Source: Burkholderiales bacterium (GTDB lineage: Bacteria > Pseudomonadota > Gammaproteobacteria > Burkholderiales > Thiobacteraceae). From it: DNA of 34,614 bases. Shown one piece after another: positions 1-34,614 of the stretch (the first letter of the stretch is position 1; each line of letters starts with the position of its first letter). The stretch lies in assembly GCA_018781585.1 (NCBI GenBank), contig JADMJT010000026.1, positions 1 through 34,614 on the forward strand, given 5' to 3'. The position numbers and the translations under genes were made by a program. The notes below the pieces were generated by a model, which had not been told where the DNA came from, searched no databases, and saw only the letters and a program-made list of their open reading frames with translations.

Positions 1-1037
1 TCGCCGTTGAGCGGGCCGATTTCGCCGTTGCCGTAGAAGCCGATCATGGGCATGCCGGGGTAGCGTGCTTTCACCAAATCCAAATCGCGATCAACCCCGC
101 CGTAGAAATACGGGCCGCGGCCCATGCACGGAAAAAAAAGGCCAAAATCGGGTGTTTCTGCCATACGCTGATCCATGCGATCCAGCGTGATGCGCATGTC
201 ACGCTCTGCGGCAAGCGGTTGCCGTAGCGCCCAAAACAGACGGTCGCCTGGTGCTAGCCGAGAGGAGAGGGTGACGGAGCGATCATCGGCGTTGGTGGAG
301 ATAATCGGCGTCAAGCGATAGCGGCCTTCGGATATTGCATGCTCCGGCTCGCCGAAAATCACGCCTGCCATAATCAAATGCAAAGGGAGGTGTTCCTGCT
401 CGCGCACTTCCAGGGGCAATTCGCGCGCCAAGATATTGAGCGCGGGTTGTGAGGTGAGCGAGATCACGTCGTAGCCGCTGACTTGGGTGATCTCGAGCGG
501 TGCGGAGAGGGCGCGGATGCCCTGCGACACGCCAACTAAACCATGCGCGCCTTGAATCAAAGTTTCGCAGCGGCCCTGGGCGGCGACTTTTGCGCCGCAC
601 CAAACCTTGAAGGGGCCTTGGCCGGTGGCGTCGCCCGATACGCCGCCGAAACGTTGCCCCGGCGCTTTGATCCACGCGCTGTTGATCGCGTTGGGCGCGG
701 CCAGTGAAAACACCAAAGTATCGTCGGCAACGTCGTGCGCCGGTGCAAGCGCGACCCCCCCGCCGAATACCATCGCGGCGGCGGCCGGGGTATCCAGTAC
801 CCAATCCTCCTCAGTAAAAATCCCAGCGGCGGAACAGCCGATCACTTGCATGCAATTCGCCGCCTTGGACGCGGCGCGCAACGCCGGCTGCGGATCGCGC
901 GCGAATTCGGGCGTGAGAAACAGCAGCACGCTGTTGGCGTGGGTCAATTGCGCGCGCTCCATCGCCGCGGCAACCGCCTGATGGGCGATGTCTTCGGTGG
1001 GGCGCAGTCCGCGCGCGAGTACGGTGGCGATGGTCAT
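1..1037 (-). CDS. FIST N/C-domain signal-transduction protein (3' end outside window)
   Basis: The reading frame is open on the minus strand from an ATG at 1037 to the window edge, so about 345 residues are present and the C-terminus is missing. The protein starts MTIATVLARGL. Its N-terminal half has the FIST_N pattern, including NCMQVIGCSAAGIFTEE, AAAMVFGGGV and an internal FGGVSGD. The C-terminal half has FIST_C features: GDRLFWALRQP, a FPCMGRG segment and the Gly-rich GFYGNGEIGPLNG near the edge. FIST domains are thought to bind small ligands such as amino acids and to act as sensory modules. No kinase or GGDEF domain is fused within the visible part. The start overlaps the nth stop by 4 bp (ATGA), so it is probably the last or near-last gene of the rsx-nth operon. 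Family assignment is confident; the ligand and output are unknown. Confidence 0.85.
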   Translation of the reverse strand, partial: MTIATVLARGLRPTEDIAHQAVAAAMERAQLTHANSVLLFLTPEFARDPQPALRAASKAANCMQVIGCSAAGIFTEEDWVLDTPAAAAMVFGGGVALAPAHDVADDTLVFSLAAPNAINSAWIKAPGQRFGGVSGDATGQGPFKVWCGAKVAAQGRCETLIQGAHGLVGVSQGIRALSAPLEITQVSGYDVISLTSQPALNILARELPLEVREQEHLPLHLIMAGVIFGEPEHAISEGRYRLTPIISTNADDRSVTLSSRLAPGDRLFWALRQPLAAERDMRITLDRMDQRMAETPDFGLFFPCMGRGPYFYGGVDRDLDLVKARYPGMPMIGFYGNGEIGPLNG

Positions 1038-1672
1038 GGTTCTGCTGTTTTGCTTTTGAACTCACACAAATCCCGAATCAAGCATTCCGGGCAATTCGGT
1101 TTACGTGCCTTGCACACATAGCGCCCATGCAAGATCAGCCAGTGGTGCGCGTCATGTTTAAATTCGGCTGGTACGAATTTTAGCAGTTTCCGCTCCACCT
1201 CCAGCACGGTTTTGCCGGGAGCGATCCCGGTTCTATTCGCCACGCGGAAGATATGAGTATCGACTGCGATGGTGGGTTCGCCGAAGGCGGTGTTGAGGAT
1301 CACGTTCGCCGTCTTGCGGCCCACGCCGGGCAGGCTTTCCAGCGCGGCGCGCGCGCGCGGCACTTCGCCGCCATGTTTCTCAAGCAAGGCATTGCAGGTG
1401 GCGATGATGTGCTTGGCCTTGCTGTGATAGAGGCCGATGGTTTGGATATACCGTTCCAAGCCGGCAATGCCCAGTTTGTAGATGGCGGCGGGGGTGTTGG
1501 CCTTCGGGAAGAGTTTGCGCGTGGCGAGGTTCACGCCCTTGTCCGTGGCCTGGGCCGAGAGAATCACCGCAATCAATAACTCGAATACGGTTTTATATTC
1601 GAGTTCGGTGGTGGGATGGGGATTAAGGTCACGTAGGCGAGAGAAGATTTCGTGGCGTTTGGCAGGGTTCAT
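1034..1672 (-). CDS. nth: endonuclease III (base-excision DNA glycosylase/AP lyase)
   Basis: This 212-residue protein matches the usual length of Nth (about 211). Endonuclease III removes oxidised pyrimidines and cleaves the resulting abasic site. The helix-hairpin-helix LPGVGRKTANVIL carries the Schiff-base lysine K120. The catalytic aspartate is D138 in AVDTHIFRVANR. A C-terminal [4Fe-4S] loop has C187, C194, C197 and C203 with the spacing C-x6-C-x2-C-x5-C. These positions equal those of the E. coli enzyme as I remember it. The start overlaps the rsxE stop by 4 bp, as is common in proteobacterial rsx/rnf-nth operons. The stop overlaps the FIST gene start. Confidence 0.98.
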   Translation of the reverse strand: MNPAKRHEIFSRLRDLNPHPTTELEYKTVFELLIAVILSAQATDKGVNLATRKLFPKANTPAAIYKLGIAGLERYIQTIGLYHSKAKHIIATCNALLEKHGGEVPRARAALESLPGVGRKTANVILNTAFGEPTIAVDTHIFRVANRTGIAPGKTVLEVERKLLKFVPAEFKHDAHHWLILHGRYVCKARKPNCPECLIRDLCEFKSKTAEP

Positions 1673-2346
1673 GCCGCGGGAACGAGCGGGATAATCATTT
1701 GCGTTTTGGTCTTACGCTGATCGAGCCAATTCTTTCCGGCGATCAGGAGCCCCAGACCAAAAAACGCCCCCGGTGGCAGGATGGCCAGCAGGAAACCTTT
1801 GTAGTCTGGCAATACGTGCCACACCCAAGTTTTGGCGATTTCGCCGAAGATCAGATCAATGCCGGAAAACAGCGTGCCTTTGCCAACAAGCTCGCGCATG
1901 CCCCCTAATATCACCAGTACCAGCGTAAGACCGATACCCATCACGAAGCCATCCACCACCGAGGGTAGGAAGCGGTTTTTGGAGGCGAAAGCTTCGGTGC
2001 GCGCCAGCACGATGCAGTTGGTGGTGATGAGCGGAATGAAAATACCCAGCACCAGGTACAAAGGATGGATGTAAGCGTTCATCGCCATTTGGATCGCCGT
2101 GACCAGCGCGGCGATGATGAGGATGAATACCGCGATGCGGATTTCTTTCGGCACCAGGTTGCGGATGAGGGAGATCGCGCCGTTGCTGGCGGCCATGACC
2201 AAGGCCGTCGCCAGTCCCAGGCTGAAAGCATTCACCACAGAGGTGCTGATGGCGAGCAGTGGGCACAAGCCAAGCAGTTGCACCACGCCGGTGTTTTGTT
2301 TCCATAAACCGTTCGCGGTAATTTCGCGATAGCTTGGCTGGCTCAT
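1669..2346 (-). CDS. rsxE: Rsx/Rnf electron transport complex subunit E
   Basis: RsxE is a 225-residue integral membrane subunit of the Rsx/Rnf complex, which couples electron transfer between NADH and ferredoxin-type carriers to ion translocation, or reduces SoxR in some species. It starts MSQPSYREITANGLWKQN. Several hydrophobic helices follow, including VVQLLGLCPLLAISTSVVNA and IFIPLITTNCIVLARTEAFA. The GLCPLLA and PLITTNC motifs are shared with RsxA (GLCPFMG and PLITTNC), reflecting the inverted-topology pair that holds the intramembrane iron-sulfur centre. It overlaps rsxG by 4 bp upstream and nth by 4 bp downstream, so translation is probably coupled across the three. Confidence 0.96.
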   Translation of the reverse strand: MSQPSYREITANGLWKQNTGVVQLLGLCPLLAISTSVVNAFSLGLATALVMAASNGAISLIRNLVPKEIRIAVFILIIAALVTAIQMAMNAYIHPLYLVLGIFIPLITTNCIVLARTEAFASKNRFLPSVVDGFVMGIGLTLVLVILGGMRELVGKGTLFSGIDLIFGEIAKTWVWHVLPDYKGFLLAILPPGAFFGLGLLIAGKNWLDQRKTKTQMIIPLVPAA

Positions 2347-2987
2347 GTTCGTTCCTCGGTTAGCGTCGGCCGTGCGAAAATCTCGCTGCCGTGTTGTTCA
2401 TAATAGCGCAAGGCTTTATGCACTGCTTTGACCACCGCGCGCGGGGTGATGGTGGCGCCGGTCATGTAATCGAAATTGCCGCCGTCCTTTTTGACTTTCC
2501 ATGCGCGGCTATCGGGTTGGACCAGCGAGGCATGATCAAATTGCTTGATCCAGTCGCTTTTGGCGGCATCGATATAGTCGCCCAGGCCCGGCGTTTCAAT
2601 GTGAGAGACCACGCGCACACCGGCGAGCTCGCCATTGGTGCGGATCGCGATCAAGAGCGTGATCTTGCCGCTGTAACCATCTGGCGCGATCGCTTCCAGC
2701 ACCAAGGCCGAGGGCGCGCCATTCAAACGCGCGCGGTAAGCGGCGGTAGGCCGTGTCGTACCGAGTTCTGGGGTGGGGGGGAGCATCGTCACATCATTCA
2801 CGATCGCATTGTCGTAGAGCGCATTTGGCAGCGCCTGGTTGATCAGGGCAAGCTTGGCTTGTTCCTCGCTTTTAGCGATATTGTCTTTGGTGATCTCGAA
2901 AGTGTAAGCAAGCAGTCCCGTGCCGAGCACGGTAAATGCGATCAGCGTCAGCGCCGTGCGAATCGAATTTTTCGCGGCCGTGATCAT
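2343..2987 (-). CDS. rsxG: Rsx/Rnf electron transport complex subunit G (covalent FMN)
   Basis: This 214-residue protein has one N-terminal membrane anchor (about residues 10-30) and a soluble FMN-binding domain. The flavinylation motif is TGATITP at about residues 176-182, where FMN is attached to the threonine (T179) through a phosphoester bond. The region VVSHIETPGLGDYID (about 127-140) is also typical of RnfG/NqrC. The domain faces the periplasm in characterised complexes. Length is normal. The start overlaps the rsxD stop and the stop overlaps the rsxE start, each by 4 bp. Confidence 0.96.
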   Translation of the reverse strand: MITAAKNSIRTALTLIAFTVLGTGLLAYTFEITKDNIAKSEEQAKLALINQALPNALYDNAIVNDVTMLPPTPELGTTRPTAAYRARLNGAPSALVLEAIAPDGYSGKITLLIAIRTNGELAGVRVVSHIETPGLGDYIDAAKSDWIKQFDHASLVQPDSRAWKVKKDGGNFDYMTGATITPRAVVKAVHKALRYYEQHGSEIFARPTLTEERT

Positions 2988-4009
2988 GGCTTGTCCTGAT
3001 CCTTAACATGCCCGAATACGCGCGGCTGAGTGTAGGCATCGATTAGCGGCACGCACATATTCAGGATTAATACCGCGAACGCCACGCCATCCGGATAGCC
3101 ACCCCAGGTGCGGATGAGATAGATCAGCGCGCCGATCGCCGCACCGAAAATCAGCTTGCCCTTGGGGGTGGTGGCGCCAGTGACGGGATCGGTGGCAATG
3201 AAGAATGCGCCAAGCAGCGCGCCCCCAGTGGCCAAGTGGAACCACGGCGCGGCATAGCGCGCCGCATCGTAAGCGTGAAAGCCAAACGCGAGCAGCGCCA
3301 GTGTGGCGAGAAACGCCACGGGGATGTGCCAAGTAATGATGCGCTGCTGCAAGAGATAAACCCCACCCGCGAGATAAGCCAGCGCGATCAATTCAGCGCC
3401 TTTGCCGCCGACATAGCCAAATACGGGCATTGGAGTGATTTCACTTGCGGGCCGGCCGAGCAAGAGTTGGGTGCGCAGCGTGTCGAGCGGCGTGGCCAGG
3501 GTGAGCGCGTCCAACTTCATGCCGGCCGGCAACTCGCCACCGAAGATAAAGCGCAGTGTGCCGCTGAGCGATAAGTGCGCATGCGCCAAGGTGTCGACCA
3601 CCGGCCATTGTGTCATGTGCGCGGGGAAAGAGATCAACATCACCGCGTAGCCCACCATCGCGGGGTTGAATAAATTATTACCCAAGCCGCCATACAAATG
3701 TTTCGCCACCACGATGGCAAACAGCGTGGCGATCACGATCAGCCACCAAGGGGCTAAGGGCGGCATGGACAACGCCAGCAGCCAGGCCGTGACCAGTGCG
3801 CTGCCATCCAGTAAAAAGGGTTTGATGGGGAGCTTACGCAGGCGCAGCATCGCCGCTTCCGCGCCGATCGCCGTCACGCTGGCCAGCACAATGCTCACCA
3901 AAATCGCCGGGCCGAAATAGAGCTGATAAATCGCGGTCGCCGGCAAAAGCGCGAACAGCACTTTTAGCATGACGCTGCTGACACTGGCACTGTTGGAGAC
4001 GTAGGCCAT
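2984..4009 (-). CDS. rsxD: Rsx/Rnf electron transport complex subunit D (covalent FMN)
   Basis: This 341-residue integral membrane protein belongs to the RnfD/NqrB family. It has several membrane helices and the conserved segment DGSALVTAWLLALSMPP (about 68-84). The motif TLATPLDTL near residue 173 is the site where FMN is attached to a threonine. NNLFNPAMVGYA (about 111-122) and TGATTPKGKLIFGA are further family blocks. The ATG at 4009 is only 8 bp from the edge of a long palindromic repeat (4017-4149), and no good Shine-Dalgarno sequence is visible before it. Translation may therefore rely on coupling or on sequence inside the repeat. It overlaps rsxG by 4 bp. Confidence 0.96.
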   Translation of the reverse strand: MAYVSNSASVSSVMLKVLFALLPATAIYQLYFGPAILVSIVLASVTAIGAEAAMLRLRKLPIKPFLLDGSALVTAWLLALSMPPLAPWWLIVIATLFAIVVAKHLYGGLGNNLFNPAMVGYAVMLISFPAHMTQWPVVDTLAHAHLSLSGTLRFIFGGELPAGMKLDALTLATPLDTLRTQLLLGRPASEITPMPVFGYVGGKGAELIALAYLAGGVYLLQQRIITWHIPVAFLATLALLAFGFHAYDAARYAAPWFHLATGGALLGAFFIATDPVTGATTPKGKLIFGAAIGALIYLIRTWGGYPDGVAFAVLILNMCVPLIDAYTQPRVFGHVKDQDKP

Positions 4010-4016
4010 TTTTATT

Positions 4017-4149
4017 AAACCTTTTTAGCCACGGATGAACACGGATAAACACAGATAAACCCCTGCCAGAGGAAATGGTGAACCCTGTGCGCCGTAGTTA
4101 TTGCTTTTAAATCCGTGTTCATCCGTGTTCATCCGTGGTTAAAAGGTTT
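4017..4149. repeat. Imperfect inverted repeat made of ATCCGTGTTC-type units, filling the rsxC-rsxD gap
   Basis: The left arm (4017-4056) and right arm (4111-4149) are nearly perfect inverted copies. The repeated unit CACGGATGAA / ATCCGTGTTC occurs two to three times in tandem per arm. The outer flanks also pair (AAACCTTTTT with AAAAGGTTT). The loop is about 54 nt. A transcript would form a long hairpin between rsxC and rsxD. A related element lies at 8115-8194. I recall similar sequences scattered in many unrelated bacterial genomes, but that is memory, not a search. Confidence 0.9.
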
Positions 4150-4154
4150 GGCTG

Positions 4155-5786
4155 TTAAAGTGTGTCAGACGGCTTTTCCATCGCTTGCTTGAGTTGCGCG
4201 CGCCGTGCTTCGATTTCTCTGATTTCCTGTAATTTTTCCGGCGGCAGGTCGGCTACGTTTTTCGGCTCGACGCCGGCGCGTTTTAATTTGGCGCGGTCGA
4301 TCGCAGCTTGAATCGCGGCTTGTTTGCTATCGGCCGCAGGTTGACCCGGTGCTGGTGTTTTGGGGCCTTGGGTTTTGGCCGCCAGTTTGTCGGCGCGTTC
4401 TTTTTTCTCGCGCTCGATGCGGTAGTCGCGGAACTCGTGCCGGTCGCGTGCGACGTCGGCCTTGTCTTTCTCGCGCTCGCGCGCCCAAATTTCGCTTTTC
4501 GCAAAGCGGTAATACTGTACCAGCGGAATATTGCTGGGGCAGACATAATCGCAACAGCCGCATTCGATGCAATCAAACAAATCATATTCCTGCGCCTTGC
4601 CGAATTCTTTTGCGCGCGAAAACCAGTACAGTTCCTGTGGTTGCAAATCCACCGGGCAGGCTTGCGCGCACAGTGTGCAGCGAATGCAGGGCAAGGCTGG
4701 CGGCGGGGCAGGAAAAAGTTTGGGCGAGGTCGCGATCAGGCAATTGGTCGCTTTGATCAGCGGCGCTTGGTCGGACGGAAGGTTAAAGCCCATCATCGGT
4801 CCGCCCATGATGTAGCCTTGAGTATCGGCGCGTGGCGTGCCGGCAAGTGCGACCAATTCGCGCACCGGCGTGCCGATCAAGGCTTCGAAGTTGTGCGGCC
4901 GTTCGACATTGCCGGTGACCGTGATCACACGCGAAATAACTGGTTCACCGTGCAGCACCGCGCGCGCCAGCGTATAAACGGTGGCGACGTTGAATACCTG
5001 CACGCCGATTTCGGTGGAGCGCCCACCGGCGGGCGGCTCTTTGCCGGTCAGTATTTTGGTCAATTGCTTGGCGCCGCCGGAGGGGTATTTGGTCGGCGCC
5101 ACGATCACTTCGAAATCCGTGCCTGCACAGGCGGCGCGCATGGCTTGGATCGCTTCAGGCTTGTTATCTTCAATGCCGATCAACACTTCGCTCGCGCCCA
5201 GCATGTGTTGCATGATCTTGCCGCCCGCGACGATTTGATCCGCGCGTTCGCGCATCAGCAGGTCATCGCAGGTGATCCAAGGTTCGCATTCGGCGCCATT
5301 CAGAATCAGTGTCGGGACATTGGCGCGTCGGCCAGGGTTGAGTTTGGCATGGCTGGGAAACACCGCGCCGCCCATCCCGGCCAGCCCCAGATCGCGTAGC
5401 CGGTTGCGTAATTCGCTCGGGTTCATCGTGGTGTAATCGAGCGGCGTGCGTTCTACCCATTGTTCTTCGCCATCCGGCTCGATGCGGATGCATAGGTCGG
5501 GCAAGCCGGAGGGGTGGGGTACGGTAGCCATTTCAATGGCGCTGACCGTGCCGGAGGTCGGCGCATGCACGGCGCAGGAAATATAGCCGTCAGCTTGGCC
5601 GATCATTTGGCCTTTCAGTACACGTTCGCCAACACTCACGATGGGTTTGGCGCGGTTGCCGATGTGTTGATGCATGGGTACGATCAACCGCGTGGGCAAG
5701 GGCGCAGTGGCAATCGGCAGCGTGGCCGATTCGGCTTTGTGCTGCGCCGGGTGCACCCCGCCGTGAAAGTCGAACAGTTTTCTCAT
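4155..5786 (-). CDS. rsxC: Rsx/Rnf electron transport complex subunit C (NADH/flavin and 2x[4Fe-4S])
   Basis: This 543-residue protein is the peripheral subunit of the complex that handles NADH and FMN. The N-terminal part (FHGGVHPAQHKAES, then VGERVLKGQMIGQADGYI) is the RnfC barrel-sandwich region. GLAGMGGAVFPSHAKL is the glycine-rich nucleotide site, related to NuoF. Two [4Fe-4S] motifs follow: CIRCTLCAQACP and CIECGCCDYVCP. The C-terminal tail is charged and Ala/Lys-rich with a single KQAAIQAAIDRAKLKRAG unit. E. coli RsxC, about 740 residues, carries many such repeats, so this is a short-tailed version. It begins 4 bp after rsxB and is separated from rsxD by a repeat element. Confidence 0.97.
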   Translation of the reverse strand: MRKLFDFHGGVHPAQHKAESATLPIATAPLPTRLIVPMHQHIGNRAKPIVSVGERVLKGQMIGQADGYISCAVHAPTSGTVSAIEMATVPHPSGLPDLCIRIEPDGEEQWVERTPLDYTTMNPSELRNRLRDLGLAGMGGAVFPSHAKLNPGRRANVPTLILNGAECEPWITCDDLLMRERADQIVAGGKIMQHMLGASEVLIGIEDNKPEAIQAMRAACAGTDFEVIVAPTKYPSGGAKQLTKILTGKEPPAGGRSTEIGVQVFNVATVYTLARAVLHGEPVISRVITVTGNVERPHNFEALIGTPVRELVALAGTPRADTQGYIMGGPMMGFNLPSDQAPLIKATNCLIATSPKLFPAPPPALPCIRCTLCAQACPVDLQPQELYWFSRAKEFGKAQEYDLFDCIECGCCDYVCPSNIPLVQYYRFAKSEIWAREREKDKADVARDRHEFRDYRIEREKKERADKLAAKTQGPKTPAPGQPAADSKQAAIQAAIDRAKLKRAGVEPKNVADLPPEKLQEIREIEARRAQLKQAMEKPSDTL

Positions 5787-5790
5787 CGGC

Positions 5791-6339
5791 TTAGAAGTGT
5801 TTAATGGCGTACATCGGGTATTTCCATTTCCAGGTTGTAATATCTTCTTGGAGCGGCTTCATGCTGATGCAATCCACCGGGCAGGGCGGAATGCATAGTT
5901 CGCAGCCGGTGCATTCAGCCTCAATCACCGTATGCATGTGTTTGGCCGCGCCCAGAATCGCATCCACCGGGCAGGCTTGAATGCACAGCGTGCAGCCGAT
6001 GCAAATATTCTCATCAATGACCGCTACCGACTTCGGTTTGGTGACGCCATGTTCGGCATTGAGCGGCTTGGGTTCGACGCCGAGTAATTCCGACAGTCTT
6101 TGGATGCCTTCTTCCCCCCCCGGCGGGCACTGGTTGATATCCGCTTCGCCTGCTGCGATCGCGGTGGCGTAGGGTTTGCAACCGGGGAAACCGCATTGCC
6201 CGCACTGCGTCTGCGGCAAGATCGCATCGATCTTCTGCACCAGCGGACTTTCCTCGACTTTGAATTTGATCGCAGCGAAGCCGAGCACCAAGCCCAGAAA
6301 TAAGGTCAGACCGGCCATGGCCAGCAACGCGGTTAGCAT
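5791..6339 (-). CDS. rsxB: Rsx/Rnf electron transport complex subunit B (ferredoxin-like)
   Basis: This 182-residue iron-sulfur protein has an N-terminal hydrophobic anchor ([23 protein letters not shown]). A [4Fe-4S] domain of the CGQCGFPGC...QCPPGG type follows (about residues 46-74). After that come two ferredoxin motifs, [16 protein letters not shown] and [16 protein letters not shown]. It passes electrons between the membrane subunits and RsxC. Length matches gammaproteobacterial RsxB (about 190). It starts 10 bp after rsxA and ends 4 bp before rsxC. Confidence 0.97.
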
Positions 6340-6349
6340 CGGATAGGAC

Positions 6350-6925
6350 TCATTTCACCAGCCCGGAGAAACCCATGAAGGCGATGCTCATCAAACCGGC
6401 GGTGACCATGGCGATGGCCGTGCCGCGAAAGGGCTGAGGCACGTCGGCGCCTTCCAGCCGCTCGCGCATGCCGGCGAAAATGATCAACACCATGGAAAAG
6501 CCCAATGCACCGCCAAACCCGATTAAGAGTGCCTCAACCAGGTCATGCCGTTCCTGCACGATCAGCAGTGGAATACCCAGTACCGCGCAGTTGGTGGTAA
6601 TGAGCGGTAGGTAAATCCCCAACACTTGATACAGCAGGGGGAATACCTTGTGCAAAAACATTTCGGTGAATTGCACAATGGCCGCGATCACCACGATAAA
6701 CGATAAGGTGCGCAGGTAAATCAGATCCGGGCCGAGTAAATAGGTATCGACCAGAAAACTTGCGCCTGAGCCGAGGGTGAGCACGAAAGCGGTGGCGGCG
6801 GCCATGCCGATGGAAGCTTCGAGCCGCTTCGACACACCCATGAAGGGGCACAAGCCGAGAATGCGCACCAGCACGATGTTGTTCACGAACACCGTGCTGA
6901 TGAGGATGAGTAGGTAATTTTCCAT
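6350..6925 (-). CDS. rsxA: Rsx/Rnf electron transport complex subunit A
   Basis: This 191-residue polytopic membrane protein is the first gene of the rsxABCDGE-nth-FIST run. It begins [43 protein letters not shown] and [11 protein letters not shown] hold the cysteines that, together with those of RsxE, ligate the intramembrane iron-sulfur centre. Six membrane helices are expected. No strong Shine-Dalgarno sequence is visible (CTGAAGTCCTAAATA precedes the ATG). A candidate promoter and a palindrome lie immediately upstream. Confidence 0.97.
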
Positions 6926-6935
6926 TATTTAGGAC

Positions 6936-6979
6936 TTCAGTAAATACTGAATTATCAGCCTGTTGCTGGTCACCCGCAA
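6936..6979 (-). promoter_or_regulatory. Candidate sigma70 promoter of the rsx operon with a palindrome at the start point
   Basis: On the minus strand, TTGCGG (6979-6974), a 17-bp spacer and GATAAT (6956-6951) form a reasonable sigma70 promoter that overlaps the end of ald. Directly downstream, at 6951-6936, is the inverted repeat TTCAGTA-TT-TACTGAA with perfect 7-bp arms. It covers the expected transcription start and ends 11 bp before the rsxA ATG. A repressor operator is one possible reading; a small leader hairpin is another. Confidence 0.4.
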
Positions 6980-6989
6980 CCCTACGCGG

Positions 6990-8099
6990 TTAAGCAAGCA
7001 GCGATTCGGCTCTGACGTAGGGCAGGTTCAAATCTTCAGCTAATCCAGTGTGGGTGACTTGGCCGCGAAGGAGTTGCAAGCCGCTGCGCAAGCCAGGGTG
7101 ATCGCGCAGGGTAGCTTCTGGGCCTTGCGCCAGTTTCAGCAGGAAGGCGAGCGAGGCGTGCGTCAGGGCATCCGTTGCGCTGCGCGCACAAGCTGAAGGC
7201 ATATTGGTAACGCAATAATGCACCACGCCTTCTTCGATATAAGTGGGGTCGGTATGCGTGGTCGGGTGCGAGGTTTCAGCTGAGCCGCCTTGATCTATGG
7301 CCACATCCACCAACACCGCGCCGCGTTTCATGCTGCGCACCATGTCGCGTGTGATCAGCTTCGGCGCACGCTTGCCGGGGAGATAGATCGAGCTCACCAG
7401 CAGATCGGCCTCGTGCGTGAGTTCGGCGATGGCCTGTGGTTCGGAATAGCGCGTCTTCAAGCGCGGGCCAAACACATCGTCCAGATAACGCAGACGTTGC
7501 AGATTGATATCCAGGATGGTGACATCTGCGCCCAAGCCTAAAGCCATGCGCGCGGCTTGCGTGCCGACGGTGCCGGCGCCGATCACCAGTACTTTGCCGG
7601 GTGCGACGCCGGGCACGCCGCCCAAGAGTACGCCCGCGCCGCCATTTGCCATGTGCAGCGCATTCGCGCCGACCTGGATCGCAATGCGTCCGGCCACCTC
7701 CGACATGGGAACCAACAAAGGCAAGCCGTCCGTTGCGTCGGTGACGGTTTCATAAGCCACCGCGATGACTTTTTGCTTGATCAGGGATTGGGTCAGTTCG
7801 AGCGAGGCGGCGAGATGCAAATAGCAGAACAGTACTTGATCCTCGTGCAACCATGCGAGTTCGGCCGGTTGCGGCTCTTTTACTTTGACGATGAGCGGAC
7901 ATTCGTATACTGCTTGCGCATCGGGCACGATGCGCGCGCCGGCGGCAGCGTAATCGGCGTTAGTTAAGCCGATGGCGGCGCCGGCATTGGACTGAACCTG
8001 TACCTCGTGCCCCGCAGCGACCAAGGCATGCACGCCGGCCGGCGTGACGCCGACGCGGAATTCGTGGTCTTTTATTTCCTTAGGTATGCCGATCAGCAT
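6990..8099 (-). CDS. ald: alanine dehydrogenase (NAD-dependent)
   Basis: This 369-residue enzyme interconverts L-alanine and pyruvate plus ammonia with NAD(H). It starts MLIGIPKEIKDHEFRVGVTPAGV. The substrate-binding R15, K74 (VKVKEP) and catalytic H95 (YLHLAAS) are present. The Rossmann motif is VIGAGTVGTQAARMALGLGA, and DVAIDQGG holds the conserved aspartate. Length matches the family (about 370). It lies between rsxA and kup with no obvious operon partner. Its upstream side is occupied by a palindromic repeat whose edge is 15 bp from the start codon. Confidence 0.97.
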   Translation of the reverse strand: MLIGIPKEIKDHEFRVGVTPAGVHALVAAGHEVQVQSNAGAAIGLTNADYAAAGARIVPDAQAVYECPLIVKVKEPQPAELAWLHEDQVLFCYLHLAASLELTQSLIKQKVIAVAYETVTDATDGLPLLVPMSEVAGRIAIQVGANALHMANGGAGVLLGGVPGVAPGKVLVIGAGTVGTQAARMALGLGADVTILDINLQRLRYLDDVFGPRLKTRYSEPQAIAELTHEADLLVSSIYLPGKRAPKLITRDMVRSMKRGAVLVDVAIDQGGSAETSHPTTHTDPTYIEEGVVHYCVTNMPSACARSATDALTHASLAFLLKLAQGPEATLRDHPGLRSGLQLLRGQVTHTGLAEDLNLPYVRAESLLA

Positions 8100-8114
8100 G
8101 ATGCGGTCTTAGCG

Positions 8115-8194
8115 CCACGGATACACACGGATGAACACGGGTAATAAAAACCGTATTTTTGATTGAATCCGTGTTTATCTGTGTTCATCCGTGG
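8115..8194. repeat. Second copy of the ATCCGTGTTC-type inverted repeat, between kup and ald
   Basis: Left arm 8115-8140 and right arm 8169-8194 are 26-nt inverted copies with a few mismatches, separated by 28 nt. Each arm begins or ends with CCACGGAT / ATCCGTGG, as in the element at 4017-4149. It fills almost all of the 106-bp gap between the kup stop and the ald start. Confidence 0.88.
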
Positions 8195-8205
8195 TTAACC
8201 CGTTC

Positions 8206-10092
8206 TTAAATCTCAACCTGTGAACCCAGCTCGATCACCCGATTGGTCGGAATCTGGAAGAAGCTCATCGCGCTTTCAGCATTGCGCGCCATGGCGATGA
8301 ACAGATGTTCGCGCCACAGCGCCATGCCAGGGATGCCGGTGGAGATGATGGTTTCGCGGCTCAAGAAAAAAGAGGTTTGCATCATATCGAATGACAAGCC
8401 GAACTGTTTGCACAGGAGCAGGGCTTTCGGAATGTGCGGCGAATCCTTGAAGCCATAGTGTAAATAAAGCCGATAAAAGCCGCCGCCGAGATTTTCCACA
8501 TTTACGCGCTTGTTGGCCGAGATATAGGGCTCATCTTCAGTGACCACCGTCAGGAATACCACGCGTTCATGCAACACTTTGTTATGCGCCAGATTGTGCA
8601 GCAGGGCATGCGGCACGCCTTCGCGGCTGGCGGTCATGAATACCGCCGTGCCGGCGACACGTGTCGGCGGATGCGCCAATAAGCCTTGAATGAAGGGTGT
8701 CAAGGCGATGGACCCGGTTTGCATGCGTTGCAACAAGATTTGACGCCCGCGTTTCCAAGTGGAGAGCAGCGTAAATACAAGGAGCCCGATTAAGAGGGGG
8801 AACCAGCCGCCCTGAAGCAATTTCAGCGAGTTAGCAGCGAAGAAAGCCAGATCCACGGTGAGGAACACGATAAGCCCCATGAAAACGATATAGCGGTTCC
8901 AGCGCCAAAGGGTGAGCACGACTACAAAACCCAGAATGGTGTCGATCACCATGGTGCCGGTAACCGCGATGCCATAAGCCGCCGCCAAGTGGCTGGACGA
9001 CTGAAACCCCAGCACCAAGGCGATGATGCCGATCAGCAGCGCCCAGTTGATAAAGGGGATATAGATTTGCCCGATCTCATGCTCCGAGGTATGGATGATT
9101 TGCATGCGCGGCAGGTAGCCCAACTGGATAGCTTGGCGCGTGACCGAGAAGGCGCCCGTGATTACCGCTTGCGAAGCGATCAGGGTCGCGGCGGTGGCGA
9201 TGGCGATGAGCGGAAATAGCGCCCAAGTCGGCGCTTGGAGGTAGAACGGGTTGGCAACAGCGCTTGGCTCGCGAATCAGCAACGCACCCTGGCCGAAATA
9301 ATTGAGGAGTAATGCGGGTAGCACGAAGAGGAACCAAGCGTAGCGAATCGGCTTGCTGCCGAAGTGACCCATGTCGGCATAGAGCGCCTCGGCGCCGGTG
9401 ACCGCCAAGACAACTGAGCCCAATACGAGAAAGCCGTAGCCCCGGTTTTCGACGAAGAAATTAAATGCGAAGTGCGGGCTGACCGCGTAAAGCACTTCTG
9501 GCGTAAGCATGACGTTGTAGGCGCCCATCACCGCAAGCGTGATAAACCACAGCGACATAATGGGGCCGAACCAGGCGCCCACGTGGCGCGTACCGTGGCG
9601 TTGAATGGCGAACAGCAGCACCAGCACGATAAGCGCTATCGGTATTACAAACGGCCCGAATGCAGGCGAGGCAACTTTTAAACCTTCGACCGCGGACAAC
9701 ACCGAGATGGCTGGCGTGATGATGCCGTCGCCATAGAACAGCGACGCGCCGAAGATGCCCAGCACCGCGAGCAGCCAGCCTTTGCGCGTGGTGATGGGCG
9801 CTTTGCGCCCGACCAGCGCCATCAGTGCCATGATCCCGCCCTCGCCATTGTTGTCAGCGCGCATGATGAACACCACATACTTGAGCGAGACGATGATGAT
9901 GAGCGACCAGAACACCAGTGACAAAATACCCAGCACGTTGTCCGGTGTGGTGGCCATGGGGTGATGTCCGGCGAACACCTCTTTCATGGTGTAGAGCGGG
10001 CTGGTGCCGATGTCACCGAACACTACGCCGATGGCGGCGACGGCCAGACCGGCCGTGCCTTGGCGTTGCGGTTCAGATGGTTGGGGGGGCAT
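8206..10092 (-). CDS. kup: low-affinity potassium uptake protein Kup
   Basis: This 628-residue K+ transporter of the KUP/HAK family resides in the inner membrane. The signature GDIGTSPLYTMKEVF is at about residues 27-41. About twelve membrane helices follow, with the conserved blocks NNGEGGIMALMALV, FFGDG-like LFYGDGIITPAISVLSAVEGL and SQAVITGAFSVTRQAIQLGYLPR. A soluble C-terminal domain follows (from about 500), ending NRVIELGSQVEI. Length is typical (about 620-630). It is preceded by pyrD at 13 bp on the same strand, so the two may be co-transcribed. Confidence 0.98.
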   Translation of the reverse strand: MPPQPSEPQRQGTAGLAVAAIGVVFGDIGTSPLYTMKEVFAGHHPMATTPDNVLGILSLVFWSLIIIVSLKYVVFIMRADNNGEGGIMALMALVGRKAPITTRKGWLLAVLGIFGASLFYGDGIITPAISVLSAVEGLKVASPAFGPFVIPIALIVLVLLFAIQRHGTRHVGAWFGPIMSLWFITLAVMGAYNVMLTPEVLYAVSPHFAFNFFVENRGYGFLVLGSVVLAVTGAEALYADMGHFGSKPIRYAWFLFVLPALLLNYFGQGALLIREPSAVANPFYLQAPTWALFPLIAIATAATLIASQAVITGAFSVTRQAIQLGYLPRMQIIHTSEHEIGQIYIPFINWALLIGIIALVLGFQSSSHLAAAYGIAVTGTMVIDTILGFVVVLTLWRWNRYIVFMGLIVFLTVDLAFFAANSLKLLQGGWFPLLIGLLVFTLLSTWKRGRQILLQRMQTGSIALTPFIQGLLAHPPTRVAGTAVFMTASREGVPHALLHNLAHNKVLHERVVFLTVVTEDEPYISANKRVNVENLGGGFYRLYLHYGFKDSPHIPKALLLCKQFGLSFDMMQTSFFLSRETIISTGIPGMALWREHLFIAMARNAESAMSFFQIPTNRVIELGSQVEI

Positions 10093-10105
10093 AGAGGTTA
10101 ACCTG

Positions 10106-11143
10106 CTAGTAGGTTTGAGTTTCTGTTACGCATAGCGCTTGCAGCGTTTCTTTTATGAGATCCGGGCCATGGTAAATCAAGCCAGTATAGATCTGTACTA
10201 AGGATGCGCCCGCGTCGATTTTTTCACGCGCATCCGCGCCGCTCATAATGCCGCCGACGCCGATGATGGGCAGCGCGCCATCGAGCTTTTGATGTAAAGC
10301 GCGGATCACGGCGGTGGATTTGGCTTTGACCGGCGCGCCGCTTAGGCCGCCGATCTCTTCAGCATGCGCCAGACCCACCACGCCCTCACGTCCAATCGTG
10401 GTGTTGGTTGCGATTACGGCGTCGATTTTGTGCTGAATCAAGCGCTCGGCAATAATTTGAATTTGTGCGTCATCTAAATCGGGTGCGATTTTGAGCGCGA
10501 GCGGCACGTATTTACCGTGGCGGTCGGCGAGTTGGGTTTGTTCCAGCTTCAAGCGTGCGAGCAGCGCATCGAGTTCGTCTGCGCCTTGTAAAGCACGTAA
10601 GTTTTGTGTGTTGGGCGAAGAGATGTTCACGGTGACGTAGCTGGCATGGGGATAAACCTTGCGCAGACAGGTGACGTAATCGTCAGCCGCGTTCTCGATC
10701 GGCGTATCGAAGTTCTTGCCGATATTGATGCCGAGCACACCGCGATAGTTTGCACGCTGCACATTTTCGATCAAATGATCGACACCGTGGTTGTTGAAGC
10801 CCAGGCGGTTGATGATGGCGTTGGCTTCGGGCAGACGGAATAAGCGCGGCTTGGGGTTGCCCGGTTGCGGGCGCGGCGTCACCGTGCCAATTTCGATAAA
10901 ACCGAAACCCAGTGCCGCCATGCCCTCGATGCACTCGCCGTTCTTGTCGAGACCGGCAGCCAACCCAACCGGGTTGGGGAAGCTGATTCCCATCACCGTG
11001 CGCGGGGCGCAGGCAGGCAGGGTGGGCAGCGCGAGCCGCAACAGTCCCGTGCGGGCGGCCCCGGCCAGGCCTTGGATGGTGAGATCGTGCGCAGTCTCGG
11101 GATCGAGCGAAAATAGAAGCGGACGCGCTAGGCAATAAAACAT
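10106..11143 (-). CDS. pyrD: dihydroorotate dehydrogenase (quinone), class 2
   Basis: This 345-residue FMN enzyme oxidises dihydroorotate to orotate and passes electrons to quinone at the inner membrane. The N-terminal helix [21 protein letters not shown] is the quinone-tunnel extension that defines class 2. [16 protein letters not shown] and [10 protein letters not shown] are FMN and substrate blocks. [15 protein letters not shown] carries the class-2 catalytic serine S175. The C-terminal [33 protein letters not shown] holds the FMN phosphate site. No Shine-Dalgarno sequence is visible, and a -10-like element lies 6 bp before the ATG. Confidence 0.98.
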
Positions 11144-11158
11144 CCGCGCATTTTACCA
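11144..11158 (-). promoter_or_regulatory. Candidate extended -10 promoter of pyrD implying a leaderless mRNA
   Basis: On the minus strand, TGG-TAAAAT (11158-11150) matches an extended -10 element. Only six bases (GCGCGG) separate it from the pyrD ATG at 11143, so the predicted start point is at or beside the A of the ATG. No convincing -35 is seen at the right spacing. This is a pattern match only. Confidence 0.3.
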
Positions 11159-11159
11159 T

Positions 11160-11188
11160 TTGCGCGGCGAGTCGGCTTTCGCTATGTT
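11160..11188 (+). promoter_or_regulatory. Candidate sigma70 promoter of the DUF3460-like gene
   Basis: TTGCGC (11160-11165), a 17-bp spacer and TATGTT (11183-11188) lie at the proper distance before the ATG at 11216. TTGAGG at 11202-11207 serves as a ribosome-binding site. It stands back to back with the pyrD promoter candidate in the 72-bp divergent gap. Confidence 0.4.
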
Positions 11189-11215
11189 ACGTCTCTTACC
11201 CTTGAGGATCACGCC

Positions 11216-11449
11216 ATGAAAAACGAACCAGGCTACGCTTATGAGTCCGAAATCGACGCCTTGATGCGTAAAATGCGCCAAGACCCCAAGATAGAAGCAG
11301 AGCGCCAGCGCAATTGGATGCACTGGTGGCAGCCGGCGCCGGCAAAGCGCGATGCGAGCACGCCAACCGAGGACGTGGGGGCGCAAAATATTGACCTGGA
11401 TATGGCGTATGTGAGCCGTAAATCGCAACCGCAAGGCGGACGGAAGTAG
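11216..11449 (+). CDS. small DUF3460-like protein
   Basis: This 77-residue soluble protein begins MKNEPGYAYESEIDALMRKM. The pattern YESEIxxLMxxMxxDPKIEAERQRNWMHWW followed by a later NIDLD resembles the betaproteobacterial DUF3460 family, whose members read roughly YESDxTxFLxxLKxxxPxLEExQRxGRxxWWDKxPIDLD. Here a 20-residue insertion separates the tryptophans from IDLD. The start is supported by TTGAGG nine bases upstream. It has no signal peptide or membrane segment, and its function is unknown. It is followed by a stem-loop and then by the flavocytochrome gene on the same strand. Confidence 0.7.
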   Translation: MKNEPGYAYESEIDALMRKMRQDPKIEAERQRNWMHWWQPAPAKRDASTPTEDVGAQNIDLDMAYVSRKSQPQGGRK

Positions 11450-11472
11450 CGCAGTCATTATTTATCGAAGGG

Positions 11473-11492
11473 GGAAGCGCAAGTTTGCTTCC
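11473..11492 (+). other. Stem-loop GGAAGC...GCTTCC between the DUF3460-like and flavocytochrome genes
   Basis: Six-base-pair arms at 11473-11478 and 11487-11492 enclose an 8-nt loop. No T-run follows, so it is not a classic terminator. It contains the TTG at 11485 that could serve as an upstream start for the next gene; if the hairpin forms, the ATG at 11527 is favoured. Confidence 0.4.
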
Positions 11493-11526
11493 TTGTCAGC
11501 CCAACTTGTTTCGCGAATCGAGCGTC

Positions 11527-12798
11527 ATGATCATGCGCATCCTGCTGACATTTCCCCGGTTTTATCTTGCGTTGGTCATGGCGCTTGCCGGCTTGCCTGC
11601 GCTGCTGCAAATGCCCGCCGTACCGCTTACTTTATCCGGCATGGGCGTGCTGACAGGGTGGCTCGGCTGTGGTGCGTTGGCGGCTAGTCTCATGCTGATG
11701 GTACGCGAGCCGGCCATAGCATCCTGCTTCGGCGGGCTTGATCGCATGTATCGCTGGCATCATCTCTTTGGTGTGGCGGGGTATGTGTTGTTGTTGTCGC
11801 ACCCGCTTTTTTTAGCGGGGCAAGCCCTTCCCGCTCATCCTCAATCGGCCTGGCAAATCATCTCACCAGGGTCCCCAACTTGGTCAGGAATGCTCGGCTG
11901 GGGGGCATTACTCGGATTGATGCTCGGTCTTGGCGCTACCTTCGCCACACGTTTGCGTTATAGCGTGTGGCGGCCCTTGCATGCCCTGCTGAGCGTGGGG
12001 GTGTTGCTCGGTATAGCGCATGTACTGCTGCTCGGGGGGCTTACCGCCGCTGCTTGGGTAGTGATGCTTCCGATCGTGCTGGCGCTGACCTGGCGTATGC
12101 TGCGCGTAGATCGCGGGCAGGGTGCCCGGCCTTATGAAGTGAGTTCGGCAAGCTGCTTGTCGGATGAGATTGTTGAAGTGTCGTTGCGACCCCTGGCGCA
12201 ACCGCTTGCGGCTGTACCCGGGCAATTCGTCATGGCGGCATTTTTTGAAGGGCCACACTACCGCGGTTGCGGCGAATATCACCCTTATACAATCAGCGGC
12301 GCGATACCTGATGGCGGCTTGCGGCTGAACATTAAAGCCCTAGGCGACTGCACGCGCACGATGCAATCGCTGGAAGCGGGGGTGGCGGCACGCATCCAGG
12401 GGCCGTTCGGCGAATTTTTTGCCAGTCGAAACGCTTCTCCAGAAGTGTGGATTGCCGGCGGTATTGGGGTAACACCCTTCCTGGCGCAACTGCGCCTGGG
12501 TGAGGTGACCCGGCCGACGGAATTCATCTATGTGTATCGCACCGCTCAGGATGCGTGTTATCTGGATGAGATGGAGCGTTATGCCGCGACGCATCCTTTG
12601 CTGCACTTTCAGCCGCTCGTTTCGCAAAATGATTTGGTTCCGCTGTATGCCATGCTAGCCAAGGTGACGGACTTGCCGGCCCGGCAAGCCTATCTGTGCG
12701 GCCCCCGGCTCTTCGTGGCCGCAGTGAGCGCATGGCTGAAACAGCACGGTATGCGCGAGCAGTCCATTCATTTTGAAAATTTTGAGTTTCGATCATGA
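11527..12798 (+). CDS. membrane flavocytochrome of the ferric reductase/NADPH-oxidase type
   Basis: From this ATG the protein has 423 residues. Residues 1-192 form about six membrane helices with two bis-His heme b sites: H78/H79 (YRWHHLFG) with H92 (LLSHPLF), and H152 (WRPLHALL) with H165 (GIAHVLL), spaced 13-14 residues apart. Residues 200-300 form an FAD domain (HPYTIS at 252-257, GPFGEFF at 292-298). Residues 305-423 form an NAD(P) domain (WIAGGIGVTPF at 308-318, YLCGPRLF at 389-396, ending HFENFEF). It should move electrons from NAD(P)H across the membrane; the acceptor (ferric iron, oxygen or a partner protein) cannot be read. An in-frame TTG at 11485 would add 14 residues. The stop overlaps the cytochrome b5 gene by 4 bp, which points to that protein as a redox partner. 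Confidence 0.88.
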   Translation: MIMRILLTFPRFYLALVMALAGLPALLQMPAVPLTLSGMGVLTGWLGCGALAASLMLMVREPAIASCFGGLDRMYRWHHLFGVAGYVLLLSHPLFLAGQALPAHPQSAWQIISPGSPTWSGMLGWGALLGLMLGLGATFATRLRYSVWRPLHALLSVGVLLGIAHVLLLGGLTAAAWVVMLPIVLALTWRMLRVDRGQGARPYEVSSASCLSDEIVEVSLRPLAQPLAAVPGQFVMAAFFEGPHYRGCGEYHPYTISGAIPDGGLRLNIKALGDCTRTMQSLEAGVAARIQGPFGEFFASRNASPEVWIAGGIGVTPFLAQLRLGEVTRPTEFIYVYRTAQDACYLDEMERYAATHPLLHFQPLVSQNDLVPLYAMLAKVTDLPARQAYLCGPRLFVAAVSAWLKQHGMREQSIHFENFEFRS

Positions 12799-13157
12799 AG
12801 CGCATCTATATCGTTGCAACGCTCCTTTTCTGGTTGGGGGTGACCGCCATTTGGGCAGGCAGCCATTGGATGCCGGCGACCCAAGAAGTCGCTGCGCTAT
12901 CCCCAACCAAAGCCTATTCACTGCAAGCGGTAGCTGCGCATAACCGTGCCGATAATTGCTGGATGGCCATTAACGGCCAGGTCTATGATCTATCCGCATA
13001 TATCCCGCAGCATCCAAGCGCCCCGGAAGTGATTGTGGCTTGGTGCGGCAAGGAAGCGACCACCGCCTATATGACCAAAAATCGCGGCAGGCCACACTCG
13101 CCGTATGCGACTGAATTGCTACAGCGCTACAGAATAGGTGTGTTGGATATGCGTTAG
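12795..13157 (+). CDS. membrane-anchored cytochrome b5-domain protein
   Basis: This 120-residue protein has an N-terminal hydrophobic segment (about 4-22, IYIVATLLFWLGVTAIWAG), a signal peptide or anchor placing the rest in the periplasm. Residues 41-118 match a cytochrome b5 fold: YSLQAVAAHNRADNCWMAINGQVYDLSAYIPQHP and a later HSPYATELLQRYRIGVL. The likely axial heme ligands are H73 and H101. The usual HPGG motif reads HPSA here. C55 sits in the common DNCW position and C84 is extra. The ATG overlaps the flavocytochrome stop (ATGA). I infer that it accepts electrons from the flavocytochrome on the outer face of the membrane. Confidence 0.85.
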   Translation: MKRIYIVATLLFWLGVTAIWAGSHWMPATQEVAALSPTKAYSLQAVAAHNRADNCWMAINGQVYDLSAYIPQHPSAPEVIVAWCGKEATTAYMTKNRGRPHSPYATELLQRYRIGVLDMR

Positions 13158-13177
13158 TGGCGTCAACAAGCCGTCTT

Positions 13178-13776
13178 TTAAGTCCAGATCATTTTCCCTG
13201 CAGCAACGATGAGCACCACGCCCAACAGGCGCTTCAATAGCGCAGGCGCCAACCGTCGCAGCGCGAGTTCCGAACCCACCAATCCCCCCGCTAACGCCAC
13301 CAGCACGAAAATCCATAGCACCTCCGGCCACGCCGCGTGGGCGCTAGCGGTATAGCCTGCCAAGCCCGCGATCGAATTCACTAGAATAAATGCCGCCGCG
13401 AGCGCAGCGGACTCGCGCATCGTCGTCCAATGCAGCATCAGCAAAATCGGGCTCAAAAAAATCCCGCCGCCGACCCCGGTTAGTCCGGACAGTAAGCCGA
13501 TACCGGCGCCCAAGAGCAGGGCAGCGGAAAAGGGCGGCGTGCGGCGAACCGTATCGTCTTGGTATTCGGCGAACATGCGTATCGCCGCAAGCAATAGCGC
13601 GATGCCGGCGATGGTGCGGTAAGTGGTATCGGTGGGCTTCCATGCGCCGCCGCCGAGATAAGCCGCGGGAATCGAGCCCAAGGCAAACGGCCAGAACAAG
13701 CTGAATTTGAAATAGCCCGCGCGATGAAGATCAGCGCGAACAGGCCGAGTGTTTGAGGGGAATCGAAGTGATCCAT
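13178..13776 (-). pseudogene. TauE/SafE-family permease, internally deleted and frameshifted
   Basis: From about 13723 to 13178 the minus strand encodes RAGYFKFSLFWPFALGSIPAAYLGG and onward through GIGLLSGLTGVGGGIFLSP to VLLIVAAGKMIWT-like ends, which is the C-terminal two thirds of a TauE/SafE permease. The expected N-terminus, MDHFDSPQTLGLFALIFIA, starts at 13776 but is in a different frame. It joins the downstream part near 13715-13725 with roughly 55-60 family residues missing, including the first Gly-rich helix pair. The longest uninterrupted frame (13178-13699, TTG start, 173 residues) lacks the N-terminal third. The break lies at a GCGCG stretch, which suggests deletion between short repeats. 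An assembly error is the alternative. Confidence 0.75.
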
Positions 13777-13865
13777 TTGATACAAATCGTATCAGCGATG
13801 TAATTTAAAAACACCCTTGGCAAACCCGCGTAGAATACTGGCTCGCATTAATTAGGAATTTCCGC

Positions 13866-14135
13866 ATGAAAAAGACCGATATAGAGAAAAACAAAGGACT
13901 CAAAATCAGCGCCCGCATGAGTCATGCAGGCACCCCCGCGCGCTTCGGTAAAGCAGCGGGCGCGGTTCCAGACCGGCGCGAGCAGCGTAAGCTCGATCAG
14001 GCGCAGGGTTTGGTGCCATTCGCGGTCAAGCTGAATGGCGATTTGGTGCAACAAATTCAGGCCCTGGCGCAGGCACGTCAGGAGGGGCTGAACGAAGTGG
14101 TGGCCGAGTTGCTGAAAAAAGGGCTTGAAGGCTAA
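13866..14135 (+). CDS. conserved hypothetical protein, small basic, possible DNA-binding C-terminus
   Basis: This 89-residue protein begins MKKTDIEKNKGLKISARMSHAGTPARFG. The N-terminal half is basic and probably disordered. The C-terminal half, VPFAVKLNGDLVQQIQALAQARQEGLNEVVAELLKKGLE, has the strand-helix-helix look of ribbon-helix-helix proteins. I recall similar small proteins in other Beta- and Gammaproteobacteria, but no function. AGGAATTTCCGC before the ATG provides a ribosome-binding site. It ends 11 bp before the peroxiredoxin gene and is probably co-transcribed with it. Confidence 0.75.
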   Translation: MKKTDIEKNKGLKISARMSHAGTPARFGKAAGAVPDRREQRKLDQAQGLVPFAVKLNGDLVQQIQALAQARQEGLNEVVAELLKKGLEG

Positions 14136-14146
14136 GGCGGCTAATA

Positions 14147-14686
14147 ATGAAATATTGGGTGCTCATCATCACCGCAGCCGCCGTGCTGGCATTCATCATG
14201 GTGCGCGCCAGTCACGCCGCGAACACGCCCCAGCCGGGACAAGCTGCGCCCGATTTCAACCTGCCGGATCAGAATGGCAAACAGCACCGGCTGGCCGATT
14301 ATCGCGGCAAATGGCTGGTGTTGTACTTCTACCCCAAAGACGACACGCCAGGCTGCATCAAACAGGCATGTGCGTTCCGCGATGATATTTTTACCCTGCG
14401 TAAAATGGGTGCGGAGGTGGTGGGCGTAAGTGTGGACGACACGGCTTCACACGCAGAATTCGCCAAAAAATACAGCTTGCCGTTCCCGCTGCTGGCCGAC
14501 CAGCAAGGTGCTACGGCGGAGCGTTACGGCTCTCTCACCAAGCTCCTCATCATGAAATTCGCCAAGCGCAACACCTTCCTCATCGACCCCCAAGGCCTGG
14601 TCGCCAAGGTGTATCTATCCGCTGAGGCGGGGCGCAATTCAGAGCAGGTGATTGCGGATTTGACTGCGCTGCTGGCGGCGCGGTGA
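14147..14686 (+). CDS. Bcp/PrxQ-type peroxiredoxin with N-terminal membrane anchor or signal
   Basis: This 179-residue AhpC/TSA-family thiol peroxidase reduces H2O2 and organic hydroperoxides. Residues 1-25 (YWVLIITAAAVLAFIMVRASHAA) form a signal peptide or anchor that ordinary cytosolic Bcp lacks, so the enzyme probably acts in the periplasm. The thioredoxin-fold core has FYPKDDTPGCIKQACAFRD. Peroxidatic C70 and resolving C75 are five residues apart, as in atypical two-Cys PrxQ/Bcp enzymes. It follows the small hypothetical gene at 11 bp. Confidence 0.93.
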   Translation: MKYWVLIITAAAVLAFIMVRASHAANTPQPGQAAPDFNLPDQNGKQHRLADYRGKWLVLYFYPKDDTPGCIKQACAFRDDIFTLRKMGAEVVGVSVDDTASHAEFAKKYSLPFPLLADQQGATAERYGSLTKLLIMKFAKRNTFLIDPQGLVAKVYLSAEAGRNSEQVIADLTALLAAR

Positions 14687-14815
14687 TTTATAGCGCACCG
14701 CAAGGGGAAGCACAGGAAACCGCTAACCAAAACAAAAAATTTGAGTCAGGCATTACCACCAAGCCAAGGCGCAGCGCTGCCTTAATTTTGAAGATCCATA
14801 GCAGAGAATGGGTGT

Positions 14816-14864
14816 TGTAGCGCCGGCATCCTGCCGGCATGCAAGCAGGGATGCTTGCGCTACA
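14816..14864. repeat. Short palindromic repeat with two inner hairpins (GCCGGC...TGTAGC type)
   Basis: The outer arms TGTAGC (14816-14821) and GCTACA (14859-14864) enclose two hairpins: GCCGGC-ATCCT-GCCGGC (14822-14838) and GCAAGCA-GGGA-TGCTTGC (14841-14858, arms of seven). The result is a compact three-way-junction shape. It lies in the 225-bp gap between the convergent peroxiredoxin and phosphomutase genes, where nothing else is recognisable. I recall similar sequences as intergenic repeats in other betaproteobacteria. Confidence 0.85.
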
Positions 14865-14911
14865 TTTTTGCGGCTCTTACTTTGCGCTTGCTTCAAGCCG
14901 CCTGTGAATTT

Positions 14912-16288
14912 TTAGAACGGCAACACCAAGCCCGGCGCGGCTTCCAAAATCACGCGCCGAAAATCATCTTGAATCCGTTTCAACGCAAGCTCGGTGTCAG
15001 CCTCGAAGCGCAGCACAATTACCGGCGTGGTGTTGGAAGGCCGCGCCAAACCAAATCCGTCCGGGTATTCCACGCGCAGGCCATCGAGTTTGATCACTTC
15101 GTCGGCACCGGTAAATTTTGCGGTTTGTTGAAGTTTATTCATCAGGGTGTAGTGCTCGCCCTCGGCCATGGTGATGTTGAGTTCGGGGGTGTTGATGGTG
15201 TCGGGCAGGCCGTGCAGGGTGGCGTTGATATCAGCTTGTTTGGAGAGATATTCGAGCATGCGGCAGCCGGCGTAGAGACCATCATCGAAGCCGTACCAGC
15301 GCTCCTTGAAGAAGATGTGGCCGCTCATTTCACCGGCGAGCAGGGCGCCGGTTTCTTTCATTTTGGCTTTGATGAAGGAGTGGCCGGTTTTCCACAGCAG
15401 GGGCCGGCCGCCGCGCGCTTTGATCCAGGCAAAAAGTTTGCGTGTGGATTTCACGTCGAAGATGATTTCAGCACCCGGGTTGCGCGAGAGGACGTCGGCG
15501 GCGAACAGCATCAATTGCCGGTCGGGGTAAATGATTTGCCCGTCTTTGGTGACGATGCCGAGGCGGTCGCCATCGCCGTCGAAGGCGAGACCAATTTCGG
15601 CATCAGAATCCGCGAGCGCTTCGATCAGGTCTTGCAAATTCTTAGGTTGCGAGGGGTCGGGATGATGGTTGGGGAAATTGCCATCCACTTCGCAGAATAA
15701 CTCGGTGACTTCGCAGCCGAGTCCACGGAACAGAGCCGGAGCATAGGCGCCAGGGACGCCGTTGCCGCAGTCGATGATGATTTTCATGGGGCGCGCAAGT
15801 TTGACGTCGGACAAAATTCGGTCGATATATTGCTGCGCAATCACTTGTTGCGAATAGCTGCCGCTGCCGTGGACGAGATCATTTTTCTCTAGCCGTTCGC
15901 GCAGTTTCTGTATCGTTTCGCCGGCCAAGGTCTCGCCGCCGAGCACCATTTTCAGGCCGTTGTAATCGGGCGGATTGTGGCTGCCCGTGACCATCACCGC
16001 CGAGTTGGTTTTGAGTTCATACGCGGCGAAATAAGTCATGGGGGTAGCGACCATGCCGACATCGATCACATTCACGCCAGCTTTCTGGATGCCGCGCGCC
16101 AGCGCTGCTGATAGCGCCGGCCCGGATAAGCGGCCATCGCGGCCGATGACGATGGTTTGTTGCTTGCGTGCCACCGCTTCGGAGCCGATGGCGTGACCAA
16201 TCGCTTCGGTGATTTCTGAAGTGAGGGTTTTATCGACGATGCCGCGAATGTCATAGGCCTTGAAGATTTCTTTTGGATAGATCGTCAT
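14912..16288 (-). CDS. phosphomannomutase/phosphoglucomutase (AlgC/ManB family)
   Basis: This 458-residue alpha-D-phosphohexomutase interconverts mannose or glucose 6-phosphate and 1-phosphate for LPS and exopolysaccharide precursors. The phosphoserine loop is TGSHNPPDYNGLK with S103. The metal-binding loop is AFDGDGDRLG, the sugar-specificity loop is GEMSGHIFFKERW, and the C-terminal phosphate-binding segment is RPSNTTPVIVLRFEA. Length matches AlgC (about 460). It stands alone between a repeat-containing gap and the NTF2-like gene, with 95 bp between them. Confidence 0.96.
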   Translation of the reverse strand: MTIYPKEIFKAYDIRGIVDKTLTSEITEAIGHAIGSEAVARKQQTIVIGRDGRLSGPALSAALARGIQKAGVNVIDVGMVATPMTYFAAYELKTNSAVMVTGSHNPPDYNGLKMVLGGETLAGETIQKLRERLEKNDLVHGSGSYSQQVIAQQYIDRILSDVKLARPMKIIIDCGNGVPGAYAPALFRGLGCEVTELFCEVDGNFPNHHPDPSQPKNLQDLIEALADSDAEIGLAFDGDGDRLGIVTKDGQIIYPDRQLMLFAADVLSRNPGAEIIFDVKSTRKLFAWIKARGGRPLLWKTGHSFIKAKMKETGALLAGEMSGHIFFKERWYGFDDGLYAGCRMLEYLSKQADINATLHGLPDTINTPELNITMAEGEHYTLMNKLQQTAKFTGADEVIKLDGLRVEYPDGFGLARPSNTTPVIVLRFEADTELALKRIQDDFRRVILEAAPGLVLPF

Positions 16289-16383
16289 GCGAGGTCCTTG
16301 GTGAATTTATGCCTGAATTATGCCGGGATTAGGGTGACTAAACCACCTTGCCGTGGCGCGAAAAGTGATCGGACGTGAACTGC

Positions 16384-16809
16384 CTAGTGCAGTAGCGGAT
16401 TGGATTTTGCGGTCTGCGTGCCAGGGTTGGGCGAGGCATGGTGCGACACCATGTGCCAACCCTGTGGACTGAGGCGGAAGATATTAGTGGCGGCCATGGG
16501 GGCGACCCGATTACCGCTGGCGACATCGATATGCTCATTGAGCATGTGGATCGACAAATTATCTGCGGTATAAGTCTGTACCTTTTCCAGCGAGAAACGC
16601 ATGGCTACGCCGCCGGAAAGAATCTCGCGCCAGCTATCGATTACCGCTTGGCGGCCATTCAGCGCCGGCCCCATGGGGTGAATGCAGACAATATCGTCCG
16701 TGTCGTCCCACACTGCCATCATGGCGTCGAGATCATTGGCCTCGAATGCACGGTAAAACGCCATCTCGGCTTGTTCGGCATTGGCAAACAGGGGCGGGGT
16801 CATTGGCAT
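16384..16809 (-). CDS. SnoaL/NTF2-like domain protein
   Basis: This 141-residue protein has the cone-shaped NTF2-like fold pattern: an N-terminal helix pair (ANAEQAEMAFYRAFEANDLDAMMAVWDDTDDIVCIHPMGPALNGRQAVIDSWREIL) followed by alternating strands ending NIFRLSPQGWHMVSHHASP. Such proteins resemble the DUF4440/SnoaL group and often bind small ligands, but no substrate can be named. The start may be the ATG at 16803 (MTPPLF) rather than 16809. It is divergent from hemN with a 66-bp gap. Confidence 0.85.
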   Translation of the reverse strand: MPMTPPLFANAEQAEMAFYRAFEANDLDAMMAVWDDTDDIVCIHPMGPALNGRQAVIDSWREILSGGVAMRFSLEKVQTYTADNLSIHMLNEHIDVASGNRVAPMAATNIFRLSPQGWHMVSHHASPNPGTQTAKSNPLLH

Positions 16810-16843
16810 GGATAGTGCGCTAGGCGCTTTAAAGCGGAAGCGT

Positions 16844-16863
16844 TACAATGGATAACCTTATCC
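16844..16863 (+). promoter_or_regulatory. Candidate -10 and adjoining palindrome upstream of hemN
   Basis: TACAAT (16844-16849) is followed at once by the palindrome GGATAA-CC-TTATCC (16850-16863), which would span the transcription start, 13 bp before the hemN ATG. No good -35 is seen 17 bp upstream, and no FNR-type TTGAT-N4-ATCAA box is visible. Regulation by an unknown factor is possible. Confidence 0.3.
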
Positions 16864-16875
16864 TGATATCGTTTC

Positions 16876-18249
16876 ATGATGACACCTTCTATCGCGTTAT
16901 TGGAAAAGTATAGCAAGCCGGGTCCGCGCTATACCTCGTATCCGACTGCGCCCTATTTTACGGAGGGCTTCGGGGAAAAGGAATGGCGCGAAGAAATCGC
17001 GCAAAGCCAAGCCAGCGGACGGGATTTATCGCTGTATGTCCATATCCCTTTCTGCGACACCCTATGTTACTACTGCGGCTGCAATATGGTCGCCACGCGC
17101 GACTATTCCAAGGCCTGCAACTACTTGGATTTTTTGCTGCGCGAGATTGATCTGGTTGCTGAATTAACCGCGAAAGATCGTGTGGTGCGGCAGTTGCATT
17201 GGGGGGGCGGCACGCCTACTTACCTGAAGCCTACGGACATCGCGCGTTTGGCGACGCATCTGCGTGCACGCTTCAATTTTGCACCAGAAGTGGAAGCGGG
17301 ATGTGAAGTCGATCCGCGCGATCTGACACGCGAGCATGTGGCGGCGTTACGTGCCGCCGGATTCAACCGGATCAGTATTGGCGTGCAAGATCTGGACGAG
17401 CGCGTCCAACGCGCGGTCAATCGGATACAGCCCGAGGCCATGATTCGAGACGCTATCGCTTGGATGCGGGAAGACGGCTTTACCAGCATCAACGTCGATC
17501 TCATGGTGGGACTGCCGAATCAGAGCGTGGAGCGTTTTGCGCACACCCTCGTGCGCGTGATCGAAATGGCGCCCGACCGGCTGGCGGTGTTCGGCTACGC
17601 GCACGTGCCGTGGATGAAGAAACACCAAAAGCTCATTAAGGAGCAGGACTTGCCCAGTTTCCCCGTGCGGCTGGGCTTGCAAATGTTGGTACACGATAAG
17701 CTGGCCGAGGCGGGCTATGTCTATATCGGCATGGATCATTTCGCCAAGCCCGACGACGAGTTGGTGCGGGCGCAACGCAATCAGACGCTCTACCGCAATT
17801 TTCAGGGCTATACCACGCATAAGCATAGCGACATCTATGCCTTCGGCGCCTCTGCTATCAGCCAAACCGATGACGTGTATACCCAGAATTGGAAACGCCT
17901 AGCGGATTACCAAGGCCGCGTCGATGCGGGGCATCTGCCCATCGAGCGCGGTGTGCGCATCACCCGCGACGACAAAATCCGACGCGATGCGATCACTCGC
18001 ATCATGTGCGATTTGGCTTTGGAGCGAAAAATCTTTGCGCAACACTGGGACATCGACTTCGATGCCTACTTCCGCGCAGCAGTTGTCACACTGGGTGAGC
18101 TTGAACAGGATGGCTTGGTGCGCTTATCCTCGGCGCGCATCGAAGTCACCGAGCTTGGCCGTTTTTTCTTGCGTAACATCGCGATGTGCTTCGACGCGTA
18201 TTTGGAAGCGGCAGAACCGGCTAAGCCGCGTTATTCCAAAACCATTTAG
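16876..18249 (+). CDS. hemN: oxygen-independent coproporphyrinogen III oxidase (radical SAM)
   Basis: This 457-residue HemN decarboxylates coproporphyrinogen III to protoporphyrinogen IX using S-adenosylmethionine and a [4Fe-4S] cluster, the anaerobic route to heme. The radical-SAM site is HIPFCDTLCYYCGCN with C60, C64, C67 and the extra C69. WGGGTPTYL (the SAM-binding glycine motif), GVQDLDERVQRAVNRIQP and GYAHVPWMKKHQK are typical of true HemN rather than HemW. The start codons ATGATG (16876 and 16879) have no visible Shine-Dalgarno sequence. The 3' end overlaps the convergent waaF gene by 4 bp. Confidence 0.97.
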   Translation: MMTPSIALLEKYSKPGPRYTSYPTAPYFTEGFGEKEWREEIAQSQASGRDLSLYVHIPFCDTLCYYCGCNMVATRDYSKACNYLDFLLREIDLVAELTAKDRVVRQLHWGGGTPTYLKPTDIARLATHLRARFNFAPEVEAGCEVDPRDLTREHVAALRAAGFNRISIGVQDLDERVQRAVNRIQPEAMIRDAIAWMREDGFTSINVDLMVGLPNQSVERFAHTLVRVIEMAPDRLAVFGYAHVPWMKKHQKLIKEQDLPSFPVRLGLQMLVHDKLAEAGYVYIGMDHFAKPDDELVRAQRNQTLYRNFQGYTTHKHSDIYAFGASAISQTDDVYTQNWKRLADYQGRVDAGHLPIERGVRITRDDKIRRDAITRIMCDLALERKIFAQHWDIDFDAYFRAAVVTLGELEQDGLVRLSSARIEVTELGRFFLRNIAMCFDAYLEAAEPAKPRYSKTI

Positions 18250-19256
18250 CCTGGAATTTGGTCAAGCTCGGCCAATAGTCGGTCGGGGCTGAGTTGTGTC
18301 AGGCAGTTAAGATGCCCGAGCGGACATTCGCGTTTAAAGCAAGGACTGCATGACAGATTGAGGCTGACGATACGCGCTTTGTCGGACAACGGTGGCGTAA
18401 AATCGGGGCTGCTGGAGCCATAGATCGCGACCAGCGGTTTATCCAGCGCAGCGGCGACATGCATCAAGCCGGAATCATTGGTGACCACGGTCGTGGCGCA
18501 GCCGAGTAAATCCACCGCCTCATCGAGCGAGGTTTGTCCGCACAGATTGCGGCAGGCGTGATTGCTTAATTGCGCGATGCTCGCGCCAATCGCCTGATCC
18601 TTATTCGAACCGATTAGCCATACTTGATAACCACGCTGTTGCAGTGTTTGCGCAAGGCTGGCGAAATGCGCCGCCGGCCAACGTTTAGCCGGGCCATATT
18701 CTGCGCCGGGGCAAAGCGCGATAACAGGTTGCGCGAGGGCTAATCCCAGCTTCGCCAGCGTTGCCGCTTGTTGCGTTTCGTTGCTGCGCAAGCGCGGATG
18801 GGGCACCGGGCGCGCGAGGGCTCGGCCACGTGGCTCCGCCAGTAGCGCGAAACGCTCTACCATCAAAGGATAAGCTGCTTCATCCAGTGGCCGCGCATCG
18901 TTTAACCAGCCATAGCGAAATTCTCCGATAAAGCCGCTGCGTAGCGGAATGCGCGCAAAAAAAGGAATCAGCGTCGACTTGAGTGAATTGGGCAAGACAA
19001 TGACTTGATCGTACTGGCGCGAGCGCAATTCGCGCGCCGCTTTTAATCGGTCAAAAAAACGCAGCTGGCCGTGGCCGAAGGGATGGTCGATGACTGCGTT
19101 GATTTCCGGCATGCGGCGCAATACCGGCGCGACCCAGGGTGGTGCATAGGCGTCGATCGTTGCATCGGGAAAGCGTTGCTTGAGCCGCATGAACAGCGGC
19201 TGGGCCATGACGGCGTCGCCGACCCAGGCGGGGGAGATGATGAGGATTTTAGTCAT
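18246..19256 (-). CDS. waaF: lipopolysaccharide heptosyltransferase II
   Basis: From the ATG at 19256 the protein has 336 residues and begins MTKILIISPAWVGDAVMAQPLF, the classic start of family-9 heptosyltransferases. An upstream ATG at 19283 would add nine basic residues and is unlikely. CPGAEYGPAKRWPAAHFASLA and VVTNDSGLMHVAAALDKPLVAIYGSSSP are the ADP-heptose-binding blocks. SCSPCFKRECPLGHLNCL is typical of WaaF. It adds the second heptose to the LPS inner core at the inner membrane. It lies 48 bp downstream of the zinc-finger gene on the same strand and overlaps the 3' end of hemN. Confidence 0.95.
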   Translation of the reverse strand: MTKILIISPAWVGDAVMAQPLFMRLKQRFPDATIDAYAPPWVAPVLRRMPEINAVIDHPFGHGQLRFFDRLKAARELRSRQYDQVIVLPNSLKSTLIPFFARIPLRSGFIGEFRYGWLNDARPLDEAAYPLMVERFALLAEPRGRALARPVPHPRLRSNETQQAATLAKLGLALAQPVIALCPGAEYGPAKRWPAAHFASLAQTLQQRGYQVWLIGSNKDQAIGASIAQLSNHACRNLCGQTSLDEAVDLLGCATTVVTNDSGLMHVAAALDKPLVAIYGSSSPDFTPPLSDKARIVSLNLSCSPCFKRECPLGHLNCLTQLSPDRLLAELDQIPG

Positions 19257-19304
19257 GAAGCGTCGCCGGGAACACGAATGCACGCGTCCGTTTAAAGCGC
19301 CCTA

Positions 19305-19508
19305 TTAATGATGCGAAGTACTGGGCCCGCCCTTCAATTTGTACATCGTGCCGCAATAAGGGCAAAGCGCTTCGCCCTTTTTCTCGATTGGCAAATACAC
19401 GCGCGGATGGGTGTTCCACAGTGCCATTTCGGGCGTGGGGCAATGCAAGGGCAGTTGCTCGGCGCTGATCTCAACGTAACGTTTCGTGTTGTCGCTTATC
19501 TCCGCCAT
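19305..19508 (-). CDS. zf-CHCC zinc-finger domain protein
   Basis: From the ATG at 19508 this is a 67-residue protein beginning MAEISDNTKRYVEI. The start has a GAGAGGAACGAAG ribosome-binding stretch. The putative zinc ligands are HCPTPEMALWNTHPRVYLP and ALCPYCGTMYKL, a C/H-x(n)-H-x(n)-C-x2-C arrangement found in bacterial relatives of the complex I accessory subunit NDUFS6. It sits between ilvE (11 bp upstream) and waaF (48 bp downstream), a neighbourhood I recall from other betaproteobacteria. Its exact role is unknown. Confidence 0.9.
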   Translation of the reverse strand: MAEISDNTKRYVEISAEQLPLHCPTPEMALWNTHPRVYLPIEKKGEALCPYCGTMYKLKGGPSTSHH

Positions 19509-19519
19509 CTTCGTTCCTC

Positions 19520-20440
19520 TCAAATGTAGGTGAGCCAGTCTTGGTGTTTGCTATCTCTGCCCTTCACACAATCGAAGAACATGGTTTGCAGTTGGGTTGT
19601 CAGCGGGCCGCGTTGGCCCTCGCCGATGGCGCGGTTATCGAGCTCGCGGATCGGGGTGACTTCGGCAGCGGTGCCGGTGAAAAAGGCTTCGTCGGCGCTA
19701 TACACCTCATCGCGTGTAATGCGCTTCTCGATCACCGGCAGGCCGATCTCATTCGCAAACGTGATAATGGTGTCACGCGTGATGCCTTCCAACGCCGAAG
19801 TCAGATCGGGTGTGTAAAGCTTGCCATTGCGTATCACAAACACATTTTCGCCTGAACCTTCCGCCACAAAACCATCGACGTCGAGCAACAGTGCCTCATC
19901 ATAACCATCATGCGCCGCTTCCTGGTGCGCGAGAATGGAATTCATGTAATTGCCATTCGCTTTCGCTTTGCACATGGTGATGTTCACATGGTGCCGGGCG
20001 AAGGACGAGGTTTTGACTCGAATGCCTTTTTCCAGGGCCTCTTGGCCGAGGTAGGTGCCCCAAGTCCAAGCGGCGACGATGACGTGGGTGGAGAGCGTCT
20101 TGGCCGAGATGCCCATGGCTTCCGAGCCGAAAAACGCCATCGGGCGCAGGTAGCCGGATTCGAGTTTGTTGTCACGCACCGCGGCGAGTTGCGCATCGGC
20201 AATGGTTTTTTTGTCGTAGGGCATTTTTATGCCGAGGATATGCGCCGAACGGAATAGGCGGTCGGTGTGCTCTTTCAAACGGAAAATCGCCGTGCCTTGA
20301 TCGGTTTTGTAGGCGCGCACGCCCTCGAACACCCCCATGCCATAGTGCAGGGTGTGGGTCAGAACATGGGTGGTGGCGTCGCGCCACGGCACCATTTTGC
20401 CGTCGTACCAAATTACGCCGTCGCGGTCCGACATCGACAT
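19520..20440 (-). CDS. ilvE: branched-chain amino acid aminotransferase
   Basis: This 306-residue class-IV PLP aminotransferase interconverts leucine, isoleucine and valine with their keto acids. The PLP lysine is K160 in CKAKANGNYMNSILAH. The cofactor and substrate blocks EALLLDVDGFVAEGSGENVF, SALEGITRDTII and ADEAFFTGTAAEVTPI are all present. Length matches E. coli IlvE (about 309). GGAG eight bases before the ATG at 20440 supports this start. A promoter candidate lies 36-64 bp upstream. It heads the ilvE, zinc-finger, waaF run. Confidence 0.97.
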   Translation of the reverse strand: MSMSDRDGVIWYDGKMVPWRDATTHVLTHTLHYGMGVFEGVRAYKTDQGTAIFRLKEHTDRLFRSAHILGIKMPYDKKTIADAQLAAVRDNKLESGYLRPMAFFGSEAMGISAKTLSTHVIVAAWTWGTYLGQEALEKGIRVKTSSFARHHVNITMCKAKANGNYMNSILAHQEAAHDGYDEALLLDVDGFVAEGSGENVFVIRNGKLYTPDLTSALEGITRDTIITFANEIGLPVIEKRITRDEVYSADEAFFTGTAAEVTPIRELDNRAIGEGQRGPLTTQLQTMFFDCVKGRDSKHQDWLTYI

Positions 20441-20475
20441 ATGTAGAACTCCAAAGGGTTATTTCGAAAACGGAT

Positions 20476-20504
20476 ATTGTAGCCGATTTTGGCGGCGCGC
20501 CGAA
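20476..20504 (-). promoter_or_regulatory. Candidate sigma70 promoter of ilvE
   Basis: On the minus strand, TTCGGC (20504-20499), a 17-bp spacer and TACAAT (20481-20476) precede the ilvE start by about 36 bp. The -10 is good and the -35 weak. Confidence 0.35.
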
Positions 20505-20554
20505 TGCGCGGAAGGTAGGCTGCGCGCTGGTTAAGAAGGTTTTATGGGGATGGC

Positions 20555-21376
20555 TTAACCGAAGCGCCCGGTGATGTAGTCTTCCGTTTGTTTCTTGGCG
20601 GGCGTCACAAACAAATTGTTGGTGACGCCGAATTCGATCAGCTCGCCTATGTACATGAAGGCGGTAAAGTCGGACACGCGTGCCGCCTGTTGCATATTGT
20701 GGGTGACGATGAGGATGGTGACTTTACTCTTGAGCTCGGAGATCAACTCTTCGATGCTGGCAGTGGCGATCGGGTCGAGTGCGGAAGTCGGTTCATCGAA
20801 CAGCATGATTTCCGGATCGGTGGCGAGCGCACGGGCAATACATAGGCGTTGCTGTTGACCGCCGGAAAGATTGAATGCCAAATCGTTCAGCCGATGCTTG
20901 ACTTCATCCCATAGTGCCGCGCCACGCAGGGCTTCTTCCACCTTGTCGTCCAAGGCGCGTTTGCTGCGTGAACCGCGTACGCGCAGGCCGTAGGCCACAT
21001 TTTCGTAAATCGATTTGGGGAAAGGATTGGGCTTCTGAAACACCATACTGATACGCATGCGTACTTCGATCGGATCGACTTTGGACCCGAGAATGTTGGT
21101 GTTGTCCGGCTGCAAAACAATTTTGCCTTGATAATGGTTGCCGGGATAAAGGTCATGCATGCGATTGAAGCAGCGCAAGAAGGTGGATTTGCCACAGCCA
21201 GACGGGCCGATCAGCGCGGTGACGCGCTTGTCTGCGATCGGCATATTGATGTTCTTTAGCGCTTGAAAAGCGCCATAGTAGAAGCTCAGGTCTTGGACCT
21301 CCGCTTTCGGTTTGACCACGATGCCCTCCGCATCTTTCACGTGATTCAGGGCGGGTGTTTCAGCCAGTTCTACCAT
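20555..21376 (-). CDS. pstB: phosphate ABC transporter ATP-binding protein
   Basis: This 273-residue ATPase of the Pst high-affinity phosphate importer has Walker [10 protein letters not shown] (57-65), the signature [15 protein letters not shown], Walker [13 protein letters not shown] and the H-loop [24 protein letters not shown] is the PstB-specific Q-loop region. The start overlaps the pstA stop by 7 bp. It is the last gene of the operon here. phoU, which usually follows pstB, is absent: the next gene, ilvE, has its own promoter candidate. Confidence 0.98.
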
Positions 21377-22305
21377 TTGATATTCCTTCGGATCCGATAG
21401 CGCAGGTAAATTGCCAACGCGTTCATGAGTAGCGTCATCCCCAGCAGCACCAAGCCGGCCGCTGCCGCGTTGAATTGAAATTCTTCCTCTGGACGCGAGG
21501 TCCAGCTGAACATCTGGATCGGCATCACCGTGAACGGCGCCATGATCCAGTCGAAAGAGATATAAGGGAATTCGCCCTTGAATGGCGAATCCGGCAAGAA
21601 GGCGATGAAAGTCAAAGCGCCGATGGTGATGATGGGCGCCGTTTCGCCGATGGCGCGCGACAGGCCGATGATCACGCCGGTCAAAATGCCGCCGGTGGAA
21701 TAGGGCAACACGTGGTCATGCACCACTTGCCAACGCGTGGAACCGACGGCGTAGGCGGCCTCACGGATGGCTTGCGGAATGGAACGAATCGCCTCCCGCG
21801 TGGCGACGATCACCACCGGCAGGATCAGCAAGGCCAGGGTGAGGCCGGCCGCGAGAATGCTTTGCCCCAAGCCGAACTGATAGACAAACAAGCCCAAGGC
21901 GAGCAAGCCATACACGATGGAAGGCACGCCGGCGAGGTTGGTGACGTTGATTTCGATGATGGCGGTCATCCAGTTTTTGGGCGCGTATTCTTCCAGATAA
22001 ATACCGGCGGCGACACCGATCGGTACCGCCGAGATGGCGGTCACCAGCATGACTAAAGTGGTGCCGACCCAGGCTGAAAGAATACCCGCCGAGCTCGCCC
22101 GGCGCGATGGAAATGAAGTGTAGAAATCCCACGACAACAAACGCGGTGCGCCATCAATCGCCAGATTGGCAAACAGCACGATGAGCGTCGTGACGCCCAC
22201 CAGCATGGCGAGCAGGCCCACGATGGCAAAAACCTTGTCCCAGATCTTATGTTTTTTGATCAGGGCGCGAATTTCTTGGATGTGCTGTTCGTTATTCGCG
22301 GCCAT
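21370..22305 (-). CDS. pstA: phosphate ABC transporter permease PstA
   Basis: This 311-residue inner-membrane permease has six expected helices and the binding-protein-dependent transport (EAA) region [53 protein letters not shown]. It forms the channel with PstC. A hydrophilic N-terminal stretch, [22 protein letters not shown], precedes the first helix. The gene is 1 bp after pstC and overlaps pstB. Confidence 0.97.
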
Positions 22306-22306
22306 G

Positions 22307-23257
22307 TTAGTAACGCTCCCGGAAGCGACGGGTGAGCAAGAATCCCATGATATTAAATACGAGCGTCATTAATATGAGTGTTAATCCCACTGCAAAGATG
22401 GTCTGGTAGCCGATGCTGCCATGGGGCAGATCCCCCAAGCTGACTTGCACAATATAAGCCGTCATCGTTTCTGCCGGCTCCATCGGGTTCCACGTCATAT
22501 TCGCCTGCATGCCGGCGGCCACCGCGACCACCATGGTTTCGCCCATGGCGCGTGAGATGCCTAAAATGTAAGCGGCCGCGATGCCCGAAAAAGCAGCGGG
22601 CGTGACCACGCGGAAAGCGGTCTGAAAACGCGTTGCGCCCATGGCGTAGGAGGCTTCGCGCATGTGCATCGGCACCGCATGCATGGCGTCTTCGCTGAGT
22701 GAAGAAACATAGGGGATGATCATGACGCCCATGACCAAGCCGGCCGAGAGCATGTTAAAACCAGGCAGGTTGGGCAGAATAGTACTTTGCAACAAGGGCG
22801 TGACGAACACCAGCGCAAAATAGCCAAACACGATGGTGGGCACTGCGCCCAGTAATTCCAAGAACGGTTTGACGGTCTCCCGCACTTTGTGCGAGGCAAA
22901 TTCGCTCAAATAGATGGCAATGATGGTGCCGAGCGGGATCGCGACCGAGAGGGCAACGCCGGTGGTCACCAGCGTTCCCGCCACCAGCGGCATGATGCCG
23001 TAATGGGCGTCGTCGAACAGCGGCGTCCATTGCGTGTCAGTCAGAAAATCTTTGAGCGAGACATGTTGAAAAAAAGGAAGTGATTCGTAAACCAGAATCA
23101 CCACGATCGCGAGGGTGGTCAACACCGCGATGCTGGCGGCAAGAAGCAAAATGAATTCGATAATGCGCTCGCGTATGTGCCGCGAAAAGCGGAACGCCAG
23201 ACGAGAACTGACAGGCAGGGAAAAATCTTCGTTCATTATTTGAGCCGGGCTATTCAT
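22307..23257 (-). CDS. pstC: phosphate ABC transporter permease PstC
   Basis: This 316-residue permease partner of PstA carries the EAA-loop sequence AVPMHMREASYAMGATRFQTAFRVVTPAAFSGIAAAYILGISRAMGETM. Residues 5-30 are a polar N-terminus, and six membrane helices follow. SLPFFQHVSLKDFLTDTQWTPLFD is the conserved periplasmic block. It lies 136 bp downstream of pstS, separated by a strong hairpin that probably reduces its expression relative to pstS. Confidence 0.97.
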   Translation of the reverse strand: MNSPAQIMNEDFSLPVSSRLAFRFSRHIRERIIEFILLLAASIAVLTTLAIVVILVYESLPFFQHVSLKDFLTDTQWTPLFDDAHYGIMPLVAGTLVTTGVALSVAIPLGTIIAIYLSEFASHKVRETVKPFLELLGAVPTIVFGYFALVFVTPLLQSTILPNLPGFNMLSAGLVMGVMIIPYVSSLSEDAMHAVPMHMREASYAMGATRFQTAFRVVTPAAFSGIAAAYILGISRAMGETMVVAVAAGMQANMTWNPMEPAETMTAYIVQVSLGDLPHGSIGYQTIFAVGLTLILMTLVFNIMGFLLTRRFRERY

Positions 23258-23349
23258 TAAACATGAACCCCTGATTTATTCAGTGTTGTATGGAGTTCGG
23301 AACTAGACCCGCATAGATTACCTTCAGGACCGGTTCCCCGGCAAACAAA

Positions 23350-23376
23350 ATCGGGGTGGCCCTATGCCACCCCGAT
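23350..23376 (-). terminator. Strong hairpin with T-rich 3' side between pstS and pstC (terminator/attenuator)
   Basis: On the minus strand, ATCGGGGTGGC (23376-23366) pairs with GCCACCCCGAT (23360-23350) over 11 bp with a 5-nt loop, followed by TTTGTTTGCC. Its place 18 bp after the pstS stop and within the operon fits partial termination, giving more PstS than permease. Confidence 0.75.
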
Positions 23377-23393
23377 GGTTTTACTTCAGAATA

Positions 23394-24410
23394 TTAGTGT
23401 TTACCTTCGCGCTTGAGCAATTCTTCGATCAGCACACCCACTTCCGCTTCACCGCCGAAGCCAGTGCCGAGCTTGCGCTTATTGAAGTTGTCAGTTGCCT
23501 GCTTATAAGCCGAATCGGGCAAGGGCACATATTTGACCTCGGCCACAAGTTTGGGCGCTTGATTCAGGTAATACTGGATGAATTCCTTGATTTCAGGACG
23601 GTCGTAGGCTTTGTCCGAGACATAGATGAAGATCGGGCGGGACAGCGGCTGGTAGGAGCCGTTCTTGACCGTTTCAATCGAAACTGCGACCGGTGCTTTG
23701 CCTTCTTTTTCTGCTACCGGCACCGCCCTCAGCTTTTTCTGGTTTTCCAAGTAATACGCCAGACCGAAATAACCGATGCCGTTTTTATCGCGCGATACGC
23801 CTTGCACCAGCACATTGTCGTCTTCCGAGGCGGTGTAATCGCCGCGGCTGGATTTGGCCTTGCCTACAATCGCTTCGGTGAAGTAGTCGAACGTGCCGGA
23901 GTCGGCGCCAGGGCCAAACAGTTTGATCGGCGCATCGGGCCAAGCGGGGTTGACTTGATTCCACTTGGTAACGACGCCTTGGGCGGCAGGTTCCCAGATT
24001 TTTTTCAACTCAGCCACGGTAATGCTTTTGGCCCAGGTATTTTGTGGATTAACCACCACGGTGATGCCTTCGTAGGCGACGGGCAACTCGATATATTTAA
24101 TCCCCGCTTGCGCGCAGGCTTCCATTTCCTTTTTCAGGATCGGGCGCGAAGCGTCGGAAATATCGATTTCGCCGCGGCAGAATTTCTTGAAACCGCCGCC
24201 GGTGCCGGAAATGCCCACCGTGACTTTGATCGCGCCTTTCTTGGATTTCTGGAATTCTTCGGCTACCGCTTCGGTAATCGGGTAAACCGTGCTGGAACCG
24301 TCAATCTTGATAATCTGATCGGCGGCGCTCGCCACCGGTGCAAACCCGCCTAAAGCGCCAGCGACAAAGCCGGCCAAAGCGAGTTGTTTGAAAAGGTTAC
24401 GTTGAAACAT
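23394..24410 (-). CDS. pstS: phosphate ABC transporter substrate-binding protein
   Basis: This 338-residue periplasmic phosphate-binding protein has a signal peptide ([29 protein letters not shown], cleavage probably after residue 29, ASA/AD). [20 protein letters not shown] and [27 protein letters not shown] are the phosphate-binding loops. [14 protein letters not shown] is another conserved ligand loop. GGAGGT before the ATG is a strong ribosome-binding site. It heads pstSCAB and has a candidate Pho box upstream. Confidence 0.98.
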
Positions 24411-24458
24411 GTGTGGTTACCTCCATTAAGTGTGGGTAATTACGTTGCTACGGCGTGC

Positions 24459-24492
24459 ATAGTAGTCGCCGATTGTTACTGAATTGTGACAA
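24459..24492 (-). promoter_or_regulatory. Candidate Pho box and -10 of the pst operon
   Basis: On the minus strand, TTGTCAC (24492-24486) and CAGTAAC (24481-24475) are direct 7-mers 11 bp apart, resembling the PhoB repeat CTGTCAT. TACTAT (24464-24459) lies 10 bp further on as the -10, the usual geometry of a PhoB-activated promoter. The second half-site is imperfect. Confidence 0.5.
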
Positions 24493-24535
24493 TTCAAAAT
24501 TCAGCATAGACCATTGATTAACACGGGGTTTGGGA

Positions 24536-24564
24536 TTGACCCGTTAAAGGTAACTCGCTAACAT
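24536..24564 (+). promoter_or_regulatory. Sigma70 promoter of tpiA
   Basis: TTGACC (24536-24541), a 17-bp spacer and TAACAT (24559-24564) are a good sigma70 match. Transcription would start near 24571, downstream of the in-frame ATG at 24563. This supports 24593 as the tpiA start codon. Confidence 0.6.
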
Positions 24565-24592
24565 GCACCCCTTTGCGAACACGGGGAAAGCT

Positions 24593-25354
24593 ATGCGCGA
24601 GCGGATGGTTGCTGGCAACTGGAAGCAGCACGGCAGTTTGATCAGCAATAAGACCTTGCTGGATGGAATTGTGACAGGCATGGCTGGGGTTAAAGGCGTG
24701 CATTGCGCCGTTTGTGTCCCTTTTCCCTATATTTTTCAAGTGCAGTTCGCGCTCCAAGGCAGTGAAATCGTGTGGGGTGCCCAGAACGTGAGCCAGCACG
24801 AAAAAGGTGCTTATACCGGGGAAGTGTCCGCGAGCATGCTGCGCGATCTCGGTTGCAGTATTGTGATTGTGGGCCACTCAGAGCGTCGCGCCCTGTATGG
24901 AGATGACGATGCGACGGTGGCGGAGAAGTTCGTTGCAGCACAGAAAGGCGGGCTGATCCCCATTTTGTGTGTGGGCGAGACGCTGGAAGAGCGCGAAAAA
25001 GGCATTACCGCCAATGTCGTGGAACGTCAGTTGCAGGCCGTAGTGGATAAGGCGGGAATAGAAGGCTTTGGCCGCTGCGTGATCGCGTATGAGCCGGTGT
25101 GGGCAATTGGCACCGGTAAGACCGCGACGCCCGAACAGGCGCAAGAAGTGCATGCTTATATTCGTGCGCTGCTGTCCGAGCACAATAAGGGCTTGTCCGA
25201 AAACATTATGATTTTGTATGGCGGCAGCGTGAAAGCATCCAATGCGGCCGAACTATTCGCGATGCAGGATATCGACGGTGGCTTGATCGGCGGTGCATCG
25301 CTGGATGCCAATGAATTTATCTCAATTTGCAAAGCAGCCGCTAAGGCTGCATAA
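24593..25354 (+). CDS. tpiA: triosephosphate isomerase
   Basis: From the ATG at 24593 the enzyme has 253 residues, the normal length. It interconverts dihydroxyacetone phosphate and glyceraldehyde 3-phosphate. VAGNWKQHGS holds the N-terminal Asn and Lys catalytic pair. VGHSERR carries the catalytic histidine, AYEPVWAIGTGKTATPEQAQE the catalytic glutamate and flexible loop, and LYGGSVKASNAAEL the phosphate-binding glycines. GGGGA seven bases before the ATG is the ribosome-binding site. secG follows after 6 bp. Confidence 0.97.
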   Translation: MRERMVAGNWKQHGSLISNKTLLDGIVTGMAGVKGVHCAVCVPFPYIFQVQFALQGSEIVWGAQNVSQHEKGAYTGEVSASMLRDLGCSIVIVGHSERRALYGDDDATVAEKFVAAQKGGLIPILCVGETLEEREKGITANVVERQLQAVVDKAGIEGFGRCVIAYEPVWAIGTGKTATPEQAQEVHAYIRALLSEHNKGLSENIMILYGGSVKASNAAELFAMQDIDGGLIGGASLDANEFISICKAAAKAA

Positions 25355-25360
25355 GGTTTA

Positions 25361-25708
25361 ATGATGGAAACACTGGTTTGGATACTGCATATCATTGCCT
25401 CACTGGCGGTAATCGGCATGGTATTGCTGCAGCATGGTAAAGGCGCGGACATGGGCGCGGCGTTCGGTAGTGGTACTTCCGGCAGCCTGTTTGGAGCATC
25501 GGGTTCGGCCAATTTTTTGAGCCGCGCCACCGCGATCGCGGTGACCGTCTTCTTCTTGACCAGCATGGGGCTGACTTATTTTGCCTTTGCTAAGCAGCAT
25601 GCGCCGATGACGGTGAAGGAACTTGCTCCCGCTCAGACCCCGGCTCCGGCAGCGCCGCAGTTACCGGCTGCACCGAGTGGTTCCAAGGCTAAAGATATCC
25701 CCAATTAA
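25361..25708 (+). CDS. secG: preprotein translocase subunit SecG
   Basis: SecG is a small membrane subunit of the SecYEG protein-export channel. This 115-residue form has two membrane helices (about 3-23 and 54-75) joined by the diagnostic loop LLQHGKGADMGAAFGSGTSGSLFGASGSANFLSRAT. A Pro/Ala-rich tail (about 85-115) is longer than in many relatives. The start is ATGATG, so either 25361 or 25364. It lies 6 bp after tpiA and 17 bp before tRNA-Leu, an order also seen in other proteobacteria. Confidence 0.96.
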   Translation: MMETLVWILHIIASLAVIGMVLLQHGKGADMGAAFGSGTSGSLFGASGSANFLSRATAIAVTVFFLTSMGLTYFAFAKQHAPMTVKELAPAQTPAPAAPQLPAAPSGSKAKDIPN

Positions 25709-25725
25709 TAGCCCTTAAAAGCTTT

Positions 25726-25810
25726 GCCGACGTGGTGGAATTGGTAGACACGCCGTCTTGAGGGGGCGGTGGCGCAAGCCGTGCGAGTTCGAGTCTCGCC
25801 GTCGGCACCA
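25726..25810 (+). tRNA. tRNA-Leu (anticodon GAG)
   Basis: The acceptor arms GCCGACG and CGTCGGC pair over 7 bp, followed by A and an encoded CCA. The D arm is GTGGAATTGGTAGACAC. The anticodon arm CCGTC-TTGAGGG-GGCGG reads GAG. A class-II variable arm (TGGCGCAAGCC) and a T arm GCGAG-TTCGAGT-CTCGC follow. The arrangement secG then tRNA-Leu(GAG) is common in proteobacteria. Confidence 0.97.
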
Positions 25811-25820
25811 TAAATGAACA

Positions 25821-25852
25821 TTATGTGAGAATAAGTGAAAATAATCACATAA
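25821..25852 (+). promoter_or_regulatory. CRP/FNR-family-like box with extra half-site upstream of the nuo promoter
   Basis: AGTGA-N6-TCACA (25834-25849) is close to the CRP consensus TGTGA-N6-TCACA. A further half-site, TTATGTGA (25821-25828), pairs with TCACATAA (25845-25852) as a perfect 8-bp inverted repeat. The box centre is about 85 bp before the predicted nuo start point. A trailer hairpin of the tRNA is the alternative reading. Confidence 0.4.
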
Positions 25853-25857
25853 GCTGA

Positions 25858-25920
25858 TGATTTATAATAATAAAATATAGTGCCTGGAGCTTGACACCAA
25901 GTTCCTATGGCAACTAGACT
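25858..25920 (+). promoter_or_regulatory. Promoter of the nuo operon with AT-rich upstream tract
   Basis: TTGACA (25891-25896), an 18-bp spacer and TAGACT (25915-25920) form a sigma70 promoter with a perfect -35. The AT-rich stretch at about 25858-25880 resembles an UP element. The predicted start point is near 25927, which gives an 80-nt leader. Confidence 0.55.
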
Positions 25921-25944
25921 GAGCACTCAAAATAACAACTCACT

Positions 25945-26006
25945 AGTCGCAAAAAGCGACAGTCAAATTGACGCACTGGTCTCGAAACCAGTCGGGAGTG
26001 GAGGAG
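25945..26006 (+). other. nuoA 5' leader with two hairpins and duplicated Shine-Dalgarno
   Basis: GTCGC-AAAAA-GCGAC (about 25947-25961) and ACTGGT-CTCGAA-ACCAGT (about 25976-25993) are small perfect hairpins. Two purine-rich stretches follow: GGGAG (25994-25998), nine bases before the GTG start, and GGAGGAG (26000-26006), only one base before it. The first is better placed. No known riboswitch is recognised. Confidence 0.4.
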
Positions 26007-26007
26007 A

Positions 26008-26364
26008 GTGCTGGAGAATTATTTCCCCGTTTTGCTGTTCGTCGCCGTTGGCTTAGCCGTCGGTGTCATCGCCATGGGTATGGGATTTTTGCTTGCCCCA
26101 CATCGCCCCGACAGCGCAAAACTCTCCCCCTACGAATGCGGCTTTGAAGCATTTGAAGACGCGCGCATGAAATTCGATGTGCGTTACTACCTCGTCGCCA
26201 TTTTGTTCATTCTGTTCGATTTAGAAATTGCGTTTCTCTTCCCCTGGGCCGTGGTGCTGGAAGAGATCGGCCTCTTCGGTTTCGTCGCCATGATGATTTT
26301 CCTCGGCATCCTGGTGGTCGGCTTCATCTATGAATGGAAGAAGGGAGCCTTGGAATGGGAATAG
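26008..26364 (+). CDS. nuoA: NADH-quinone oxidoreductase subunit A
   Basis: This 118-residue membrane subunit of complex I has three helices. The conserved block [43 protein letters not shown] is complete. Translation starts at a GTG (26008), giving MLENYFPVL, which matches the usual betaproteobacterial NuoA N-terminus. It is the first gene of the nuo operon and overlaps nuoB by 10 bp. Confidence 0.97.
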
Positions 26365-26831
26365 AAGGCGTCCTGGAAAAAGGGTTCATCACCACTACGG
26401 TCGATTCAGTCGTTAATTGGACCCGTACCGGTTCTTTGTGGCCCATGACTTTTGGTTTGGCCTGCTGCGCGGTTGAAATGATGCAAGCGGGCGCCTCGCG
26501 CTACGATTTGGACCGCTTCGGCATCGTGTTCCGTCCCAGCCCGCGACAATCTGATCTGATGATTGTTGCTGGTACTTTGTGCAACAAAATGGCGCCGGCG
26601 CTGCGCAAGGTGTACGACCAAATGGCCGAGCCGCGTTGGGTGTTGTCCATGGGATCGTGCGCCAATGGCGGCGGTTATTACCATTATTCTTACTCCGTCG
26701 TGCGCGGTTGCGACCGCATCGTGCCGGTGGATGTGTATGTGCCAGGTTGCCCGCCCACTGCTGAAGCCTTGTTGTATGGTTTGGTGCAGCTTCAGAACAA
26801 AATCAAACGCACCAATACCATTGCGCGTTAA
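26355..26831 (+). CDS. nuoB: NADH-quinone oxidoreductase subunit B (N2 cluster)
   Basis: From the ATG at 26355, preceded by AAGGGAG at good spacing, the protein has 158 residues. An upstream in-frame ATG at 26334 is less likely. C37, C38, C102 and C132 (ACCAVE, GSCANGG, VPGCPP) ligate the terminal [4Fe-4S] cluster N2 that reduces quinone. It is a peripheral-arm subunit at the interface with the membrane. Confidence 0.98.
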
Positions 26832-26845
26832 CCCTAAAGTCCCGC

Positions 26846-27439
26846 ATGAACGCTAAGCTTCAAGCCATTTCCGCGCGTCTCGATACTTTGCTCGAAGGCA
26901 GCGATTTCACGCTCCAAGCGCAGGTGGGTGAATTGACCCTGGTGGTGCCGCGCGCCGATATGCTATCGGTATTCAAGCTGCTGCGCGATGACTACGATCT
27001 GCGCTTCGAACAATTGATTGATGTGTGCGGCGTGGATTACCAAGCCTATGGCGATGGCGGTTGGTCGGGCAAGCGCTTTGCCGCGGTGTACCACTTGCTT
27101 TCAGTGAGCAAAAATCAACGTCTGCGCGTACGCGTGTTTGCCGAGGACGACGATTTCCCTGTGGTGGATTCGGTCATCGAGTTATGGCCGGCCGCCAACT
27201 GGTTTGAGCGTGAGGCATTCGACCTTTTCGGCATCATCTTCGAAGGTCATCCTGATTTGCGCCGCATCCTCACCGACTACGGTTTTGTCGGGCACCCGTT
27301 CCGCAAGGACTTCCCGCTGACCGGCTATGTGGAAATGCGCTATGACCCGGATCAAAAGCGCGTGATCTATCAGCCGGTTTCAATCGAAGAGCGCGAAATT
27401 GTCCCGCGCACGATTCGGGAAGGCTCTTTCAATGGCTGA
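26846..27439 (+). CDS. nuoC: NADH-quinone oxidoreductase subunit C
   Basis: This 197-residue subunit corresponds to the 30-kDa component and is separate from NuoD here, unlike the NuoCD fusion of E. coli. [67 protein letters not shown] and GYVEMRYD are diagnostic. The stop overlaps the nuoD start by 8 bp. Confidence 0.98.
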
Positions 27440-28685
27440 AATTCGCAACTACACGCTCAACTTCGGCCCGCAACACCCCGCCGCGCATGGTGTGCTGCGT
27501 CTGGTGTTGGAGTTGGATGGCGAAGTCATTGAGCGCGCTGATCCCCACATCGGGCTGTTGCATCGCGCCACGGAAAAGCTCGCCGAAAATAAGACCTTCA
27601 TTCAGTCCGTGCCCTATATGGATCGCCTCGATTACGTGTCCATGATGTGCAACGAGCATGCCTATGTGATGGCGATCGAAAAGCTGCTGCAACTCGACGT
27701 GCCGGAGCGCGCGCAATACATTCGCGTGATGTTCGACGAGATCACCCGTTTGCTCAATCACTTGCTGTGGCTCGGTGCGCACGCACTGGATGTCGGCGCG
27801 ATGACGGTGTTCCTCTACGCTTTCCGTGAACGTGAAGATTTGATGGATTGTTATGAGGCGGCTTCCGGTGCGCGGCTGCATGCAGCGTATTACCGTCCGG
27901 GCGGCGTGTATCGTGATCTGCCGGATCACATGCCACAGTATCAAGCGTCGAAAATTCGCAACGAGCGCGACATCGCCAAGCTGAATGAAAATCGCCAGGG
28001 CTCGCTACTGGATTTCATCGAAGATTTTACTAAGCGCTTTCCGACCTACGTCGACGAATACGAAACGCTGCTCACCGACAACCGCATTTGGAAGCAGCGT
28101 TTGGTTGGCATCGGTGTGGTGTCGCCGGAGCGTGCGCAAGCACTCGGTTTTACCGGACCCATGCTGCGCGGTTCGGGCATCGCGTGGGATCTGCGCAAGA
28201 AGCAGCCGTATGAAGTGTATGACCGCATGGAATTCGATATCCCCGTGGGTGTGAACGGCGATTGTTACGACCGCTACTTGGTGCGCATGGAAGAGATGCG
28301 CCAATCCAACAATATTATTAAGCAATGTGTGGCGTGGCTACGTAAAAACCCCGGCCCCGTCATTACCGGCAATCACAAGATCGCGCCACCCTCGCGGCTC
28401 GATATGAAATCGAATATGGAAGAGTTGATTCATCACTTCAAACTCTTTACCGAAGGCTTCCATGTGCCGGCCGGCGAATGCTATGCCGGGATTGAACATC
28501 CCAAGGGCGAGTTTGGCATTTATTTGGTATCGGATGGCGCGAACAAACCTTATCGTTTGAAAATCCGCGCGCCGGGTTTCGCGCATCTGGCGGCTTTGGA
28601 TGAAATGGCGCGCGGCCACATGATTGCCGACGTAGTGGCGATTATCGGCACGCAAGATATTGTGTTTGGGGAAATTGATCGATGA
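27432..28685 (+). CDS. nuoD: NADH-quinone oxidoreductase subunit D
   Basis: This 417-residue 49-kDa subunit forms the quinone-binding pocket with NuoB. It starts [23 protein letters not shown], where GPQHPAAHG is the conserved quinone-site loop. [35 protein letters not shown] and the C-terminal [12 protein letters not shown] are complete. The ATG at 27432 lies inside the nuoC end; a longer start at 27399 would duplicate nuoC sequence and is rejected. It overlaps nuoE by 4 bp. Confidence 0.98.
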
Positions 28686-29158
28686 CGTTGTGTGCAGAAT
28701 CCTTGGCCAAAATCGACCGCGAAATCGCCAAATATCCCGCCGATCAAAAGCAGTCGGCGGTGATGTCGGCGTTGCGCATCGCGCAGCAGGAAAAAGGCTG
28801 GCTTGCCAGCGACACGATCCAATTCGTGGCGGATTATCTCGGCATGCCACGCATCGCGGCGTATGAAGTGGCGACTTTTTACAATATGTATGACACGCAG
28901 CAGCGTGGCAAACATAAGCTGGTGATCTGCACGAATTTACCTTGCCGCGTTACCTGGCAGCAGGATGTGGGCGAGTACTTGAAGAAAAAACTCGAAATCA
29001 ATTATGGCGAAACCACCGAGGACGGTAAATTCACGCTGATCGAAGGCGAGTGCATGGGCGCTTGCGGCGATGCGCCGGTGATGATCGTGAACAACCACCG
29101 CATGTGCAGTTTCATGACGCCGGAAAAAATCGACCAACTGCTGGCGGAGTTGGAATAA
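28682..29158 (+). CDS. nuoE: NADH-quinone oxidoreductase subunit E
   Basis: This 158-residue 24-kDa subunit carries the [2Fe-2S] cluster N1a. The ligands are C83 and C88 (CTNLPC) and C124 and C128 ([11 protein letters not shown]). The N-terminal helical part ([24 protein letters not shown]) is typical. The ATG overlaps the nuoD stop (ATGA), and nuoF begins 2 bp after the stop. Confidence 0.98.
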
Positions 29159-29160
29159 GC

Positions 29161-30435
29161 ATGTCGGAAAAAGTCATCCTCAATACGCTGGACCATCCCG
29201 AACCGGGCACGCTCGCCAATTACGAGCGCGTCGGCGGCTATCAGGCCTTGAAAAAAATCCTGGCGGAGAACATGAGCTCCGAGGCGATCATCGCCGAGGT
29301 TAAAACCTCCGGGCTGCGCGGTCGCGGCGGGGCGGGTTTTCCCACTGGCCTGAAGTGGAGTTTTCTACCGCGCCATTTTGCCGGGGATAAATACATCGTC
29401 TGCAATAGCGACGAAGGCGAACCAGGCACCTACAAAGATCGCGACATTCTTCGCTACAACCCGCATAGCGTCATAGAAGGCATGATCATCGCCGGTTACA
29501 CCCTGGGCGCGCAGCGCGGCTATAACTATATCCACGGCGAAATCTGGGATAGGTACGAACACTTCGAGCACGCGCTGGACGAGGCGCGCGCGGCGGGCTA
29601 TCTCGGGCAGCAGATTCTCGGCAGTAGCTTCAGCTTCGAGCTACACGCGCATCATGGTTTCGGCGCGTATATCTGCGGTGAAGAGACGGCTTTGTTGGAG
29701 TCGCTGGAGGGCAAAAAGGGGCAGCCCCGCTTCAAACCGCCGTTTCCGGCCAGCTTCGGCTTGTATGGCCGTCCGACGGTGATCAACAATACCGAGACGT
29801 TTGCCAACATTCCTTACATTGTGCGCAACGGCGGGCAGAAATTTTTGGAGCTCGGCAAGCCGAACAATGGCGGCACCAAGATATTTTCCGTGACCGGTCA
29901 GGTCAACAAACCGGGCAATTTTGAAATTCCGCTCGGCACACCGTTTCCCGCGCTACTCGAAATGGCGGGCGGCATGCGCGACGGGCGCACGATGAAAGCG
30001 TGCATCCCTGGCGGCTCCTCGGTCCCCGTGTTGCCCGCCGACATCATGATGACTTGTACGATGGATTATGACTCCCTCGCTAAGGCAGGCTCCATGCTCG
30101 GTGCGGGGTCGGTCATCATTCTCGACGATACGGTGTGCATGGTGCGTGCGCTGGAACGCTTGTCGTATTTCTATTTCGAGGAATCTTGCGGCCAATGCAC
30201 ACCCTGCCGCGAAGGTAGCGGTTGGCTCTATCGCGTCGTGCATCGCATCTTGCAGGGGCAGGGGCGTCACGAAGATCTAGAACTGTTGATCGACGTTTCC
30301 AAGAACATCAGCGGCCGCACGATTTGCGCCCTGGGCGATGCCGCCGCCACACCGGTGCTCAGCTTCATCAAACATTATCGCCACGAGTTCGAGCATCATA
30401 TCGAACACAAACGTCCCATCGACGGGTGTCACTAG
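29161..30435 (+). CDS. nuoF: NADH-quinone oxidoreductase subunit F (NADH/FMN)
   Basis: This 424-residue subunit binds NADH and FMN and the [4Fe-4S] cluster N3, where NADH is oxidised. [18 protein letters not shown] is the NADH-binding glycine loop and [14 protein letters not shown] the FMN segment. [15 protein letters not shown] plus the later [13 protein letters not shown] provide the four cysteines of N3. The start MSEKVILN at 29161 directly follows nuoE. The stop is 1 bp before nuoG. Confidence 0.98.
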
Positions 30436-30436
30436 C

Positions 30437-32785
30437 ATGTTGCATATCGAAATCGATGGCCAGCAAGTAGAAGTGCCCGAAGGCAGCACGGTGATGGATG
30501 CCGCCGATAAGCTCGGCATATATATTCCGCGTTTTTGTTATCACCGTAAATTGTCGGTCGCCGCGAATTGCCGCATGTGCTTGGTGGATGTGGAAAAAGC
30601 CCCCAAGCCGCTGCCCGCGTGCGCCACGCCCGTCACTGACGGCATGAAGGTGGCCAGCAATTCCGATAAAGCCAAGCGCGCACAGCAAGGCGTGATGGAA
30701 TTCTTGCTGATCAATCATCCGCTCGATTGCCCGATTTGCGATCAAGGCGGCGAATGCCAGTTGCAAGACTTGGCGGTAGGGTATGGGTGCAGCAGCTCGC
30801 GCTATACCGAAGTCAAGCGCGTGGTGGTGAATAAGAATTTAGGGCCTCTCATCGCCACCGACATGACACGCTGCATTCACTGCACACGCTGCGTGCGCTT
30901 CGGTCAGGAAATCGGCGGCGTGATGGAGTTAGGTCAAGCCGCACGCGGCGAACATTCGGAGATCATGCCTTTTATTTCGCAGACGGTAGATTCCGAACTC
31001 TCCGGCAATATGATCGATCTGTGCCCGGTTGGGGCGCTGACTTCTAAACCGTTCCGCTACACCGCGCGCACTTGGGAACTCACACGCCGTTCGTCGATCA
31101 GCCCGCATGATGGTTTGGGAGCTAACCTCTCGATGCATATTAAACAAGATCGCGTCATGCGCGTGCTGCCGCGAGATAACGAAGCGGTGAACGAGTGCTG
31201 GCTGGCGGATCGCGACCGCTTCTCCTACGAAGCGCTGAACAGCGCTGAGCGTTTGACCGTGCCCATGGTGAAGCAAGGCGGCCAGTGGCGTGAAACCGAT
31301 TGGCAAACTGCGCTGGAATATGTGGCCCATGGCTTGAATGAAATCAAGACCCAGCATGGTGCAGAAGCGATTGGTGCGCTCGCCACGCCCAATAGCACAC
31401 TGGAAGAGCTGCATCTCTTGCAAAAACTGACACGCGCACTGGGCAGCGGCAACGTCGATCACCGCTTGCGCCAATCCGATTTCAGCGCCGATGCGCAGAT
31501 GAACGGTGCACCGTGGCTGGGGCAAGCGGTCGAAGCATTATCAGAAATAGATGCAACGCTGATCGTCGGCAGCACGTTGCGCAAAGAACAGCCCTTGCTC
31601 GCGCATCGTTTGCGTCAAGCCGTGAAGCACGGCGGCCAACTGAATTTAATCAACCCGGTCGATGATGATCTGCTGTGTGTCGTAGCGAATCAGGCCATTG
31701 TCGCACCGAGCGCGATGGTGAATACTTTGGCGCAAGTGGTCAAAGCCGCCGCGCAGCAAAAGGGCGTTGACCTGGGCGCAGCCTATCAAGCTGCGCTGGC
31801 GAGTGTGACACCCAATGCGTCGGCACAAGCGATCGCGGCGAGCCTATGCGCCGGGAAAAGCGCGGCGATTTTGTTGGGCAATCTGGCACAGCATCATCCG
31901 CAAGCCGCGACCTTGCATAGCCTAGGCCTGGAACTGGCGCGCGTGCTGGGTGCAAAATTCGGCTTTCTGGGCGAGGCGGCGAATAGCGTTGGCGCCTATG
32001 TCGCGGGCGCGTGGCCCAATGCCGGCGGCTTGAATGCAGCGCAGATGTTGGCGCAACCGCGCAAAGCTTATGTGTTGCTGAACGTTGAAGCGGAACTGGA
32101 TTGCCACGATCCGCAACAAGCCATGAACGCCATGATGGCGGCGGAGATGGTGGTGGTGATGTCCGCGTTCAAACACTTGGCCTTGGACTACGCCGATGTA
32201 ATGTTGCCGATTGCGCCGTTCACTGAAACTTCCGGAACCTATATCAACACCGAAGGCCGCGTGCAATTCTTCAATGCCGTGGTGAAACCGCAGGGCGAAA
32301 CCCGGCCGGCGTGGAAAGTGTTGCGGGTACTCGGCAATCTGCTGCACTTACCCGGCTTCGAATACAACAGTACCGAGGATGTGCGCAATGCGGTGCTCGC
32401 GGGTGGCAAAACTATCGTTAGCAACGCGCTCGACAATGCGCTCAAGCAAGCCGTATTGGCCGATATCAGCGTGAACGTGAAGGGCGTCGAACGCATCGGC
32501 GAAGTGCCGATTTATCAGTCCGACGCCATCGTGCGTCGTGCCCCCGCTTTGCAAGCCGCCAAGGATGCGCAAGCGCCGCGAGCTTGGGCGAATGCTGGCT
32601 TAATGCAGCGCCTCGGTTTGAATGAGGGCGATATGATTCTGCTCAAACAGGGCGCCGGCCAAACGCAATTGCCCGTGGCGCGTGATGATCGCCTGCCGGA
32701 TAACTGTGTGCGCGTCGCGGCAGCACATCCTTTGACCGCCGGGCTCGGCGGCATGTTCGATACCATCACGGTGACACGCGCATGA
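30437..32785 (+). CDS. nuoG: NADH-quinone oxidoreductase subunit G
   Basis: This 782-residue 75-kDa subunit begins [21 protein letters not shown]. The N-terminal [2Fe-2S] site is [30 protein letters not shown]. An H-x3-C-x2-C-x5-C cluster site ([14 protein letters not shown]) and a [4Fe-4S] site (CIHCTRC...CPVGAL) follow. The remainder is a molybdopterin-oxidoreductase-like domain that has lost its cofactor in this family. The C-terminal region, Ala-rich with QRLGLNEGD, is typical. It overlaps nuoH by 4 bp. Confidence 0.98.
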
Positions 32786-33828
32786 TGGAATTCTTCCTCC
32801 CTTACTATCAAAGCTGGTTCGGCCCGGTGTGGGGACCGCAAATTTTCACCTTCGTGAAAACGATGATGCTGATTGTCGCCATCACTTTGCCGCTGATGCT
32901 GTGCGTAGCCTACCTGACTTACGCCGAGCGCAAGATCATCGGCTACATGCAGATCCGCATCGGCCCCAACCGTGTCGGCCCCGGGGGTTGGCTGCAACCG
33001 ATCGCAGACGCCATCAAGTTGATGTTCAAAGAGATCATCATCCCCAGCGGTTCCAACAAATTCTTGTTCCTGCTCGCGCCGATTCTGGTGTTAGCCCCAG
33101 CACTCGCCGCCTGGGCGGTGATGCCGTTCAGTGCCGATATGGTGCTGGCCAATGTGGATGCGAGCCTGCTCTACATTATGGCGATCACCTCGATGGGCGT
33201 GTATGGGGTGGTGGTGGCGGGCTGGGCTTCCAATTCCAAGTACGCTTTCCTCGGCGCCATGCGCTCGGCGGCGCAGATCGTGTCGTATGAAATCGCCATG
33301 GGCTTCGCGCTGGTGGGCGTGCTGATGGCGGCGCAGAGTTTGAATCTAGTCGAAATCGTGCGAGGCCAGGCCGGCGGTGTGATGCATTGGTATTTCCTGC
33401 CACTCTTCCCCTTGTTTATCGTGTATTTGATCGCCGGCGTGGCGGAGACCAACCGCGCGCCGTTCGACGTGGCCGAGGGTGAATCCGAGATCGTGGCCGG
33501 CTTCCATGTCGAATATTCGGGCATGGCGTTTGCGGTGTTCTTCCTAGCCGAATATGCGAATATGATTTTGGTGGCAACCTTGTGCGCGGTCATGTTCTTA
33601 GGCGGCTGGTTGTCGCCGGTTGGATTCCTGCCGGATGGTTTCCCCTGGTTGTTTGCCAAGACCGGGTTTGTGCTGTTTTTGTTCCTGTGGTTCCGCGCCA
33701 CGTTCCCGCGCTATCGCTATGATCAGATCATGCGACTGGGCTGGAAAGTATTTATCCCCATCACCCTGATTTGGATCGTGGTGGTCGGCGCGGCCATGCA
33801 AACGCCTTACGGTTATCTCTTCCACTAG
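32782..33828 (+). CDS. nuoH: NADH-quinone oxidoreductase subunit H
   Basis: This 348-residue membrane subunit connects the quinone site to the proton channels. It has about eight helices. [86 protein letters not shown] and [20 protein letters not shown] are the conserved loops with the acidic residues of the E-channel. nuoI begins 10 bp downstream. Confidence 0.98.
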
Positions 33829-33838
33829 GGCTAGGCGG

Positions 33839-34330
33839 ATGATGACAAACCTCAAAGATTTTTTCGGTAGCTTCCTGCTCATCGAGTTGTTGAAGGGCAT
33901 GCGGCTCACCGGACGCCACCTCTTCGCGCGAAAAATCACCGTGCAGTATCCGGATGAAAAAACGCCGATGAGCCCGCGCTTCCGCGGCTTGCACGCACTG
34001 CGCCGCTATCCGAATGGCGAAGAGCGCTGCATCGCGTGCAAACTGTGCGAAGCGGTATGCCCGGCGCTGGCCATCACCATCGAATCCGAGCAACGCGACG
34101 ACGGCACGCGCCGCACCACGCGCTACGACATCGATTTGACCAAATGCATCTTCTGCGGTTTTTGCGAAGAATCGTGCCCAGTGGATTCCATTGTGGAAAC
34201 GCGCATCTTCGAATACCACGGCGAAAAGCGCGGCGATTTGTATTACACCAAGCCGATGCTGTTGGCGATCGGGGATAAGTACGAAGACATGATTGCTCAA
34301 GATCGGGCAGATGATGCGAAATATAGGTAG
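33839..34330 (+). CDS. nuoI: NADH-quinone oxidoreductase subunit I (2x[4Fe-4S])
   Basis: This 163-residue ferredoxin-like subunit holds clusters N6a and N6b. The motifs [19 protein letters not shown] and [19 protein letters not shown] are intact. The N-terminal amphipathic part ([25 protein letters not shown]) anchors it to the membrane arm. The start is at ATGATG (33839 or 33842). The gap to nuoJ is 159 bp, wide for this operon, and holds a palindromic repeat. Confidence 0.98.
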
Positions 34331-34333
34331 TTG

Positions 34334-34440
34334 CCCTCTCCCCCAACCCCTCTCCCACAAGTGGGCGAGGGGAGTGAGTATGGCGTATTTAAGCAGGACG
34401 AACCCCTCTCCCACTTGTGGGAGAGGGGCAGGGGAGAGGG
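34334..34440. repeat. Nested palindromic element (CCCTCTCCC type) between nuoI and nuoJ
   Basis: Outer arms CCCTCTCCCC (34334-34343) and GGGGAGAGGG (34431-34440) pair perfectly over 10 bp. Inside are two hairpins. The first (34347-34358 with 34361-34372) has one mismatch and an AA loop. The second (34403-34414 with 34417-34428) is a perfect 12-bp stem with a TT loop. The two inner hairpins share the sequence CCCCTCTCCCAC and are nearly identical. I recall similar elements as dispersed repeats in many Proteobacteria. No coding potential is seen in the gap. Confidence 0.92.
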
Positions 34441-34489
34441 TTCCTTTAATATGGTCATGCCCGATGTGGCAAAAAGGTTTTTAAAGCAC

Positions 34490-34614
34490 ATGAATTTTGA
34501 GCCATTCGTTTTCTACCTCTTCTCAGCGATTCTGCTGTTCGCCGGCATGCGCGTGATTACCGCGCGCAATCCGGTGCATGCGGCGTTGTTCTTGGTGCTG
34601 GCGTTTTTTACCGC
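34490..34614 (+). CDS. nuoJ: NADH-quinone oxidoreductase subunit J (5' part only)
   Basis: An ATG at 34490 opens a frame to the window edge encoding about 41 residues. It begins MNFEPFVFYLFSAILLFAGM, then RVITARNPVHAALFLVLAFFT, which is the first helix and the conserved RNPVHAALFLVL segment of NuoJ, a membrane subunit of complex I. AAAAAGG about 12 bases upstream is a weak, distant ribosome-binding site, so translation initiation after the inserted palindrome may be reduced. Confidence 0.95.
   Translation, partial: MNFEPFVFYLFSAILLFAGMRVITARNPVHAALFLVLAFFT

What the first reader, a model, noticed from the sequence alone, without database searches (positions are those of the whole stretch)
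11473..13157. Translationally coupled membrane flavocytochrome and cytochrome b5-domain pair
A full-length ferric-reductase-type flavocytochrome (bis-His heme pairs H78/79-H92 and H152-H165, FAD and NAD(P) modules) overlaps by 4 bp a membrane-anchored cytochrome b5-domain protein. The geometry suggests a transmembrane relay from cytosolic NAD(P)H through two b hemes to a periplasmic b5 heme. I do not know a named system of this composition. It is the best candidate here for an uncharacterised redox module and could serve iron or metal reduction, repair of oxidised periplasmic proteins, or electron delivery to a b-type acceptor.
Basis: partly seen in the sequence, partly recalled or inferred. 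Interest (0 to 1): 0.6.

Follow-up and report, generated by a model that had tools for sequence, protein, structure and literature searches.

The report
NOX-like reductase with tethered periplasmic b5
Two overlapping bacterial genes encode a membrane enzyme related to NADPH oxidases and a small haem protein tethered beside it outside the inner membrane; the pair is kept together across distant bacteria, which points to a dedicated wire carrying electrons out of the cell interior, although its final target is unknown.

Summary
Window 11527-12798(+) encodes a six-helix ferric-reductase/NOX-type flavocytochrome (closest solved structure: SpNOX). It overlaps by 4 bp 12795-13157(+), an N-terminally anchored cytochrome b5 whose closest solved relative is the periplasmic cytochrome b558 of Ectothiorhodospira. 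One detail is wrong: the haem ligands pair across helices (H78+H152, H92+H165), not within a helix. In all 34 pairs examined from Alpha-, Beta- and Gammaproteobacteria the reductase lies directly upstream of b5, and 33 overlap by 1-4 nt. The two families' distances correlate (r=0.89), and the paired reductases form one clade. Close relatives outside that clade sit beside membrane-anchored or multihaem cytochrome c instead. In 18 of 22 loci a third gene, a small secreted protein with no database family, lies just upstream; the window lacks it. Best reading: NAD(P)H to FAD to inner haem to outer haem to tethered periplasmic b5 to an unknown periplasmic acceptor. It is a new variant of the MsrPQ / MsrQ-like kind of electron-export system. 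I found no description of it in the papers I could search. Electron transfer, complex formation and the acceptor remain unproven.

The parts
11527..12798 (+). NOX/ferric-reductase-type flavocytochrome, 423 aa: six TM helices, FAD lobe, NAD(P) lobe
   Evidence: Pfam PF01794/PF08022/PF00175; SpNOX phmmer E 5e-24; AF2 pLDDT 86.6, Foldseek to SpNOX 8qt6 E 1.5e-21, TM 0.78/0.82. ORF can open at TTG 11485; ATG 11527 favoured by alignment.
11758..11760 (+). H78, TM3, predicted inner-haem ligand (with H152)
   Evidence: invariant in 50/50 relatives; SpNOX H69+H129 (PMC11564096)
11800..11802 (+). H92, TM3, predicted outer-haem ligand (with H165)
   Evidence: invariant; SpNOX H83+H142
11980..11982 (+). 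H152, TM5, predicted inner-haem ligand
   Evidence: invariant
12019..12021 (+). H165, TM5, predicted outer-haem ligand
   Evidence: invariant
11803..11910 (+). outer end of TM3, periplasmic loop 3-4 and outer TM4 (residues 93-128): the stretch richest in residues specific to b5-paired reductases, candidate b5 docking face
   Evidence: 9 of the 20 paired-specific positions of the membrane half fall in these 36 residues, incl. W125 33/33 vs 0/17; post hoc, inference only
12795..12798 (+). ATGA stop/start overlap (translational coupling)
   Evidence: same 1-4 nt overlap in 33 of 34 loci
12795..13157 (+). membrane-anchored cytochrome b5, 120 aa
   Evidence: PF00173 E 6.6e-17; 1cxy phmmer 94 bits (next 52); AF2 pLDDT 87.4, Foldseek to 1cxy E 4e-11, rmsd 1.0; only b5 domain found in the genome
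12798..12866 (+). b5 residues 2-24, single N-terminal anchor helix, K/R on the cytosolic side
   Evidence: AF2 helix 2-24; positive-inside in 32/32 relatives
12909..13148 (+). b5 haem domain, residues 39-118, predicted periplasmic
13011..13013 (+). b5 H73, predicted haem ligand 1
   Evidence: nearly invariant, aligned with 1cxy
13095..13097 (+). b5 H101, predicted haem ligand 2
   Evidence: nearly invariant; lost in two Zoogloea (L024, L028)
12957..12959 (+). b5 C55, predicted disulfide partner of C84 (13044-13046)
   Evidence: C55 and C84 invariant in 23/23 and present in 1cxy; disulfide in Ectothiorhodospira b5 stated in PMC8877833
11216..11449 (+). DUF3460-like small gene upstream; probably not part of the system
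   Evidence: PF11943 E 0.0038, below cut-off

Best explanation
The two genes encode one electron-export module. A NOX-type flavocytochrome takes hydride from cytosolic NAD(P)H onto FAD and passes single electrons through an inner haem (H78/H152) and an outer haem (H92/H165) to the periplasmic face. There it reduces a dedicated b5 haem protein held beside it by an N-terminal membrane anchor. The flexible linker (residues about 25-38) lets b5 swing from the outer haem to a periplasmic acceptor, much as MsrQ feeds MsrP or as MsrQ-like proteins feed FMN-carrying domains. SHOWN here by sequence: the domains, the stop/start overlap, conserved adjacency, correlated divergence, clustering of the paired reductases on one branch, and a partner swap to cytochrome c in sister reductases. 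INFERRED: periplasmic facing of b5 (strong), complex formation and direction of flow (moderate). UNKNOWN: the final acceptor. My commitment is a protein redox partner in the periplasm rather than O2 or free iron.
For: Domains and folds. Reductase directly upstream of b5 in 34/34 loci examined, with a 1-4 nt overlap in 33. Mantel r 0.89 between reductase and b5 distances over 32 pairs, best of 5000 shuffles 0.27. Paired reductases form one side of a branch (SH-aLRT 94; 1 change against 14.4 shuffled). In an even sample of 369 genomes of the class, the 5 genomes with an anchored b5 are exactly the 5 whose best reductase hit is 1e-93 or better; genomes with weaker reductase hits gave no b5 match. 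Unpaired sister clade has cytochrome c next door (L059, L061, L063). b5 anchor positive-inside in 32/32. In the related order, b5 genes that lack a neighbouring reductase begin with a secretion-type signal instead of the paired type of anchor. In four genomes b5 continues into a C-terminal domain with a TGAT motif of the [S/T]GA[S/T] flavinylation type. SpNOX reduces cytochrome c directly, probably from its exposed outer haem (PMC11564096).
Against: No biochemical test and no complex model (the structure tool folds single chains only). The FMN_bind call is below Pfam's cut-off (16.8 vs 22 bits). Two Zoogloea pairs have a b5 that lost one or both haem ligands, and it is the only copy found in those genomes, so the b5 haem is not always needed. 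No conserved gene identifies the acceptor; the window lacks the third gene found in most relatives. Clade-specific conservation at the outer face could be shared ancestry.
Confidence: 0.7

Rival explanations
1. The reductase is a bacterial NOX that makes superoxide/H2O2 in the periplasm, and b5 is a structural or assembly subunit, as p22phox is for NOX2; the b5 haem is not on the main path.
For: Reductase fold is SpNOX's, which reduces O2 (PMC5676040). b5 haem ligands are lost in two Zoogloea pairs while the reductase keeps its four His. Anchor and haem domain are always encoded together with the reductase in these loci.
Against: Haem ligands of b5 are kept in 21 of 23. Sister reductases carry a different haem protein, cytochrome c, in the same place, which a purely structural role does not predict. 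SpNOX's O2 site is unclear and its physiological acceptor unknown (PMC11564096, PMC11031084).
Confidence: 0.13
2. Assimilatory ferric or other metal reductase: the outer haem or b5 reduces Fe(III) chelates or Cu(II) in the periplasm for uptake.
For: Family name (PF01794); some MsrQ-like clusters carry the iron transporter VIT1 (PMC8238504).
Against: No neighbouring gene family other than the secreted protein recurs across lineages around the pairs; the neighbours were not all annotated. [quoted passage not shown]
Confidence: 0.1
3. Electrons run inwards: periplasmic b5 collects electrons from a periplasmic donor and the flavocytochrome makes NAD(P)H or feeds the cytosol.
For: Found in some sulfur/iron-associated lineages (Thioalkalivibrio, Gallionella).
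Against: Also in heterotrophs (Zoogloea, Trinickia, Thauera, Dechloromonas); the characterised NOX electron path runs outwards (PMC11564096); typical b-haem potentials make NAD+ reduction uphill (established knowledge).
Confidence: 0.04
4. Chance neighbours or a simple operon of unrelated functions.
For: The window alone would allow it; only 1 of 7 same-genus genomes searched has the pair.
Against: 34/34 adjacency across three proteobacterial classes with coupled frames and r=0.89.
Confidence: 0.02

Closest known systems
MsrPQ (YedYZ) of E. coli: FRD membrane subunit feeding a periplasmic protein
   Same: Six-helix haem FRD passes electrons to a dedicated periplasmic partner encoded next to it
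   Different: MsrQ has no fused FAD/NAD(P) domain (fed by quinol or Fre); the partner is a molybdoenzyme, not b5
MsrQ-like flavinylation systems (Meheust et al. 2021, PMC8238504)
   Same: PF01794 protein, often with C-terminal NAD-binding domain, coupled to an extracytosolic redox carrier
   Different: Carrier there is an ApbE-flavinylated FMN domain, mostly in Actinobacteria; here a b5 haem domain in Proteobacteria. Four Thioalkalivibrio-type b5 proteins may combine both
SpNOX / bacterial NOX family (PMC5676040, PMC11564096, PMC11031084)
   Same: Domain order, four His with the same spacing, fold
   Different: SpNOX has no known dedicated periplasmic haem partner and an unknown physiological acceptor
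Cytochrome b558 of Ectothiorhodospira vacuolata (PDB 1cxy), a bacterial cytochrome b5 of unknown function
   Same: Haem domain about 49% identical, same two Cys and haem His, thought periplasmic (PMC8877833)
   Different: There it is a lone gene with a secretion-type signal between a sodium symporter-like gene and a polynucleotide-phosphorylase-like gene, with no reductase beside it (neighbours named from sequence by eye); here it is anchored and coupled to the reductase
NOX2-p22phox
   Same: NOX core with a small membrane partner
   Different: p22phox has no haem domain and is unrelated in sequence (established knowledge, not tested)

Membership tests
FRD-FNR (NOX/FRE) flavocytochromes | FRD with two His on TM3 and two on TM5 at 13-14 residue spacing | tested here: met
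   H78/H92 in helix 71-98, H152/H165 in helix 145-170
FRD-FNR (NOX/FRE) flavocytochromes | Fused C-terminal FAD and NAD(P) lobes | tested here: met
   PF08022, PF00175; SpNOX dehydrogenase fold
NOX (true oxidase) | Superoxide or H2O2 production | not testable with these tools
   needs enzyme assay
Cytochrome b5 family | b5 fold with two axial His | tested here: met
   PF00173, 1cxy rmsd 1.0, H73 and H101
Periplasmic (Ectothiorhodospira-type) bacterial b5 | Cys pair and export signal or anchor | tested here: met
   C55/C84 invariant; N-terminal helix with positive-inside charge; disulfide itself not observed
MsrPQ | Partner is the molybdoenzyme MsrP; FRD without FNR | tested here: not met
   Reductase carries FNR; adjacent partner is b5
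MsrQ-like flavinylation system | FMN-binding domain protein and apbE in the same cluster | tested here: not met
   No FMN_bind in the pair; the single apbE lies on another contig, C81. In relatives L121/L126-L128 an FMN_bind-like extension scores below cut-off
Assimilatory ferric reductase | Reduction of Fe(III) chelates; link to iron uptake | tested here: inconclusive
   No gene family recurs downstream across lineages, but neighbours were not all annotated; activity not testable

The most novel reading that the evidence does not exclude
A previously undescribed proteobacterial envelope electron-export system: a clade of bacterial NOX homologues whose physiological acceptor is not O2 but a tethered periplasmic cytochrome b5, in most Betaproteobacteria examined with a third, familyless secreted protein that is either the terminal redox/metal partner or the adaptor to it. 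Related clades do the same with cytochrome c, and one lineage has b5 joined to an FMN-carrying domain. Periplasmic haem-protein reduction would then be a common job of bacterial NOX proteins.
Probability: 0.5. Interest if true: 0.7.

Novelty: new variant of a known kind. Interest (0 to 1): 0.55.

Why it matters
What bacterial NOX homologues reduce in the cell is open: a 2024 paper states that MsrQ is to date the only prokaryotic FRD protein with a clearly identified physiological function (PMC11031084), and the function of the first bacterial cytochrome b5, known since 1999, is still listed as unknown (PMC8877833). A conserved, coupled pair joins the two orphans and makes both questions testable with one co-expression experiment. 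If the relay works, it adds a haem-carrier branch to the extracytosolic electron-transfer systems so far known with molybdoenzyme or flavin carriers.

Tried and rejected
Looked for the system on plasmids (none) and in viral contigs (none). Looked for a recurrent third partner downstream: none shared between lineages; a ParB-like protein (PF08857) follows b5 only in some Accumulibacter. Sought a natural reductase-b5 fusion for docking geometry: the one long hit (L045, 1164 aa) looks like a cytosolic flavoprotein-b5 fusion with no match to this reductase. The 101-aa minus-strand ORF 11153-11458 was rejected as antisense to a DUF3460-like gene. Literature: searches for b5 + ferric reductase / NOX / periplasm returned no description of the pair; subscription papers are not covered.

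Full report
WHAT IS THERE. Window 11527-12798(+) is a 423-aa flavocytochrome: Ferric_reduct (PF01794), FAD_binding_8 (PF08022) and NAD_binding_1 (PF00175), all above Pfam's cut-offs. The best solved relative is Streptococcus pneumoniae NOX, 8qt6, E 5e-24. The AlphaFold2 model (pLDDT 86.6) has six membrane helices and matches SpNOX over the whole chain (E 1.5e-21, TM 0.78/0.82). It overlaps by 4 bp (ATGA) with 12795-13157(+), a 120-aa cytochrome b5 with one N-terminal helix. The b5 half is not a generic b5. The Ectothiorhodospira vacuolata cytochrome b558 structure 1cxy scores 94 bits against 52 for the next, and the model superposes at 1.0 A.

LIGANDS AND TOPOLOGY. H78, H92, H152 and H165 are invariant in 50 of 50 relatives. 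In SpNOX the inner haem is held by H69+H129 and the outer by H83+H142, one His from TM3 and one from TM5 each (PMC11564096). The b5 ligands are H73 and H101, and two Cys (C55, C84) are invariant. Both Cys are also in 1cxy, for which a disulfide and a signal peptide are reported (PMC8877833). In 32 of 32 paired b5 proteins the residues before the anchor helix carry net positive charge, as expected for an N-in, domain-out protein.

CONSERVED ADJACENCY. A scan of 84,980 genomes with the b5 alignment returned 26 loci. All 22 proteobacterial loci that include upstream sequence have the reductase directly upstream, each with stop and start overlapping by 1-4 nt. They include Accumulibacter, Zoogloea, Thauera, Gallionella, Dechloromonas, Trinickia, the alphaproteobacterium Rhodopila and Thioalkalivibrio. 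The three Patescibacteria loci, weaker b5 matches, have no reductase. Four more pairs came from an even sample of the class and seven from the order of Thioalkalivibrio. With the window, 34 of 34 are adjacent and 33 overlap; L125 has a small gap. In the class sample (369 genomes), 5 genomes have anchored b5, and the same 5 are the ones with reductase hits at 1e-93 or better; the next reductases, 1e-71 and weaker, sit in genomes with no b5 match. The pair is rare and patchy: 1 of 7 same-genus genomes has it.

JOINT DESCENT. Pairwise distances of reductase and b5 correlate at r=0.89 (best of 5000 shuffles 0.27). On the reductase tree, 33 b5-paired proteins are one side of a branch against 17 unpaired ones (SH-aLRT 94, one change). 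The residues specific to paired reductases gather at the outer end of TM3, the periplasmic loop 3-4 and outer TM4 (9 of 20 membrane-half positions in 36 residues; W125 33/33 against 0/17). This is where a periplasmic partner would dock, but the count was made after the fact and shared ancestry could contribute.

PARTNER SWAPS. In the unpaired relatives the gene downstream is often another haem protein. L061 and L063 have a membrane-anchored cytochrome c and L059 a class III multihaem c; these three form one starred clade. L068 is followed by a DUF1924 cytochrome c-like protein, and L055/L057 by cytochrome b561-like genes. So the membrane reductase seems to be matched to a haem acceptor clade by clade, which supports a redox rather than a purely structural role for b5.

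EXTENSIONS OF THE SYSTEM. (a) In 18 of 22 loci a third gene, encoding a secreted protein of about 100 aa with two conserved Cys and conserved His/Met, lies just upstream of the reductase, usually with the same 4-bp overlap. It matches no Pfam or NCBIfam family. The window and its sister L018 lack it, and the window's genome has none. Paralogues in Accumulibacter lie near another membrane FNR protein and a cytochrome b561. (b) In four Thioalkalivibrio-type genomes b5 is extended by about 145 aa ending in DAFTGATLRGNKL or DGFTGATLRGNKL; in the one scanned, Pfam FMN_bind hits the end at 16.8 bits, below the cut-off of 22, and NCBIfam finds nothing. TGAT fits the [S/T]GA[S/T] flavinylation motif (PMC8238504). 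If confirmed, electrons would pass from b5 to a covalently bound periplasmic FMN. (c) In genomes of the Ectothiorhodospira type the b558 gene (97-100% identical to 1cxy) stands alone with a secretion-type signal and no reductase nearby. The anchored form thus goes with the reductase and the secreted form does not.

MECHANISM. Shown by sequence: parts, coupling, joint descent. Inferred: NAD(P)H to FAD to inner haem to outer haem to b5 to a periplasmic acceptor. SpNOX supports the last membrane step: its outer haem is unusually exposed and it reduces cytochrome c directly. The acceptor is unknown; I favour a protein partner over O2 or free iron because the carrier is a tethered one-electron haem protein, the sister systems use cytochrome c, and no downstream gene family, iron-related or other, recurs across lineages.

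CAVEATS. In two Zoogloea (L024, L028) b5 lost one or both ligands yet stays coupled, and no second copy was found; there b5 may be structural, which keeps the p22phox-like rival alive. No complex model or assay was possible. The literature search covered only open-licence papers.

KNOWN KIND. It works like MsrPQ and the MsrQ-like flavinylation systems but is a member of neither: its FRD carries its own dehydrogenase and its partner is b5. I rate it a new variant of a known kind.

Noticed in passing
L007:4419-4751, L015:4431-4739, L011:4407-4715 and 15 more loci: Small secreted protein family (PWxA..N..GW..M.PxER..HQ...R....Y..C..Y...H...M..RA...G..L.......C), no Pfam/NCBIfam match, just upstream of the reductase in 18 of 22 loci; paralogues elsewhere, some near a membrane FNR protein and cytochrome b561.
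   Followed up: partly
L121:5770-6579 and L126, L127, L128: b5 extended by a C-terminal domain ending in an FMN_bind-like TGAT motif (sub-threshold Pfam hit): possible haem-to-covalent-FMN periplasmic carrier.
   Followed up: partly
L059, L061, L063 (about 2770-3260 in reductase orientation): Sister NOX-type reductases followed by membrane-anchored or multihaem cytochrome c instead of b5.
   Followed up: partly
L024:6001-6372 and L028:6001-6372: Zoogloea b5 homologues that lost one or both haem His but stay coupled to an intact reductase; only copy found in the genome.
   Followed up: partly
L115-L117 (Ectothiorhodospira-type genomes): Classic cytochrome b558 gene is a lone secreted b5 without a reductase beside it; neighbours look like a sodium symporter and polynucleotide phosphorylase.
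   Followed up: yes
window 13178-13960 (-): TauE/SafE gene present only as its C-terminal two thirds (Pfam positions 66-237); upstream part is broken in all frames: truncated or frameshifted remnant.
   Followed up: partly
window 14147-14686 (+): PrxQ/AhpC-type peroxiredoxin with an N-terminal signal or anchor, preceded by a small ORF with a weak NCBIfam match; possible periplasmic peroxidase near the pair, adjacency not tested in relatives.
   Followed up: no
L045:4636-8130 (-): 1164-aa protein with a flavoprotein reductase-like region and a b5 domain, beside a nonribosomal peptide synthetase-like gene; a different, probably cytosolic b5 fusion.
   Followed up: no

What the first reader, a model, noticed from the sequence alone, without database searches (positions are those of the whole stretch)
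34334..34440. Nested palindrome inserted inside the nuo operon between nuoI and nuoJ
A 10-bp outer stem encloses two near-identical 12-bp hairpins, a very stable RNA fold, in the middle of an otherwise compact operon (other gaps are 14 bp or less). It separates the peripheral-arm and nuoH/nuoI genes from nuoJ onward, so it could change subunit stoichiometry or be an RNase processing site.
Basis: partly seen in the sequence, partly recalled or inferred. Interest (0 to 1): 0.5.

Follow-up and report, generated by a model that had tools for sequence, protein, structure and literature searches.

The report
Triplex-motif repeat pair inside nuo operon
The hairpin between two respiratory-complex genes is a pair of copies of a known, widespread bacterial DNA repeat that landed in the operon; relatives carry quite different repeats, or none, in the very same gap, so the spot seems to accept such repeats rather than hold a conserved switch.

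Summary
The palindrome is real (34334-34440) and far beyond chance (fold z -10). It is two inverted copies of the G/C-rich intrastrand triplex motif (TM, earlier PIT) of Holder et al. 2015: pyrimidine arm, loop, purine arm, linker, and a third purine strand mirroring the purine arm 10 of 10 in both copies. The motif core has about 30 places in this genome, 0 for the reversed control, and occurs patchily in 155 of 398 genomes of the phylum. Other copies sit in other operon gaps, e.g. between ribonucleotide reductase genes. One same-genus genome lacks a palindrome in the nuoI-nuoJ gap; four others carry different multi-copy palindromes there. This is the most often expanded nuo gap: 60 bp or more in 7 of 8 family genomes and 29 of 97 other loci, against 9 of 67 and 62 of 520 for other gaps. 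Best reading: a known kind of repeat in a permissive gap; RNA effects possible, unshown. The new part is repeated filling of one gap by unrelated repeats.

The parts
33839..34330 (+). nuoI (163 aa), gene upstream of the element, TAG stop at 34328-34330
34334..34372 (-). triplex-motif unit 1, read on the minus strand: CCCCTCGCCC, loop ACTTGT, GGGAGAGGGG, linker TT(G), third strand GGGGAGAGGG (mirror of the purine arm 10/10; one arm mismatch)
34373..34402 (.). 30-bp spacer between the two units
34403..34440 (+). triplex-motif unit 2: CCCCTCTCCC, loop ACTTGT, GGGAGAGGGG, linker CA, third strand GGGGAGAGGG (mirror 10/10, perfect arms)
34441..34489 (+). rest of the nuoI-nuoJ gap; its second half (GATGTGGCAAAAAGGTTTTTAAAGCAC) resembles the gap of the same-genus genome that lacks the element
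   Evidence: compared by eye
34490..34614 (+). nuoJ, cut by the end of the contig; start MNFEPFVFYL as in relatives

Best explanation
Two copies of the widespread G/C-rich intrastrand triplex motif (TM/PIT repeat), in inverted orientation, lie in the nuoI-nuoJ gap. They arrived as an interspersed repeat after this lineage split from same-genus relatives and persist because this gap, unlike its tightly coupled neighbours, tolerates extra sequence. In the mRNA they should form a very stable hairpin without a U-run, which may passively alter decay but is not a dedicated switch. Shown: identity, copy number, lack of conservation, other occupants of the same gap. Inferred: insertion rather than loss in the relative, tolerance as the reason, any RNA effect. 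Unknown: how the motif spreads.
For: Motif anatomy and mirror third strand 10/10 twice; agreement with the E. coli K-12 motif table. About 30 core places in the own genome, control 0; 3 to 37 forward matches in the 10 family genomes, control 0 in all; 79 of 200 genomes of the order, 155 of 398 of the phylum; 0, 0, 71 and 246 forward matches in same-genus genomes G014, G063, G107, G146. Gap without palindrome in G004. Other palindromes in the same gap in G001, G003, G005, G006, with 38, 4, 9 and 37 matches in their own genomes, both strands and the query place counted. Of 14 own sites with an ORF on both sides, 10 have both on one strand, among them ribonucleotide reductase large / small chain.
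Against: nuoI-nuoJ is occupied more often than other gaps, perhaps more than tolerance alone gives. The ends of the insertion are not clean: no target-site duplication was identified and the upstream part of the G004 gap does not align by eye. No mobilising enzyme is linked to the motif.
Confidence: 0.82

Rival explanations
1. The hairpin is a functional RNA element: it blocks 3'-to-5' decay or is cut by RNase III, so that nuoA-I and nuoJ-N are made in different amounts (works like REP hairpins in operons, recalled).
For: Very stable fold; lies between nuoA-I and nuoJ onward.
Against: Absent in a same-genus genome; same motif scattered in unrelated operons; published lack of promoter or terminator activity for the motif (PMC4666352 discussion).
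Confidence: 0.2
2. The nuoI-nuoJ gap is under convergent selection for a hairpin, and different lineages meet the need with whatever repeat they carry.
For: 7 of 8 family genomes and 29 of 97 other beta loci have gaps of 60 bp or more there, against 9 of 67 and 62 of 520 elsewhere; an independent TM pair in the same gap in L113; 15 of 49 long gaps fold with z <= -2 against 18 of 94 elsewhere.
Against: The fold comparison is not significant (p = 0.067); 34 of 49 long nuoI-nuoJ gaps have no unusual fold, including G008 and G009 of the same family; the excess over nuoF-nuoG and nuoL-nuoM alone is not significant (p = 0.105, 0.069); loci are related, so p-values are rough.
Confidence: 0.12
3. It is a REP/BIME moved by a REP-associated tyrosine transposase (RAYT).
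For: Interspersed, palindromic, close pairs mostly inverted (24 of 25); three Y1_Tnp genes in the genome.
Against: No motif copy among the palindromes of the three Y1_Tnp loci; no GTAG/GTRG/CGTC tag; the one Y1_Tnp gene with flanking palindromes has a different repeat.
Confidence: 0.08
4. It is an intrinsic terminator or attenuator.
For: Strong G+C-rich stem.
Against: No U-run after the stem; the scan found no terminator at the element (its two hits are inside nuoJ).
Confidence: 0.03

Closest known systems
G/C-rich intrastrand triplex motif TM (TM-ECO; earlier PIT elements), Holder et al. 2015, PMC4666352
   Same: Same order of arm, loop, arm, linker, third strand; same core GGGAGAGGG; intergenic; some copies in inverted pairs; a one-mismatch form with CTCG in the pyrimidine arm.
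   Different: Linkers TT(G) and CA instead of TTA and CCG; third strand GGGGAGAGGG instead of GGGGTGAGGG; stem one base longer. The E. coli finding that pairs join one type A and one type B is met loosely here but not in the wider sample (12 mixed, 6 CC, 4 TT).
REP / BIME with RAYT (GTAG- and CGTC-tagged palindromes)
   Same: Small interspersed palindromes, inverted clusters, between genes.
   Different: No tag tetranucleotide, no linked RAYT found; has a mirror-symmetric third strand.
REP hairpins in operon gaps that stabilise upstream mRNA (malE-malF type; recalled, not looked up)
   Same: Stable hairpin between co-directional operon genes.
   Different: No RNA evidence here; not conserved.

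Membership tests
Intrastrand triplex motif TM/PIT | Three blocks: arm, complementary arm, third strand mirroring the purine arm; stem 6-15 nt, loops 1-6 nt, at most one mismatch | tested here: met
   Stem 10, loops 6 and 2 (3 if the extra G of unit 1 is counted), mirror 10/10 in both units, one mismatch in unit 1; criteria from PMC4666352 section 15
Intrastrand triplex motif TM/PIT | Conserved sequence CCCTC[TG]CCC...GGGAGAGGG...GGG[GT]GAGGG | tested here: met
   alignment with 4 E. coli copies from Table 1 of the paper; 13 invariant columns; third strand has A where E. coli mostly has T
Intrastrand triplex motif TM/PIT | Multi-copy and intergenic | tested here: met
   (27 forward, 24 reverse, control 0); 18 of 24 sites examined have no covering ORF; the other 6 have one, the motif lying towards its 5' end (one of them contains Ns)
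Intrastrand triplex motif TM/PIT | Inverted pairs join type A with type B (reported for E. coli, 5 of 5; not a defining feature) | tested here: not met
   12 mixed of 22 classifiable inverted pairs, about what the linker frequencies give; E. coli statement
Intrastrand triplex motif TM/PIT | Forms a triplex as a single strand | not testable with these tools
   needs CD/NMR; reported for the E. coli motif in vitro only
REP/BIME with RAYT | GTAG/GTRG or CGTC tag at one end | tested here: not met
   within 10 nt, GTRG 1 of 97 (5') and 13 of 97 (3'), CGTC 0 and 1 of 97
REP/BIME with RAYT | Cognate RAYT gene flanked by the repeat | tested here: not met
   3 Y1_Tnp genes; none flanked by TM; L011 is flanked by another palindrome that contains GTAG. 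The assembly has 134 contigs, so a missing gene is possible
Intrinsic terminator | Stem followed by a T run | tested here: not met
Rfam families | Gathering score of any family | tested here: not met
   19 matches, all below their gathering scores (mostly microRNA hairpin models)

The most novel reading that the evidence does not exclude
The nuoI-nuoJ gap of beta-proteobacteria is a recurrent docking site at which unrelated mobile palindromes (triplex motifs, CGCAAAG-, CGCAGAG-, ACAGGATT- and GTGAGG-type repeats) are independently fixed because a hairpin that splits the complex I transcript is useful; the operon recruits a regulatory structure from whatever repeat its genome carries.
Probability: 0.12. 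Interest if true: 0.65.

Novelty: new member of a known kind. Interest (0 to 1): 0.33.

Why it matters
It assigns an apparently special operon structure to a known repeat class and so removes a false lead on complex I regulation. It also gives a clear natural series: the same operon gap in close relatives, once without a palindrome and otherwise filled by different multi-copy palindromes. That series could be used to measure whether such repeats change expression of an operon, which remains open for this motif.

Tried and rejected
Rfam: only weak, mostly microRNA-hairpin matches below gathering scores, rejected as chance matches of a long hairpin. Literature search by general words and by GTAG/RAYT did not name the repeat; searching the letters of the repeat did. 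The two palindrome surveys PMC3733652 and PMC2267715 contain none of the repeat's letters that I searched (finds only). A+B pairing as the two ends of one mobile unit: tested and not upheld. RAYT mobilisation: tested and not upheld. Searches on the nuo operon gap and on a CGCAAAG-type repeat listed no title on the question; only the listings were seen. A first unit parser misplaced linkers and was replaced. An energy evaluation with 2-nt loops gave a meaningless value and was replaced in the same call by the constrained fold. The first gap listing read nine loci on the wrong strand; one search repeats them on the right one.

One search found no shared 200-mer among the 98 loci. In one search, 3 of 25 pairs were not classed (one same-strand pair across Ns, two without a C or T linker). 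Only part of the motif sites of the six genomes was fetched for unit parsing.

Full report
What is there. The window ends inside nuoJ at a contig end (G000:C10:1-34614). Between the nuoI stop (34328-34330) and the nuoJ start (34490) lie 159 bp, where the other nuo gaps of the window are -10 to 14 bp. Within them, 34334-34440 is a nested palindrome as described: outer stem 10/10, hairpins with 11 of 12 and 12 of 12 complementary positions. The fold is far better than shuffles (z -9.98, 0 of 200). The minimum-energy RNA is one long hairpin between the two halves (-81.9 kcal/mol) and the nested two-hairpin form is 16.5 less stable (-65.4), though local hairpins may form first during transcription (inference).

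What it is. Each half reads pyrimidine arm, loop, purine arm, linker, third purine strand; the third strand mirrors the purine arm in 10 of 10 positions in both halves. This is the G/C-rich intrastrand triplex motif of Holder et al. 2015 (PMC4666352; I read the abstract, passages, sections 15 and 18, and part 1 of section 20). Their E. coli table lists the same core, the same one-mismatch form, and five inverted pairs. Unit 1, on the minus strand, is like their type A with mismatch; unit 2, on the plus strand, has linker CA, nearest their type B. The alignment with four E. coli copies is.

It is a repeat family. The core pattern matches 27 times forward and 24 times reverse in the own genome, with 0 for the pattern read backwards (30 distinct places by my count of the list). 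All 10 family genomes searched have it, 3 to 37 forward matches; so do 79 of 200 genomes of the order and 155 of 398 of the phylum. It is patchy even within genera: 0, 0, 71 and 246 forward matches in G014, G063, G107 and G146. Controls are near zero but not always (for example G461: 57 forward against 7). Of 97 parsed units in six genomes, 50 form 25 close pairs, 24 of them inverted, 16 with third strands inward and 8 outward as here; the remaining pair spans Ns. The E. coli pairing of one type A with one type B is not general: 12 mixed, 6 C-C, 4 T-T of 22 classed pairs.

Where else it sits here. Of 24 own sites examined, 18 have no covering ORF; the other 6 (this one among them) have a covering ORF with the motif towards its 5' end, which I read as start over-calls because the motif is open in most frames (inference). 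Of 14 sites with an ORF on both sides, 10 have both on the same strand. I gave Pfam five of these gene pairs, and it names all: nitrate reductase gamma / PpiC, NrdR / RibD, sulfotransferase / transketolase, ribonucleotide reductase large / small chain, heptosyltransferase / KDO transferase. The nuo placement is one of several between neighbouring co-directional genes.

The same gap in relatives. Eight family genomes have nuoI-nuoJ data; two others (G002, G007) gave no nuoI match. G004 has 45 bp with no palindrome and a similar stretch just before nuoJ. G001, G003, G005 and G006 have 84-108 bp with other palindromes: CGCAAAG type (38 matches in G001), ACAGGATT type (4 in G003, 11 in G004), GTGAGG type (9 in G005), CGCAGAG type (37 in G006); matches count both strands and include the query's own place. 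The two C-rich-G-rich types CGCAAAG and CGCAGAG may be one superfamily (by eye). G009 has 102 bp that looks CGCAAAG-like by eye but was not matched there by the G001 query, and G008 has 69 bp of no kind known to me; neither folds better than shuffles (z 0.08 and -0.53). G005 carries a TM pair in nuoJ-nuoK. In a separate lineage, L113 (Burkholderiales MAG) has a TM pair in nuoI-nuoJ, and L075 and L092 have palindromes of a CACAGAG look there (by eye).

Is the gap special? Gaps of 60 bp or more: nuoI-nuoJ 7 of 8 against 9 of 67 for other gaps in the family (Fisher p 4e-5), and 29 of 97 against 62 of 520 in 98 other beta-proteobacterial loci (p 3e-5). Those loci are 79 of the 80 kept and 19 order-level loci; one had no usable nuoI-nuoJ pair. 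Against single gaps the excess is clear for nuoG-nuoH, nuoH-nuoI, nuoJ-nuoK and nuoK-nuoL (p 6e-8 to 0.04) and not significant for nuoF-nuoG (0.105) and nuoL-nuoM (0.069). Relatedness is not corrected for. Long nuoI-nuoJ gaps are not significantly better folded than long gaps elsewhere (15 of 49 against 18 of 94 at z <= -2; rank test p 0.067). This fits a tolerant gap better than a gap selected for structure, but does not exclude the latter.

Mechanism. No intrinsic terminator lies at the element. For the E. coli motif the paper reports a stable triplex in vitro as a single strand, no support for stable triplex in vivo, no promoter or terminator activity in earlier work, no bias in operon placement, and greater variability of flanking DNA between strains. 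I therefore take it as a mobile or repeatedly generated repeat with at most incidental RNA effects. How it spreads is unknown: three Y1_Tnp genes exist, none has a TM copy beside it, and TM lacks the REP tags, whereas a palindrome containing GTAG flanks one of these genes in the same genome, which serves as an internal contrast.

Novelty. The element is a new member of a known kind. What I did not find described, in the searches, is the repeated filling of one operon gap by unrelated palindromic repeats; these searches were few and cover open-licence papers only.

Noticed in passing
L011:1081-2451 (G000:C99): A Y1_Tnp (RAYT-like) gene flanked by two 61-nt palindromes (84% alike, containing GTAG) is open in one frame with a uracil-DNA glycosylase domain downstream: a REP/RAYT unit apparently inserted in frame near the start of a UDG gene.
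   Followed up: partly
window 34328-34492: nuoI, the whole repeat and nuoJ are in one frame, interrupted only by the nuoI TAG; the repeat itself is open (PSPPTPLPQVGEG...). Probably chance plus the lack of stops in the motif.
   Followed up: partly
L153 (G005 nuo operon), gaps nuoB-C, nuoI-J, nuoJ-K, nuoL-M: Four gaps of one nuo operon hold long, repeat-like insertions of at least two kinds.
   Followed up: partly
L103 and L129, gaps nuoI-J, nuoJ-K and nuoL-M: GTGGTAAGTGG / CCACTTACCAC-like inverted repeats occur in more than one gap of the same nuo operon (Gallionella and Nitrosomonadales MAGs, by eye).
   Followed up: no
L156 (G001), nuoK-nuoL gap: A 243-bp insertion with ACCTAGAAACCGT...ACGGTTTCTAGGT-like ends and a strong fold (z -5.2), possibly another mobile element.
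   Followed up: no
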